This document shows positions 1-64,000 of a stretch of 64,000 nt of DNA, piece after piece (the stretch's first letter is position 1; every line of letters starts with the position of its first letter). The notes beneath the pieces were generated by a model. That model was given only the letters and a program-made list of their open reading frames with translations. It did not search any database and had not been told where the DNA came from. The stretch is taken from contig NZ_VFNI01000002.1 of assembly GCF_006715495.1 (NCBI RefSeq), positions 1 to 64,000 on the forward strand, given 5' to 3'. The stretch is from Herbaspirillum sp. SJZ106. GTDB lineage: Bacteria > Pseudomonadota > Gammaproteobacteria > Burkholderiales > Burkholderiaceae_D. The position numbers and the translations under genes are program-made.

Positions 1-362
1 GCCGCGTTGGGGGAGCGTTTTAGCGTTTAGCCCTTCTGGCTCTGGGCTTCGCTTCGGCTTGGAAGCTTGGGCTGCCTCTGCGAGCGTACCTCCATACCCG
101 CCGCCAAGGCACGCCGTATTCGGTGGCAACCCCTGCATCTACCTCCTTACAGGTCCATACGCATCCCGTCATCACTCCTGGACTGCAGGCGCAGGATCAT
201 TCCCGCGTGTGATTCAACATCACTGCCCAGGTTCACCTTGATAAAACCGGCAAGGCCATCCGCCTTCGCTGCGGACAATAGAAAAACCGGCTGATGCCGG
301 CTTCTCCTCTCCCCCGAAGAAATAGGACTTCGCAAGACCAGCAAGAAAACAGCAGCTTTCAG
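1..362. other. gene-free left edge
   Basis: I see no gene here that I can support. Short open frames exist on both strands but show no family features and no ribosome site. The only recognisable element is a small hairpin near base 290, listed separately. The sequence could be the 3' flank of a gene lying outside the window. Confidence 0.5.
282..300 (-). terminator. candidate intrinsic terminator after the J-domain gene
   Basis: Read on the minus strand, a 5-bp stem CCGGC/GCCGG with a 4-base loop is followed by five T. It lies about 60 bases beyond the stop of the J-domain gene. The stem is short, so termination is only probable. Confidence 0.45.
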
Positions 363-1508
363 CTATCCACCGCTGATGCCCTGACCTGCCCTGATATTTT
401 TCTTCTCGTCCTTGAGCCAGCGCTTCAACACCTTAAGGTCGGAAAATTTCCCCAGACTGTCTTCCATGACATCGATGCTCGTTTTCACTTCTTCCATGTC
501 GGCACGCAGCGAAGCAATAAGCGTATCCGGCGCCAGGTCCCGGGAAGCCGTCAGGCCGTAGCTGTGAACGAATTGTGCTTCAGTCTGCTGGATTTCTCTC
601 TCAAGCGCCTCTGATTGATTTCGCAACAGGCTGTTGTATTCCCTGAGCCGCTCATCGCCGATATCGTGCAGCGCATCCCGATCGATCTGCTGTAGCTCGA
701 TTTGCAGTTCCAGCAATCTCAGCAAGTCCTGCGCGGCATAGGCCTGGTTCAATGACTGCATGAGCGCGGTCTTGCGTATCCGCAATTGCGGATCGGGTTC
801 GCGATCGGGATGCAAGGCGCTGGCCAGCTTGCGATAGATCTCCCGCAGCGGTTGGGCCAGTTCAGCCTGCAATTTTTCCTTGCGTAGTGGGGATTCAGTC
901 GATTTCCCTGCCTTCGCGCGGCCGGCTTTCGACGCCTTTTCATCTTTCCTGCGCGCTCGCGCTTCTTCTTTGGCCGCTTCCCTGGCTTGCTGCTGTGCCA
1001 ATTTGGCGCGCGCTCGCCGCATCAGTTCTTCCCGCGAACTCACATCAAGATCTTCACCCAGCGACTCGCCGAACATCTGTTCAAGTTCGGCCTTCATGTC
1101 AGCCACTTCCAGCGCCACTTCCTGGTCATAGTCGGAAGAACCATGCCGGTTGTAGATTACCTTGAGTTCCGCATCCAATGCCTCGCTGTCAAACTCCCGC
1201 AGCAGCCTGAGAACCAATGCCGATATCGTTTGCCGCTCCGAAGAACTGAGTTCCTCATGGCTTTCATGCGCGTCCAGCTTCAATATCAGTTCACGCGCGA
1301 GACGGCTGGCAGTCAGGCGCAGCGGGACTAATTCCGCGGCATAGATCTTCTGGAACAATCCGCCTGCCTGCTCCCAGGCGGCAAGCAACTCCCGTTGCCG
1401 GCCGATCTGCCGGATCAAGGCATTGAATGCTTCCTGCTCCGTCGACAAGATGGAGCCGGAGCGTGACGCCGCGCTGAGCGCGACAGCCTTGATAGATGAT
1501 GCAGCCAT
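363..1508 (-). CDS. J-domain-like protein with coiled-coil flanks
   Basis: A 381-residue protein of unknown role. The clearest motif is HPD at residues 233-235, inside a segment (about 217-260) that reads like the helix II-loop-helix III part of a DnaJ J-domain: an aromatic/basic helix, then ALHPDREPD, then a second helix. J-domains stimulate the ATPase of Hsp70 (DnaK) partners through HPD. The J-like segment is internal, not N-terminal. It is preceded by a charged Ala/Arg/Glu/Lys-rich stretch (about 160-215) and followed by a long helical, Gln/Glu/Leu-rich region (260-360) that is probably coiled coil. No DnaJ zinc-finger cysteines, signal peptide or membrane segment are visible. The gene starts 50 bases after the sensor kinase gene and points the same way, so it may be the last gene of that operon. 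Function and partner are unknown; similar proteins are usually annotated as hypothetical or molecular chaperone DnaJ. Confidence 0.75.
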   Translation of the reverse strand: MAASSIKAVALSAASRSGSILSTEQEAFNALIRQIGRQRELLAAWEQAGGLFQKIYAAELVPLRLTASRLARELILKLDAHESHEELSSSERQTISALVLRLLREFDSEALDAELKVIYNRHGSSDYDQEVALEVADMKAELEQMFGESLGEDLDVSSREELMRRARAKLAQQQAREAAKEEARARRKDEKASKAGRAKAGKSTESPLRKEKLQAELAQPLREIYRKLASALHPDREPDPQLRIRKTALMQSLNQAYAAQDLLRLLELQIELQQIDRDALHDIGDERLREYNSLLRNQSEALEREIQQTEAQFVHSYGLTASRDLAPDTLIASLRADMEEVKTSIDVMEDSLGKFSDLKVLKRWLKDEKKNIRAGQGISGG

Positions 1509-1558
1509 AAGGGACTAATAAAATAAACGGCGGGTTCCCAGTGTAGCAACCGCTGGCA

Positions 1559-2965
1559 TCAGGAATGCGGAACTATCGGGAACACGACACTGGCATTGAG
1601 CCCAACGCAGGTCGCATGGCCGCCTTCGAAGCGGTTATGCAAATTAATGGTGGCGCCCATGGAATCGACGATCTCGCCGCAAATGGTCAGGCCCAGGCCG
1701 CCTGAGGAAGAACCGCTGGAAGAAAATGCCTTGAACACGGTATCCATCGCTTCGGGGGCGATGCCGCCGCCGCTGTCCCACACCAGCAATTCGATGCGTT
1801 GATTCTCTTGCCGGATGCGTATGCCCAGCCTGCCGCCCGCAGGCGTATGGCGGATCGCGTTATGCAGCAGGTTGGAAATGAGTTCGCTGACCATCCACGG
1901 ATGGCCCATGACGAACGCCTTGCCGCCCTCCAACTCGAAATCGAGATTCTTCTCAGCGATCAGCGGCGACAGGTCGACCGCCGTCTCGCGCGCCAGCATG
2001 CCCAGGTCGCATACCTCCTGCACGCCGCGCCCGCGCAATTGCTCCACCTTGGCCAACGATAGCAACTGGTTGGCCAGGTTGGTCGCACGGTCCACCGTGC
2101 CGGACATCTCGGCCAGGATTTCCTGCGCCGGCGCATCGCCGCGCAAGCCGGACTGCAGCTGCGTCTTCAGCACCGCCAGCGGCGTGCGCAACTGGTGCGA
2201 GGCATTGGCGACAAAGCGCTGCTGGTGATCCAGCAGGCGGCGCAGGCGCGCCATCAACTGGTTCAGTGCATTGATGAACGGCTGCAATTCGCGTGGCGAC
2301 ATGGGCGGCGCCACCGGCGACAAATCATCGGCGCTACGCTCATCGAGCTGGCGCCGCAGCGCGTCGACCGGTTGCAGCGCGCGCGACACCACATACAGCG
2401 TCACCGAGACGATCACCACCAGCAACGCCATCTGGCGCACCAGCGTCTCCCAGAAGATCTTGCGCGCCAGCGCGCTGCGGTTCTCCATGGTCTCGGCTAC
2501 CTGCACCAGCGCCGTGCCGCGCGGGCCATTGGTCGCTACCGGCTGGAATAGCGCGGCCACGCGCACCGGTGCGCCGTTATAAGTATCTTCATAGATATGC
2601 GCCAGCGATGGATAGATGGCGGACCTGTCAGCCTTGCCCGAATAGGCGGGCAAATCGTCATCGCCGTCGAAGAGCTTGCCGTCGAGGTCGTTGATGCGAT
2701 AGATCATGCGGCTGGAATAGTCGGCCTCGTAGATCTCCAGCGCGGCATAGGGCAGCGAGGCTTTCAGCTCGCCGTTTTCGATGCGCAGCAAGTCGCCGAT
2801 CGAATGCACCGACGCGATCAGCATGCGATCGTAGGCCGTGTTGACCGACTCCAGCGTATTGCGATACAGCGAGAAGGAATCGATCACGATGAACAGCGCG
2901 ATCGGCGAGATGATCCAGGCCAGCAGGTAAGTGCGTACCGAGCGGCGGCGCGACAGCAGGCGCAT
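1559..2965 (-). CDS. TctE-like sensor histidine kinase
   Basis: Membrane-bound sensor kinase of 468 residues. A first membrane helix lies at about 13-32 and a second at about 176-194. Between them is a periplasmic domain of about 140 residues resembling the N-terminal sensor domain of TctE-type kinases. A HAMP-like linker follows, then the HisKA motif with the phospho-acceptor His257 (ASHQLRTPLAVL). The ATP-binding domain shows an N-box (NLLHNAIRHTP), a G1 box (WDSGGGI) and a glycine-rich G2 box (SSGGLGLTI). It starts 4 bases after the response regulator gene, so the two are co-transcribed and presumably a cognate pair. TctD/TctE homologues control tricarboxylate uptake, but here the divergent neighbour is a phosphonate-type importer, so the ligand cannot be assumed. 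Family assignment is firm; the signal is not known. Confidence 0.93.
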   Translation of the reverse strand: MRLLSRRRSVRTYLLAWIISPIALFIVIDSFSLYRNTLESVNTAYDRMLIASVHSIGDLLRIENGELKASLPYAALEIYEADYSSRMIYRINDLDGKLFDGDDDLPAYSGKADRSAIYPSLAHIYEDTYNGAPVRVAALFQPVATNGPRGTALVQVAETMENRSALARKIFWETLVRQMALLVVIVSVTLYVVSRALQPVDALRRQLDERSADDLSPVAPPMSPRELQPFINALNQLMARLRRLLDHQQRFVANASHQLRTPLAVLKTQLQSGLRGDAPAQEILAEMSGTVDRATNLANQLLSLAKVEQLRGRGVQEVCDLGMLARETAVDLSPLIAEKNLDFELEGGKAFVMGHPWMVSELISNLLHNAIRHTPAGGRLGIRIRQENQRIELLVWDSGGGIAPEAMDTVFKAFSSSGSSSGGLGLTICGEIVDSMGATINLHNRFEGGHATCVGLNASVVFPIVPHS

Positions 2966-2969
2966 CTTC

Positions 2970-3653
2970 TCAGTCCCCGTTATCGGCTGGACGTACGCGC
3001 AGCAGGTAGCCCAGGCCGCGCAGCGTCATGATCTCGGTGCCGGTGGGCATGAGCTTCTTGCGCAGGCGATGCACCACCACCTCGATGGCCTCGATCTGGG
3101 TATTGTCTTCCATCGGGAACACCAGCCTGAACAGGCGTTCCTTGGTCACGGCATGCCCCGGCTTGGCGATCAGCGCCTTTAACAGCGTATGCTCGCGCGG
3201 CGTGAATTCCAGCGGATCGTCGTCGCAATAGGCGGCACCCGAACCGCGCTCCAGTTTCAGCCGGCCGCAACGCAGGAAGCCGTCCTCGGCATTGTTCCGG
3301 CGGCGCAGCAAGGCGCGGATGCGCGCATCCAGTTCATCCAGGTCGAACGGCTTGGCCAGGTAGTCGTCGGCGCCGGCATTGAGCCCCACCACGCGGTCGC
3401 CCACCGCGCCGCGCGCGGTCAGTACGATCACCGGCGTATGGATGTCCTGCGAGCGGATGCGCTGCAGCAGGTGCAAGCCATCCAGGCCGGGGATATTGAG
3501 GTCCAGCACCACCAGGTCGCCGATGCCATCCTTGATGTGCGACAGCGCGCTGATGCCGTCGGCGCAATGCGTGACCTGGAAGCCGCGCCGCTCCAGCGCC
3601 CTCAGCAAGGCGCGCGACATGTCGATGTCGTCCTCTACCAGCAGGATATGCAT
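2970..3653 (-). CDS. OmpR-family response regulator (TctD-like)
   Basis: A 227-residue two-component regulator. The receiver domain carries the acidic pair at residues 8-9, the phospho-acceptor Asp51 (VVLDLNIPG), a conserved Thr/Ala pair near 79-80 and Lys101 (YLAKPF). The C-terminal winged-helix domain (about 125-220) ends with the typical MTLRGLGYLL strand and should bind direct repeats. It is the first gene of the regulator-kinase pair and is divergent from the phnD operon across 313 bases. That region contains an 11-base-spaced direct repeat suited to this protein family, which suggests but does not prove that it controls the importer. Confidence 0.93.
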   Translation of the reverse strand: MHILLVEDDIDMSRALLRALERRGFQVTHCADGISALSHIKDGIGDLVVLDLNIPGLDGLHLLQRIRSQDIHTPVIVLTARGAVGDRVVGLNAGADDYLAKPFDLDELDARIRALLRRRNNAEDGFLRCGRLKLERGSGAAYCDDDPLEFTPREHTLLKALIAKPGHAVTKERLFRLVFPMEDNTQIEAIEVVVHRLRKKLMPTGTEIMTLRGLGYLLRVRPADNGD

Positions 3654-3793
3654 GATCTCCGGTGTGGTTCTTGTTGGTCAGCCGCCTTTATACCGCCAAA
3701 CCGCGCCCGGCGCGAGTCCCGCTGCGGGTGTGGTGGGCGTGGCGGGTATCCTGGGGCCGTTGCCGCGCCCGGCAAATGGACACAGGGCCGCCC

Positions 3794-3850
3794 TTGAAAG
3801 CAGATTGAAAGCCGGCGGAAAGGTCGCTGCAAGGAAAGTGCGGCTTTCAT
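3794..3850. promoter_or_regulatory. candidate response-regulator site: TTGAAAGC repeats
   Basis: TTGAAAGC occurs at 3794-3801 and again at 3805-3812, a perfect direct repeat with an 11-base period. A partly inverted copy (GCTTTCA) lies at 3843-3849. OmpR/PhoB-type regulators bind tandem half-sites spaced by one helical turn. The repeats sit between the divergent response regulator and phnD genes. Function is inferred. Confidence 0.5.
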
Positions 3851-3966
3851 CGGCCGCAGGGTGGCAAAAGCCGCGGCCCTCGCCTACACTCCCGCACATC
3901 TTCCGGCATGCGCCCCACATGACGCATGAAATCCGGCAATGACCATAACCATCTTCAGGAGACAGC

Positions 3967-4956
3967 ATGACCCAGCGTCTGATCAAGACCCTGCTCGCCC
4001 TGGCCCTCGCCGTTCCGGCGATCGCCTTCGCGCAGGACAATTGCCCCAACCGCGGCGACCTCGACCAGCAATACTGCGACGCCAACAACGACCTGACGGC
4101 CGATACCCCGACCGATCCCAAGAAGCTGAAGACCCCCAACACCTTGGTGTTCACCTTCACCCCGGTGGAGGACCCGGCCGTCTACGACAAGATCTTCAAG
4201 CCCTTCACCGACTATCTGTCGCAATGCACCGCCAAGAAGGTCGTGTTCTTCCAGGTGCAGTCCAACGCCGCTGAAATCGAAGCGATGCGCTCGGGCCGCC
4301 TGCACGTCGGCGGCTTCTCGCCGGGCCCCACCAACTTCGCCGTCAACATCGCCGGCGCCGTGCCGTTCGCCGTGATCGGCGACGCCAAGGGCTACCAGGG
4401 CTATACACTCAACGTGATCGTACGCAAGGACAGCACGATCCAGAAGATGACCGACCTCAAGGGCAAGAAAGTCGCGCACACCGCGCCCTCGTCGAACTCC
4501 GGCCACATGGCGCCGATGGCCCTGTTCCCCAAGCTGGGCGTGACGCCGGACAAGGACTACAAGGTCATCTTCTCCGGCAAGCATGACCAGTCCATCCTGG
4601 GCGTGAACTCGGGCGACTACGACGCCGCCGCGATCGCCTCCGACGTGTTCGACCGCATGGTGGAGCGCGGCGTGATCAAGGCCGAGAACTTCCGCGTGAT
4701 CTGGCACAGCGAAAAATTCCCGACCCAGGATTTCGCCTACGCGCACGATCTGGAGCCGGTCTTCCGCGACAAGATGCTCAAGTGCTTCTACGATTACCGC
4801 TTCACCGATGAGTTGAAGAAGGCCTTCGCCGGCGCCGACCGCTTCTACCCGATCAACTACAAGAAGGACTTCGAAATGGTGCGCTTCGTCGCCCACGCCG
4901 CCGGCGAATCCTTCAACCGCGCCGCTTACGACAAGCAGAACTCCGGCAAGAAGTAA
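3967..4956 (+). CDS. phnD: phosphonate/phosphite-type ABC transporter binding protein
   Basis: Periplasmic solute-binding protein of 329 residues, the recognition component of the importer encoded by the next three genes. A signal peptide covers residues 1-22, with cleavage likely after AFA before QDN. Family hallmarks are the GRLHVGGFSPGPTNF segment (about 110-124) and SSNSGHMAP (175-183), which in PhnD/PtxB/HtxB-like proteins line the pocket for a tetrahedral oxyanion. An AGGAG ribosome site lies 5 bases before the ATG. The mature N-terminus has two cysteines (Cys26, Cys37) that could form a disulfide. The substrate is not settled: the family takes phosphonates, phosphite or phosphate esters, and no C-P lyase genes are nearby. 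The dehydrogenase at the end of the operon hints at a glycerol phosphate-like compound. Confidence 0.88.
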   Translation: MTQRLIKTLLALALAVPAIAFAQDNCPNRGDLDQQYCDANNDLTADTPTDPKKLKTPNTLVFTFTPVEDPAVYDKIFKPFTDYLSQCTAKKVVFFQVQSNAAEIEAMRSGRLHVGGFSPGPTNFAVNIAGAVPFAVIGDAKGYQGYTLNVIVRKDSTIQKMTDLKGKKVAHTAPSSNSGHMAPMALFPKLGVTPDKDYKVIFSGKHDQSILGVNSGDYDAAAIASDVFDRMVERGVIKAENFRVIWHSEKFPTQDFAYAHDLEPVFRDKMLKCFYDYRFTDELKKAFAGADRFYPINYKKDFEMVRFVAHAAGESFNRAAYDKQNSGKK

Positions 4957-5038
4957 GCCGCGTCATCCGCCCACGGCCATGCACGCGCATAGCGGCGTGG
5001 GCTGCGCAACAACCGCAACATACCGATTCACGCAACAC

Positions 5039-5062
5039 CGGCCCGGGAGCGATCCCGGGCCG
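5039..5062 (+). other. stable hairpin between phnD and phnC
   Basis: A perfect 10-bp G+C-rich stem with loop GCGA lies in the 159-base gap between phnD and phnC and has no T-run after it. The position and missing T tract fit a 3'-end-protecting or attenuating hairpin that lets the binding-protein gene be expressed more than the ATPase and permease genes. This role is inferred. Confidence 0.5.
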
Positions 5063-5115
5063 CGGCCGCCTGCGTCCTGCAGCCGCGCCGCGACCACCGA
5101 GAGAAAGCTCCGCCC

Positions 5116-5886
5116 ATGTCACACGCCATCGAAATCCAGGGCTTGGTCAAGGAATACAAGCCCGGCCATCCCATCCTCAAAGGCATCGACCTGAAGATCG
5201 GCGACGCCGGCCTGGTTGCCATCATCGGCCCTTCCGGCACCGGCAAGTCGACCCTGATCCGCTGCATCAACCGCCTGGTCGACCCCAGCCGCGGCGCCAT
5301 CTGGTTCGACAGCGAAGGCAGGCGTGTGAACCTGGCCGAACTGCGCGGCCGCGCCCTGCGCGAGGCGCGCCGCCACATCGGCATGGTGTTCCAGGAATAC
5401 AACCTGGTGGAGCGCCTGTCGGTGATGGAAAACCTGCTCTGCGGCCGCCTCGGTTACGTCAACGCCTGGACCGCATGGCGCCGCAACTTCGCCAAGGAAG
5501 ACATCGCCCATGCCTTCGAGCTGCTCGATACCGTGGGCCTGGGCAACTTTGCCAACCAGCGCGCCGACGCGCTGTCCGGCGGCCAGCGCCAGCGCGTGGG
5601 CATCGCGCGCGCGCTGATGCAGCGCCCGCGCCTGCTGCTGGCCGATGAGCCGACCTCCTCGCTGGATCCCAAGACCTCCTTCGAGATCATTTCGCTGCTG
5701 AAGGAACAGGGCCGCGCGCAGAAGATCCCGGTGATCGTCAACATCCACGACGTCGAACTGGCCAAGCGCTACGCCGACCGCATCATCGGCATGTCCGGCG
5801 GGCACGTGGTCTACGACGGCAATGCCGAGAACCTGTCCGACGATTTCCTCAAGCAGATCTACGGCGGCGAGGATTGGCTGGCATGA
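5116..5886 (+). CDS. phnC: phosphonate-type ABC transporter ATPase
   Basis: Cytoplasmic ATPase subunit of 256 residues. It has a Walker [10 protein letters not shown] (38-46), a Q-loop in MVFQEYNL, the signature [15 protein letters not shown], a Walker [13 protein letters not shown] and a switch histidine in NIHDVEL. The insertion around the Q-loop with [13 protein letters not shown] is typical of PhnC. It follows phnD after a hairpin-containing gap and its stop overlaps the start of the first permease gene (ATGA), implying translational coupling. It should power import of the ligand caught by the upstream binding protein. Confidence 0.92.
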
Positions 5887-6686
5887 GCACCGTCCTCCAT
5901 TCCAACAACGGCCGCGTCAGCCTGGCCTTCCGCCCGCAGCTCGCCACCCGCATCGCCGTCTGGCTGATCCTGCTGTACGCGGTCTACGCCGCCACCCAAC
6001 TGGGCTTTTCGTGGGAGCGTTTTTCCGCGGGACTGGGCAATGGCGCCAAGTTCCTCGGCCGCATGTTCCCGCCTGACGTCAGCAAGGGCGACATCCTGTG
6101 GGACGGCATCAAGGAAACCCTGCAGATCGCCGTGCTGGCCTCGCTGTTCGGCATCCTGCTCTCGCTGCCGATCGGCCTGATGGGCGCGCGCAACCTGATG
6201 CCGGCCTGGATCTCCTGGCCCGCGCGCGCCTTCGTCTCGGTGTGCCGTTCGCTGCATCCGGTGATCGTCGCCATCCTGTTCGTCAAGGCGGTGGGATTCG
6301 GCGCGCTGGCCGGCGTGCTGGCGCTGATCGTGGCCTCGATCGGTTTCATCGGCAAGCTGTTCGCCGAAGCCATCGAAGAGATCTCGATCAAGCAAGTCGA
6401 AGCCATCCGCGCCACCGGCGCCTCGTTCATGAACGTGATCCTGTTCGGCGTGCTGCCGCAGGTGCTGTCGCGCTTCGTCGGCTTCTCCACCTACCAGCTC
6501 GACTCCAACCTGCGCAATTCGACCATGGTCGGCATCGTCGGCGCCGGCGGCGTGGGCGGCGTGCTGTTCTCCGCCTTCCAGCGCTTCGACTACGATTTCG
6601 TGTTCACCATCCTGGTCACCATCATCACCATCATCGTCGTCGGCGAACTGCTGGCGAACTCGGTCAAGAAGGTCTTCCATGTCTGA
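5883..6686 (+). CDS. phnE: phosphonate-type ABC permease, first subunit
   Basis: Integral membrane permease of 267 residues of the PhnE family. Hydrophobic segments near residues 20-40, 80-105, 130-165, 200-220 and 235-255 fit the usual six-helix core. The ATPase-docking EAA-like loop is seen in [21 protein letters not shown], followed by [16 protein letters not shown], a conserved PhnE stretch. I chose the ATG at 5883, which overlaps the phnC stop, over an in-frame TTG nine bases upstream. Its end overlaps the next permease gene by 8 bases. With the following gene it probably forms a heterodimeric pore. Confidence 0.9.
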
Positions 6687-7512
6687 TACCGCACTCCGCA
6701 ACCCGCAGGCCGCCATCAGTCCGGCCGAGCGCGAATGGCAGCGCCATACGCCGTTGCAGCGCCTGCTGCGCTTCGCCGTCTGGCTGGTCATCGCGGCCGC
6801 CGTGGTGCAGTCGCTGCGCTACATCGAGATCATCCCCGAGTTCCTGTACGACGCGCCGGAACAGATGAGCGACATGCTGGGCCGCATGTGGCCCATCGAC
6901 TGGGATTACTTCGGCACCGATGTGAAGGCCGGCCTGATCGAGACCTTGCATATCGCCACGCTGGGTACGCTGCTGTCGATCGTGCTGGCGATCCCGTTCG
7001 GCCTGTTGGTCGCTTCCAACCTGACGCCCCACCGCGGACTCAACTTGTTCGCGCGCATCGTGCTGGTGGCCAGCCGTTCGGTCAATTCGCTGGTGTGGGC
7101 GCTGCTGTTCCTGGCGATCTTCGGCCCCGGCCCGCTGGCCGGCACCCTGGCCATTGCCTTCCGCTCGATCGGCTTCGTCGGCAAGATGGCCGGCGAAACC
7201 ATCGAGCAGATGCCGCGCGGGCCGATCGAAGCGCTGCAGGCCTCGGGGGCTGGCAAGTTCTCCGAGATCTGGTACGGCTACTGGCCGCAGCTGAAACCGG
7301 CCTTCATGTCCATCGTGCTGTTGCGCTGGGACATCAACGTGCGTGAATCGGCGGTGCTGGGCATCGTCGGCGCCGGCGGCGTGGGCATGGTGCTCGATAC
7401 CGCGCTGAACCTGTTCCAGTGGCCGCGCGTGGCAACCGTGCTGGTCTCGATCTTCGCCATCGTCATCGTCACCGAAGTGGCGGTGACGCAGATCCGCAAG
7501 CGCGTCCTGTAA
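6679..7512 (+). CDS. phnE: phosphonate-type ABC permease, second subunit
   Basis: Second PhnE-family permease (277 residues), similar in layout to the preceding one. It has a hydrophobic helix near 30-50, a core of helices from about 90 to 270, the docking loop EALQASGAGKFSEIWYGYWPQ and the matching [16 protein letters not shown] stretch. Paired, non-identical PhnE subunits are common in this transporter class. The start overlaps the end of the first permease gene by 8 bases, so translation is coupled. A dehydrogenase gene follows after 13 bases. Confidence 0.9.
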   Translation: MSDTALRNPQAAISPAEREWQRHTPLQRLLRFAVWLVIAAAVVQSLRYIEIIPEFLYDAPEQMSDMLGRMWPIDWDYFGTDVKAGLIETLHIATLGTLLSIVLAIPFGLLVASNLTPHRGLNLFARIVLVASRSVNSLVWALLFLAIFGPGPLAGTLAIAFRSIGFVGKMAGETIEQMPRGPIEALQASGAGKFSEIWYGYWPQLKPAFMSIVLLRWDINVRESAVLGIVGAGGVGMVLDTALNLFQWPRVATVLVSIFAIVIVTEVAVTQIRKRVL

Positions 7513-7525
7513 GAGGCGATACGGC

Positions 7526-9121
7526 ATGCAAGCACACAGCAAACAATCGGTATCCTTCCCCCTGGAGTGCGACGTCCTGGTCGTCGGCGGCGGCATCAAC
7601 GGCGCCGGCATCGCGCGCGACGCGGCCGGCCGCGGCCTGTCGGTGGCGCTGTGCGAACAGCACGACCTGGCGGCGCATACCTCGTCGTCGTCGTCCAAGC
7701 TGATCCACGGCGGCCTGCGTTATCTTGAGCACTACGAGTTCGGCCTGGTGCGCAAGGCGCTGATCGAGCGCGAGGTGCTGTTGCGCAGCGCCCCGCACAT
7801 CATGTGGCCGTTGCGTTTCGTCATGCCGCACGACCGCGGCCAGCGCCCGGCCTGGCTGATCCGCCTGGGCATGTTCCTGTACGACCACCTGGCGCGGCGC
7901 GAACTGCTGCCGGGCTCGCGCGGGCTGGACCTGCGCCGCCACGCCTCGGGCGCCCCGCTCAAGCCCGAGTTCACGCGCGGCTTCGTGTATTCGGACGGCT
8001 GGGTCGACGATGCCCGGCTGGTCGTGCTCAACGCCATGGACGCCGCCGAGAACGGCGCGCGCATTTTCACCCGCACCCGCTGCGAATCCATCGTCCGCCA
8101 GGGCGAGCAGTGGCAGGCCAGCCTGCGCCAGGCGGACGGCCACCTGCTGCAGTTGCGCGCGCGCTGCGTGGTCAATGCCAGCGGCCCGTGGGTGGCGCAA
8201 TTCCTGGGCGAGTCCGCCCATGTGCGTTCCAGCAAGTCGGTGCGGCTGGTCAAGGGCAGCCACATCGTGGTCAGGCGCCTGTTCGAGCACGACCACGCCT
8301 ACATCTTCCAGAACCCGGACGGCCGCATCGTGTTCGCCATTCCCTATGAGCGCGACTTCACGCTGATCGGCACCACTGACGTCGAGTACCGGGGCGCCAC
8401 TGAAAACGTCGCCATCTCGGCCGATGAAATCGCCTATCTCTGCACGCTGTCCAACCGCTACTTCAGCAAGCCCATCGCGCCTGCCGACGTGGTGTGGTCA
8501 TATGCCGGCGTGCGCCCGCTGCTGGAAGACGCGGCGGCCGACGCTTCGGCCGTCACGCGCGACTACCAGCTCGACCTGAACCGGGAAGGCGCGCCGCTCC
8601 TGTCGGTGTTCGGCGGCAAGATCACCACCTTCCGCAAGCTGGCCGAAGAGGCGGTCGACATGATCGCGCCGCTGCTGGGCAACAACCGCGCGGCATGGAC
8701 CGCCGGCGCCTGCCTGCCGGGCGGCGACCTGTTCGGCGCGCTGCCGGAAAATCGTTCGGTGCGCGAGTTCGACGGCTTCGTGCAAGGCTTGCAGGCGCAA
8801 TACGCCTGGTTGCCGCCGCAACTGCTGCGCCGCTATGCGCGCGCCTACGGCAGCCGCACGCATACACTGCTCAAGGGCCGCGGCAAGCTCGAAGAGATGG
8901 GGGAGGAAATCCTCGCCGGGCTGTACGCCGCCGAGGTGGACTATCTGGTGCGCCACGAGTGGGCCACCTGCGCCGCCGACATCCTGTGGCGGCGCTCCAA
9001 GCTCGGCCTGCATCTGCCCAAGGGCAGCGAGACCGTGCTGGATGGCTGGCTGGCCGCGCCAGGCGGCCGCCGTTCAGAACAAGACGCGGATCAGGACGCG
9101 CTTCAGGCCGCCAGCAGGTAA
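7526..9121 (+). CDS. FAD-dependent glycerol-3-phosphate dehydrogenase-like enzyme
   Basis: A 531-residue flavoprotein of the GlpD family. The N-terminal dinucleotide-binding fold is clear (DVLVVGGGINGAGIARDAAG, about 16-35), and SSSSSKLIHGGLRYLEHYE is the FAD-contact signature of GlpD. The C-terminal region has the GGKITTFRKLAEEAVD motif and the helical domain typical of the family. GlpD enzymes oxidise sn-glycerol 3-phosphate to dihydroxyacetone phosphate at the membrane and pass electrons to quinone. An AGAGG site precedes the ATG. It is the last gene of the phn-type operon, 13 bases after phnE, which ties its substrate to what the importer brings in. It could be the general GlpD of the cell, but the setting suggests a dedicated copy. 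Its end overlaps the convergent HupE/UreJ gene by 19 bases. Confidence 0.88.
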   Translation: MQAHSKQSVSFPLECDVLVVGGGINGAGIARDAAGRGLSVALCEQHDLAAHTSSSSSKLIHGGLRYLEHYEFGLVRKALIEREVLLRSAPHIMWPLRFVMPHDRGQRPAWLIRLGMFLYDHLARRELLPGSRGLDLRRHASGAPLKPEFTRGFVYSDGWVDDARLVVLNAMDAAENGARIFTRTRCESIVRQGEQWQASLRQADGHLLQLRARCVVNASGPWVAQFLGESAHVRSSKSVRLVKGSHIVVRRLFEHDHAYIFQNPDGRIVFAIPYERDFTLIGTTDVEYRGATENVAISADEIAYLCTLSNRYFSKPIAPADVVWSYAGVRPLLEDAAADASAVTRDYQLDLNREGAPLLSVFGGKITTFRKLAEEAVDMIAPLLGNNRAAWTAGACLPGGDLFGALPENRSVREFDGFVQGLQAQYAWLPPQLLRRYARAYGSRTHTLLKGRGKLEEMGEEILAGLYAAEVDYLVRHEWATCAADILWRRSKLGLHLPKGSETVLDGWLAAPGGRRSEQDADQDALQAASR

Positions 9122-9714
9122 GCGCCCACGGCGGCGATGCCCACGCCGCCGATGCGCACTACGCGGTCGGCCATCTGGCGGCCGGCCACCACCCCCACCA
9201 CCAGGCCGGCCGCATGCAGCAGTGCGGTGGCCAGGATGAAGCCGATGCCGTACATCGCGGCCGACGAGCCGTGCGGCAGTTCAGCGCCGTGCGCATAGCC
9301 GTGGAACAGTGCAAACAGCGATACCACCAGGGTGCTGCCCCACAGCGGCATGCGCACCGCGAACGCGATCAGCAAGCCCAGTACCGCCACCGAAGCGGCG
9401 ATGCCGGTTTCCACCGCCGGCACGCTCAGGCCGGCGATCGCCAGCAGCGCGCCCGCCACCATCATCAGCGGAAAGGCCAGCGGCAACACCCACAGTGTGC
9501 GCTGCTTGTTCTGCGCGGCCCACAGGCCAACCGCCAGCATGGCCAGCAGGTGGTCGATGCCCGAGAACGGATGTTCGAAGCCGCTCATGAAGCTGGCCGA
9601 GGCGTGCATCACCGAATCCGGATGGCCGGGGTGCGCCGCCGCCGAACCGGCTGCCAGCGCGGTCACGGCCAGCATGCCCAGGCGGGCGCGGTGTTTGGTC
9701 GAGAGTGCAAACAT
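9103..9714 (-). CDS. ureJ: HupE/UreJ-family nickel-related membrane protein
   Basis: A 203-residue membrane protein with a cleavable-looking leader (about 1-27, ending in SAAA) and roughly six hydrophobic helices. Histidine-rich starts typical of HupE/UreJ are present: AHPGHPD (about 27-33) and the helix-1 stretch FEHPFSGIDHLLAM. Family members are thought to be secondary transporters bringing nickel or cobalt into the cell for urease or hydrogenase. As the last gene of the ure operon, downstream of ureG, it most likely supplies nickel to urease. The symbol follows that context; hupE would be equally fair. Its 3' end overlaps the convergent dehydrogenase gene. Confidence 0.85.
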   Translation of the reverse strand: MFALSTKHRARLGMLAVTALAAGSAAAHPGHPDSVMHASASFMSGFEHPFSGIDHLLAMLAVGLWAAQNKQRTLWVLPLAFPLMMVAGALLAIAGLSVPAVETGIAASVAVLGLLIAFAVRMPLWGSTLVVSLFALFHGYAHGAELPHGSSAAMYGIGFILATALLHAAGLVVGVVAGRQMADRVVRIGGVGIAAVGAYLLAA

Positions 9715-9784
9715 GTTTTCTCCTTGTGCGTAGCTGAAATCAAATCGTCTGAAATCGTTGGATGGGGCGGCGCAGCGCGGCGCC

Positions 9785-10417
<633 letters not shown>

Positions 10418-10480
10418 ATGTTCGGTCTCTTGGTGGTGTTGAATGTTCGGGTTGGCATCCTGGGCGATATCAGGTCGATA

Positions 10481-11161
10481 TCAAGATCGGTAGATGCGGC
10501 TGTACTGCACCTCGTGCTGCATCGACAGCAGCGACAGGCCGGGCGACCAGTTCGACAGTTCGTCGTCTGGCAGCGCCTGCGCCGTGGCCGCCGCCCGTTC
10601 CAGTTCGGGCCGCAGCGCCAGCAGCATGCGCTGGCCGGCGACCTGGCCCAGCGGCACGGTCTTCACGCAGGCCAGCACCTGGTTCTCGGCCCAGGAAAAC
10701 AGCATGCCCAGCACCGCTTCGGCCAGCGGCACCTCCAGCGCCACGGCGGCGAACGCCAGCGCGGTGGGCAGCGGTATCTCGGGTTGCGCCTGCAGGATCG
10801 CCAGCAGCTCGGCGTCGCCCAGCTTGAGGTCGGCGGCCAGCTTGCCCAGCGAATAGCCCATCTGGATCGTCTCGGCGCGGAATTCCGAGGTGTCGCGCGC
10901 GGCCGTGAAGCGCTCGCTCCACAGCGCGACCGCCGCGGCGTCGCGACTCTGGAACGCCTGCATCAGGCGCAGGAAGACCGGCGCCTCGAAGCGCGCCACC
11001 ACTTCATGCAAGGCTTGCGCGATCCAGGCCTTGGCGCCGGCCTCGTTGCTCACGCTGCCGTTCTCGATGGCCGCTTCCAGTCCTTGCGAATAGCTGTATG
11101 CGCCAATCGGCAGCGATGGGCTCGACAGCTGCAGCAAGTGGAGCAGGGCGGTGGCTTGCAT
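10481..11161 (-). CDS. ureF: urease accessory protein UreF
   Basis: All-helical urease chaperone of 226 residues that joins UreD and UreG in the activation complex and gates GTP hydrolysis. Typical features are the opening LLHLLQLSSPSLPIGAYSYSQGLE and the C-terminal segment with a conserved serine/arginine end (LSMQHEVQYSRIYRS). It is complete. It starts 5 bases after ureE, consistent with co-translation. Confidence 0.95.
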   Translation of the reverse strand: MQATALLHLLQLSSPSLPIGAYSYSQGLEAAIENGSVSNEAGAKAWIAQALHEVVARFEAPVFLRLMQAFQSRDAAAVALWSERFTAARDTSEFRAETIQMGYSLGKLAADLKLGDAELLAILQAQPEIPLPTALAFAAVALEVPLAEAVLGMLFSWAENQVLACVKTVPLGQVAGQRMLLALRPELERAAATAQALPDDELSNWSPGLSLLSMQHEVQYSRIYRS

Positions 11162-11166
11162 GGCGT

Positions 11167-11694
11167 TCAGGATGGCTGCGGATCGTTGGGGCGATGGATC
11201 TTCTGGCGCAGCGGGATCGGCGCCAGCGGGTTGTGGTGGTCATCGCCATGATGGTGATGGCCGCCGCCATAGGCGCCCGCTTCCGGCTCGAACGCGGCCT
11301 GCTCTTCGGACACGCGCGCGCCCAGGCCTTCCAGCATTTCCTTGAGCACCGGATCCTTGCGGATGCGCAGGAAACCGGCGCCGCCCTCGTGGCCGATGTG
11401 CGCCTGCGTATGGCGATTGCCGAGGTGGAAGGCGCAGCGCAGCAGCAGGTGCGCATCGGCGGCGTCGACGCGGTAGGTTGGCTCCAGCGCGGCGGTGATC
11501 TTCACCACGCGGCCGTCGTCGCCGCGCAGCAGGTCGCCGTCGCGCAGCACCGTGCCGCGCAGCGTGAACACTGCCGCATCCTCGCCGGAAACCAGGGTGG
11601 CGCGCAGGCGGCTCTTCTCGCGCTGGTCATACGGCAGCACCAGTTCGCCATCGATCCGGTCGGCCTGTTCGATCTTGGTATTGAGTGTCAGCAT
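11167..11694 (-). CDS. ureE: urease nickel metallochaperone UreE
   Basis: A 175-residue nickel-binding chaperone that delivers the metal to the UreDFG-apourease complex. The N-terminal peptide-binding domain (about 1-75) is followed by the metal-binding domain with the conserved CAFHLGNRHTQAHIG stretch. A C-terminal histidine tail (GGGHHHHGDDHH, about 149-160) should bind extra nickel. I chose the internal ATG (MLTLNTKIEQ): a longer frame would run into ureC and add a stretch unlike the family. The gene lies 5 bases after ureC and 5 before ureF. Confidence 0.95.
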   Translation of the reverse strand: MLTLNTKIEQADRIDGELVLPYDQREKSRLRATLVSGEDAAVFTLRGTVLRDGDLLRGDDGRVVKITAALEPTYRVDAADAHLLLRCAFHLGNRHTQAHIGHEGGAGFLRIRKDPVLKEMLEGLGARVSEEQAAFEPEAGAYGGGHHHHGDDHHNPLAPIPLRQKIHRPNDPQPS

Positions 11695-11699
11695 AGGTA

Positions 11700-13400
<1,701 letters not shown>

Positions 13401-13404
13401 CGTC

Positions 13405-13725
13405 TTACCCTTTCCGTTGCTTGAGGCCGCCCATCACCAGCGCGTTGAAACCATAGACGCGGCGCTCGCCCGCCAGCGCCACCAGCTCGACCGTGCGCTG
13501 CTGGCCCGGCTCGAAACGCACCGCGGTGCCGGCGGCGATGTTGAGGCGCATGCCGTAGGCCGCGTCGCGCTCGAACAGCAGCGCCGGGTTGGTCTCATAG
13601 AAGTGGAAATGCGAACCGACCTGGATCGGCCGATCGCCGCTGTTGGCCACGGTGATGGTGGCGGTGGCGCGGCCGACATTGAGTTCGATGTCGCCGGGCT
13701 CGACCAGCATTTCGCCTGGGATCAT
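13405..13725 (-). CDS. ureB: urease beta subunit UreB
   Basis: Small structural subunit (106 residues) that packs with UreA and UreC in the trimeric urease core. Characteristic text includes the N-terminal [16 protein letters not shown], the central [13 protein letters not shown] and [11 protein letters not shown]. Complete and separate from ureA, as in most proteobacteria. It is followed by ureC after 4 bases. Confidence 0.97.
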
Positions 13726-13747
13726 GGCGTGCTCCTGTGTCAGAAAT

Positions 13748-14050
13748 TCAAGGGATCGGATGGTGGACGGTCACCAGCTTGCTGCCGTCCGGGAAGGTGG
13801 CTTCCACCTGGATATCGGGGATCATTTCCGGCACCCCTTCCATGACATCGGCGCGCGTGAGGATGGTGGCGCCTTCGGCCATCAGTTCGGCCACGGTCTT
13901 GCCGTCGCGCGCGCCTTCCATGATGGCGGCGGTGATCAGCGCCACCGATTCCGGATAGTTCAGCTTCAGCCCGCGCGCGCGGCGGCGTTCGGCCAGCAGC
14001 GCCGCGGTGAAGATCAGCAGCTTGTCTTTTTCCCTTGGTGTCAGTTCCAT
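13748..14050 (-). CDS. ureA: urease gamma subunit UreA
   Basis: Smallest urease subunit (100 residues). [20 protein letters not shown] and the [19 protein letters not shown] segment are diagnostic, and [15 protein letters not shown] closes the protein. It lies between ureD and ureB in the ure operon, 22 bases before ureB. Confidence 0.97.
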
Positions 14051-14119
14051 GTTGGCTCCCGGCCGGCTTGCGGCCTTCAGGTTCTACGAATGTTCTAGGG
14101 TTGGATGCTTCTTGTGTAT

Positions 14120-15043
14120 TCAGGTATTCCAGATGCGCGGTATGGCCGCATCGCGCCGCATGAGCGGCGGGCGCAGCACATGCCACGCCGCGTGCAGCCA
14201 TTGCCGCGCCACCTGGCTGGATTGACCCATGTAGCGCGCCACCAGCACCTGCTTCATCAGCGTGGCGCCGCTGCGGCCTTCCAGCGCCAGCGCGCCGATG
14301 GTCTCGCGCAAGGCGCCCAGCAGGGCATTGTCCATGCCGTCGCCTACCGCGACCAGGGTGGCGCACACGGTCTGGCCATCCAGCGCCAACGGGCCGTGCA
14401 TGGCGCCGGCTTCGGCTTGCAGCTTGCCCTGTTCGAACCATACCAGCTTGCCGCCGCGGCGGATGGCGGTGCGCTGGCCGACGCTGCCGCTGTTGAAGCG
14501 CTCGCCGGAGGCGGTGCGGCCGAAGCACAGGATCTCGGCGCCGATATAGGCGGCATTCGCGGCCAGTTCGACCTCGTGCTCCATGCGCACGTCGGCGGCA
14601 TCGAAGAAGATGGTTTCCTGCGGCAGCCATTCCAGCGTCGCACCGGCGCCGGCCCGCAGCGATACCGCCTGGCGCGAGACGCCGCCATTGGCGCGGTACC
14701 ACTTGCCGGCGCCCGGCGTGGTCAGCAGCGCATGGGCGCCGTCGCCAAGCTCGGCCGCGATCGCCAGCTGGTCGCCGCCGACGATGCCGCCGGGCGGATG
14801 CACGATGATGGCGTGGCACACCGCGGGCGTTTCGGGGTACAGCGGTTTTTGCACGCGTAGCGGGCCGAAGTGCTGGCGCCGCGTCAGGCGCGTGGTGCCG
14901 GCGTCATCGGTGAAGCCCAGCAGCAGGCGGGCGTGGTCCGGCGCGTGTTTTTGCTCAGCATGCGCAGCGCTCCCTCCTGTCGCGGCGACGGGAAGGGGCG
15001 GGGACGTGCTGGCGGCGTCGGCTTGGCCGGAAATGCGTTTCAT
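14120..15043 (-). CDS. ureD: urease accessory protein UreD
   Basis: Urease assembly scaffold (307 residues with the chosen start) that binds the apoenzyme and recruits UreF and UreG. Recognisable family segments are HPPGGIVGGDQLAI, TTPGAGKWYRANG and the C-terminal arginine-rich end. The longest open frame adds 31 residues unlike the family, so I prefer the ATG at 15043 (MKRISGQ); neither start has a convincing ribosome site. The N-terminal 40 residues are still longer than usual and low in conservation. It is the first ure gene, 174 bases after urtE. Confidence 0.93.
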   Translation of the reverse strand: MKRISGQADAASTSPPLPVAATGGSAAHAEQKHAPDHARLLLGFTDDAGTTRLTRRQHFGPLRVQKPLYPETPAVCHAIIVHPPGGIVGGDQLAIAAELGDGAHALLTTPGAGKWYRANGGVSRQAVSLRAGAGATLEWLPQETIFFDAADVRMEHEVELAANAAYIGAEILCFGRTASGERFNSGSVGQRTAIRRGGKLVWFEQGKLQAEAGAMHGPLALDGQTVCATLVAVGDGMDNALLGALRETIGALALEGRSGATLMKQVLVARYMGQSSQVARQWLHAAWHVLRPPLMRRDAAIPRIWNT

Positions 15044-15217
15044 ACAAAGACGACAATGCTGGAGTTCGGGCTGGAATTCGGAACGGGCGGCAACGCCGCG
15101 CGCCGGGAAGTTGAACGCTCCCTGCGCGCACGGCATGAAGATGCGTTGTTATAGCAGACCTGCCGCAAAAACGCATGCCTTGCCGAAGCGGCATGCGCGG
15201 CGGCGGGGCCGCCGGCG

Positions 15218-15916
15218 TTACACCGCCAGGTGTTTCTTGACGTTCTCGTCATCCATCTGGTCTTGCGTGCCGGCCGCCACCACTTCGCCGCGCGACATCA
15301 CGGCAAAGGTGTCGGCCAGCTCGCGCGCGAAATCGAAATATTGTTCGCACAGCAAAATGCCGATATCGCCGCGCTGACGCAACAGGCTGATGACGCGGCC
15401 GATATCCTTGATGATCGAAGGCTGGATGCCTTCGGTTGGCTCATCCAGGATGATCAGCTTGGGCTCGGCCAGCAAGGCGCGGGCGATCGCCAGTTGCTGC
15501 TGCTGGCCGCCGGAGAGGTCGCCGCCGCGCCGGTGCAGCATTTCCTTCAGCACCGGGAACAGCTCGTAGACCTCGCCCTTGATCATCGAGGCCTTGCGGC
15601 CGGACTTGGTGGCCATGCCCATGAGCATGTTCTCTTCCACCGTCAGGCGCGCGAAAATCTCGCGGCCCTGCGGCACGTAGGCGATGCCGAGCTTGGCGCG
15701 CTGGTGCGGCTTGAGTTTGGTGATGTCGTGGCCGTCGAACGTGACGTTGCCCCTGGCCACCGGCAGCACGCCCATCAGGCATTTGAGCAGCGTGGTCTTG
15801 CCCACGCCGTTGCGTCCCAGCAGCGACAGGCACTTGCCCTTTTCGACGTTGAGCGACACCCCGCGCAGCGTGTGCGCGGCGCCGTAGTACTGGTTCAGTT
15901 GGTTGACTTGCAGCAT
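15218..15916 (-). CDS. urtE: urea ABC transporter ATPase UrtE
   Basis: ATPase of 232 residues, LivF-like, one of two nucleotide-binding subunits of the urea importer. It has a Walker A LLGRNGVGKTT (32-42), signature GGDLSGGQQQQLAIARAL, Walker B LIILDEPTEGIQP and the switch histidine region replaced by a typical LCEQYFDFA stretch, as in LivF-type proteins. The GIQPSIIKDIG motif after Walker B is characteristic of UrtE. It follows urtD by 4 bases. Confidence 0.96.
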   Translation of the reverse strand: MLQVNQLNQYYGAAHTLRGVSLNVEKGKCLSLLGRNGVGKTTLLKCLMGVLPVARGNVTFDGHDITKLKPHQRAKLGIAYVPQGREIFARLTVEENMLMGMATKSGRKASMIKGEVYELFPVLKEMLHRRGGDLSGGQQQQLAIARALLAEPKLIILDEPTEGIQPSIIKDIGRVISLLRQRGDIGILLCEQYFDFARELADTFAVMSRGEVVAAGTQDQMDDENVKKHLAV

Positions 15917-15920
15917 AGTG

Positions 15921-16795
<875 letters not shown>

Positions 16796-16799
<4 letters not shown>

Positions 16800-17938
16800 G
16801 CTGCCTCCTTGGTCGCGGCCTCGCCTTCGCCGGCTGGCGAGGGCGGCGCGTCGCGCTTTTTCAGTTTCTGGATCAAGCCGACGATGCCCTGCGGCAGGAA
16901 CAGCGTGACCAGGATGAAGATCAGGCCCAGCGCATACAGCCACAGGTCGGGGAAAGCCGCGGTGAACCAGCTCTTGAGGCCATTGACGGTGAACGCGCCG
17001 ATGATCGGGCCCAGGAGCGTGCCGCGTCCGCCCACCGCGGCCCAGATCACCATCTCGATCGAGTTGGCCGGCGACATTTCCGAGGGGTTGATGATGCCCA
17101 CCTGCGGCACGTAGAGGGCGCCGGCGATGCCGCAGATCACGGCCGACAGCGTCCACACGAACAGCTTGAACCACAGCGGGTTGTAGCCGATGAACATCAG
17201 GCGCGACTCGGAATCGCGCACGCCCTGCAGCACCCGGCCCAGCTTGGAAGTGACGATCAGGCGGCACAGGAACAGCGCGCCGAACAGCAGCGCCAGCGTT
17301 ACCAGGTAGAGGGCTGCCTTGGTGCCCGGCGCGGTGATGGTGAAGCCGAGGATGCGCTTGAAGTCGGTGAAGCCGTTGTTGCCACCGAAGCCGGTGTCGT
17401 TGCGGAAGAACAGCAGCATGAAGGCGAAGGTCATCGCTTGCGTGATGATCGAGAAGTACACGCCCTTGATGCGCGAACGGAAGGCGAAATAGCCGAACAC
17501 GAACGCCAGCAGGCCAGGCACCAGCACCACCAGCAGCATGGCGAACCAGAAGTGCTCGGTCATCCACCAGTACCACGGATAGGCCTTCCAGTTGAGGAAC
17601 ACCATGAAGTCCGGCAGGTCGCTCTGGTACACGCCGTCGCGGCCGATGGCGCGCATCAGGTACATGCCGTGCGCATAGCCGCCCAGCGCGAAGAACACGC
17701 CATGGCCCAGCGACAGGATGCCGGTATAGCCCCACACCAGGTCCAGCGCCAGCGCCGCCATGGCATAGCACATGAACTTGCCGACCAGGGCGATAGTGTA
17801 GCCCGACACATGCAGCGCGCTGCCCTCGGGGAAGGCCAGGTTGCACAGCGGCAGCAGCGCCAGGATCACGGTGCAGACCACGATGCCGGTCCAGGCGGGC
17901 CTGGAAAATAAAGAGGGTCGCATGATCATGGCGTTCAT
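16796..17938 (-). CDS. urtC: urea ABC transporter permease UrtC
   Basis: Permease of 380 residues, LivM-like, with about ten hydrophobic helices. Diagnostic features include the DLVWGYTGILSLGHGVFFALGG segment (given here in part) and the docking loop around VRDSESRLMFIGYNPL. WAAVGGRGTLLGPIIGA is the conserved C-terminal motif. The gene overlaps urtB at its start and urtD at its end by 4 bases each, so all are translationally coupled. Confidence 0.96.
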
Positions 17939-19551
17939 TCCACGCTCCTTCCCTTGAGTGCGAAGAGTCCCTGCGGACGCTTCTGGATGAAGACGATGAT
18001 GAATACCAGGATGGCGATCTTGGCCAATACCGCGCCGGCCACCGGTTCCAGGAACTTGTTGACTTCACCGAGGCCGAATGCCGCGATCACGGTACCGGCC
18101 AGCTGGCCGACGCCGCCCAGCACCACCACCATGAAAGAGTCGACGATATAGCCCTGGCCGAGGTCGGGGCCGACGTTGCCCAGCTGCGACAGCGCCACGC
18201 CGCCCAGGCCGGCGATGCCGCAGCCCAGGCCGAAGGTCATCATGTCGATCTTGCCGGTGGACACGCCCACGCAGTCGGCCATGCGGCGGTTCTGCGTGAC
18301 CGCGCGCACGAACAGGCCCAGGCGCGTCTTGTTGAGGATCAGCCACACCGCGAACACCACGAACAGCGCGAAGAACACGATCACGATGCGGTTGTAGGAC
18401 AGCACCAGCGACCCCAGCACGGTGACGCCGCCCGACATCCAGCTCGGGTTGGCGACCTCGACGTTCTGCGCGCCGAAGATGGAGCGCACGCCCTGCATCA
18501 GCATCAGGCTGATGCCCCAGGTGCACAGCAGGGTTTCCAGCGGACGGCCATAGAGCCAGCGGATCACCAGGCGCTCCAGCGCGATGCCGACCGCGCCGGC
18601 GACGATGAATGCCGCCGGCAATGCCACCACGAGATAAGCGTCGATGGCGCCGGGGAAGTATTTGCGGAACACCAGCTGGCACACATAGGTGGTGTAGGCG
18701 CCGATCATCAGCAGCTCGCCGTGCGCCATGTTGATGATGCCCATCAGGCCGAAGGTGATGGCCAGGCCCAGCGCCGCCAGCAGCAGCACGCTGCCCAGCG
18801 AGATGCCGTAGAACAGCTTGCCGGCGAAATCGACGATCGACAGGTGGCGCTCCAGCGCCGCCAGCGTGCGCACGGCTTCGATCCGCACGCCTTCGTCGGG
18901 TTCGAGGTAGCTGCCGTCGGGGTTTTTGGCCAGCATCTGTTGCAGCGCGGGTTTGAGCGATGCGTTGGTGGTGTCGCCCAGGGTTTTCACCGCGGCGCGC
19001 CGGGTGGCGGGATCGGGCGCATGCAGGTTGGCGGTGGCCTGCACTTGCTGCAGCACGTCCTTGATCTGCGGATCGGTTTCCTTGGCCAGCGCCTTTTCGA
19101 TCAGCGGCAGCTGCGCCGGATCGGCATTCTTGAGCAGGTCGGCAGCGGCCGCCAGGCGGATGTTGCGCTCCTGGGACAGCAGTTTCAGTCCCGACATCGC
19201 GCCTTCGACCGCGCCGCGCAGGCGGTTGTTGACGGTGATGCCTTCGGCATCGTCCGGCGCCGGGCCGCTCTGGCCGGTGGCCGGGTTGAAGGCGTTGCCG
19301 GCATCGTCGACGATCAGCACCTCGCCGGCCGGCGTGGCGTACAGCGCGTCGCTGTTCAGGGCATTGAGGATCTTCGCCGCGTCATCATTGGCGAGCGCGG
19401 CAATCTTGTTGACCGCCTCGATGCGGGCATCGGGATCGTCTCCTCCCAAGGGTTTCAACAGATCCGGCGCGATGGCGGCGCCGGCGGCCAGCGCGTGTGC
19501 GCAGAGCCACATCGCGAGCATCGCGCGTAAGAGCTTGAAGGCTGTTTTCAT
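17935..19551 (-). CDS. urtB: urea ABC transporter permease UrtB with periplasmic N-terminal domain
   Basis: Permease of 538 residues, LivH-like. A signal peptide (about 1-24, ending AAGAA) leads into a soluble, alpha-helical N-terminal region (25-235) with HEAT-like repeats, then a membrane domain from about 245 to the end with roughly eight helices. ITFGLMGIINMAHGELLMIG is the LivH-type signature. The extended N-terminal domain is standard for UrtB and distinguishes it from ordinary LivH. The chosen ATG (MKTAFKLL) gives the signal peptide; the longer open frame upstream overlaps urtA antisense-free space and is rejected. A 239-base gap with a palindromic repeat pair separates it from urtA. 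Confidence 0.95.
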   Translation of the reverse strand: MKTAFKLLRAMLAMWLCAHALAAGAAIAPDLLKPLGGDDPDARIEAVNKIAALANDDAAKILNALNSDALYATPAGEVLIVDDAGNAFNPATGQSGPAPDDAEGITVNNRLRGAVEGAMSGLKLLSQERNIRLAAAADLLKNADPAQLPLIEKALAKETDPQIKDVLQQVQATANLHAPDPATRRAAVKTLGDTTNASLKPALQQMLAKNPDGSYLEPDEGVRIEAVRTLAALERHLSIVDFAGKLFYGISLGSVLLLAALGLAITFGLMGIINMAHGELLMIGAYTTYVCQLVFRKYFPGAIDAYLVVALPAAFIVAGAVGIALERLVIRWLYGRPLETLLCTWGISLMLMQGVRSIFGAQNVEVANPSWMSGGVTVLGSLVLSYNRIVIVFFALFVVFAVWLILNKTRLGLFVRAVTQNRRMADCVGVSTGKIDMMTFGLGCGIAGLGGVALSQLGNVGPDLGQGYIVDSFMVVVLGGVGQLAGTVIAAFGLGEVNKFLEPVAGAVLAKIAILVFIIVFIQKRPQGLFALKGRSVE

Positions 19552-19669
19552 TTTTGGTTCTGGTCCCGGCGCTGCCGGACGTAGGGCGATATGCCGGACG
19601 GCGGGCGGCAGGCACAGCGGGAAGCGGCTGTTTTGTCGTGGTGGGTGTGACCGCTGGACTGGCGGCGCG

Positions 19670-19766
19670 CCTTCGATACGCCGCGCTGCGGCTGCCCAGT
19701 CCGAACGGGCGGTGGGTATAACAGGTCCCGTTCGGACTGGGTAGCGGCGTAGCCGCGTATCGCAGG
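19670..19766. repeat. inverted pair of a 40-base palindromic repeat (copy 1)
   Basis: Two 40-base arms, 19670-19709 and 19727-19766, are inverted copies of each other with about 7 mismatches; the inner 15 bases (CCCAGTCCGAACGGG and its complement) match perfectly. Each arm follows the pattern CCCGTTCG...AGTAG/TAGC...CGTATCGAAGG. The pair lies between urtA and urtB, where it could form a strong hairpin in the mRNA. The same element occurs at 28544-28662. Confidence 0.85.
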
Positions 19767-19790
19767 CGCACCCCAGCGCCATGACTGCAA

Positions 19791-21044
19791 TTACATCTTC
19801 TGCTTGCCTTCGTTGCCCGGGATATACGGGCTCCACGGTTGCGCCCGGATCGTGCCCTTGGTCTTGTTGACCACGTTGAACTGGCCATCGGCCTTGATCT
19901 CGCCGATCATCACCGGCTTGTGCAGGTGGTGGTTGGTCTTGTCCATTTCCAGCGTGTAGCCGGACGGCGCCTTGAAGGTCTGGCCACCCATGGCCGCGAT
20001 CACCTTGTCGGTGTCGGTCGACTTGGCCTTTTCCACCGCCTGCTTCCACATGTAGATGCCGACGTAGGTCGCTTCCATCGGATCGTTGGTCACCACGGTG
20101 TCGGCGTTGGGCAGGCCCTTGGCCTTGGCATAGGCTTTCCACTTCTTGATGAAGGCGGCGTTGACCGGGTTCTTCACCGATTCGAAGTAGTTCCAGGCCG
20201 CCAGGTGGCCCACCAGCGGCTTGGTGTCGACGCCGCGCAGTTCCTCTTCACCCACCGAGAACGCCACCACCGGCACGTCGGTCGCCTTCAGGCCGGCGTT
20301 GCCCAGCTCCTTGTAGAACGGCACGTTGGAGTCGCCGTTGATGGTGGAGATCACCGCGGTCTTGCCGCCGGCCGCGAACTTCTTGATGTTGGCGACGATG
20401 GTCTGGTAATCGGAGTGGCCGAACGGGGTGTAGACCTCGTCGATGTCGGAATCCTTCACGCCCTTGCTGTGCAGGAAGGCGCGCAGGATCTTGTTGGTGG
20501 TGCGCGGGTAGACATAGTCGGTGCCCAGCAGCACGAAGCGCTTGGCACCGCCGCCTTCTTTCGACATCAGGTATTCGGTGGCCGGGATCGCCTGCTGGTT
20601 CGGCGCCGCGCCGGTGTAGAACACGTTCTTCTCCAACTCTTCGCCTTCATACTGCACCGGGTAGAACAGCAGGCTGTTCAATTCCTTGAACACCGGCAGC
20701 ACCGACTTGCGCGACACCGAGGTCCAGCAGCCGAACACCACCGAGACCTTGTCCTGCGAAATCAGCTGGCGCGCCTTTTCGGCGAACAGCGGCCAGTTGG
20801 ATGCCGGGTCGACCACCACCGGTTCCAGCTTCTTGCCCATCACGCCGCCGGCGGCGTTGATTTCATCGATGGTCATCAGCGCCACGTCCTTCAACGAGGT
20901 TTCCGAGATCGCCATGGTGCCGGAGAGGGAATGCAGGATGCCGACCTTGATGGTGTCCGCAGCGAAGGCGGACGGAAGCCAGGACGATGCGGCCAGTGCG
21001 AATGCGCCAAGTGCAGTTGCTTTCAGTACGGTACGACGTGACAT
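19791..21044 (-). CDS. urtA: urea ABC transporter substrate-binding protein UrtA
   Basis: Periplasmic urea-binding protein of 417 residues, the first gene of the urt-ure locus. The leader has a twin-arginine motif (SRRTVLKATA, 2-11) and ends in SAFAA near residue 29, so Tat export is likely. The body is a LivJ-type binding protein with the UrtA hallmarks KVGILHSLSGTMAISE and VYPRTTNKILRAFL. A 239-base gap with a large hairpin separates it from urtB, which could allow excess UrtA synthesis. A candidate sigma-54 promoter lies about 60 bases upstream. Confidence 0.96.
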   Translation of the reverse strand: MSRRTVLKATALGAFALAASSWLPSAFAADTIKVGILHSLSGTMAISETSLKDVALMTIDEINAAGGVMGKKLEPVVVDPASNWPLFAEKARQLISQDKVSVVFGCWTSVSRKSVLPVFKELNSLLFYPVQYEGEELEKNVFYTGAAPNQQAIPATEYLMSKEGGGAKRFVLLGTDYVYPRTTNKILRAFLHSKGVKDSDIDEVYTPFGHSDYQTIVANIKKFAAGGKTAVISTINGDSNVPFYKELGNAGLKATDVPVVAFSVGEEELRGVDTKPLVGHLAAWNYFESVKNPVNAAFIKKWKAYAKAKGLPNADTVVTNDPMEATYVGIYMWKQAVEKAKSTDTDKVIAAMGGQTFKAPSGYTLEMDKTNHHLHKPVMIGEIKADGQFNVVNKTKGTIRAQPWSPYIPGNEGKQKM

Positions 21045-21100
21045 GGTTGCTCCCTCAGAGAATAGAGTTGGAAGAGTTTTTCTGACTGCCTTGTCGCTTT

Positions 21101-21117
21101 AGCAGAATGCGTGCCAA
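21101..21117 (-). promoter_or_regulatory. candidate sigma-54 (RpoN) promoter of urt-ure
   Basis: Read on the minus strand the bases are TTGGCACGCATTCTGCT, against the -24/-12 consensus TGGCACG-N4-TTGC(A/T). The GG and GC dinucleotides have the required spacing. Transcription would start near 21090, about 45 bases before the urtA ATG. RpoN/NtrC control of urea uptake is well established in other bacteria; here it is inferred from the match. Confidence 0.7.
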
Positions 21118-21173
21118 TGATGGGGCGCGGGTGGCCGCATGCATCAAAGCGGGGCGGGGGAGGGCGAGGGAGG

Positions 21174-21207
21174 GGCAACAATGTTGCCAATGGGCGTAAA
21201 TTTACGC
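21174..21207. promoter_or_regulatory. two adjacent palindromes upstream of urtA
   Basis: GGCAACAATGTTGCC (21174-21188, 7-bp arms around one base) and the perfect 14-base palindrome GCGTAAATTTACGC (21194-21207) stand side by side, 60-100 bases upstream of the candidate sigma-54 promoter. A GCACCA half-site follows at 21206-21211. This is where enhancer-binding proteins act. Which protein binds is unknown. Confidence 0.5.
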
Positions 21208-21348
21208 ACCAAATATGGGAAGTTTTGTCGGCAAGGCCAGGATCCGGCCAGCGCTTTCACCAAGCTGGCGCTGACGCGTGCGCGAAGTTGGGGCGCGCGG
21301 CGGGCCGGCATGGCCATTGTCATGCCGGCGAGGCGGGAGTGAGGCGGT

Positions 21349-22176
21349 TCAGCGCAGCAGTACGTGCCGCATGAACTGGCGGATCGGGAACTCGATCATG
21401 TTCTGCACCATGACGGGCAGCTCCAGCGGCCGCATGATCATCTTGATCGTAGTTTCCGGCTTGAGGTTGATGCGCACCGTGCGGCTCATCCGCGATGCCA
21501 GCTCCTTCAGGCGCGCCGGGTCGGCCGCCAGGTCCGGGCGGTGCGCTTTCACCACATGGCGGATGGCGCAGTCGGCGTCTTCGTTCTTCAGTTCCAGCGT
21601 GCGCCGGCCGAGCGTGCCGAGCACGCGCGAACGGCCGATCTTCTCCAGGCGGCGGTAGCGCCGGAAGTATTGGTAGAAGTGCTTGTAATGGTTCACCTCA
21701 TCGTTGGCGATGAGCCCGGCCAGTTGTTTCAGTACCGGCTCATCGGTAGCGCGCGCCAGCGCCCGGTAGTAAGTCGCGGTGCCGGTCTCGACCACGCAAC
21801 GGGCGGCCAGCTCCTGGGCGCGGGTGGATTCCAGCAGTTCCACCTTGCAATATTGCGAATACTCATCAAGGAAGCTCGCGTAGGCGCGTTCCCATGCGAA
21901 CTCCGGCCATACATATGCGACATAGGCGCGCAACGCGGCCCCGTGCTGCAGTTCCTCGCGCTCCCATTGTTCGCGCAGCCAGCTTTCCACCTCATCGTCG
22001 CCGCGGTAATACTCGACCAGGTTGTGGGTATAGAGGTCGGAGCCGCTTTCGACGAAGGAAGCGCAGGCCACGAGGTAGAACAGATTCTCATCCTTGCGGG
22101 CACGCGCGGTGTCGATGCGTGCGAAATCGATATCCTCGATGGTCCAGTGCGTTTTTGCTTCACGGCGTATGGTCAT
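21349..22176 (-). CDS. ferritin-like di-iron protein of unknown function
   Basis: A 275-residue helical protein. The spacing of acidic and histidine residues fits a carboxylate-bridged di-iron site: Glu43 (FVESGSD), Glu75-x-x-His78 (EELQHG), Glu130 (VVETGT) and Glu160-x-x-His163 (NDEVNHYKHF). Two ExxH pairs with single Glu residues before them are the pattern of ferritin-like oxidases and acyl-ACP desaturases. No signal peptide or membrane segment is seen, so it is cytoplasmic. The last 60 residues (basic, KAHRPDL onwards) lie outside the four-helix core. It stands alone on the minus strand, divergent from a drug exporter gene. The substrate cannot be read from the sequence; an oxidase, a desaturase-like enzyme or a metal-storage role are all possible. 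Confidence 0.8.
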   Translation of the reverse strand: MTIRREAKTHWTIEDIDFARIDTARARKDENLFYLVACASFVESGSDLYTHNLVEYYRGDDEVESWLREQWEREELQHGAALRAYVAYVWPEFAWERAYASFLDEYSQYCKVELLESTRAQELAARCVVETGTATYYRALARATDEPVLKQLAGLIANDEVNHYKHFYQYFRRYRRLEKIGRSRVLGTLGRRTLELKNEDADCAIRHVVKAHRPDLAADPARLKELASRMSRTVRINLKPETTIKMIMRPLELPVMVQNMIEFPIRQFMRHVLLR

Positions 22177-22350
22177 TTGCTTGTCCTCGGCGTGGTTGGC
22201 ATCAAGGTATGATGCAGCACGGTATCTTTGGTTCAGGCAATGGCCGTCGCCTTGCGTTTCTTTGCATGTCGGCGCGTATTTGGGCCAGTTGTCAGGCCTG
22301 TGTCAGCGCACGTCCGGTTTCCCTTGCCTGAAGGAAAATGGCTGAGGACT

Positions 22351-22356
22351 TATAAT
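22351..22356 (+). promoter_or_regulatory. candidate -10 element of the Bcr/CflA gene
   Basis: A perfect TATAAT stands 48 bases before the exporter start codon. No good -35 hexamer is found at the normal distance (TTGCCT lies 21 bases upstream, TGAAGG 16), so the assignment is tentative. Confidence 0.35.
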
Positions 22357-22404
22357 GACCGACTCACTTCACCGGCCGTCCGCAGGCCGTCCTACCGATT
22401 TCCC

Positions 22405-23646
22405 ATGAGCATCAAAGAAACCTCGCAAGACACATCGCTCTCAACGGGCAAATTTCCCCCATGGCTGGCGGTGCTCGCGGCCCTCACCGCGATGGGCGCG
22501 CTGGCCATCGACATGTACTTGCCCAGTTTCACCGCCATTGCGCAAGACCTCAACGTCGGCACCAACCTGGTCCAGCTCACGCTGGCCACGTTCCTGGTCG
22601 GCCTGGCGCTGGGCCAGATGTTCTACGGCCCGCTGTCCGACCGCTTCGGCCGCAAGCCGCCGCTGTTCTTCGGCATCACGCTGTATTTCATCTGCTCGCT
22701 GCTGTGCATCTTCGCCCAAAACATCGAGACGCTGATCGTGCTGCGCTTCTTCCAGGGCCTGGGCGGCAGCGCCGGCATGGTGATCCCGCGCGCGATGGTG
22801 CGCGACCGCATGGGCGCCGAAGGTTCGGCCAAGGCCTTCTCGATGCTGATGCTGGTGTTCGGCCTGGCGCCCATCCTGGCGCCGTTCATCGGCGGCATCA
22901 TGCTGGTGATGGCGAGCTGGCGCGGCATCTTCGTGGTGCTGACCATCTTCGGCCTGCTGTGCCTGGTCGGCACCCGCAAGTACCTGACCGAGACCGTCGA
23001 CGTGCATCAGGCCGAGCCCTTGCACCTGGGGCGCACGCTGCGCCAGTACTGGGGGCTGCTGCGCCACAAGCAGTTCATGGCCTATGTGCTGTGCGGCGGC
23101 CTGGTGCAGGCCGGCATGTTCGCCTACATCGCCGGCGGCCCGTTCGTGATCATCGAGCTGCATGGCATCAAGCCGCAGTACTTCGGCTTCGTCTTCGCTT
23201 CCAACGCCATCGGCCTGATCGCCGCCTCGCAGGTCAATGCGCGGCTGGTGATGAAGCGTTCGGCCGAGCGCGTGCTGGGCCGCGTGCTGTGGCTGCCGGC
23301 CGGCCTGTCGCTGTTCGTGGCGCTGATGGTGGCGGCCGGCCAGGAAAGCCTGCCGCTGCTGCTGGTCGGCTTCTTCGGCTTTCTTACCTCCTACGGTTTC
23401 ACCGGCCCCAACGCCACGGCCGTCGCCTTGAAGCACCAGGGCCGCCAGGCCGGCACCGCGGCGGCATTGATGGGGACGCTGCAATTCGGCATGGGCGTGC
23501 TGTCGGGCGTGGCGATGAGCTTGTGGCACGACGGCACGGCCCTGCCGCTGGTGACGGTGATGGCAGTATGCGGCATATCGGCGTTCCTGCTGTATCACCT
23601 GGTGGCCAAGCATGAGACTGCGGCGCCGGCGGTGGCGCCGCGATGA
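22405..23646 (+). CDS. Bcr/CflA-family multidrug efflux MFS transporter
   Basis: Inner-membrane drug:proton antiporter of 413 residues with about twelve hydrophobic helices. The first helix, LAALTAMGALAIDMYLPSF, contains the DMYLP motif diagnostic of the Bcr/CflA group. The loop between helices 2 and 3, GPLSDRFGRKPPL, is the MFS signature A motif. Family members export bicyclomycin, chloramphenicol or similar compounds, but the actual substrate is unknown. The start at 22405 (MSIKETSQ) gives the usual short N-terminus; the longer frame upstream runs through the promoter. A strong terminator follows. Confidence 0.92.
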   Translation: MSIKETSQDTSLSTGKFPPWLAVLAALTAMGALAIDMYLPSFTAIAQDLNVGTNLVQLTLATFLVGLALGQMFYGPLSDRFGRKPPLFFGITLYFICSLLCIFAQNIETLIVLRFFQGLGGSAGMVIPRAMVRDRMGAEGSAKAFSMLMLVFGLAPILAPFIGGIMLVMASWRGIFVVLTIFGLLCLVGTRKYLTETVDVHQAEPLHLGRTLRQYWGLLRHKQFMAYVLCGGLVQAGMFAYIAGGPFVIIELHGIKPQYFGFVFASNAIGLIAASQVNARLVMKRSAERVLGRVLWLPAGLSLFVALMVAAGQESLPLLLVGFFGFLTSYGFTGPNATAVALKHQGRQAGTAAALMGTLQFGMGVLSGVAMSLWHDGTALPLVTVMAVCGISAFLLYHLVAKHETAAPAVAPR

Positions 23647-23676
23647 CCTGAACCGATCCGGGGTTGAAGGGGTGAG

Positions 23677-23705
23677 CGCCGCTGGTGACAGCGGCGTTTT
23701 CTTTT
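23677..23705 (+). terminator. intrinsic terminator after the Bcr/CflA gene
   Basis: A 7-bp stem CGCCGCT/AGCGGCG with a 6-base loop is followed by TTTTCTTTT. It lies 30 bases after the stop codon. Confidence 0.85.
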
Positions 23706-24087
23706 GCGGGCGGCGGATACGCGCCGCGCCCGCGGCATTCCCAACTTGGCGCACGCCCTCCCCGGCGCGCACATTCTTGGCGCTGGATGGCCGGCATCCG
23801 CCGCATCGTTCCCCGCATTTTCCCGCGCCATGGTTCGCCGGCGTTTGGCTCGCTAATTGCTGATCCTGTTGTCGCGGTCTGACCAGTCAGGCCGGGCGTG
23901 GCGCACGAGGAGGATTGCGAAGTGGTGGCGCTGCGCGGGCGCATCGAGGTGCGCCTGCCGGCATCCGCGGCGGCGGATTGACCGGCGGCCAGCCGAAAAG
24001 GGCGAATCCTGCAATAATGTCGCCTCTCATCGGGCAGCTACGCCAACCATAACAAGGCCCGGTTTTTTTCCGATTTCCTGCGCCGCA
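23706..24087. other. gene-free spacer before rarD
   Basis: About 380 bases with no supported gene. A short in-frame stretch near 23915-23981 reads like the C-terminal end of a protein, but it is only about 30 codons long with no start region, so it is not called. The promoter of rarD must lie here, but I see no clear hexamers. Confidence 0.4.
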
Positions 24088-24960
24088 ATGCTCTACGCCA
24101 TCTCCAGTTTCCTGCTGTGGGGACTGTTCCCGCTTTACTTCAAGATGCTCAAGGAGATTCCCTCCTTCGATATCGTCATCCATCGCCTGTTCTGGTCCTT
24201 CATATTCCTCACCGGGGTGCTGCTGTGGCGGCGCCAGTGGGCGTGGCTCAAGCGGGCCGCGCAACAACCGCGCGTGCTGCTCGGTTTCCTGTTGTCGGCG
24301 CTGCTGTTGTCGGGCAACTGGACCTTGTATGTGTGGGCGGTCAACGCCGGGCGCATCGTCGACACCAGCCTGGGCTACTTCATGAGCCCGCTGGTGAGCG
24401 TCTTGCTGGGCTACCTGCTCCTGAAGGAACGCATGCGGCCGCTGCAGTGGCTGGCAGTGGTCCTGGCGCTGGGGGTGGTACTGTGGCTGACCATCGCCAA
24501 CGGCAGCCTGCCCTGGATCGGCCTGATCATCGCCGCCACCTTCGGGCTCTATGGCCTGCTGCGCAAGACCGCGCCGTTGGGCGCGCTGGAAGGCTTGTCG
24601 CTGGAGACGCTGATGATGCTGCCGCTGGTGCTGGTTTTTCTGGGCGTCGATACCTGGCGCGGCAGCAACAGTTTTCTCACCGCCTCGCCTGGCGCGCAGC
24701 TACTGCTGGCGCTGTCCGGGCCGGTGACCGCGGTGCCGCTGCTGTTGTTCGCCCAGGCAGCGCGCCGCATTCCATTGTCGTTGTTGGGTTTGTTGCAATA
24801 CATCTCGCCCACCATCCAGTTGCTGACTGGCGTGCTGATCTACGGCGAGTCCTTCGCCGGCGATCGCGCGGTCGGTTTTAGCGTGATCTGGCTGGCGCTC
24901 GCGGTATACTCCGCCGAAGGCTTGTGGCGCTTCTGGCGCACCCGTGCGCAAACCGCCTAG
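24088..24960 (+). CDS. rarD: RarD-type EamA-family permease
   Basis: Membrane protein of 290 residues with about ten hydrophobic helices in two EamA repeats. The start MLYAISSFLLWGLFPLYFKML and the SGNWTLYVWAVNAGRIVDTSLGYF segment (parts given) are characteristic of RarD, linked by name to chloramphenicol sensitivity in Pseudomonas; the transported molecule is not known. I chose the ATG at 24088, which gives the usual RarD length; the longer frame upstream adds 77 residues without family features. It is followed 34 bases later by ettA. Confidence 0.88.
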   Translation: MLYAISSFLLWGLFPLYFKMLKEIPSFDIVIHRLFWSFIFLTGVLLWRRQWAWLKRAAQQPRVLLGFLLSALLLSGNWTLYVWAVNAGRIVDTSLGYFMSPLVSVLLGYLLLKERMRPLQWLAVVLALGVVLWLTIANGSLPWIGLIIAATFGLYGLLRKTAPLGALEGLSLETLMMLPLVLVFLGVDTWRGSNSFLTASPGAQLLLALSGPVTAVPLLLFAQAARRIPLSLLGLLQYISPTIQLLTGVLIYGESFAGDRAVGFSVIWLALAVYSAEGLWRFWRTRAQTA

Positions 24961-24994
24961 CACATCCATCATTTCTTTCTTTGGCATCGTAAAC

Positions 24995-26662
<1,668 letters not shown>

Positions 26663-26686
26663 TTTTTTTGTTTTGCTTTGATGGAG

Positions 26687-26720
26687 ACGCCGCTGATGTT
26701 TAGCGGCGTTTTTGTTTTTT
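26687..26720 (+). terminator. intrinsic terminator after ettA
   Basis: An 8-bp stem ACGCCGCT/AGCGGCGT with a 7-base loop leads directly into a T-rich tract. It begins 25 bases after the ettA stop. Confidence 0.88.
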
Positions 26721-26967
26721 GGGGGTAGTCTGGTCTTGCTGCGTGTTGGTGTACTGGCTTTATGCTTTTCTTTCTCCGGTCGGAGGGGAGCGCCGGGAGA
26801 GGCTGGTCAGAAGCGGACTTCGTGTCCGGCTCGCCTGCGGCTTCGGTGTTGGGGTTCGCGATTTTTCTTCGGTGTCCTTTCTCCAATGTAAAGAGTTGTA
26901 GGAACGCATGACGTCATCGCTGTGCCCCGCTAACATCGTCGAACATAAGAACACCGTGGGAGCGGCG

Positions 26968-27246
26968 ATGAATCAGCGATATGGGATGGCGGCATCGTTG
27001 CTGCTGGCGGCGTGCGCTTCGTCCGGGCCAGTGACGCAGCTGGGCCAGGATACCTACATGCTCACCGCCAGCTCGCGCTGGCATGGCAACGATGGCGTGG
27101 CTATCCAGGGGTTGCAGCAGGCCGATGCCTATTGCAAGAACCTGGGCGGACGCATGCGGGTGGTTGGCAGCGAGCGTTCCGAGGGCGTGGTGTTTTTTTT
27201 GCCGCCCAAGGCGCTGATCACGTTCAAGTGCGACAAGGTTTCCTGA
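26968..27246 (+). CDS. small lipoprotein of unknown function
   Basis: A 92-residue protein. The chosen start gives MNQRYGMAASLLLAACASSG, a short lipoprotein signal with the lipobox LAAC and Cys at about residue 16. The mature part contains the stretch TASSRWHGNDGVAIQGLQQADAYC (part) and a second cysteine pair partner near the end (FKC), so one disulfide is possible. It resembles small exported lipoproteins often found in Burkholderiales; no function is known. The serine after the lipid-bearing cysteine region is compatible with outer-membrane sorting. It stands between the ettA terminator and the BASS transporter gene. Confidence 0.7.
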   Translation: MNQRYGMAASLLLAACASSGPVTQLGQDTYMLTASSRWHGNDGVAIQGLQQADAYCKNLGGRMRVVGSERSEGVVFFLPPKALITFKCDKVS

Positions 27247-27512
27247 GAGTCGACGCCAGGCGCTTACTTCCGGCGCGTTGCGGTTTCGGCAGGCAATCGC
27301 CGGCGCCGGCAGGATTTTCCGCAGGCGGGTAAAATCCCGTCCTTGCGCCCACAAGGCGTGATAACGAGAAGAGGCCGCCGCCGCATCGGGTGCGAGCCGA
27401 ACCTGCCTGTCTGTTGTCCGCGCAACCCGCGATCTTCCTATAACTAAACTAAACGCGCCTCCCATGTCTTTCACGAAAGACGGGGACAGTAATTACTCAT
27501 CCGGATTCCATC

Positions 27513-28427
27513 ATGCTCGCAACCATTACCCGCCTGTTTCCAGTGTGGGCGCTGCTGCTTTCGGCGGCAGCTTATTTCACTCCGCCGACCTTCACGCCGA
27601 TCGGCAAATATGTCACCCAGTTGTTGACCCTGATCATGCTGACCATGGGCGTGACGCTGACGGTCGATGACTTCAAGCGCATCATCAAGCGCCCGGCGCC
27701 GGTGGCCGCCGGCATCGTGCTGCATTACCTGGTCATGCCGCTGGCGGCGTGGATCATCGCCAAGGCGCTGCGCATGCCGCCCGACCTCACCGCCGGCATG
27801 GTGCTGGTGGGCAGCGTCGCTTCCGGCACCGCTTCCAACGTGATGATCTATCTCTCGCGCGGCGATGTCGCGCTGTCGGTCACCATCTCCACGCTGTCGG
27901 CGCTGGTGTCGGTGTTCGCCACGCCGATGCTCACCGAACTGTATGTGGACGCGTCGATCCATTTCGACGCGCATGCGATGCTGATGTCCATCGTGCAGAT
28001 CGTGGTGGTGCCGATCGTGGTCGGCCTGGTGCTCAACATCTTCGCCGGCGGCTTCATCCGCCGTATCGAACCTTACCTGTCGCTGGTGTCGATGGTGGCG
28101 ATCCTGCTGATCATCGCGGCCGTGGTGGCGGGCAGCCAGGCCAGCATTACCTCGGTCGGGCTGGTGGTGCTGGCGGGCGTGATCCTGCATAACGGCCTGG
28201 GTTTGCTGGGCGGTTACTGGGGCGGGCGTTTGCTGGGTTTCGACGAGGCGATCTGCCGTACGCTGGCCATCGAGGTCGGCATGCAGAACTCCGGCCTGGC
28301 GGCGGCGCTGGGCAAGCTGTATTTCACGCCGGTGGCGGCGTTGCCGGGCGCATTGTTCTCGGTCTGGCATAACCTCTCGGGTTCGCTGCTGGCCGGCTAC
28401 TGGCGCGGACGCCCTCCGCGCGACTGA
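27513..28427 (+). CDS. bile acid:sodium symporter (BASS)-family transporter
   Basis: Membrane carrier of 304 residues with about nine to ten hydrophobic helices. [38 protein letters not shown] and [14 protein letters not shown] are the conserved BASS core segments, including the crossover region that binds sodium. Bacterial members carry organic anions; the PanS subgroup takes pantothenate precursors, but the substrate here cannot be told. The gene is preceded by 266 bases of non-coding sequence with a small hairpin (GTCTTT/AAAGAC, near 27466-27481), and a strong terminator follows. Confidence 0.88.
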
Positions 28428-28493
28428 CGCAGTCGCGATGTGTTGCCGCCCATGCCATGGGCGGAGAAGGGCAAGAACGGGGCTGCGGCTCTC

Positions 28494-28526
28494 ATGCCGT
28501 TCAGTTAAGCGCTGAACGGCATTTTT
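28494..28526 (+). terminator. intrinsic terminator after the BASS transporter
   Basis: An 11-bp perfect stem ATGCCGTTCAG/CTGAACGGCAT with a 7-base loop is followed by TTTTTG-rich sequence. It lies 67 bases beyond the stop. Confidence 0.88.
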
Positions 28527-28543
28527 GTTTGTGCAGCCCAGAC

Positions 28544-28662
28544 CCCGTTCGCCCTGAGTAGCTGCGCAGCAGCGTATCGAAGGGCAGGCAAGATCGGTAA
28601 GGTTGGCACGCTGATACGCTGGCTTCGATACGGCCCTGGCGGGCCTACTCAGCCCGAACGGG
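28544..28662. repeat. inverted pair of the 40-base palindromic repeat (copy 2)
   Basis: Arm A (28544-28583) and arm B (28623-28662, inverted) share CCCGTTCG-n2-CTGAGTAG at one end and CGTATCGAAG at the other; the middle differs. A 39-base spacer separates them. The arms match those of the urtA-urtB spacer in length, ends and inverted arrangement, so both belong to one dispersed family. This copy lies just after the BASS terminator, in a 464-base stretch (28428-28891) that holds no gene besides the terminator and this repeat. Confidence 0.85.
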
Positions 28663-28891
28663 ATAGGAGGGATGAGTGCTTCAGAATTAGCTTTAACGGA
28701 ACGGTATTAGGGCTGCGGCTCCGTTTTTGTTTTCGGAAAGCAATATTATTTCGATCCACTTCGATATTTCCAAAATATTTTCCCTGGGCGTATTCTTGCC
28801 GTTACCCAGCAGCTACCTTTCTTGCTTTTTCAAGTCGGCCGCCAGCCTTGCGAACTGCCAGGCGCGCTGCCGGCAGGGTTTGGAGATGTGC

Positions 28892-30178
28892 ATGTCCCGT
28901 GTTTATTGTTTTGCCCGACGTATCGCATTGGTTGTGCTCGCCTGCCTGTTGCCGCTGCCGGGCCTGGCCGCGCCGGATGCCGACGATCAGGCGCGGGTCG
29001 TGCTGGTCGGGTTTTCCGGTGCCTTGAGCGGGGTGTCGGAGACGTTCGGCAAAAGCATGGCCAACGCCGCCGACATGGCGCTGGGCGAGATCAATCGCCA
29101 GCAAATCAGGATCGGCAACCAGCGCGTCTTTTTCCGCCTGTTGCGCCAGGATGACCGCAACGATCCCGAGACCGCCGTGGCGGTCGCCAGGCAATTGCTG
29201 CAGGCCGGGGTGGTGGCGGTGATCGGCACGTCCAACTCCACCACCGCGCAAGCCGTTGCCAAGATCTATTCCGATGCCGGCGTGCCCATGCTCACCCCGG
29301 CGGCGAGCGCGTCGTCGCTGAGCGAACAGGGCAACGAGGGATTTTTCCGCATGGTCGGACGCGATGACCTTGCGGCCGCCAACCTGGTCGATTACGCGGC
29401 GCGGAGCATGGGGATCCGCCGTCTCGGGGTGGTGGATAACGAGTCCATGTTTGGCATCGGCCTGGCCACCAGCGTCACCGAGTATGCGCGCCAGGCGGGC
29501 ATCACGGTGGTCGGGCGCGAACGCATCAGCTACACCAGCGACTTGCGGCAGATGATCCGCGAGATGAAGCGGCGCGGCGCCGAGGCCTTGTTCTTCGGCG
29601 GCTACAGCGCACAGGCGGTATTGCTGACCCAGCTGATCCAGCAGGAAGGCGGCGGCATGCGGCTCTTGCTGGCCTCCAGCGGCGTGGCCGGGGCCACTTA
29701 CCTGATCGCCGCGCGCTCGGCGGCCAACGGCGTGGTGGCTATCGAGTCCGGCATGCCACCGCGGGACATGCCGGGCTGGCGGCGGTTCGAGGAGGAATAC
29801 CACCAGCGCTTCGGCCTCAATATCTACGGCACGACGCCGTTTGCCTACGATGCCGTGCAGGTGCTGGTGGCGGCGATGCGCCAGGCCAACAGCACCAATC
29901 CGCGCACGCTCATCGACACGCTGCACAAGATCGTCTTCAAGGGATTGACGGGGACGGTGGCTTTTGAGCCCGACGGCGATCCGCGCATTCCCGTCTTCAC
30001 GGTCTACCAGGGGCAGGGACAGCGCTGGGTTCCGTTGAAGACGTATGAGGGTTATCCGGCCGCCGCCGCCCCAATAGCGGCGGAAGCCGCGGAGACGCCC
30101 CTTGCCGGCCCTGACGGCGGCAAGCCCTACAATGCCGGCGCCGCGCCGGATAAGCCGGTTTCCGGGGCACGCCATTGA
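28892..30178 (+). CDS. LivK-like periplasmic substrate-binding protein
   Basis: Exported binding protein of 428 residues. The signal peptide (about 1-24, ending GLAA) has a hydrophobic core LALVVLACLLPLPG-like. The mature part follows the branched-chain amino acid-binding (peripla_BP_6) fold: VVLVGFSGALSGVSETFGKSM opens it (part), and VAVIGTSNSTTAQAVAKIYSD and PMLTPAASASSLSEQG form the ligand cleft. I chose the ATG at 28892, six bases after a GGAG site; the open frame extends upstream without a signal. The last 40 residues are Pro/Ala-rich and probably disordered. No permease or ATPase genes are adjacent; instead a molybdopterin-fold protein follows 10 bases later. It may therefore serve a sensor rather than an importer. 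Confidence 0.85.
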   Translation: MSRVYCFARRIALVVLACLLPLPGLAAPDADDQARVVLVGFSGALSGVSETFGKSMANAADMALGEINRQQIRIGNQRVFFRLLRQDDRNDPETAVAVARQLLQAGVVAVIGTSNSTTAQAVAKIYSDAGVPMLTPAASASSLSEQGNEGFFRMVGRDDLAAANLVDYAARSMGIRRLGVVDNESMFGIGLATSVTEYARQAGITVVGRERISYTSDLRQMIREMKRRGAEALFFGGYSAQAVLLTQLIQQEGGGMRLLLASSGVAGATYLIAARSAANGVVAIESGMPPRDMPGWRRFEEEYHQRFGLNIYGTTPFAYDAVQVLVAAMRQANSTNPRTLIDTLHKIVFKGLTGTVAFEPDGDPRIPVFTVYQGQGQRWVPLKTYEGYPAAAAPIAAEAAETPLAGPDGGKPYNAGAAPDKPVSGARH

Positions 30179-30188
30179 GAGGAGGAAC

Positions 30189-30788
30189 ATGAAGAAGAGG
30201 GATTTCCTGCGTACCGCCGCGTCGGCGCTGGCGACTGCGGCGGCCGTGCCGGCCATGGCCGCCGGCAGCAAGCCGGCGCCGTCCGGCCCGGTGCTGCTGA
30301 CGGTCACCGGCGAGATTTCCGCGCCCAACCGCGGCCCCATCGATCCCGCGCTGGACCAGATGATGCACAAGCAGAAGCTGGAATTCGACAAGGCCCGCAC
30401 CTTCGACTTCGCCGCGCTGGCGGCGCTGCCCGCGGTCGGCATCCGCCCCACGCTGGAATACGACGGCAAGCGCCATGCGCTGCGCGGCCCGCTGCTGGCC
30501 GATGTGATGCGCGCGGCCGGCGCCGATCCGGACGCCGAGGGCTATGTCTTGCGCGCCATCGACGGCTATGCCGTGATGGTGCCGCGCGAGGATGCCTTGA
30601 AGTACCGTTTCATCGTCGCCACCCATCTGGACGGCAAGCCGATGCCGCTGGGCGGGCTGGGGCCGCTGTGGGCGGTGTACGAGGCCGACCGTTTTCCCGA
30701 GATGGCCGCGCGCCCGGTGACGGAGCGCTTCGGCTTGTGCCCCTGGGGCATCTATCACATCGCCGTGCGCAAGCGCGCCAAGGGCTGA
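30189..30788 (+). CDS. exported molybdopterin-dependent oxidoreductase-like protein
   Basis: A 199-residue exported protein. The leader KKRDFLRTAASALATAAAVPA resembles a Tat signal (KR in place of RR). Residues about 35-195 resemble the sulfite-oxidase/YedY molybdopterin-binding fold: LLTVTGEISAPNRG start, FDFAALAALPAV, and a C-terminal DGKPMPLGGLGPLWAVYE. The conserved molybdenum-ligating cysteine of YedY or sulfite oxidase is not visible, so it may not be a redox enzyme. A GGAGG site overlaps the preceding gene's end, showing coupling with the periplasmic binding protein. Function is unknown; a role together with the binding protein is inferred. Confidence 0.72.
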   Translation: MKKRDFLRTAASALATAAAVPAMAAGSKPAPSGPVLLTVTGEISAPNRGPIDPALDQMMHKQKLEFDKARTFDFAALAALPAVGIRPTLEYDGKRHALRGPLLADVMRAAGADPDAEGYVLRAIDGYAVMVPREDALKYRFIVATHLDGKPMPLGGLGPLWAVYEADRFPEMAARPVTERFGLCPWGIYHIAVRKRAKG

Positions 30789-30806
30789 GCGCGGCGCGCC
30801 ATCGCT

Positions 30807-32441
30807 TCAGACGTCGATGGCGCTGTCGGATTTCATGCGCTTGCGCAGTTCGAACTTCTGGATCTTGCCGGTGGAGGTCTTGGGCAACGGACCGAAGTAG
30901 ACCGCCTTGGGCGCCTTGAAGCCGGCCAGGTGGCCCTTGCAGAAATCGATCAGGGTCTGCGCATCGACTTGCGCGCCATCCTTCAACTCGACGAAGGCGC
31001 ATGGCGTCTCGCCCCATTTCTCGTCCGGCTGCGCCACCACCGCCGCGGCCAGCACCGCCGGATGGCGGTACAGCACATCCTCCACCTCGACGCTGGAAAT
31101 GTTCTCGCCGCCGGAGATGATGATGTCCTTGCTGCGGTCCTTGATCTTGATGTAGCCGTCGGGGTTGACCACGCCGAGGTCGCCGGTATGGAACCAGCCG
31201 CCGGTGAAGGCTTCCTGCGTTGCCTTGTCGTTCTTCAGGTAACCCTTCATGCAGATGTTGCCGCGGAACATGATCTCGCCGATTTCCTCGCCGTCGGCCC
31301 GCACCGGTTGCATGGTGTCGGGAGAGCGCACGCTCACGCCCGCCTGCAGGTGGTAGCGCACGCCCTGGCGCGACTTCAGCACCGCGCGCTCGTCCACCGT
31401 CTTGCCGGCCCAGTCGTCCTGCTCGGCGCACACGGCCGCCGGCCCGTAGACTTCGGTCAGGCCATATACATGCGCCAGCTCGAACTGCATCGCCTCCATC
31501 TTCGCCAGCACCGCGGCCGGCGGCGGCGCTCCCGCCACCATGCCGCGCACCGGGCCGCGGATGCCGTCGCGCCATTCGGCCGGCGCGTTGGCCAGCGCGG
31601 CATGCACGATGGGTGCGGCGCAGTAGTGGCTGATGCTGTGCTCGCGGATCAGGTCGAATACCAGCTTCGGTTCGAACTTGCGCAGGCACACGTTCACGCC
31701 CGCGCGCGCGGCCACCGTCCAGGGGAAGCACCAGCCGTTGCAGTGGAACATGGGCAGCGTCCACAGGTAGACCGGATGCTTGGGCATGTCCCATTCGAGG
31801 ATGTTGGAAATCGCATTGATGGCCGCGCCGCGATGGTGGTAGACCACGCCCTTGGGGTCGCCCGTGGTGCCCGAGGTGTAGTTCAGCGCGATCGCATCCC
31901 ATTCGTCGGCCGGCAATTGCCAGGCAAAATATTCGTCGCCGCCGCCCAGCAGGGCCTCGTATTCGCAGTCGCCGAAAGCTTCTTCGGTGACCGGCCCCAG
32001 CGCGTCATGGACTTCCACGATCTCCAGCGCCGGCAACTGCGCCTTGAGCTGGCGCGCCATCCCGGCGAATTCGCTATCGACCAGCAATACTTTCGCTTCG
32101 CCGTGGCGCAGCATGAAGGCGATCGATTCGACGTCGAGCCGGATGTTGAGCGCATTCAACACCGCGCCCGCCATCGGCACGCCGAAGTGGGATTCCACCA
32201 TGGCCGGCGTGTTGGGCAGCATCGCCGCCACCGTGTCGTTCTTGCCCACGCCGAGTTGCTGCAAGGCGCTGGCCAGGCGGCGCGTGCGGCGGTAGGTCTG
32301 GTCCCAGTTCTGGCGCAGCGTGCCGTGCGCGATGGCCAGGCGCTGCCCGTACACCTCGGCGGCGCGCGCGATGAAATCGATGGGCGTGAGTGCCGCGTAG
32401 TTGGCGGCGTTGCGGCCGAGGCCGGTGTCGAAATCTGCCAT
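30807..32441 (-). CDS. AMP-binding acyl-CoA synthetase
   Basis: ANL-superfamily ligase of 544 residues that activates a fatty or short-chain organic acid to its CoA ester through an acyl-AMP. The phosphate-binding P-loop LNYTSGTTGDPKGVVYHH is present. YGLTEVYGPA, GWFHTGDLG and the C-terminal catalytic lysine region KTSTGKIQKFELR complete the family signature. Residue content resembles the medium-chain/methylmercaptopropionate-CoA ligase group. The ATG at 32441 gives MADFDTGLGRN; the longer frame is rejected. It is divergent from a Crp-type regulator gene. Its exact substrate is not known. Confidence 0.93.
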   Translation of the reverse strand: MADFDTGLGRNAANYAALTPIDFIARAAEVYGQRLAIAHGTLRQNWDQTYRRTRRLASALQQLGVGKNDTVAAMLPNTPAMVESHFGVPMAGAVLNALNIRLDVESIAFMLRHGEAKVLLVDSEFAGMARQLKAQLPALEIVEVHDALGPVTEEAFGDCEYEALLGGGDEYFAWQLPADEWDAIALNYTSGTTGDPKGVVYHHRGAAINAISNILEWDMPKHPVYLWTLPMFHCNGWCFPWTVAARAGVNVCLRKFEPKLVFDLIREHSISHYCAAPIVHAALANAPAEWRDGIRGPVRGMVAGAPPPAAVLAKMEAMQFELAHVYGLTEVYGPAAVCAEQDDWAGKTVDERAVLKSRQGVRYHLQAGVSVRSPDTMQPVRADGEEIGEIMFRGNICMKGYLKNDKATQEAFTGGWFHTGDLGVVNPDGYIKIKDRSKDIIISGGENISSVEVEDVLYRHPAVLAAAVVAQPDEKWGETPCAFVELKDGAQVDAQTLIDFCKGHLAGFKAPKAVYFGPLPKTSTGKIQKFELRKRMKSDSAIDV

Positions 32442-32622
32442 GGTGCCTGTCTCCTGATGGTGCGTTTGCATTATTCGTATGGCTGCCGTTCCGCATCTCG
32501 CAGATGGAGTGGGAACAAGGCCCTGTGAGCAGGGTAGCACCAATGGCGTGTGCGCTTTGTCATCAGGGCGACAGGGCGCTCGTGCGACAATCGGCGCATA
32601 TCGACTGGCAACGGCATCGGGG

Positions 32623-33297
32623 ATGGAGCAACAATTATCGCAGCACGACTGGTTCTGTGCGCTGTCCGGCGAACACCGCAGATTGGCGGCGGCGAGCGCC
32701 CAACTGGCGCGCTTTGCGGCCGACTCGTTTATCGCCCGGCGCGGCGAGGCTTCCAACTATTGGATCGGCGTGCAAGAGGGCCTGATCAAGCTCGCCGTCT
32801 ACAGCGTGGACGGGCGCAGCAGCACGCTGTCGGGCGTCCCCGAAGGCGGCTGGTGCGGCGAGGGCAGCGTGATCAAGCGCGAGCCGCGCCGCTACGACGT
32901 GATCGCGGTGCGCGCCTCGCACATCATGCTGGTGCCGGCCGACACGTTCCACCGCCTGATGGCCGAAAGCCTGCCGTTCAACTCCTTCGTGATCCGCCAA
33001 TTGAACGAACGCATGGGCCAGTTCATCGCCACCGTGCAGAACGAGCGCCTGCTCGGCGTCGACGCGCGCGTGGCCCTGGCCATCGCCCAGCTGTTCCACC
33101 CGATGCTGTATCCGCGCACCTCGCCGGTGCTGGAGCTGTCGCAGGAAGAGATCGGCCTGCTGACCGGCTTGTCGCGCCAGCGCGTCAACCAGGCCATGCG
33201 CACGCTGGCCGGACTGGGACTGGTGGAGATTTCCTACCAGAGCATCCGCGTGGTCGACCTCGACGGTTTGCGCGCCTTCGGCATGGCTTCGCTATGA
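32623..33297 (+). CDS. Crp/Fnr-family transcriptional regulator
   Basis: Regulator of 224 residues. The N-terminal cyclic-nucleotide-binding-like beta barrel covers about 15-135, and the C-terminal winged helix carries LSQEEIGLLTGLSRQRVNQAM as recognition region (about 170-190). No Fnr-type iron-sulfur cysteine cluster is seen, and the barrel lacks an obvious complete cAMP pocket (RE-S-T) motif, so the effector is open. It is divergent from the acyl-CoA synthetase gene across 181 bases, which makes that gene a plausible target. The ATG at 32623 was chosen because the longer frame has no family features. Confidence 0.88.
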   Translation: MEQQLSQHDWFCALSGEHRRLAAASAQLARFAADSFIARRGEASNYWIGVQEGLIKLAVYSVDGRSSTLSGVPEGGWCGEGSVIKREPRRYDVIAVRASHIMLVPADTFHRLMAESLPFNSFVIRQLNERMGQFIATVQNERLLGVDARVALAIAQLFHPMLYPRTSPVLELSQEEIGLLTGLSRQRVNQAMRTLAGLGLVEISYQSIRVVDLDGLRAFGMASL

Positions 33298-33379
33298 GAC
33301 GTATCATGGTCGCCGCAATGACAGTCTGCGGTTGCCCGCTCGCTTAACATCCATCATCGGTATTCCGTTTCCAACGCTC

Positions 33380-34045
33380 ATGGCCATCGTCACCCACCAT
33401 ACTTTGCTGCTGCGCGAACTGCGCTTCGCCGCGCCTGCGCGCGTGAAAGTGTGGAAGGGCGCGGCCACGCTCAAGAGCGGCGGCGTCGCCATCGAGTTGC
33501 GCGCAGGGGAGAGCTTTACCGTGCCGCCTTTCGTGCGTTTCTCCTGCCTCGCGCATCCGCGCCTGGCGCCGGGCCAGGCGCGCCCGGCGGTGTGGTCGCT
33601 GGCGCTGGAGGCGCACGCCAGCCCGGAGATGGAACGCGCCGCCGACGCCAGCAAGCCGTGGACGCGCAAACTGGCCGCGGCCATCTTCGACGATCCCGCC
33701 GCCGACTGGCGTGCCGCGCGGGTGGCCGGCATGTGGCAAGTCACGCCGGCGCGTTTGCGCGCCTTCCTGTTTGCCGAAGGCGAATCCTTGCGGGCGCTGG
33801 TGCGCGAGCAGCGCGTGGCGAGGGTGCTGGCGCAACTGGCGCGCATGGACGGCGCCGGCGGCGGCTTCGCCGAAGCCGGGTTCGCTTCGGCGGCGGCCAT
33901 GGCGCAGGCTTGCCAGGATGTCATCGGACTGCCGCCGGAGATCGCCCAGCGCGCCATTGCGCTGTTGAGCCCGGCGCCGCTGCAGCCGGCGCCCGAGCCG
34001 CTGGGCGATGCTTTGCGCCGCCCGCGCTACCGGCCCTATTTCTGA
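33380..34045 (+). CDS. AraC-type HTH protein, divergent
   Basis: A 221-residue protein. The second half resembles an AraC/XylS DNA-binding domain: [26 protein letters not shown] fits helix-turn-helix 1 (part given), [12 protein letters not shown] a linker helix, and [23 protein letters not shown] helix-turn-helix 2. The N-terminal half (1-100) looks like a small cupin-type sensor domain. Conservation is modest, hence the caution. The ATG at 33380 (MAIVTHHT) was preferred to an upstream one. It lies between the Crp regulator and hisC on the same strand. Confidence 0.7.
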
Positions 34046-34140
34046 ATGCTGCCGCGGCAGCTGTCGCCGGTAGCGCCAAGTTTGCTACCATCTGCGTTTC
34101 CTTTTCCATTCCCTGTTGCCCTTCGCGGGCCGATTTCCCC

Positions 34141-35217
34141 ATGAGCAAGTTCTGGAGTCCCATCGTCAGCCGCCTGACGCCTTATACCCCGGGCGAACAG
34201 CCCAGGATCGCCAACCTGGTCAAGCTCAATACCAACGAGAATCCCTACGGGCCGTCGCCGCGCGCGCTCGAGGCGATCGCGCGCGAAGTGGGCGACAGCC
34301 TGCGCCTGTATCCCAACCCCGATGCCGAGCCGCTCAAGCTGGCCATCGCCCGCCGCCATGCCGCCGATGGCATCACCGCGCGCGAAGTCTTCGTCGGCAA
34401 CGGCTCCGACGAAGTGCTGGCGCATGCCTTCCATGCGCTGCTCCAGCATGGCAAGCCGATCCTGTTCCCGGACATCACCTACAGTTTCTATCCGACCTAC
34501 GCCGGCCTGTACCAGGTCCAATACCGGACGGTGCCGCTGGCCGACGATTTCACGCTGCGCGCCGACGACTATCTCGGCCACGGCGACGCCATCGGCGGCA
34601 TCATCTTCCCCAATCCGAACGCCCCCACCGGCTGCCTGTTGCCGCTGGCCGAGGTCGAGCGCATCGTGCAGGGCAACCCGCAGCGCGTGGTAGTGGTGGA
34701 CGAGGCCTATATCGATTTCGGCGGCGACAGCGCGATCCCGCTGGTGCAGCGTTATCCCAACCTGCTGGTGGTGCAGACGCTGTCCAAGTCGCGTTCGCTG
34801 GCCGGCATGCGGGTCGGTTTCGCCATCGGCCACGCCGACCTGGTCGATGCGCTGGAGCGGGTGAAGAACAGTTTCAATTCCTATCCGCTGGACCGCCCGG
34901 CGATCGCCGGCGCCACCGCCGCCATCGAGGATGAGGAATATTTCAGGAAGACCTGCGACATGGTCATCGCCAGCCGCGAGAAGCTGGTCGCCTCGCTGGC
35001 GCAGCTCGGTTTCGAGGTGCTGCCATCGGCCGCCAACTTCGTGTTCGCGCGCCATCCGCAGCACGACGCGGCCAAACTGGCGGCCGCCCTGCGCGGCGAC
35101 GGCATCATCGTGCGCCACTTCGGCAGCGCGCGCATCAGCCAGTTCCTGCGCATCACCATCGGTACCGACGAGGCTTGCGGCACGCTGGTGCAGGCGTTGC
35201 AGCGCCACCTTTCCTGA
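34141..35217 (+). CDS. hisC: histidinol-phosphate aminotransferase
   Basis: PLP-dependent transaminase of 358 residues in histidine synthesis (imidazole acetol phosphate to histidinol phosphate). [12 protein letters not shown] near the start, [15 protein letters not shown], and the Schiff-base Lys216 in [18 protein letters not shown] are diagnostic. Fold type I domain order is complete. Most his genes of this group lie in one cluster, so this may be a stand-alone second HisC. The ATG at 34141 was chosen; the longer open frame belongs to a different reading of the preceding AraC-like gene. Confidence 0.92.
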
Positions 35218-35235
35218 AGAGAGGGCCAGTCGGCG

Positions 35236-36447
35236 TTACTTTTCCAGCGGGCGCTGCCGCCATGCGACCAGCGCGCCCGCCAGCAGCGTCAGCGCCGAGA
35301 ACACCAGCCCGCGTTGCAATCCGCCCGCGCCATCGGCGATCCAGCCGACGATGGTGGGGCCGACGATCTGCCCTGCGGCGAAGATGATGGTGAAGGCGCT
35401 GATGCCGGCCGGCCAGTCGGCCTGCGGCAGGTTGTGCCGCACCATCGCCGTGGTGGAGGCCACCGCCGACAGGAAGCAGGCGCCGAACAGGATGCCCGAG
35501 GCGAACACCGCCGCCGCCTGGCTGGTGAGTGCCGGGATCAGCGTGGCCACGCACAGCAGCGTGTTGAGGATGGCCAGCGACTGGCCGCCGCGAAAGCGGT
35601 CCAGCATGCGCGCCCAGATGCGCGACGAGGCGAAGGTGGCCACGCCCAGCAGCGTGAAGAACAGCGTGATGCGCTGCGGCGCCATGCCTTGCTCCTTGAG
35701 CAGCGCGATGACGAAGGTCATGTAGCCGATATAGCCGAGCCCGAAAAACAAATATCCAGCCAGGCCGAAGATCAGGCTGCGCGGCTTGAAGCTGCCGCTT
35801 GCCGACGCCTGCGCGGCCGGCGCCGGGATATGGCGCGCCGGCAGCGACATGAATATGCTGGCCGCCAGCGCCAGCGCGCCCAGCAGCAGCCAGGCCCATT
35901 GCCAGGGATGCGCCGCGCCGTGTTCGGCGGCCGCTTGCATGACCGCCGGCACCGTCAGCGAGGCCACGGCGATGCCGATGCCGGTGCCGCCGTAATACAG
36001 TCCCAGCAGCAATCCCGCGCGTTGTGGGTGCAATGCCGCCAGGCGGCTGACCAGCAAGCCGCCGGCGACGAAGAGGAAGGCGCTGGTGATGCCGGTGGCC
36101 ACGCGCAGCGCGAGTTGCGCGGCAGTGTCGGTGACGAAGCCGGGGACGAAGGTCAGCAATGCGGTAGCCAAGGCGCCGCCGATCAGCACGCGAGGCGCCA
36201 TGTAGCGCCGCATCAGCCATGGCGTAATCAGTGCGCCCAGCAGATAGCCCAGCGCGTTGCCGGTATTCATGCCGCCGGCGACCAGGTAGGGCCAGCCGAG
36301 GTCGGCGCGCATCGGCGCCAGCAGCAGCGCATAGGAAAAGCGCGCCACGCCCAGGGCGATGGCGGTGCCCAGCGACAAGGCCAGCGCGGTCAGGATGGGA
36401 TGGCGCAGGATGCAATCGCGCGGGGCGGGATCGGTGGTGGCGGACAT
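35236..36447 (-). CDS. YbfB/YjiJ-family MFS transporter
   Basis: Membrane carrier of 403 residues with twelve predicted helices. LALSLGTAIALGVARFSYALLL at the start, the conserved LGWPYLVAGGMNTGNALGYLLG region (part given) and GTGIGIAVASLTVPA are typical of the YbfB/YjiJ group. Substrate unknown. It is convergent with hisC, 18 bases apart. Confidence 0.88.
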   Translation of the reverse strand: MSATTDPAPRDCILRHPILTALALSLGTAIALGVARFSYALLLAPMRADLGWPYLVAGGMNTGNALGYLLGALITPWLMRRYMAPRVLIGGALATALLTFVPGFVTDTAAQLALRVATGITSAFLFVAGGLLVSRLAALHPQRAGLLLGLYYGGTGIGIAVASLTVPAVMQAAAEHGAAHPWQWAWLLLGALALAASIFMSLPARHIPAPAAQASASGSFKPRSLIFGLAGYLFFGLGYIGYMTFVIALLKEQGMAPQRITLFFTLLGVATFASSRIWARMLDRFRGGQSLAILNTLLCVATLIPALTSQAAAVFASGILFGACFLSAVASTTAMVRHNLPQADWPAGISAFTIIFAAGQIVGPTIVGWIADGAGGLQRGLVFSALTLLAGALVAWRQRPLEK

Positions 36448-36539
36448 GGGCTGGCGTCTCCGAAGCCTGGGGCCTCATTTTATGTGCGCCAAGTGTAGCC
36501 CAAATGGGGCCGGCGCCGCTTGGCCGGTCCCGGTACCGC

Positions 36540-37157
36540 TTAGGCGGCCGCGCTTCGGTTCCCGGCGGCGTCTTGCGCCAAGACGCGCAGGCAGGCGTCC
36601 ACCACGCGCGGGTCGAGGCGCGTCCCGCTCAGGCGGCGGATCTCGTCGAGCGCTGCCGCCATGCCCAGCGATTTGCGGTAAGGGCGGTCGGCCGAGATCG
36701 ACTCGACGATGTCGGATACCGTCAGGATGCGCGACTCCAGCGGGATCGATTCGGCCGTGACGCCGCGCGGATAGCCGCTGCCGTCGAGATATTCATGATG
36801 GCACCAGACGATCTCGGCCAGGTTGAAGGGAAAGCCGATCTTGCTGAGGATGTCGTAGCCGGCCTGCACATGCGTCTTGAGCAGCGCGTATTGCTCGTCG
36901 GTGATGCGGCCGGGTTGGGTCAGCAGCGCCAGCGGTATCCTGGCCTTGCCGATGTCATGCACTTGCGCCGCCATGCGCAAGACGTCGATGCGTTCGCGCG
37001 GCAGGCCGAGCTGTGTCGCGATTTTCACGCACAGCGTCGCGGTGCAGTCTTCGTGGCTCGGGGTATAGCCATCGGTAAACCGGTGCATGGCCACCAGCGC
37101 ATCGATGATTTCCTGGTAGATCGGATTTTGGTGCGGGTTTGAGTCTGAGTCTGGCAT
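36540..37157 (-). CDS. stand-alone HD-GYP domain protein
   Basis: A 205-residue protein consisting of little more than an HD-GYP domain (about 15-190). The metal-binding HD pair is in VHDIGKARIP, the GYP signature in HHEYLDGSGYP, and downstream SRILTVSDIVESISADRPYR continues the family pattern. HD-GYP domains hydrolyse cyclic di-GMP. No receiver, PAS or membrane segment is attached, which is unusual since most are regulated by fused sensors. The ATG at 37157 (MPDSDSN) leaves the domain intact. Divergent from an MFS gene. Activity is inferred. Confidence 0.88.
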   Translation of the reverse strand: MPDSDSNPHQNPIYQEIIDALVAMHRFTDGYTPSHEDCTATLCVKIATQLGLPRERIDVLRMAAQVHDIGKARIPLALLTQPGRITDEQYALLKTHVQAGYDILSKIGFPFNLAEIVWCHHEYLDGSGYPRGVTAESIPLESRILTVSDIVESISADRPYRKSLGMAAALDEIRRLSGTRLDPRVVDACLRVLAQDAAGNRSAAA

Positions 37158-37259
37158 GCGATTCCTGCGATATCGCAGCGCGCCGGCCGGGAGCGGATGC
37201 CCCGGATGTCGGATAATAGCGGCTGCAATCCCGAAGCAGTTTACCTTCACGATGTATCA

Positions 37260-38417
37260 ATGACAATCAAGCTTTCCACTTCACGCGCGGGCCTGCCGAC
37301 CATCCGCAGCCGCCAGATCGCCATTTTGCTGTTCTTCCTGTTGCTGGGCATGGTGTATGCCAGTTGGGCCGCGCGCATCCCGTCCATCCGCGACATCCTG
37401 CAGCTCGACGCCGCCACGCTGTCGCTGGTGCTGCTGTGCGGCGGCATCGGCGCGGTGGGTTCGTTCCCGCTGGCGGCCTGGCTGACCGGCCATTACGGCG
37501 CGCGCCACAGCACGCTGTATGCGGGGCTGGCGCTGCTGCTCTCGTTGCCGCTGCTGGCGCTGGCGCCCGGCCTGTGGACGCTGATGGCCGCCAGTGCGCT
37601 GTATGGCGCCGCCTCCAGTTGCTTCGACGTGGCCATCAATGCGCTGGGCGCGCAGGCCGAGAAGGAGGCCGCTCGTCCCATCATGTCCATGCTGCATGGC
37701 TGGTTCTGCGTGGGTACCTTCACCGGCGCGCTGGTCGCCAGCGCCCTGGCGGGCATGGGCATTACGCCGGTCTGGCATTTCCTGCTGGTGTCGGCGCTGT
37801 TCCTGGCGCCGCTGTGCATGGCCTACAACGCGCTGCCGGACGACCGTCCCGAGCACGATCCGCACCGCAAGATCTTTGCCATCCCGCACGGCCATCTGGT
37901 GGTGCTGGGCGTGATCGGTTTTTGCGGCGCCATCGTCGAAGGCTCGATCGCCGACTGGAGCGGCATCTACATGAAGGATCACATCCATGCCAGCGACGGC
38001 GGCGCTCCGTTGGCCTATGCGGGCTTCGCCGGCATGATGCTGGTCATGCGCATGGTGGGCGACCGCCTGAAGGAGCGCTACAACGCGCGCCGCGTGGTGG
38101 CCGTTGGCACGCTGGCCGCCGCATTCGGCATGGGCATCGCGGTGATGGCTGAGGGCATGGCGCCCGCCGTCCTCGGATTCGCCATCGCCGGCGCCGGCGT
38201 GGCGGCGGTGTTCCCGTTCGTCTTCAGCGCCGCCGGCCGGCATGGTTCGACGGCGCTGGCGGCGGTGGCCACGCTGGGCTACAGCGGTAGCCTGATCGGT
38301 CCGCCCGCGGTCGGTTTCCTGGCGCATGGCTGGGGCTTGCCGGCAGCCCTGGCGCTGATCGGCGCGCTGTGCCTGGCCATTGCCGTGTGCAGCAGCCGCG
38401 CGCAGTGGCTGGAATAG
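37260..38417 (+). CDS. MFS transporter
   Basis: Membrane carrier of 385 residues with about twelve hydrophobic helices. GMVYASWAARIPSIRDIL near the start and GAASSCFDVAINALGAQAEKE in the middle resemble the fucose permease/YbjJ-like branch of MFS sugar-type carriers. The signature A-like loop is weak. Start at 37260 (MTIKLST) was chosen over a longer frame that overlaps the HD-GYP gene promoter. Substrate unknown. Confidence 0.87.
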   Translation: MTIKLSTSRAGLPTIRSRQIAILLFFLLLGMVYASWAARIPSIRDILQLDAATLSLVLLCGGIGAVGSFPLAAWLTGHYGARHSTLYAGLALLLSLPLLALAPGLWTLMAASALYGAASSCFDVAINALGAQAEKEAARPIMSMLHGWFCVGTFTGALVASALAGMGITPVWHFLLVSALFLAPLCMAYNALPDDRPEHDPHRKIFAIPHGHLVVLGVIGFCGAIVEGSIADWSGIYMKDHIHASDGGAPLAYAGFAGMMLVMRMVGDRLKERYNARRVVAVGTLAAAFGMGIAVMAEGMAPAVLGFAIAGAGVAAVFPFVFSAAGRHGSTALAAVATLGYSGSLIGPPAVGFLAHGWGLPAALALIGALCLAIAVCSSRAQWLE

Positions 38418-38528
38418 GGCGCAGGCTCCTGGCGACTGCCCAGGCAAGATAGCGAAAAGAAATAAAATGGCGGTTTTGCCGATGCCCGGCGTCAGCGCCG
38501 CATCGTTCATGCAATAAGGGGAAACATC

Positions 38529-39224
38529 ATGCGCAACCTGGTTCTGTTGCCAGGCTTCATGCTTAACCGGCACCTGTGGGACGACATGCAGGGCGACCTC
38601 GCCACGCTGGGCACGCTCACCTTCGGCGACCTGGGCCAGGAGGTCGGCATCCAGGCCATGGCCGACGCGGTACTGAGCCAGGCGCCGGAGAAATTCATCC
38701 TGTTCGGATTTTCGATGGGCGGCTTCGTGGCCCAGGCGATCGCGCTCAAGGCGCCGCAGCGGGTGCTTGGCCTGGCGCTGCTCAATACCTCGTCACGTCC
38801 GCAGACCGCGCAGGAGTCGGCCGCCACCAAGGCGCAACTGGAGATCGCCCAGCGCACGCCGTTCAAGGGCCTGACGTCGCGGGCACTGGCTTCGTCGCTG
38901 CATCCCGCGCGCAGTGCCGAGCGCGCGCTGCTCGACCGTTTGCAGGCGATGGCGCTGTCCAATGGCAAAGAGGTGTTCCTGCGCCAGCTGCAGACGCTGC
39001 GCGACAGCAATGCCGAACAACTGCAGCAACTGCGCTGCCCGGTGCTGGTGGTGGCCAGCGACCAGGACAAGTTGCGCACGGTGGAAGAATCGGAAGAGAT
39101 GGTGCGGCAGATCCCCCAGGCGCGTTTTGAGATCGTGGCCGATTGCGGCCACATGACGCCGATGGAAAAGCCGCATGAATTGTTCGCCCTGATCCAGGAC
39201 TGGATCGCGCAATCGGGCCTGTGA
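38529..39224 (+). CDS. alpha/beta hydrolase
   Basis: Soluble alpha/beta-hydrolase of 231 residues. The nucleophile elbow is GFSMGG (Ser near residue 61), the oxyanion region LLPGFMLNRHLWDD, the acid lies in VASDQDKL and the catalytic histidine in DCGHMTPMEKP. A GGGGAA site precedes the ATG. No signal peptide. The family covers esterases, thioesterases and haloperoxidase-like enzymes; the substrate cannot be read. A strong terminator follows. Confidence 0.88.
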   Translation: MRNLVLLPGFMLNRHLWDDMQGDLATLGTLTFGDLGQEVGIQAMADAVLSQAPEKFILFGFSMGGFVAQAIALKAPQRVLGLALLNTSSRPQTAQESAATKAQLEIAQRTPFKGLTSRALASSLHPARSAERALLDRLQAMALSNGKEVFLRQLQTLRDSNAEQLQQLRCPVLVVASDQDKLRTVEESEEMVRQIPQARFEIVADCGHMTPMEKPHELFALIQDWIAQSGL

Positions 39225-39261
39225 GGCGGGGGCGGGCGCCGCGCCCGGCGGCAAGCAAAGC

Positions 39262-39299
39262 GAAAGGCAGCCGGACGATCGCCGGCTGCCTTTCTTTTT
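39262..39299 (+). terminator. intrinsic terminator after the hydrolase gene
   Basis: A 13-bp stem (GAAAGGCAGCCGG and its complement, 7-base loop) is followed by CTTTTTC. It lies 37 bases after the stop. Confidence 0.85.
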
Positions 39300-39353
39300 C
39301 CGGCGCAGGCGGGAAAAGCCTGCCTGGAGCCGCCGGGCGTTTCCGGCAGCGCC

Positions 39354-39611
39354 TTACTTCTTGCGCGGCGCGTCGGCGGCCACGCGTCCGGGAGCCTTGT
39401 TCATTTCATCCAGGCCGCCGCTGCCGCGCAGGTCGGTATCGACCTTGCCTTCGCGGATATCGTCGTAGGCCTGGCGAATCTCCGGCCGTTCCACCTTGCG
39501 GCCGCTGTCTGCCGGATCCTGGCGGTCGAAGCTCTGGTCATGCTCATGCGGCAGTCGCGGCTTGTCGTGTTTGGGATGACGGTCTTTTCTGGTTCTGAGA
39601 AAGCTGGTCAT
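39354..39611 (-). CDS. small hydrophilic protein of unknown function
   Basis: An 85-residue, strongly charged protein without hydrophobic segments or cysteines. The N-terminal half is Arg/Lys/His/Asp-rich (MTSFLRTRKDRHPKHDKP), and AYDDIREGKVDTDLRG is the most structured-looking part. It is probably largely disordered. Similar short proteins occur in Burkholderiales genomes without known role. It is convergent with the hydrolase gene, separated by a terminator. Confidence 0.6.
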   Translation of the reverse strand: MTSFLRTRKDRHPKHDKPRLPHEHDQSFDRQDPADSGRKVERPEIRQAYDDIREGKVDTDLRGSGGLDEMNKAPGRVAADAPRKK

Positions 39612-39938
39612 GTTGTCCTCGCGTCAAATGTTGGACTTTCTTCCATCGTTGCGGATTACCGTGGCGGAGATTGCGGCAATGGCGCCGCGCGCAAAAAGAT
39701 GGAAGCGAACTGATACGACCGGTTGCCCAGGAAGAAGTGCCGGACGTTACAAATTGAGCGGAAAGTAAGGGCGTTGTCCGACGGACAATTCGGACAAGCG
39801 GAGGAGGGATGGGGCAGGTGGCGGCGGGCGGGAAGCCGTTTGGAGCTCCGTACCTGCCGCTGCGTTCAATCGCGGCGAGGCGGTTCGGTCTGGCGCATGC
39901 GCTGCCGCGGCAGCCAGGCCGCACCGGGCGATATCGCC
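39612..39938. other. gene-free spacer
   Basis: Between the 85-residue protein and the nitronate monooxygenase gene end I see no gene, repeat or hairpin that I can support. It must contain the promoter of the small minus-strand gene. Confidence 0.5.
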
Positions 39939-40910
39939 TTACAGCGCCAGGCGCGCCCGCGCCGCCCGGTATTCGGCTTCAAGGCGGTCGGCCATTTCGG
40001 CCACCGAAGGGATGTCGTCCATCAGGCCCACGCCCTGGCCGGCGCCCCAGATGTCGCGCCATGCCTTGGCCTTGCTGCTGCCGCCAGAACCGAAATTCAT
40101 CTTGGTCTTGTCCGCTTCCGGCAGGTTGTCCGGGTCGAGCCCGGCGTTGACGATGGATTTTTTCAGGTAATTGCCGTGCACGCCGGTAAACAGGTTGGTG
40201 TATACCACATCGGCGGCGGTCGATTCCACGATGGCCTGGCGGTAAGCCTCGTCGACGTTGGACTCCTTGGTTGCCAGCCAGCGCGAGCCGATGTAGGCGA
40301 AGTCCGCTCCCATGGCCTGCGCTCCCAGCACGGCGTCGCCGGTGGCGATGGCGCCCGACAGCACCAGCGGCCCCTTGAACATCTTGCGCACCTCGCCCAC
40401 CAGCGCAAACGGCGATAGCGGGCCGGCATGGCCGCCGGCGCCGGCCGCCACCAGGATCAGGCCATCCACGCCGGCTTCCAGCGCCTTCTCGGCGTGGCGA
40501 ATGGAAATCACGTCGTGCAGCACGATGCCGCCGTAGCTGTGCACCGCATCCAGCATCTCCCGGGGCGGCGCGCGCAGGCTGGAGATGATGATCGGCACCT
40601 GGTGCCGCACGCAGACCTCGACGTCATGCGCCAGGCGGTCGTTGGACTGGTGCACGATCTGGTTGACCGCGATCGGCCCGACCTTGCGTTGCGGATGTTG
40701 CTCTTGCCACTCGGCCAGCTCGGCCTGCAGCTGGGTCAGCCACACATCCAGCTGTTCGGCCGGCCGGGCGTTGAGGGCAGGGAAGGCGCCCACCAGCCCG
40801 GCCTTGCACTGGGCCGCCACCAGGGCCGGGCCGCTGGCGATGAACATGGGCGAGCAGATGATGGGCAGGCGCAGATCTTGCAAGGCTTTCGGGTAAGCAG
40901 GCTGGGGCAT
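39939..40910 (-). CDS. nitronate monooxygenase-family flavoprotein
   Basis: FMN-dependent TIM-barrel enzyme of 323 residues. It opens with LRLPIICSPMFIASGPALVAA, carries the FMN/phosphate-binding VAAGAGGHAGPLSPFAL and the C-terminal LSGAIATGDAVLGAQAMGADF stretch typical of the 2-nitropropane dioxygenase family. Members oxidise alkyl nitronates or propionate 3-nitronate, removing a toxic compound. Cytoplasmic. It stands alone with 294 bases upstream. Confidence 0.9.
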   Translation of the reverse strand: MPQPAYPKALQDLRLPIICSPMFIASGPALVAAQCKAGLVGAFPALNARPAEQLDVWLTQLQAELAEWQEQHPQRKVGPIAVNQIVHQSNDRLAHDVEVCVRHQVPIIISSLRAPPREMLDAVHSYGGIVLHDVISIRHAEKALEAGVDGLILVAAGAGGHAGPLSPFALVGEVRKMFKGPLVLSGAIATGDAVLGAQAMGADFAYIGSRWLATKESNVDEAYRQAIVESTAADVVYTNLFTGVHGNYLKKSIVNAGLDPDNLPEADKTKMNFGSGGSSKAKAWRDIWGAGQGVGLMDDIPSVAEMADRLEAEYRAARARLAL

Positions 40911-41021
40911 GGCTGTCTCTCGGTTGTCGTTATGGAAAGGCGCTGGTCCTGAATTTGTTCGACGATTATAGGTGAAAATATTACGATCGTGCTTTTTGTT
41001 GCGCGGACGTGAATTTCATCC

Positions 41022-41042
41022 GGAAATTGCTAAATAATTTCC
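41022..41042. other. A+T-rich inverted repeat before the 50-residue protein
   Basis: GGAAATT and its exact complement AATTTCC flank a 7-base loop. It lies in the spacer between the nitronate monooxygenase start and a small membrane-protein gene. It could be an operator or a weak hairpin; no further support. Confidence 0.35.
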
Positions 41043-41204
41043 AGGATCGGCCGGCCTGCGTGTTATGTTTTTTTCGTACCTGCCGTAATGCATGTATGGA
41101 TGGGCCGCGCCGGGGCGCGTGCCCCCGGTGTCCGGAGCGTTTCCGGCACGGATGGCAGGATCCATCGTTGTCATGCAATCGCACGATCCGTTGTGGGGAA
41201 AGTC

Positions 41205-41357
41205 ATGGAAACCTTCGAGTTCGCCAATATCGCCATCGTTGCCGCATTGGGCGGCGGGCTGGTTCTGTGTGCGGTGCTGCACCACCGCTTCCTGAAAAAG
41301 GCCGTCGTCACCGCCGACAAGCGGCACGTGCGCGGCCTGCGCCGATACCGCCAGTGA
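41205..41357 (+). CDS. small single-helix membrane protein
   Basis: A 50-residue protein. Residues about 8-27 (IAIVAALGGGLVLCAVL) form one membrane helix, followed by a basic tail (HHRFLKKAVVTADKRHVRGLRRYR) that should stay in the cytoplasm. A GGGGAA ribosome site lies 4 bases before the ATG, which is why I chose this start over an upstream one. No family is recognised; it could be a regulatory small membrane protein. Confidence 0.55.
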   Translation: METFEFANIAIVAALGGGLVLCAVLHHRFLKKAVVTADKRHVRGLRRYRQ

Positions 41358-41475
41358 CCGCCCGTGACCGCCTTGCCGCGCCGGCCGATGTATCGCGGCT
41401 TGCCTTGCCGGCTGGCCGGGCTGGCGTTTTGCCGGCGGTCATCAAAATGTTTCGCTGAACCGAGGCCTTCCAAAG

Positions 41476-41507
41476 AAAACGCCGGGATTGCCCCGGCGTT
41501 TTTGTTT
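41476..41507. terminator. bidirectional terminator after the HMG-CoA lyase gene
   Basis: An 11-bp stem AAAACGCCGGG/CCCGGCGTTTT with a 5-base loop and T-rich flanks on both strands. It is placed for the minus-strand lyase gene ending at 41524 and may also stop transcripts from the small plus-strand gene. Confidence 0.85.
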
Positions 41508-41523
41508 GGCGCATGCGAAGCGT

Positions 41524-42432
41524 TCAGGCCGCGCGCTTGGCCGCGATGGCATTGCCGGCGCGGCTGACCGATTTGCGGCCCAGGTGCTGCGAAATGAACT
41601 GGCCGGCGTCGACCACCGCATTGAGGTCGACGCCGGTGTCGATGCCCAGCCCCTGCATCATGTACAACACGTCTTCCGACGCCACGTTGCCGGTCGCGCC
41701 CTTGGCATAGGGGCAGCCGCCCAGGCCCGCCACCGACGAATGGTAGATGGTGATGCCGGCCTGCAGGCTGGCGTAGATGTTGGCCAGCGCCTGGCCGTAG
41801 GTGTCGTGGAAGTGGCCGGACAGGCCCTCGATATGGAATTCGCGGATCGCCGTTTCCATCACCGGCCGCACCTTGTCGGGCGTGGCCACGCCGATGGTGT
41901 CGGCGATGTCGATCTCGTCGCAGCCCAGTTCGCGGAAGCGGCGCACCACATCGGCCACCGCGTCCAGCGGCACCTCGCCCTGGTAAGGGCAACCGAAGGC
42001 GCAACTGACGGCCGCGCGCAGGCGCTTGCGGTGCTGCTTGGCGGCCGTGGCGACTTCGCGGAAGCGCTCGATCGATTCGGCGATCGAGCAGTTGATGTTC
42101 TTTTGCGAAAACGCCTCGGACGCCGCGCCGAAGATCACCACTTCATCCACGCCGGCTTCCAGCGCCGCCTCGAAGCCCTTCATGTTGGGCACCAGCGCCG
42201 AATACACCACGCCGGGTTTGCGCGTGATGCCATGCATCACTTCGCTGGAGGTCGCCATCTGCGGCACCCACTTGGGCGAGACGAACGAGGCCGCCTCGAC
42301 ATTGGGAAAACCGGCCGCGGTGAGCCGGTTCACCAGCTCGATCTTCACCTCGGCGGAGATGGTTTCCTTCTCGTTCTGCAAGCCGTCGCGCGGGCCGACT
42401 TCGACGATTTTTACTTTTTTCGGCAGGCTCAT
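41524..42432 (-). CDS. mvaB: hydroxymethylglutaryl-CoA lyase
   Basis: TIM-barrel lyase of 302 residues that splits HMG-CoA into acetyl-CoA and acetoacetate, the last step of leucine breakdown. VEVGPRDGLQNE near the start and the catalytic-loop segment GGCPYAKGATGNVASED (active-site cysteine) are diagnostic, with the metal-binding HFHDTYG in between. The ATG at 42432 gives MSLPKKVKIVEVG; a longer frame runs through the YbaK gene. It lies at the far end of the liu cluster. Confidence 0.95.
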   Translation of the reverse strand: MSLPKKVKIVEVGPRDGLQNEKETISAEVKIELVNRLTAAGFPNVEAASFVSPKWVPQMATSSEVMHGITRKPGVVYSALVPNMKGFEAALEAGVDEVVIFGAASEAFSQKNINCSIAESIERFREVATAAKQHRKRLRAAVSCAFGCPYQGEVPLDAVADVVRRFRELGCDEIDIADTIGVATPDKVRPVMETAIREFHIEGLSGHFHDTYGQALANIYASLQAGITIYHSSVAGLGGCPYAKGATGNVASEDVLYMMQGLGIDTGVDLNAVVDAGQFISQHLGRKSVSRAGNAIAAKRAA

Positions 42433-42479
42433 GTTGCGTGTCTCCTCTTGTCTCTTGTATGGCCGGCGATGCGGTGGCA

Positions 42480-42995
42480 TCAGGCGGCGTTGGGTACGGG
42501 ATCCAGCTTGACGTCGGCGACCAGGCCGCCGGTCATCTTTTCCAGCTGGGCGGCGGTCAGGTTGAACACCGCGTGCGGATGGCCGGCCGCCGCCCACACG
42601 CTGGGATAAAGGAACAGGTCGCGGTCGATCAGCATCACCGGCTTGACCACATGGCCGACCGGGCATACGCCGCCGATCGCATAGCCGGTGCTGTCGCGCA
42701 CGAACCTGGCGTCGGCCTTGCCCAGGGGGCCTACCAGCGCGGTCACCTTGGCTTCGTCGACGCGGTTGCTGCCGCTGGCGATCACCAGCACCGGCGCATC
42801 GTCGGTCACGCGCCGGAAGATGATCGACTTGGCGATTTCCGACACGCTGCAGCCCAGGCCGGCGGCGGCTTCGGCCGAGGTGCGGCCGGTCGCCGGCAGC
42901 ATCACCACCGGTTTGTCATGCCCGAGTTGGGCCAGCAGGTCGGAAACGCGTTGGGCGGAAGAGGGCAGGGCGGCGGTATCGGCGGTCTGGGTCAT
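42480..42995 (-). CDS. YbaK/EbsC-family deacylase-like protein
   Basis: A 171-residue protein of the prolyl-tRNA-synthetase-editing fold. It shows the SVSEIAKSIIFRRV and YAIGGVCPVGH stretches of the YbaK/ProX group, including the conserved lysine and the GGVCPVGH turn. Such proteins remove mischarged Cys or Ala from tRNA-Pro. It sits inside the liu cluster between HMG-CoA lyase and a metallo-hydrolase; its link with leucine breakdown is unclear. Confidence 0.88.
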   Translation of the reverse strand: MTQTADTAALPSSAQRVSDLLAQLGHDKPVVMLPATGRTSAEAAAGLGCSVSEIAKSIIFRRVTDDAPVLVIASGSNRVDEAKVTALVGPLGKADARFVRDSTGYAIGGVCPVGHVVKPVMLIDRDLFLYPSVWAAAGHPHAVFNLTAAQLEKMTGGLVADVKLDPVPNAA

Positions 42996-43067
42996 GGCAT
43001 GGCGGGGAATGAAAACTGATCCGACATGATAGCAGCGGCGCGCATGTCCGTTTGGGCAGCCATCGGT

Positions 43068-43997
43068 TCAGGCATCCAGCAAAAACATGCCGTCGTTGCG
43101 CGCCGCGCCCGCGCGTTCCAGTTGCGCGGCAACCCAGTGCGCCAGCGCATCGTCGTCCATGTGCATGAAGCGTTCATTGGCGATGCGCAGCAAGGGGATT
43201 TCGCACATCATCGCCGGCAGGTCGGCCAGTGCGATGCGCTGCCGCTCCAGCAACAGGAACTTCACCAGCACCTTGATGCCGTTCTGGGCATTGCGCAGCG
43301 GATCGGCTTGCAGGTAATCGAGGCGGGAGAAGGCCTTCTCCAGCGCATCGTCCACCTCTGAAAAAGGCGCGCCATGCCCGGGAATGACCAGCTTCACCTC
43401 CAGCGTGCGGATCAGCTCCAGCGTGGCGCGCGCTTCGGCAAAACCCGATTCGCCGTCCAGCTCGGGAAAGATGATGCCGAAGCCGTTGCGCCACAAGGCG
43501 TCGGCCGAGATCAAAATGCCTTCCGGCGCGCAGTAGAAAACCAGCGAATGCGGATCGTGGCCAGGCGCCGCCAGCGCCTGCCAGTCGAGGTCGCCCAGGC
43601 GCAGCATATCGCCGGCGCGCACCGTATCGTTGAAACCGAAGCGCGCGCAGCGCTGGCCGGTGGCGCGGTAGCTCAGCGCATCCTCATCCCAGGCGCCGAC
43701 CTTTTGCGCCTCTGCCGCCGGGATGGCGGTGCGGCAGCCATAAGCGGCCTGCAAGGCGGCATTGCCGCCGCAATGGTCGGAATGCAGGTGGGTGTTGAGC
43801 AGCAGGTCGAGCTTGTCGCGCCCGCGCTGGCGCAGCACGTGGCGCACCAGCGCCAGCGTCTGTTCCGCATGCGAGACATAGCCGCTGTCGATCAGCGCCA
43901 CCTCGTCCCGCCCGAACAGCAGCACATTGTTGGACGACAGCCAGCCGCGCTCCAGCACATGGATCGACGGCGGCACATGCAGGGCCGGTGCGTTCAT
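43068..43997 (-). CDS. metallo-beta-lactamase-fold hydrolase (liu cluster)
   Basis: Soluble MBL-fold protein of 309 residues. The zinc motif is NTHLHSDHCGG (HxHxDH), with later ligands in APGHDPHSL (His) and DA in LISADALW, and a C-terminal GHGAPF. It belongs to the lactonase/glyoxalase-like group. It follows liuD after 9 bases on the same strand, so it is probably co-transcribed with the carboxylase genes; a thioesterase-like role in acyl-CoA handling is possible but not shown. Confidence 0.9.
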   Translation of the reverse strand: MNAPALHVPPSIHVLERGWLSSNNVLLFGRDEVALIDSGYVSHAEQTLALVRHVLRQRGRDKLDLLLNTHLHSDHCGGNAALQAAYGCRTAIPAAEAQKVGAWDEDALSYRATGQRCARFGFNDTVRAGDMLRLGDLDWQALAAPGHDPHSLVFYCAPEGILISADALWRNGFGIIFPELDGESGFAEARATLELIRTLEVKLVIPGHGAPFSEVDDALEKAFSRLDYLQADPLRNAQNGIKVLVKFLLLERQRIALADLPAMMCEIPLLRIANERFMHMDDDALAHWVAAQLERAGAARNDGMFLLDA

Positions 43998-44006
43998 TGC
44001 CGGCGC

Positions 44007-46022
<2,016 letters not shown>

Positions 46023-46045
46023 GGGGTCTCCTCCGTGGGCGCGGT

Positions 46046-47680
46046 TCAGATGCGGAACACGCCGAATTTGGTTTCTTCGATAGGCGCATTGAGCGCCGCC
46101 GACAGGCCCAGCGCCAGCACCGTGCGGGTGTCGGCCGGATCGATCACGCCGTCGTCCCACAAGCGCGCCGAGGCATAGTAGGGATGGCCCTGCGTTTCAT
46201 ATTGCGCGCGGATCGGTTCCTTGAAGGCGGCTTCTTCTTGCGCGCTCCAGCTGCCGCCGCGCGCTTCGATGCCGTCGCGCTTGACGGTGGCCAGCACGCT
46301 GGCGGCCTGCTCGCCGCCCATCACCGAGATGCGCGCATTGGGCCACATCCACAAAAAGCGCGGCGAGAACGCGCGTCCGCACATGCCGTAATTGCCGGCG
46401 CCGAAGCTGCCGCCGATGATCACCGTCAGCTTGGGCACGGCGGCGGTCGACACTGCCGTCACCATCTTGGCGCCGTGGCGGGCGATGCCTTCGTTCTCGA
46501 CTTTCTTGCCGACCATGAAGCCGGTGATGTTCTGCAGGAAGATCAGCGGGATCTTGCGCTGGCAGCACAGCTCGATGAAGTGCGTGCCCTTCTCGGCCGA
46601 TTCCGAAAACAGGATGCCGTTGTTGGCGACGATGCCCACCGGCATGCCATGCAAGTGGGCGAAGCCGCACACCAGCGTGGTGCCGTAGCGGGCCTTGAAC
46701 TCGTCGAACTGGCTGCCGTCGACGATGCGCGCGATCACTTCGCGCACGTCGAAGGGCTTGCGGGTGTCGGTGGGGATCACGCCGTACAGTTCATGCGCCG
46801 GATACTTCGGCGCGACGCTCTCGCGCAGCGCCAGTTGCTGCGGTTTCTTGCGGTTGAAGTTGCCGACGATGCCGCGCGCGATCGACAGCGCATGCAGGTC
46901 GTCTTGCGCCAGGTGGTCGGCCACGCCGGACAGGCGCGTATGCACGTCGCCGCCGCCCAGTTCCTCGGCCGTGACCACTTCGCCGGTGGCGGCCTTCACC
47001 AGCGGCGGGCCGGCCAGGAAGATGGTGGCCTGTTCCTTGACGATGATGGATTCGTCGCTCATGGCCGGCACGTAGGCGCCGCCGGCGGTGCACGATCCCA
47101 TCACGACGGCAACCTGCGGGATGCCCTTGGCCGACATATTGGCCTGGTTGAAGAAAATGCGGCCGAAGTGGTCGCGGTCGGGAAAGACCTCGTCCTGGTT
47201 GGGCAGGTTGGCGCCGCCGCTGTCGACCAGGTAGATGCAGGGCAGGTGGTTGAACTCGGCGATCTCTTGCGCGCGCAAATGCTTCTTGGCGGTCATCGGG
47301 TAGTAGGTGCCGCCCTTGACCGTAGCGTCGTTGCACACGATCAGGCATTCCTGCCCGGCCACGCGGCCGATGCCGGTGATGATGCCGGCCGAGGGCGCGG
47401 CGTCTTTCAGGTTGCCGTCGCGGTCCTTTTCACGGTACATGCCATAGGCCGCCAGCTGCGAGAATTCGAGGAAGGGCGTGCCGGGGTCGAGCAGCATCTG
47501 CACCCGGTCGCGCGGCAGCAGCTTGCCGCGCGCCAGGTGCTTGTCGCGCGCGGCCTGGCCGCCGCCTTCGGCGATCGCCGCGACCTTTTGCTTCAGGTCG
47601 TCGACGATGCGTTGCATGGCATCGCGGTTGGCCTGGAAATCCTCGCTGCGCGGGTTGAGCTTGCTTTCGATCTGCGGCAT
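46046..47680 (-). CDS. liuB: methylcrotonyl-CoA carboxylase beta subunit
   Basis: Carboxyltransferase subunit of 544 residues. It opens with [24 protein letters not shown] (part) and contains [18 protein letters not shown], a crotonase-like oxyanion region of the family, and [12 protein letters not shown] toward the C-terminus. With LiuD it forms the 3-methylcrotonyl-CoA carboxylase of leucine degradation. It is separated from the YchJ gene by 78 bases that contain a short tandem repeat. Confidence 0.95.
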
Positions 47681-47733
47681 GTCGTGTCTCTCTCTTCAGT
47701 TTTTCTGTCTGCCGGTGGTGGGCTTGTGATGGA

Positions 47734-47763
47734 CTTATGGCGGGGCTTATGGTGGGGCTTATG
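47734..47763. repeat. short 12-base tandem repeat after the YchJ gene
   Basis: CTTATGGCGGGG and CTTATGGTGGGG follow each other with one mismatch, then CTTATG again. The tract starts at the stop codon of the YchJ-like gene. Probably replication slippage; no function implied. Confidence 0.6.
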
Positions 47764-48184
47764 CGTCGCCCGGGAAGTTGCCATCGACGTAGTACCAGCG
47801 CGGCGTGCCATCGGCGTCCGGCTGGCGCACGAAGTTGCTGATCTCGTGCATGCGGTGCGCCTTGCCGCCGACCTTGAAGCGCGCCACGAACTCCACCGTG
47901 GCTTCGTCGCTGCCGGCGACATGGGTTTGCTTCTTGATGTCCAGGCCGATCCAGTTGACGTCGGTCTCGCCGGTCAGATCTTCTTCCGGCAAGGTCTCGG
48001 GGAGCCAGGTCGCGCGTAGGTAGGCTTCATCGCGCAGCGCATAGGCGCTGTAGCGCGAGCGCATCAGCAGTTCGGCCGTGGCGGGAATTTCCGCGCCCGA
48101 GATGAAGCGGCCGCAGCAGGCGGCGAAGGCGCCCTTGCCGCAGGGGCATGCGCTGCCCTTGGCGTGGTCTTTCTTGGCGGCCAT
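47759..48184 (-). CDS. YchJ-like SEC-C motif protein
   Basis: A 141-residue protein starting with a SEC-C-type zinc motif, CPCGKGAFAACCGRF (about 12-26), followed by an NTF2-like fold with YSAYALRDEAYL. The C-terminal copy of the zinc motif found in some YchJ proteins is absent. Function unknown; it may act in protein quality control or metal handling. Its start overlaps the stop of the preceding isomerase gene, so the two are translationally coupled. Confidence 0.87.
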   Translation of the reverse strand: MAAKKDHAKGSACPCGKGAFAACCGRFISGAEIPATAELLMRSRYSAYALRDEAYLRATWLPETLPEEDLTGETDVNWIGLDIKKQTHVAGSDEATVEFVARFKVGGKAHRMHEISNFVRQPDADGTPRWYYVDGNFPGDA

Positions 48185-48786
48185 CAGATCTTCCCGTTTG
48201 CCAGGAAGGCATCCAGTTGCGGGTAGCGGTCGAAGCCCCAGAACGGTTCGCCGTCCACGATCACGAAGGGCGAGCCGAACACGCCTTGCTTTGCTGCTTC
48301 CTCGGTCGCCAGGCGCAGCTTGTCCTTGATCTCCTGGGTGCCCAGCGCCGCTTCCAGCGCGGCATGGTCGATGCCGAGGTCGCCGGCGATGCGCAGCACG
48401 TTGGCCGGCACGCTGATGTCGATGTCTTCGGTGAAGTAGGCGCTATAGACGGTCTGGATGAAATCGACCGCCTTCGCCGGCTGCTGCTCTTGCACCCACA
48501 GCGCGGCGCGCGCGGCGACTTGCGTGCCGATGGGGAAGTTGCCGGGTTCCTTGAAGAAGATATTGTGGAAGCGGGCGGTGCGCCCCATGTCGTGGCGCGA
48601 GTATTCGCCCTTGACCGGGATGGTGACCAGCGAGTTGGTGCCGATGTTCTTGAAGATCGGTCCCAGCAGGATGGGATGCCAGTTGACCTGGCGGCCGTAT
48701 TTCGCCGCCAGCTTGCCGATCTCGACGGCGCCGAAGTAGCCGTAGGGGGAGCTGAAGTCGAAGTAGAAGTCGATGGGCTTGCTCAT
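48184..48786 (-). CDS. 2-hydroxychromene-2-carboxylate isomerase-family protein
   Basis: A 200-residue thioredoxin-fold protein of the DsbA/kappa-GST group. It opens with PIDFYFDFSSPYGYFGAVEIG, the family's glutathione-binding serine/tyrosine stretch, and has GVFGSPFVIVDGEPFWGFDR near the C-terminus. Close relatives isomerise 2-hydroxychromene-2-carboxylate in naphthalene breakdown, but many members lie in acyl-CoA clusters with other roles. Here it sits directly after liuA, so it may serve leucine/isovalerate breakdown. Confidence 0.9.
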   Translation of the reverse strand: MSKPIDFYFDFSSPYGYFGAVEIGKLAAKYGRQVNWHPILLGPIFKNIGTNSLVTIPVKGEYSRHDMGRTARFHNIFFKEPGNFPIGTQVAARAALWVQEQQPAKAVDFIQTVYSAYFTEDIDISVPANVLRIAGDLGIDHAALEAALGTQEIKDKLRLATEEAAKQGVFGSPFVIVDGEPFWGFDRYPQLDAFLANGKI

Positions 48787-48813
48787 GATGTGGTGTGGGT
48801 ACGGGGAAAAAGG

Positions 48814-49998
48814 TCAGAGGGTATCGGCGAACAGTTCGCGGCCGATCAGCATGCGGCGGATCTCGCTGGTGCCGGCGCCGATTTCGTAGAGCTTGGCGTC
48901 GCGCCACAGGCGGCCCACCGGATATTCGTTGATGTAGCCGTTGCCGCCCAGCGCCTGGATCGCTTCGCCGGCCATCCAGGTGGCCTTCTCGGCCGAGTAC
49001 AGGATGGCGCCGGCGGCGTCCTTGCGCAGCGCGCGCACCTGTTCCGGCGAGGCGGCGCGGTCGCAGGCCTGGCCCACGGCATAGACATAGGCCTTGCAGG
49101 CCATCATGGTGGAATACATGTCGGCCAGCTTGCCCTGCATCAGCTGGAATTCGCCGATGGCCTGGCCGAACTGCTTGCGGTCGTGCACGTAGGGCACCAC
49201 CGCGTCCATGCAGGCCTGCATGATGCCCAGCGGGCCGCCGGAGAGCACCGTGCGTTCGAAGTCCAGGCCCGACATCAGCACGTTGACGCCGCGGCCGACG
49301 CCGCCCAGCACGTTTTCTTCCGGCACCTCGCAATCCTGGAACACCAGCTCGCCGGTATGCGAGCCGCGCATGCCCAGCTTGTCGAGCTTTTGCGCCACCG
49401 AGAATCCCTTGAAGCCCTTTTCCACCAGGAAGGCGGTCATGCCGCGCGCGCCGGCTTCCAGGTCGGTCTTGGCGTACACCACCAGCACGTCGGCGTCGGG
49501 CCCGTTGGTGATCCACATCTTGCTGCCGTTGAGCACGTAGCGCTCGCCCTTCTTGTCGGCGCGCAGCTTCATGCTGACCACATCGGAACCGGCGTTGGGT
49601 TCGGACATCGCCAGCGCGCCGATGTAGTCGCCGGAGATCAGCTTGGGCAGGTATTTTTGTTTTTGCGCGTCGTTGCCGTTGCGCTTGATCTGGTTCACGC
49701 ACAGGTTGGAGTGGGCGCCGTACGACAGGCCGATGGAGGCCGAGGCGCGCGAGATTTCTTCCATCGCGACGATGTGCGCCAGGTAACCCATGTTGGCGCC
49801 GCCGTATTCCTCGCTGGCGGTGATGCCCAGCACGCCGAGGTCGCCCAGTTTCTTCCACAGGTCCATCGGGAATTGGTCGCTGCGGTCGACCTCGGCGGCG
49901 CGCGGGGCGATTTCGGCGGCGGCAAAGGTGGCTACGGCCGCGCGCAGCGCATCGATGTCTTCGCCGTGGTTGAAGCTCAGTCCTGGCAGGTCGGGCAT
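48814..49998 (-). CDS. liuA: isovaleryl-CoA dehydrogenase
   Basis: FAD acyl-CoA dehydrogenase of 394 residues, oxidising isovaleryl-CoA to 3-methylcrotonyl-CoA. The catalytic base is Glu248 in [16 protein letters not shown], placed in the helix position specific for isovaleryl-CoA dehydrogenases rather than near the C-terminus. FAD contact text [17 protein letters not shown] and the C-terminal [19 protein letters not shown] are typical. The ATG at 49998 (MPDLPGLS) is chosen; a longer frame crosses the operator. It is the first structural gene of the liu operon, behind the LiuR operator. Confidence 0.95.
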
Positions 49999-50053
49999 GC
50001 TTGTCTCCTCATTGTCGGTAGTCGTTTTTTCGATGCCGGTTCTGTGCCGGCGT

Positions 50054-50071
50054 GTTGACGTTAACGTCAAC
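50054..50071. promoter_or_regulatory. LiuR operator upstream of liuA
   Basis: Perfect 18-base palindrome GTTGACGTTAACGTCAAC, 56 bases before the liuA start and 30 bases from the liuR stop. It shares the core ACGTTAACGT and the following TATATTGT with the second site at 50633-50650. LiuR-type MerR regulators are known to bind ACGT-centred palindromes upstream of liu genes; assignment here is by position and symmetry. Confidence 0.8.
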
Positions 50072-50100
50072 TATATTGTCTTCCGGTGTGCGCGGTATCT

Positions 50101-50523
50101 TCAGGCGGCCTTGCGGCGGGGCTTCGGCGCGCCGCTTCTTTTGCCCGCGTCTTCCAGCAGCGCGCGGCATTCGTCTTCATGCGCGGCGATCTCGGCCAGC
50201 GTCAATTCCAGGTCTTCGCGCTGGCGTTCCAGCTTGTCGCGGTGCTGCTGCAGCACGCCCAGGAAGCGCTGCAATTGCGGCTCGGTATCCTTGGGCGATT
50301 CGTACATGTCGATCAGATCCTTGATCTCCGAGAGCGTGAAGCCGAGGCGCTTGCCGCGCAGCGTCAGTTTCAGCCGCGTGCGTTCGCGTGCCGGATAGAC
50401 GCGGTTGCGGCCGCCCGCGCCTTCGCGCTTGGGATTGAGGATGCCGTGATCCTCGTAGAAACGGATCGCCCTCGGGGTGATTCCGAACTCTTCCGCCAGT
50501 TCGCTGATGGTGTAGGTGGGCAT
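50101..50523 (-). CDS. liuR: MerR-family regulator LiuR
   Basis: Regulator of 140 residues. The N-terminal helix-turn-helix reads YTISELAEEFGITPRAIRFYED, followed by the MerR-type wing (NPKREGAGGRNRVYPARERT) and a dimerisation coiled coil (about 75-120). The C-terminal Arg/Lys tail is short and lacks metal-binding cysteines, so it is an organic-ligand sensor type. LiuR controls leucine/isovalerate catabolism in proteobacteria. It lies upstream of liuA with operators on both sides, so autoregulation is likely. Confidence 0.93.
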   Translation of the reverse strand: MPTYTISELAEEFGITPRAIRFYEDHGILNPKREGAGGRNRVYPARERTRLKLTLRGKRLGFTLSEIKDLIDMYESPKDTEPQLQRFLGVLQQHRDKLERQREDLELTLAEIAAHEDECRALLEDAGKRSGAPKPRRKAA

Positions 50524-50632
50524 GATGGCTCGCTCTGCGTCGAACGGGAATATTGGTTAAGCTGGTCCGGAGGTACCGCCATGCGTCTCTTTGCACGGAA
50601 CGGATGCGGCATCGAAACTTCCGGAACTGGCA

Positions 50633-50650
50633 CTTTACGTTAACGTAAAG
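50633..50650. promoter_or_regulatory. second LiuR operator, upstream of liuR
   Basis: Perfect 18-base palindrome CTTTACGTTAACGTAAAG, followed by TATATTGT as at the first site. It lies between the divergent liuR and metallo-hydrolase genes and could control both. Confidence 0.78.
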
Positions 50651-50778
50651 TATATTGTGCTCCGTCGTCCAGTGGAAAATGCAGGAGACATGACGGCCTG
50701 GGCGTTTTATTGTCCGTACGGCAATGTCTTGCCCGTTCTTCGTTCCGCTTTCTTTCGTTTCATCTTGTCAGGTATTTC

Positions 50779-51843
50779 ATGAATGAACTTGAATCCCAGC
50801 TCGACTACGCCTTCGGCGACGCCATGCCGGAAAGCGGCCGCACCATGGAGGTGGCGCCAGGCGTGCGCTGGTTGCGCATGGGTTTGCCCTTCGCGCTGAA
50901 CCACATCAACCTGTGGCTGCTGGAAGATGAAGTCGAAACGCCGCAAGGTTTGCGGCGCGGCTGGACCGTGGTCGATTGCGGCATCGCCACCGATGCGACC
51001 AGGCAGGCATGGGAAACCATCTTCGCCGAGGAGTTGAACGGCTTGCCGATCCTGCGCGTGCTGGCCACGCATTGCCATCCGGACCATGTCGGCCTGGCCG
51101 ACTGGCTGTGCCGGCGCTGGCAGGCGCCGCTGCTGATGAGCGCCGGCGATTATGCGTTCGCGCGCGTCATGTCGGCGGCCTTGCCGGGCGCCGAGGGGAC
51201 GGCGGCGACGCCGCATTTCCAGCGCCACGGCCTGGCCGATCCGCAGACGATCGCCACGCTGCAGGGCCGCAACAATTACTACCAGGAATTGGTGCCGGCG
51301 ATGCCGCATGCCTATGCGCGGCTGCAGGATGGGCACGCCGTGCGCATCGGCGGGCGCGACTGGGAAATTATCACCGGCTTCGGCCATTCGCCGGAACATG
51401 TATCGCTGTACTGCGGCGAATTGAACGTGCTGATTTCAGGCGACATGGTGCTGCCGCGCATCTCGACCAATGTCTCGGTATTTGCGATCGAACCGGAATC
51501 CAACCCGGTGCAGCAATTCCTGGATTCATTGAAGAAGTATGCGCACCTGCCAGCCGACGCGCTGGTGCTGCCGTCGCACGGCAAGCCGTTCCGCGGCCTG
51601 CACACCCGCATCGCCCAGCTCGACGAGCACCATCGCCTGCGCCTGGCCGAGGTATTGGAAGCGTGCGCCACGCCGCAGACCGGGGTGGATATCCTGCCGG
51701 TGCTGTTCAAGCGCGCGCTGGATACGCACCAGCTTTCGTTCGCCCTGGGCGAGGCGGTGGCGCACTTGCACAAGCTTTGGTACGACGGTGCGTTGCGGCG
51801 GGAATTGGGCGAGGACGGGGTTTATCGTTTTGTTGCCGTCTAG
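50779..51843 (+). CDS. metallo-beta-lactamase-fold hydrolase divergent from liuR
   Basis: MBL-fold enzyme of 354 residues. The zinc motif is ATHCHPDHVGLADWL (HxHxDH), with GFGHSPEHVSLYC and ISGDMVL supplying further ligands and VLPSHGKPFRGLHTRI near the C-terminus. The C-terminal helical region (about 285-354) is typical of the larger thioesterase-like MBL hydrolases. Start at 50779 (MNELESQLD). It is divergent from liuR across one LiuR operator, so it is probably part of the liu regulon. Confidence 0.9.
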   Translation: MNELESQLDYAFGDAMPESGRTMEVAPGVRWLRMGLPFALNHINLWLLEDEVETPQGLRRGWTVVDCGIATDATRQAWETIFAEELNGLPILRVLATHCHPDHVGLADWLCRRWQAPLLMSAGDYAFARVMSAALPGAEGTAATPHFQRHGLADPQTIATLQGRNNYYQELVPAMPHAYARLQDGHAVRIGGRDWEIITGFGHSPEHVSLYCGELNVLISGDMVLPRISTNVSVFAIEPESNPVQQFLDSLKKYAHLPADALVLPSHGKPFRGLHTRIAQLDEHHRLRLAEVLEACATPQTGVDILPVLFKRALDTHQLSFALGEAVAHLHKLWYDGALRRELGEDGVYRFVAV

Positions 51844-51909
51844 TTGGGAAGTGGTTATTGCGAATTTATGGCAGTTTCTAGCCGGAAACAGTCCATCTTC
51901 TTGGATGGC

Positions 51910-52407
51910 TTATTGTGTTGCAGAGGTATCACCGGCCAATTCTCTATAAAAGAGCACGCATTGATATCCGGACATGCGGTGCTGCTTACAAAAAATTGAT
52001 CTAAAAATCGCATTTTGGCTGACGTCCTGGATGTATGCATCTTTGCCACTGCGTAAAATGGTTTCATCGAGCGACTTGGCTTCCAACACGTTTAAACACA
52101 TGGCTGTAATAGCATGTTCCTCGACTGCGATAGATTTTCCATTCATTGATTCTCGTGCGCGCTGAAGCGTGGCCAAACACCGCGTGGAGTCCGGATTTTG
52201 AATGCCGTATTTTTCTGCGTTTGATAACTCCATACATCCACGAGCCACGGCGGCGAATGCCCTTAAGTCTTCTGTTCTGTATTCCAATTCACCGGCAATT
52301 GCCACTGCACACAGTATTTCCTTTTGCTGTGTAGGTAAGGACAGTGACGCTGCATTTGCAGAAGACAATGTCACAGCCAAAATCAAAGTGATTATTGGGA
52401 ATTTCAT
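51910..52407 (-). CDS. exported A+T-rich protein of unknown function
   Basis: A 165-residue protein with a clear Sec signal peptide (about 1-19, ending ANA). The mature part has six cysteines, an even number that could form three disulfides, and no recognisable domain. Base composition is unlike its neighbours: a 60-base sample at 52081-52140 is 25/60 G+C against 43/60 at 51061-51120. This suggests recent acquisition. It is convergent with the MBL gene. No function proposed. Confidence 0.75.
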   Translation of the reverse strand: MKFPIITLILAVTLSSANAASLSLPTQQKEILCAVAIAGELEYRTEDLRAFAAVARGCMELSNAEKYGIQNPDSTRCLATLQRARESMNGKSIAVEEHAITAMCLNVLEAKSLDETILRSGKDAYIQDVSQNAIFRSIFCKQHRMSGYQCVLFYRELAGDTSATQ

Positions 52408-52634
52408 ATTTCTGGTTTAGTAAGCTGCTGCCCCATTAAAAGGTTGCACCTTATGAACACAATCCCAAAGAAGTTCATGAGCTTCAGTTTTTCTGTGCAA
52501 GAGCATTGCGTTGACTCACCAACGTTTGCATAGCGGGTGACCTGAGGGCATTAATTATCGCATCCGATATTGTTTCGCATCACGATCAGTACGTTCATCG
52601 GAACGTCTTCGCCAAAACTTCGCCAGGAGCCCAG

Positions 52635-54035
52635 TTAAACCACCGCAGCGCTGAACGTCTCGGGCCGCCGCGCAAGCAGGTGGGACAGCTGTTGAAGACT
52701 CGCCTGCAAGCGCCCGCGGTCCTTGATGCTACCCAAGGAGATCCGGATTGCATTGACGGAGCCGCTGCCAGTTGCGAATGCTTCCGCCGGCGTGATTGCG
52801 ATGCCCTCGCCGTCGGCTGCGCGCGCAAGCTGTGATGAGCTCCAATACGCCGGCAACTCGAGCCATACATGCAGGCCGTCTCCGGCGCCGCTGTACCGTC
52901 CCGCCAGGATATCCCGGGCCATCCGGTGGCGCAGGCGCGCTTCGTTGCGTATGCCTTGCATCAATCCGTCGGCCGAACCGTCGAGGATCCACTGCGTGGC
53001 CAGTGCGGCCGTCAGCGGCGCGACCATCAGCGCAAACGATCTTAGCGCGGCCAGGAAGCGTTCGCGTTCGTGCGGGTCGCGTACGAGCACGAAGGCGACC
53101 CGCAAGCCGGGCGTCAGGCATTTCGACAGGGTTGAGATGTAGTACACCTGTTCCGGGGCAAACGTGGCGACAGGCGGTGGCGGCGCATCGGCAAGGAGCC
53201 AATAGGGATCGTCCTCGACGATGCGGACATTGCAGCGCTTCGCGATGCTGGCGAGCTCCTTGCGCCGGTGTTCCGGCATGGTGATGGCGGTCGGGTTCTG
53301 TAGTGTTGGATTGAGGTAGAGCAGCCCGGGTTTGTGCTGGCGGCAGGCTTGCTCAAGCATCTCGGGCAGCATTCCGTGCTGGTCGGTTTCCACGGCAATG
53401 ATGTGCCGGCCGAATTGGGTCGCTGCGGCACGCAAGCCGGGATAGCTCATTGGCTCTGCCAGGATGGCATCGCCCGGCTCCGTGAGCGCAAGGATCAATG
53501 CGGCGATTGCCGCTTGCGCACCCGGGCAGACAACAACCTGCCGGGCATCCAGATGCCCAAACATCGGTTCGAGCCATGTGGCTCCAGCCTTGCGGTCGGA
53601 GTCGCTTCCCCCGGCCAAGTGGTAAGTCATCAGCAATTCATTATCCGCCCTCATCAATACTTGGGACAAACCTTGTTTCAGCATATCGTCGAAGTCCACG
53701 CCATCCGGCGGCGGCGGGGTATTCATGCTCAGGTCGAGGATCGGGGTCAACTCGACTTTCGGCGCGGCGACATAAGTGCCTCGAGCGCCGCGGCCTTCCA
53801 ACAGGTTGCGGCGTCTGGCTTCGTCGTATGCGCGCGTGATCGTCGTCAGGTCGACATCCAGTTGTGCCGCCAACTGGCGCTGCGGAGGCAGACGGTCACC
53901 CGGTTTCAGCGATCCGTCTGCCATTGCGGCCTGCAACGCATCCGCAATCTGCAAAAAACGTGGCCCGCCGTGCATGGCCAATCTTGGCAACCAGATGGGC
54001 ACATTGTCATCTTGTACGGTTTTGGGCTGGGACAT
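52635..54035 (-). CDS. MocR-type GntR/aminotransferase-fold regulator
   Basis: PLP-dependent transcriptional regulator of 466 residues. The N-terminal winged helix (about 24-92) includes GSLKPGDRLPPQRQLAAQL; the C-terminal part is an aminotransferase class I fold with CPGAQAAIAALILALTEPGD and the Schiff-base lysine in STLSKCLTPGLRVAF. MocR regulators usually control a divergent transporter or amine-metabolism gene; here the divergent neighbour is only a tiny membrane protein, so the target is unclear. Confidence 0.93.
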   Translation of the reverse strand: MSQPKTVQDDNVPIWLPRLAMHGGPRFLQIADALQAAMADGSLKPGDRLPPQRQLAAQLDVDLTTITRAYDEARRRNLLEGRGARGTYVAAPKVELTPILDLSMNTPPPPDGVDFDDMLKQGLSQVLMRADNELLMTYHLAGGSDSDRKAGATWLEPMFGHLDARQVVVCPGAQAAIAALILALTEPGDAILAEPMSYPGLRAAATQFGRHIIAVETDQHGMLPEMLEQACRQHKPGLLYLNPTLQNPTAITMPEHRRKELASIAKRCNVRIVEDDPYWLLADAPPPPVATFAPEQVYYISTLSKCLTPGLRVAFVLVRDPHERERFLAALRSFALMVAPLTAALATQWILDGSADGLMQGIRNEARLRHRMARDILAGRYSGAGDGLHVWLELPAYWSSSQLARAADGEGIAITPAEAFATGSGSVNAIRISLGSIKDRGRLQASLQQLSHLLARRPETFSAAVV

Positions 54036-54194
54036 TTTGTCTCAATGTATGGAAATTGCTTTTAAGTAGTATGTCCCGGAACGTGCGGCAACACCATCCT
54101 TGCATGGCAGCCGCTGGCGTTTTTGCCTCTCTCATCGGGGAGGTGGTGTTCCTCACGACAGTCGATGTCAAGCAATAGCCTGGAAATACGCAAA

Positions 54195-54434
54195 ATGATG
54201 GATTGGGTTCCTATAGTCTTCGTTACATTCAAGGTGCTCGTGCTCGGCACGGGCATGTTCTTTGCCATCAAGTGGCATTACGATCAAGGGAAAAAGGGGA
54301 GGAAGACAGTGCAGCGCGCGGTGCTGCGCGCCAGCGGCAAGGTGGCCGTAGTCTTCGTGCTATCGCTCCTGGGGCTGGGACTCGCCACTTTCGCCGTTAC
54401 CAGGATGCAGGGGTTGGACTTGACCTTCCCATGA
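54195..54434 (+). CDS. small membrane protein with two helices
   Basis: A 79-residue protein with two hydrophobic helices (about 5-22 and 47-66) joined by a basic loop (KWHYDQGKKGRKTVQRAVLR). The start is uncertain: 54195 and 54198 are adjacent ATGs, and the frame is open further upstream to 54123. No ribosome site is convincing. Divergent from the MocR regulator across about 160 bases. Function unknown. Confidence 0.5.
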   Translation: MMDWVPIVFVTFKVLVLGTGMFFAIKWHYDQGKKGRKTVQRAVLRASGKVAVVFVLSLLGLGLATFAVTRMQGLDLTFP

Positions 54435-54765
54435 TGGCAAGCAATAGCCGGCATGGGCATTGTATGGTTTCGCCGCCGCCTGGTCGGGATGAGGCTATCG
54501 AGAATCTATGACGGCCTTGGCCGCCGAAAGCAGGCGAAGGCTCGCATGTGTCACTCAGGAAGCGCTGCCGGCACGAGGTGCTGCAGATGTCCATACCCTG
54601 CGGCTCTGGCGAACTCGGGAAGCTTCCAGATGGCGCCGTTCGCCCCCCAGCAGCCGTCCGCTACTTCGAAGAAGACGGTAGACATCATGACCCGGGGTTG
54701 ATCGCCGGCGGGCATGCTTTTCTCAAGTATCGCGTAAATGCCCGCAATCGCATGTCGTGAAATAA
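54435..54765. other. gene-free segment between the small membrane protein and def
   Basis: About 330 bases without a supported gene. Short open frames exist on both strands but have no ribosome site or family features. Possible relict coding sequence; in many relatives fmt follows def at this point. Confidence 0.4.
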
Positions 54766-54796
54766 AAAACGCCGGACGATCGGTCCGGCGTTTTGT
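54766..54796. terminator. terminator after def
   Basis: Stem AAAACGCCGGAC paired with GTCCGGCGTTTT around a 5-base loop, with A and T runs on the two sides, so it can work in both directions. It lies 24 bases after the def stop on the minus strand. Confidence 0.85.
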
Positions 54797-54817
54797 CTGG
54801 CTGAGCGTGCGGCAGGT

Positions 54818-55342
54818 TCAGGCGGTGGCCGCGCTCTTCTTCATCTCGCGCTCTTCCTTCTGCAGCTTGGTCTTGATGCGGTTGCGCTTGAGCGGCGACA
54901 GGTATTCGACGAAGACCTTGCCCTTCAGGTGGTCCATCTCGTGCTGGATGCATACGGCCAGCAGCTCGTCGGCTTCCACCTCGAACGGGGTGCCGTCGGC
55001 GTCGAAGGCGCGCACCTTCACGCGCGCCGGACGCTCGACGCCGTCGTAGATGCCGGGCACCGACAGGCAGCCTTCATCGTAGACTCGCTTTTCCTCGCTG
55101 GCCCACAGCACTTCCGGATTGATGAATACGCGCAGCTCGCCGCCGTTGTCGGAAACGTCAATGACGATCACCTGTTCGTGCACGTCGACCTGAGTCGCGG
55201 CCAGGCCGACGCCGGGCGCGGCGTACATGGTCTCGGCCATGTCGGCGACCAGCTTCTTGATACGCTCGTCGAACACGGTGACGGGCTTGGCCACCTTATG
55301 CAGGCGCGGATCGGGGTAACGGAGGATATTGAGCAGGGCCAT
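54818..55342 (-). CDS. def: peptide deformylase
   Basis: Fe/Ni-dependent enzyme of 174 residues that removes the formyl group from nascent proteins. All three signature motifs are present: [19 protein letters not shown] (metal cysteine) and HEMDHLKG (two metal histidines and the catalytic Glu). The C-terminal Lys/Arg/Glu-rich tail is slightly long. The ATG at 55342 gives [14 protein letters not shown]; upstream frame rejected. It is divergent from the next gene, and unlike in many bacteria fmt does not follow it. Confidence 0.96.
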
Positions 55343-55607
55343 ACGCGTGAATCTCGGCAATCGACTTGGAAGTCGGAAAAGGTCTGGTACATCGTCGCTC
55401 GCCATTTTGTGAGCAACGGGAAAATTTTTATCGGGAATATCTTTTAAATAAGGTCGGATTACGCGGCATCAAGTGCGGCGACGGCAGAATGACAGCTCCC
55501 GTCGGCGGGATTGGTGCCCGGCAAATCCGGGCGGCATGCCGGTTCCGGCTGCTGTCGCCGTATGCCTTGCCGACACTGGCCAGCTTTGTTTTGATCTTCC
55601 CGAAACG

Positions 55608-56438
55608 ATGAAAAAGTTTAGCACAGGCCCGCTGCTTTTCGCTTGCTGGGTGCCCGCAGGGGCGGTTTCGGCGCAGGAGCCGCCGCCGTTCGTTGTTTCT
55701 CCGCCGCTGCCGGAATACATCTTGTCGCCGCGACCGCGCGTGCTGGCGCCGTTGCCGCAAGCCCAACAGGCGGCCGATGACGGTGCGTGGCCGCAGGCGA
55801 TGGTGCTGGATGGGGATGCCGGCCCGTTTGCCGAGGTGACCGGGCTTGTGGCGGCGCGTGATGTCGTGCGGGATGCCGCGCAGATGTTCGTGTCCGGCCA
55901 GGTGGTGCGCATTGCCCCGGTTGGCGCATCCGGCGCGCCGCTGGAAGAGGGCGTTTCGATCTACCGCCTTGGCCCGGTGCTCGGTTCTGCCGACGGCCGT
56001 ACGGCGCTGGGGCGCATGGCTTACCGGATCGGCAGCGCCCGCATCGTCCGCCGCGATGCGGATGGCAAGGCGACCAAGGCGGTGATTGCCCACGGCAACC
56101 GGGAGATCGCCGCGGGCGACATCGTGCTGGATGCGCGGGCATGGCCGGCCGCAGCAAGGCAAGAAACCGTGCGCGCGGTGGCTGCGCGCGTGGCGTTGCA
56201 GTCCGGCGCGGAACGCATGCGCCTGGCCGCCATGGGCCAGGTGGCGGGGCTGGACCGTGGTGCGCTGGACGGCGTGCGCGCCGGCATGTGCCTGCGCGCG
56301 GTGGAATGCGACCGCACGGGAGATGTCGTCGGCCGCGTGCTGCACGCCGGCGGCCGGGCGTCGGTGGCGCGGCTGGAGCACGGCGCCGCTTTGCTGGCCG
56401 GGGGCGACGAAGTTTGCGTCGCGGCTTGCCCCGATTGA
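55608..56438 (+). CDS. exported protein resembling the C-terminal part of LysM envelope proteins
   Basis: A 276-residue protein with a Sec signal peptide (1-22, ending VSA) and a Pro-rich start (PPPFVVSPPLPEYILSPRPRVLAPLP, part). The body resembles the C-terminal two thirds of the LysM peptidoglycan-binding protein that often lies between def and dprA in Betaproteobacteria: FVSGQVVRIAPVG, VSIYRLGPVLGS and REIAAGDIVLDAR are comparable segments. No LysM repeat is visible, so peptidoglycan binding is not supported. The ATG at 55608 (MKKFSTGPLL) follows a longer open frame without signal. Identity is inferred from neighbourhood and general resemblance. Confidence 0.65.
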   Translation: MKKFSTGPLLFACWVPAGAVSAQEPPPFVVSPPLPEYILSPRPRVLAPLPQAQQAADDGAWPQAMVLDGDAGPFAEVTGLVAARDVVRDAAQMFVSGQVVRIAPVGASGAPLEEGVSIYRLGPVLGSADGRTALGRMAYRIGSARIVRRDADGKATKAVIAHGNREIAAGDIVLDARAWPAAARQETVRAVAARVALQSGAERMRLAAMGQVAGLDRGALDGVRAGMCLRAVECDRTGDVVGRVLHAGGRASVARLEHGAALLAGGDEVCVAACPD

Positions 56439-56466
56439 TGTCCGATTCAACGCCTGTGTGAACGAT

Positions 56467-57651
56467 ATGGATGATTTCCCGCTTTCCCCGGATCTTCCCG
56501 CGATGGAGAATCCGGCCTCCCTGGAGGCATGGTTGCGATTGACGCTGACCGATGGCGTCGGCAGCGAAACCGGGCGGCGCCTGCTGGGCGCCTTCGGCTT
56601 GCCGGGACTGGTGCTGCGCGCCGGGCGGGCGGCATTGGAGGCTCTGGTCACGCCGCGCGTAGCCAACGCCTTGTGCAAGCCGCCCGGCGCAGCCATGCGC
56701 ACCCACATCGATGCCACGCTCGCCTGGGCCGAGGCGCCGGGCAACGCGATCGTCACGCTGGCCGATGCGCACTATCCGCGAGCCTTGCTCAATATTCCCG
56801 ACCCGCCGCTACTGCTTTACGTGAGGGGCAACATCGCGCTGCTGGAGGCCAACGCGCTGGCGGTGGTCGGCAGCCGCAACGCCACCGCGCAGGGGCTGGC
56901 GCATGCCGAGCGCTTCTCGGAACAATTGAGCCATGCGGGCCTTGCCATCGTCTCCGGCCTGGCGCTGGGCATCGACGCCGCCGCGCATGTCGGCGGTTTG
57001 CGCGGACCGGGTTCGACGGTGGCCGTGATCGGCACCGGCATCGACATCGACTATCCGCCACGCAACCGTGCATTGGCGCAACGCATTGCGCAAGAAGGCT
57101 GCATCGTCAGCGAGTATCCGCTGGGCATGCCGCCGCTGGCGGCCAACTTTCCGCGCCGCAACCGCCTGATTTCGGGGCTGGCGCGGGCGGTGCTGGTGGT
57201 GGAGGCGGCGGCCCAGTCGGGCTCGCTGATCACCGCGCGCATGGCGGCCGAGCAGGGGCGCGACGTGTTTGCGATCCCGGGCTCGATCCATTCGCCGCTG
57301 GCCAAGGGCTGCCATCAGCTTATCCGCCAGGGCGCCAAGCTGATCGAGACCACACAGGATATCCTGGAGGAAATGCCGCCCTTGTTCGCGGCAAAGGGAA
57401 ATGCCTCGCTTGCGTCGCCCGATTGGCAACGGTCGCAACCTGCCGGAGCGGAGGGCGTGGGCGGCGCCGGTAATGACGATGCGGCAACAGCTCTTGTCAT
57501 GCAGGCAATGGGCCACGATCCGGTCGGCACGGATACCCTCGGCGCGCGCTGCAAGCTGGACGCGGCGCAACTCTCGGCAATCTTGCTGGCGCTTGAGCTG
57601 GCGGGGCGCATCGAAGTGTTGCCGGGGGCGCGCTATCGTCGTCTGGCGTAG
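56467..57651 (+). CDS. dprA: DNA-processing protein DprA/Smf
   Basis: A 394-residue single-strand DNA-binding protein that protects incoming DNA and loads RecA during transformation. The Rossmann-like core shows AVVGSRNATAQGLAHAE, SGLALGIDAAAH and YPPRNRALAQRIA, and AQSGSLITARMAAEQGRDVFAIPGS is diagnostic. A C-terminal winged-helix region (about 320-390) follows a Gly/Ala-rich linker. The ATG at 56467 (MDDFPLSP) is preceded by no strong site. Its presence does not by itself show competence. Confidence 0.95.
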   Translation: MDDFPLSPDLPAMENPASLEAWLRLTLTDGVGSETGRRLLGAFGLPGLVLRAGRAALEALVTPRVANALCKPPGAAMRTHIDATLAWAEAPGNAIVTLADAHYPRALLNIPDPPLLLYVRGNIALLEANALAVVGSRNATAQGLAHAERFSEQLSHAGLAIVSGLALGIDAAAHVGGLRGPGSTVAVIGTGIDIDYPPRNRALAQRIAQEGCIVSEYPLGMPPLAANFPRRNRLISGLARAVLVVEAAAQSGSLITARMAAEQGRDVFAIPGSIHSPLAKGCHQLIRQGAKLIETTQDILEEMPPLFAAKGNASLASPDWQRSQPAGAEGVGGAGNDDAATALVMQAMGHDPVGTDTLGARCKLDAAQLSAILLALELAGRIEVLPGARYRRLA

Positions 57652-57750
57652 GGGCGGGTTCCTAAAAGTTTATGCAGCAGGCTCGGAAAAATCCTGCCAT
57701 ACTGGGGGCGCCGACTTGTGTATTCACACCCTTCGCGATAGAGTAGACCT

Positions 57751-58227
57751 ATGTTCGATGTCCTCGTTTACTTGTACGAAACCTACTATCGCCCCGATGC
57801 CTGCCCCGAACCGGAGGCGCTGGTGAAGAAGTTGTCCGCGATAGGTTTTGAAGAAGATGAAATTTCCCAGGCGCTCGGCTGGCTGACCGACCTTGAAGTC
57901 GCCAACCACGAGTTCGCCGATTCCTATCCCCGGCAAACCTCCTTTTCCTTCGGCACGCGCATCTACGCACGCCAGGAAACCGACGTCCTCGGCACCGATG
58001 CCGTGGGTTTCATCCAGTTCCTGGAGTCGGCCAAGATGCTCGACGGCATGCAGCGCGAGATCGTCATCGAACGCGCGCTGGCCGCCGGCGAGGTGCCGAT
58101 CACGCTGGAAAAGCTCAAGGTCATCGTGCTCATGGTGCTCTGGAGCCAGGGCAAGGAACCGGACGGCCTGATGTTCGAGGAGCTTTTCCTCGACGAGGAA
58201 GACAGCGAACCGCGCCTGTTGCATTGA
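57751..58227 (+). CDS. smg: Smg-family protein (DUF494)
   Basis: A 158-residue protein of the Smg family, recognised from [18 protein letters not shown] at the start and the acidic C-terminus with [16 protein letters not shown]. The family lies almost always next to dprA and topoisomerase genes in Beta- and Gammaproteobacteria, exactly as here, but its function is unknown. No membrane segment. A terminator follows. Confidence 0.9.
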
Positions 58228-58318
58228 TGCATTGCGTTGACGGCGAGGCAATATTGCCAGCCGTGCGCAAGGCGCACTTGTCCGAAACCTTGCAAATCCG
58301 CCTTCATCCAACTTATCC

Positions 58319-58346
58319 CGGCAAGCCATCAGGCTTGCCGTTTTAT
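58319..58346 (+). terminator. intrinsic terminator after smg
   Basis: A 9-bp stem CGGCAAGCC/GGCTTGCCG with loop ATCA is followed by TTTTATTT. It lies 92 bases after the smg stop. The remaining 230 bases to topB hold no gene. Confidence 0.85.
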
Positions 58347-58573
58347 TTGCATCACGCTTATCATTCCCCCGCGCCGGGCCAATATTGGCTACTATATAAA
58401 TATCCGTTGTCCAAAAGCAATCAAAGGAGCGGCACGCATGCTGTGCCGCCCGCACCAACAAGATTTCCCATGCTTTGGGCGACATGGCGTTGTTTAAGGA
58501 ACATCCGGCCCCAGATTGGCGCTGGTATTTCTGACAACGCCAGCAACCGACCTCTCTTTCGAGACCCATACCT

Positions 58574-61201
<2,628 letters not shown>

Positions 61202-61231
61202 TCGTCATTCACTGTTGCGCTGCCCAAAAAG

Positions 61232-61268
61232 AAAACCCTCGCGATGCAAGTCGCGAGGGTTTTTTGCT
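61232..61268. terminator. intrinsic terminator after topB
   Basis: A 13-bp stem AAAACCCTCGCGA/TCGCGAGGGTTTT with a 6-base loop and a T-run. It lies 30 bases after topB and also faces the end of the minus-strand LysR gene, so it may serve both. Confidence 0.9.
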
Positions 61269-61288
61269 ATCGGCCGCTTTTCCGCTGG

Positions 61289-62191
61289 TCACATGCCGAA
61301 CGGCCGCTGGCCCAGCGCCTCGACCACATGGTCGACGAAGCAGGTGATCCGGGCGGCCAGGGCAGTGTTGCGGTAGTAGACCGCGTTGATCGATTGGGGC
61401 GTATCCAGCGTGTGCCCGGCCAATACCTGCACCAGCCGGCCGCTGCTGCGGTCTTCGCGTGTCATGAAATCCGACAGGCAGACGATGCCCAGGCCCGCCA
61501 GTGCCATATGCCGCAGCGTTTCGCCGCTGGACGAGGCGATCGTCGGCCTGATGTGGAAGATGTTGCCGTCGGCGTCGCGCAGCGGCCAGTCGTTCAGCGT
61601 TTCCGGCTGGTTGAAGCCCAGCAGCGCGTGTTCCTTGAGTTCACCTGGTTCGGTGGGCGTGCCGTGGCGCTTGAGATAGGCGGGGCTGCCGAATATCCGC
61701 AGGCGGCTGGTGCCGATGGGGCGGGCGTGCAGGGTGGAATCCTTCAGGGGGCCGATGCGCAGCGCCACGTCGGTGCGCTTTTCGATCAGGTCGACGATGC
61801 CCTCGTTGGAATTGAGCTCCAGTTCCACCTCGGGGTAGCGCGCGCGAAAGCCTTCCAGCAGCGGCACCAGCACATGCAGCATGAAGGGCGTGGCGGCATC
61901 GACCCGCAGCCGCCCGGCCGGGCGCATGCGGCGCGCCGCCATCTGTTCCTCGGCCTCGTCGACCGAGGCGAGGATGGCGCGGGCGTGCTGCAAAAAGGCC
62001 GTGCCTTCCTCGGTCAATTCCAGCCTGCGGGTGGTGCGGCGTAGCAGGGTGGTCTGCAATTTTTCCTCAAGCCGGCCCAGCGTGCGGCTGGTGGCCGAGA
62101 TCGTCAATCCCAGCAGCTCCGAGGCGGCCGTGATCGAGCCGGTATCCACGACGGCCGTAAAGGCCTGCAATTCGTCGAGCGTGGTTTTCAT
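61289..62191 (-). CDS. LysR-family transcriptional regulator
   Basis: Regulator of 300 residues. The N-terminal helix-turn-helix is AASELLGLTISATSRTLGRLEE (part), followed by the LysR substrate-binding domain (about 90-295). It is divergent from an MFS exporter gene across 125 bases, the usual arrangement for LysR regulators and their targets. Effector unknown. Confidence 0.92.
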   Translation of the reverse strand: MKTTLDELQAFTAVVDTGSITAASELLGLTISATSRTLGRLEEKLQTTLLRRTTRRLELTEEGTAFLQHARAILASVDEAEEQMAARRMRPAGRLRVDAATPFMLHVLVPLLEGFRARYPEVELELNSNEGIVDLIEKRTDVALRIGPLKDSTLHARPIGTSRLRIFGSPAYLKRHGTPTEPGELKEHALLGFNQPETLNDWPLRDADGNIFHIRPTIASSSGETLRHMALAGLGIVCLSDFMTREDRSSGRLVQVLAGHTLDTPQSINAVYYRNTALAARITCFVDHVVEALGQRPFGM

Positions 62192-62316
62192 TGTTGAATT
62201 GAAATCAAAAGTATTTGGCTTATACGAGGCTTAATCTGCAAATATAAACCAAGGACAATGCAATCCATCGAAAACCCACGATTTCCACTCAAGATTTCCC
62301 TCAAGGAGAAGTTGTA

Positions 62317-63480
62317 ATGAAGTCTTCCTCAGCCTTACTCGCCCTGGCCATCGGCGCATTCGCCATCGGCACCACCGAATTCACCCCGATGGGCCTGTTG
62401 CCGGTGATCGCCGACGGCGTGCAGGTCAGCATCCCCACGGCGGGCATGCTGGTTTCGGCCTATGCGGTTGGCGTCATGGTTGGCGCGCCGGTGATGACGC
62501 TGCTGTTCAGCCGCTTCGGCAAGCGCGCGGCACTGATGTCGTTGATGCTGATCTTTACCGTCGGCAACCTGCTGTCGGCGTTCGCGCCCAGCTACGCGAC
62601 GCTGCTGCTGTCGCGTTTGATCACCAGCCTCAACCACGGCGCCTTCTTCGGCATCGGGGCGGTGGTGGCGGCCAGCGTCGTGCCCAAGGAAAAGCAGGCC
62701 AGTGCGATCGCGGCCATGTTCATGGGCCTGACCATCGCCAATATCGGCGGCGTGCCGGCGGCCACCTGGATCGGGCAGCAACTTGGCTGGCGCCTGGCTT
62801 TCGGCGGCACCGCTGCGCTCGGCCTGATCACCATTGCCGCGCTGTGGCTGGCATTGCCCAAGGGCGAGCCGGGCGCGCGTCCGGATGTGAAGCGCGAGCT
62901 CAAGGTGCTGACCCGTCCTGAAGTCCTGCTGGCGATGGGCACCACGGTGCTGGGTTCCGGTGCGATGTTCGCGCTCTATACCTATGTCGCGCCGATGCTG
63001 GCCGACATCACCCATGCCAGCCCGGGCTTCGTGGCCTTCGCACTGGTGTTGATCGGCATCGGCTTCACGCTCGGCAACAGCCTGGGCGGCCGCCTGGCCG
63101 ACTGGTCGCTGGACGGCGCCACCAAGCTGATCCTGGCTGCGCTGGCCATCGTCATGATCGTGCTGCCGCTGGCGATGACTACCCATGTGGGCGCCGCTAT
63201 CGGACTGGTGGTGTGGGGCGCCGCCGCTTTCGGCATCGTGCCGCCGGTGCAGATGCGCGTGATGCAGGCTGCCGCCCAAGCTCCCGGCCTGGCTTCGTCG
63301 GTCAATGTCGGCGCCTTCAACCTGGGCAATGCGGTGGGGGCTGCCCTGGGCGGCGCCGTCATCGGCCAGGGCTGGGGCTATGCCGCCGTGCCGCTGGTCG
63401 GCGCAGCGCTGGCGGCCGGCGGCCTGGGTTTGGTCTGGCTGGGCAATATGGGCCGCCGTGGCGTGGCGACCAGCGCCTGA
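62317..63480 (+). CDS. MFS transporter of the AraJ/NepI type
   Basis: Membrane exporter of 387 residues with about twelve helices. AIGTTEFTPMGLLPVIADG at the start is the hallmark of the drug/sugar efflux group that includes AraJ and NepI, and LLFSRFGKRAAL corresponds to MFS signature A. An AGGAG site lies 8 bases before the ATG. It is likely controlled by the divergent LysR regulator. An aldo/keto reductase gene follows after 58 bases. Confidence 0.92.
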   Translation: MKSSSALLALAIGAFAIGTTEFTPMGLLPVIADGVQVSIPTAGMLVSAYAVGVMVGAPVMTLLFSRFGKRAALMSLMLIFTVGNLLSAFAPSYATLLLSRLITSLNHGAFFGIGAVVAASVVPKEKQASAIAAMFMGLTIANIGGVPAATWIGQQLGWRLAFGGTAALGLITIAALWLALPKGEPGARPDVKRELKVLTRPEVLLAMGTTVLGSGAMFALYTYVAPMLADITHASPGFVAFALVLIGIGFTLGNSLGGRLADWSLDGATKLILAALAIVMIVLPLAMTTHVGAAIGLVVWGAAAFGIVPPVQMRVMQAAAQAPGLASSVNVGAFNLGNAVGAALGGAVIGQGWGYAAVPLVGAALAAGGLGLVWLGNMGRRGVATSA

Positions 63481-63538
63481 GCGCACATCCGATTCCCTTT
63501 GAATTGTTCCTTTTACCTAATTTGATTCAGGAGTTTTT

Positions 63539-64000
63539 ATGAGCATACCCTCCTTTGGCGTCGGCACCTTCCGCCTGACCGGACAGGCCGCGATCGATTC
63601 CGTACGCAATGCACTGGACGTGGGCTACCGCGCCGTCGATACCGCGCAGATCTATGGCAACGAGGCCGAAGTCGGCCAGGCGATCGCCGCCAGCGGCGTG
63701 AAGCGTTCCGAATTGTTCGTCACCACCAAGATCTGGACCGAAAACTACGCCAAGGGCAAGCTGGTCGCCAGCCTGCGCGACAGCCTGCAGAAGCTGCGCA
63801 CTGACTACGTGGACCTGACGCTGATCCACTGGCCGGCTCCCGGTAACGGCGTGGCACTGGCCGAATACATGGAAGCGCTGGCAGAGGCCAAGGCGCTGGG
63901 TTTGACCCGCCAGATCGGCGTCTCCAACTTCAACATCGAACTGACCAGGCAGGCCATCGCGGCGGTCGGCAAGGGCGAGATCGCCACCAACCAGATCGAA
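63539..64000 (+). CDS. dkgB: aldo/keto reductase, cut by the window edge
   Basis: The first 154 residues of a NADPH-dependent aldo/keto reductase. [14 protein letters not shown] holds the catalytic Asp and Tyr, [11 protein letters not shown] the catalytic Lys, and [10 protein letters not shown] the catalytic His. The shortened start ([15 protein letters not shown]) and the sequence fit the 2,5-diketo-D-gluconate reductase B (DkgB) group. An AGGAG site precedes the ATG. The gene continues beyond base 64000. Confidence 0.88.

Follow-up and report, generated by a model that had tools for sequence, protein, structure and literature searches.

The etf genes belong to the LiuR regulon, and the founding LiuR paper (Kazakov 2009) reportedly gave an operator motif of the shape ACGT-N2-ACGT. 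LiuR itself has been described, in passages of PMC5343134 and PMC3223726, as a MerR-family repressor that acts on operons for branched-chain amino acid utilisation in Proteobacteria, and the former lists LiuR regulons in 103 genomes and gives 104 as the number of regulons elsewhere in its text. In the liuRABCDE cluster of Pseudomonas aeruginosa, LiuR represses the adjoining leucine pathway genes, as is proposed here as well, and the part of PMC8871633 that deals with this cluster names two promoters, P1liuR and P2liuB, and control by CbrAB/Crc, whereas the sites of the present locus lie at liuR and liuA. Another regulator, PA3458, was bound at liuR/liuA in P. aeruginosa according to an excerpt of PMC8070244. 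The classical MerR-type activators CueR, SoxR and BmrR share the DNA-binding family of LiuR and likewise have their operator in the promoter spacer, as is the case at the predicted hydrolase promoter described below; the spacer of MerR activators is given as 19-20 bp in portions of PMC5045206 and PMC8113463. The LiuR repressor regulon is already known, and the operators reported here add to that known system; what sets them apart from the LiuR regulon of Proteobacteria is that a divergent metallo-hydrolase gene shares the liuR operator, which lies within two overlapping promoter-like sites. A description of such a shared liuR/hydrolase operator was not found in the literature searched, which is weak evidence with RegPrecise tables and supplements lying outside its scope, and no related paper on LiuR in Herbaspirillum was found in a literature search judged by title.

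The window analysed is the whole stretch of 64,000 nucleotides taken from the genome of Herbaspirillum sp. SJZ106 (G000; 4.58 Mb, 14 contigs), and in it the gene of a MerR-family regulator adjoins liu catabolic genes, as recognised by Pfam and PDB matches (Table 1). The LiuA match, together with a carboxyltransferase, a methylcrotonyl-CoA carboxylase alpha chain and a protein of the HMG-CoA lyase type encoded on the same strand, identifies these genes as a leucine/isovalerate (liu) gene run. Among solved PDB chains, the best matches of LiuR are to CueR (E about 7e-11). The gap between liuB and liuD measures 23 bp (46023-46045) and holds no hydratase (liuC) gene, and the stretch between liuA and liuB (47759-48786) holds the genes of a YchJ-like protein and of a DsbA-fold protein. 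The true start of liuE probably lies further in than the one listed. The divergent hydrolase passes no NCBIfam cut-off. Ahead of its gene, a 30-codon open frame (50690-50782) is preceded by AGGAG and overlaps the hydrolase start codon (ATGA); this frame was rejected as a conserved upstream reading frame, its peptide not being kept whole in 11 other loci and L020 sharing the last residues only.

Table 1. Genes, predicted operators, flanks and putative promoters of the liu region, in window coordinates.
Feature	Position	Strand	Basis or remark
liuE, HMG-CoA lyase type	41524..42591	-	Pfam HMGL-like 2.4e-57; read from 42591
liuD, methylcrotonyl-CoA carboxylase alpha chain	44007..46022	-	Pfam Biotin_carb_N/C, BT_MCC_alpha, Biotin_lipoyl
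liuB, carboxyltransferase	46046..47680	-	Pfam Carboxyl_trans 1.4e-156; name liuB from position and domain
liuA, isovaleryl-CoA dehydrogenase	48814..49998	-	best PDB match 4kto, isovaleryl-CoA dehydrogenase, E 1.1e-195
Predicted LiuR operator upstream of liuA, GTTGACGTTAACGTCAAC	50054..50071	.	direct read
TATATTGT flank of liuA operator	50072..50079	+	exact in G000 alone (27 genus loci)
liuR, MerR-family regulator, 140 aa	50101..50523	-	Pfam MerR_1 1e-17, MerR-DNA-bind 1.1e-14
Putative hydrolase promoter, CTGGCA-18-TATATT	50627..50656	+	scan; 18-bp spacer is exactly the palindrome
Predicted LiuR operator between liuR and divergent hydrolase gene, CTTTACGTTAACGTAAAG	50633..50650	.	direct read
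Putative liuR promoter, TTTCCA-18-TATACT	50649..50678	-	scan; -10 overlaps palindrome end and hydrolase -10
TATATTGT flank of liuR/hydrolase operator	50651..50658	+	genus-conserved; contributes to -10-like boxes in both directions
Divergent metallo-beta-lactamase-fold hydrolase, 354 aa	50779..51843	+	Pfam Lactamase_B 3.6e-28, B_lactamase-like_C 2.4e-23; PDB 6ao1 E 3.4e-138

Direct reading of the letters confirmed the starting observation of the sequence-only reading, namely that two matched palindromes share a core and carry the same flank on the same side. Each is a perfect 18-bp palindrome, and the common ACGTTAACGT is exact in both (50058-50067 and 50637-50646), while TATATTGT occurs in two copies in the whole window, both strands counted, one beside each palindrome. 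Since both liuA and liuR are minus-strand genes, this flank is found 5' of both genes, in the same orientation relative to each, as had also been claimed; as read on the liuR strand it is ACAATATA. Allowing one mismatch, the 10-mer ACGTTAACGT matches twice in the window where 0.36 matches are expected, a count reached by 5 of 100 shuffles, so that the 10-mer alone is weakly significant; the chance of an identical 8-bp flank, calculated from local composition, is about 2e-5 per side and about 5e-5 when both sides are counted. A terminator-like call on the liuA-side palindrome was discarded, being that palindrome itself.

The assignment of these palindromes to LiuR, which the sequence-only reading had proposed, was examined in the genome and in relatives. 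The exact degenerate form TTKACGTWWACGTMAA is found at three places in G000 versus none for its reversed control. With up to three mismatches, the 16-mer TTTACGTTAACGTAAA also gives three places in this genome (0, 2 and 2 mismatches) against 13 for the reversed control; at three mismatches it is thus no better than the control, and what supports the assignment is the exact form together with the relatives. As a search motif ACGTNNACGT alone was rejected as too loose, its 52 places being fewer than the 178 of the reversed control. In the relatives set (120 genomes including G000, LiuR-positive meaning a match at E 1e-20), TTKACGTWWACGTMAA is present in 70 of the 72 LiuR-bearing genomes versus 0 of the 48 without LiuR, and in the phylum sample (an even draw of 299 genomes, again including G000) in 64 of 97 LiuR-positive genomes versus 0 of 202 others; the respective Fisher p values, 1.4e-31 and 6e-41, are too small because related genomes are counted as independent, and the pattern is still one-sided in both samples, the motif being present with LiuR and absent without it. 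The reversed control pattern has matches in 4 of 120 genomes of the relatives set and in 10 of 299 of the phylum sample. The exact form is missing from two of the LiuR-positive relatives (G042 and G061) and from 33 of the LiuR-positive phylum genomes. That the palindromes serve another regulator and lie near liuR by chance is extremely improbable, the motif having been found in not one genome of either sample that lacks a LiuR match. This comparative evidence bears out the proposed assignment and points to both palindromes as LiuR operators. The sequence, linkage, conservation and co-occurrence observed here favour, with a probability of about 0.85, the reading that both would be operators of the MerR-family repressor LiuR, acting through the promoters, binding, repression and ligand that are proposed below.

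The arrangement of the locus was compared in 70 loci, the LiuR genomes G091 and G097 being left out. When sites with up to two mismatches are counted over a 300-bp range on either side of liuR, 66 loci have one upstream and 57 have one after the gene, both of which are raw counts without a shuffled control; both sites are present in 53 loci and no locus is without both, the liuR-side site being missing in 4 and the after-liuR site in 13. The hydrolase gene is divergent from liuR and adjoins it in 65 of the 70. At liuA the operator is a single palindrome in the genus and has a tandem form at most other loci: outside the genus (L049-L088) it consists of three ACGT-type half-sites in tandem, 6 bp apart, in 26 of 30 loci, an arrangement found in 0 of 27 genus loci, which looks as if two LiuR dimers overlapped there. 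Between the liuR-side operator and liuR, a stretch of about 30 bp (50535-50565; CTGCGTCGAACGGGAATATTGGTTAAGCTGG on the plus strand) is little changed in L019-L025, where its surroundings vary, and was not seen in L026, L030 and L034; a second liuR promoter is conceivable here, as is the site of another regulator.

A sigma-70 consensus scan over 49950-50850 gave two promoter-like sites versus 0.4 expected, both of which embed or touch the palindrome that begins at 50633, and the two divergent -10 boxes overlap in the scan coordinates (AGTATATT). In genus loci the best-scoring liuR -10 of a looser scan, run without shuffled control, starts 5 bp (20/32) or 10 bp (9/32) before the 16-mer. Of 32 genus loci, 26 carry the flank at the liuR site without a mismatch and 29 with at most one, and 0 of 34 loci outside the genus have it in exact form; at this site TATATTGT is best read as predicted promoter sequence. 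The earlier suggestion that this operator would also control the divergent hydrolase gene is strengthened by its position within two promoter-like sites and by the divergent link kept in the 65 loci, such control being predicted.

At liuA the picture is different. The sequence-only reading had concluded from the conserved flank that each operator is built into a promoter, and this is supported on the liuR side, where the flank is kept and promoter-like sites are present, and is not supported at liuA, where one of 27 genus loci (that of G000) and none of 30 others have the exact flank and where no promoter was called. The next-best flank at liuA among the genus loci has three mismatches of 8, and L020 and L021, whose LiuR is the most similar, read ACAGAAAA and ACAGCAGC at this place. 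In a genus-wide search with one mismatch, 29 of 34 genomes carry the extended motif and G000 alone has two copies; in a genome collection that may omit G000, the motif matched 19 stretches (18 of Herbaspirillum and one of a Duganella MAG), all of which lie between liuR and the hydrolase gene. Relatives thus do not keep the flank at both sites. The scan of 49950-50850 returned no promoter-like site at the liuA operator, and a looser scan of the genus loci, without shuffled control and covering the 16-mer with 40 bp ahead of it and 24 bp behind it, found none at 8 of 12 matches in 21 of 27. Outside the genus, 19 of 30 liuA loci showed, in a scan likewise loose and without shuffled control, a -10-like hexamer at a constant position, accompanied in 18 of them by TTTACG as -35, so that the operator overlies this -35 box in 18 of the 30.

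These results bear on the view that the operator and TATATTGT form one promoter-operator module at both genes, giving liuA and liuR/hydrolase the same architecture. The identity over 8 bp, the rarity of the flank (its sole two window copies, at the per-side chance given above) and the -10-like appearance of both TATAGT at liuA and TATACT at liuR would fit such a module, which is nevertheless rather unlikely given how seldom the liuA flank recurs within the genus, how far the next-best form departs from it, the differing letters in the loci with the closest LiuR, the lack of a promoter call at liuA and the operator before etfB, which is without the flank. The liuA flank is probably not a conserved promoter part; most likely, TATATTGT at this site is a coincidence or a new, private -10-like promoter element. 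A gene conversion that copied the liuR flank onto liuA was weighed and set aside, as the liuA palindrome retains its own outer letters and L020 is 3 bases off in the 8-mer, so that point changes suffice. As for how liuA is transcribed in the genus, our guess is that transcripts started at the liuR promoter run through, the second operator acting as a roadblock.

The third TTKACGTWWACGTMAA place in the genome lies on contig C1 (G000:C1:628846-628861, corresponding to L002:1501-1516), 39 bp ahead of the start codon of etfB, an electron transfer flavoprotein gene, and between a TATAAT and that start, and there is no fourth exact site in G000. Of 34 genus genomes, 27 have a site of this type ahead of an ATGAARGT start, at a near-constant distance from the start codon, which places the motif before a functionally linked gene elsewhere in the genome. 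The expectation that a genome search for the extended motif would define the regulon did not hold, since the extended motif marks one promoter region; it is the palindrome alone that defines the regulon in the genome and genus searches, adding etfB to it. Among the 26 loci examined for other targets of the motif are those of acyl-CoA dehydrogenases (L096, L098) and of a protein with MeaB and B12-binding domains (L093). In the genus member G025, an extra LiuR-type site (L099:1501-1516) is flanked by the genes of a thiolase and of a DctP-type solute-binding protein.

With these targets in view, the mode of action of LiuR can be considered. At the predicted hydrolase promoter, the interval between the CTGGCA and TATATT-type hexamers is taken up exactly by the palindrome in 27 of 32 genus loci, as judged by the looser scan without shuffled control. 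MerR-type activators bind at this place, and LiuR could on this basis be imagined as a classical activator that twists a too-long spacer. Such a role is quite improbable: the spacer of both predicted promoters is 18 bp, unlike that of CueR, SoxR and BmrR and short of the 19-20 bp of MerR activators (PMC5045206, PMC8113463); other genera retain the operator and show the palindrome-as-spacer geometry in 2 of 34 loci only; and LiuR is described as a repressor in passages of PMC3223726 and PMC8871633. Furthermore, also in contrast to those activators, no single operator-promoter geometry is kept across targets or species, as far as the predicted promoters can be trusted, the operator being placed in the spacer (hydrolase), at the -10 (liuR), over the -35 (liuA outside the genus) or after TATAAT (etfB). 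Because its placement varies between targets and genera, a blocking repressor is to be expected rather than a MerR-type activator that requires one geometry, and LiuR most likely represses by occlusion.

In the repressor reading, one LiuR dimer bound at the liuR/hydrolase operator would sit on two back-to-back promoters, filling the spacer of the hydrolase promoter and covering the -10/+1 region of the liuR promoter; LiuR lying over both, both would be blocked, and autoregulation is proposed to result. At its other operator in the window, LiuR would control liuA and the genes behind it, and transcription from the liuR promoter may reach the liuA run as well. The third operator would extend this control to etfB, and isovaleryl-CoA dehydrogenase would pass its electrons to the etfB product. 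LiuR would release the DNA upon accumulation of leucine or of a CoA ester of the isovalerate type. A more elaborate two-way switch, specific to Herbaspirillum, is put forward tentatively and is doubtful as a whole: LiuR and the RNA polymerases engaged on liuR and on the hydrolase gene would all compete for one short stretch, in which the operator forms the hydrolase spacer and reaches with its edge into the liuR -10, the overlapping -10 boxes would be mutually exclusive, and liuA would recently have gained its version of the -10 flank in this species.

In conclusion, a flank match observed in a single genome proved to be of two kinds: at one site it is conserved and likely to be promoter sequence, at the other it belongs to that genome alone. 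The metallo-hydrolase gene, a frequent neighbour of liuR, would be placed in the leucine-catabolism regulon and is given a likely promoter, and with this promoter predicted a simple induction test becomes possible.
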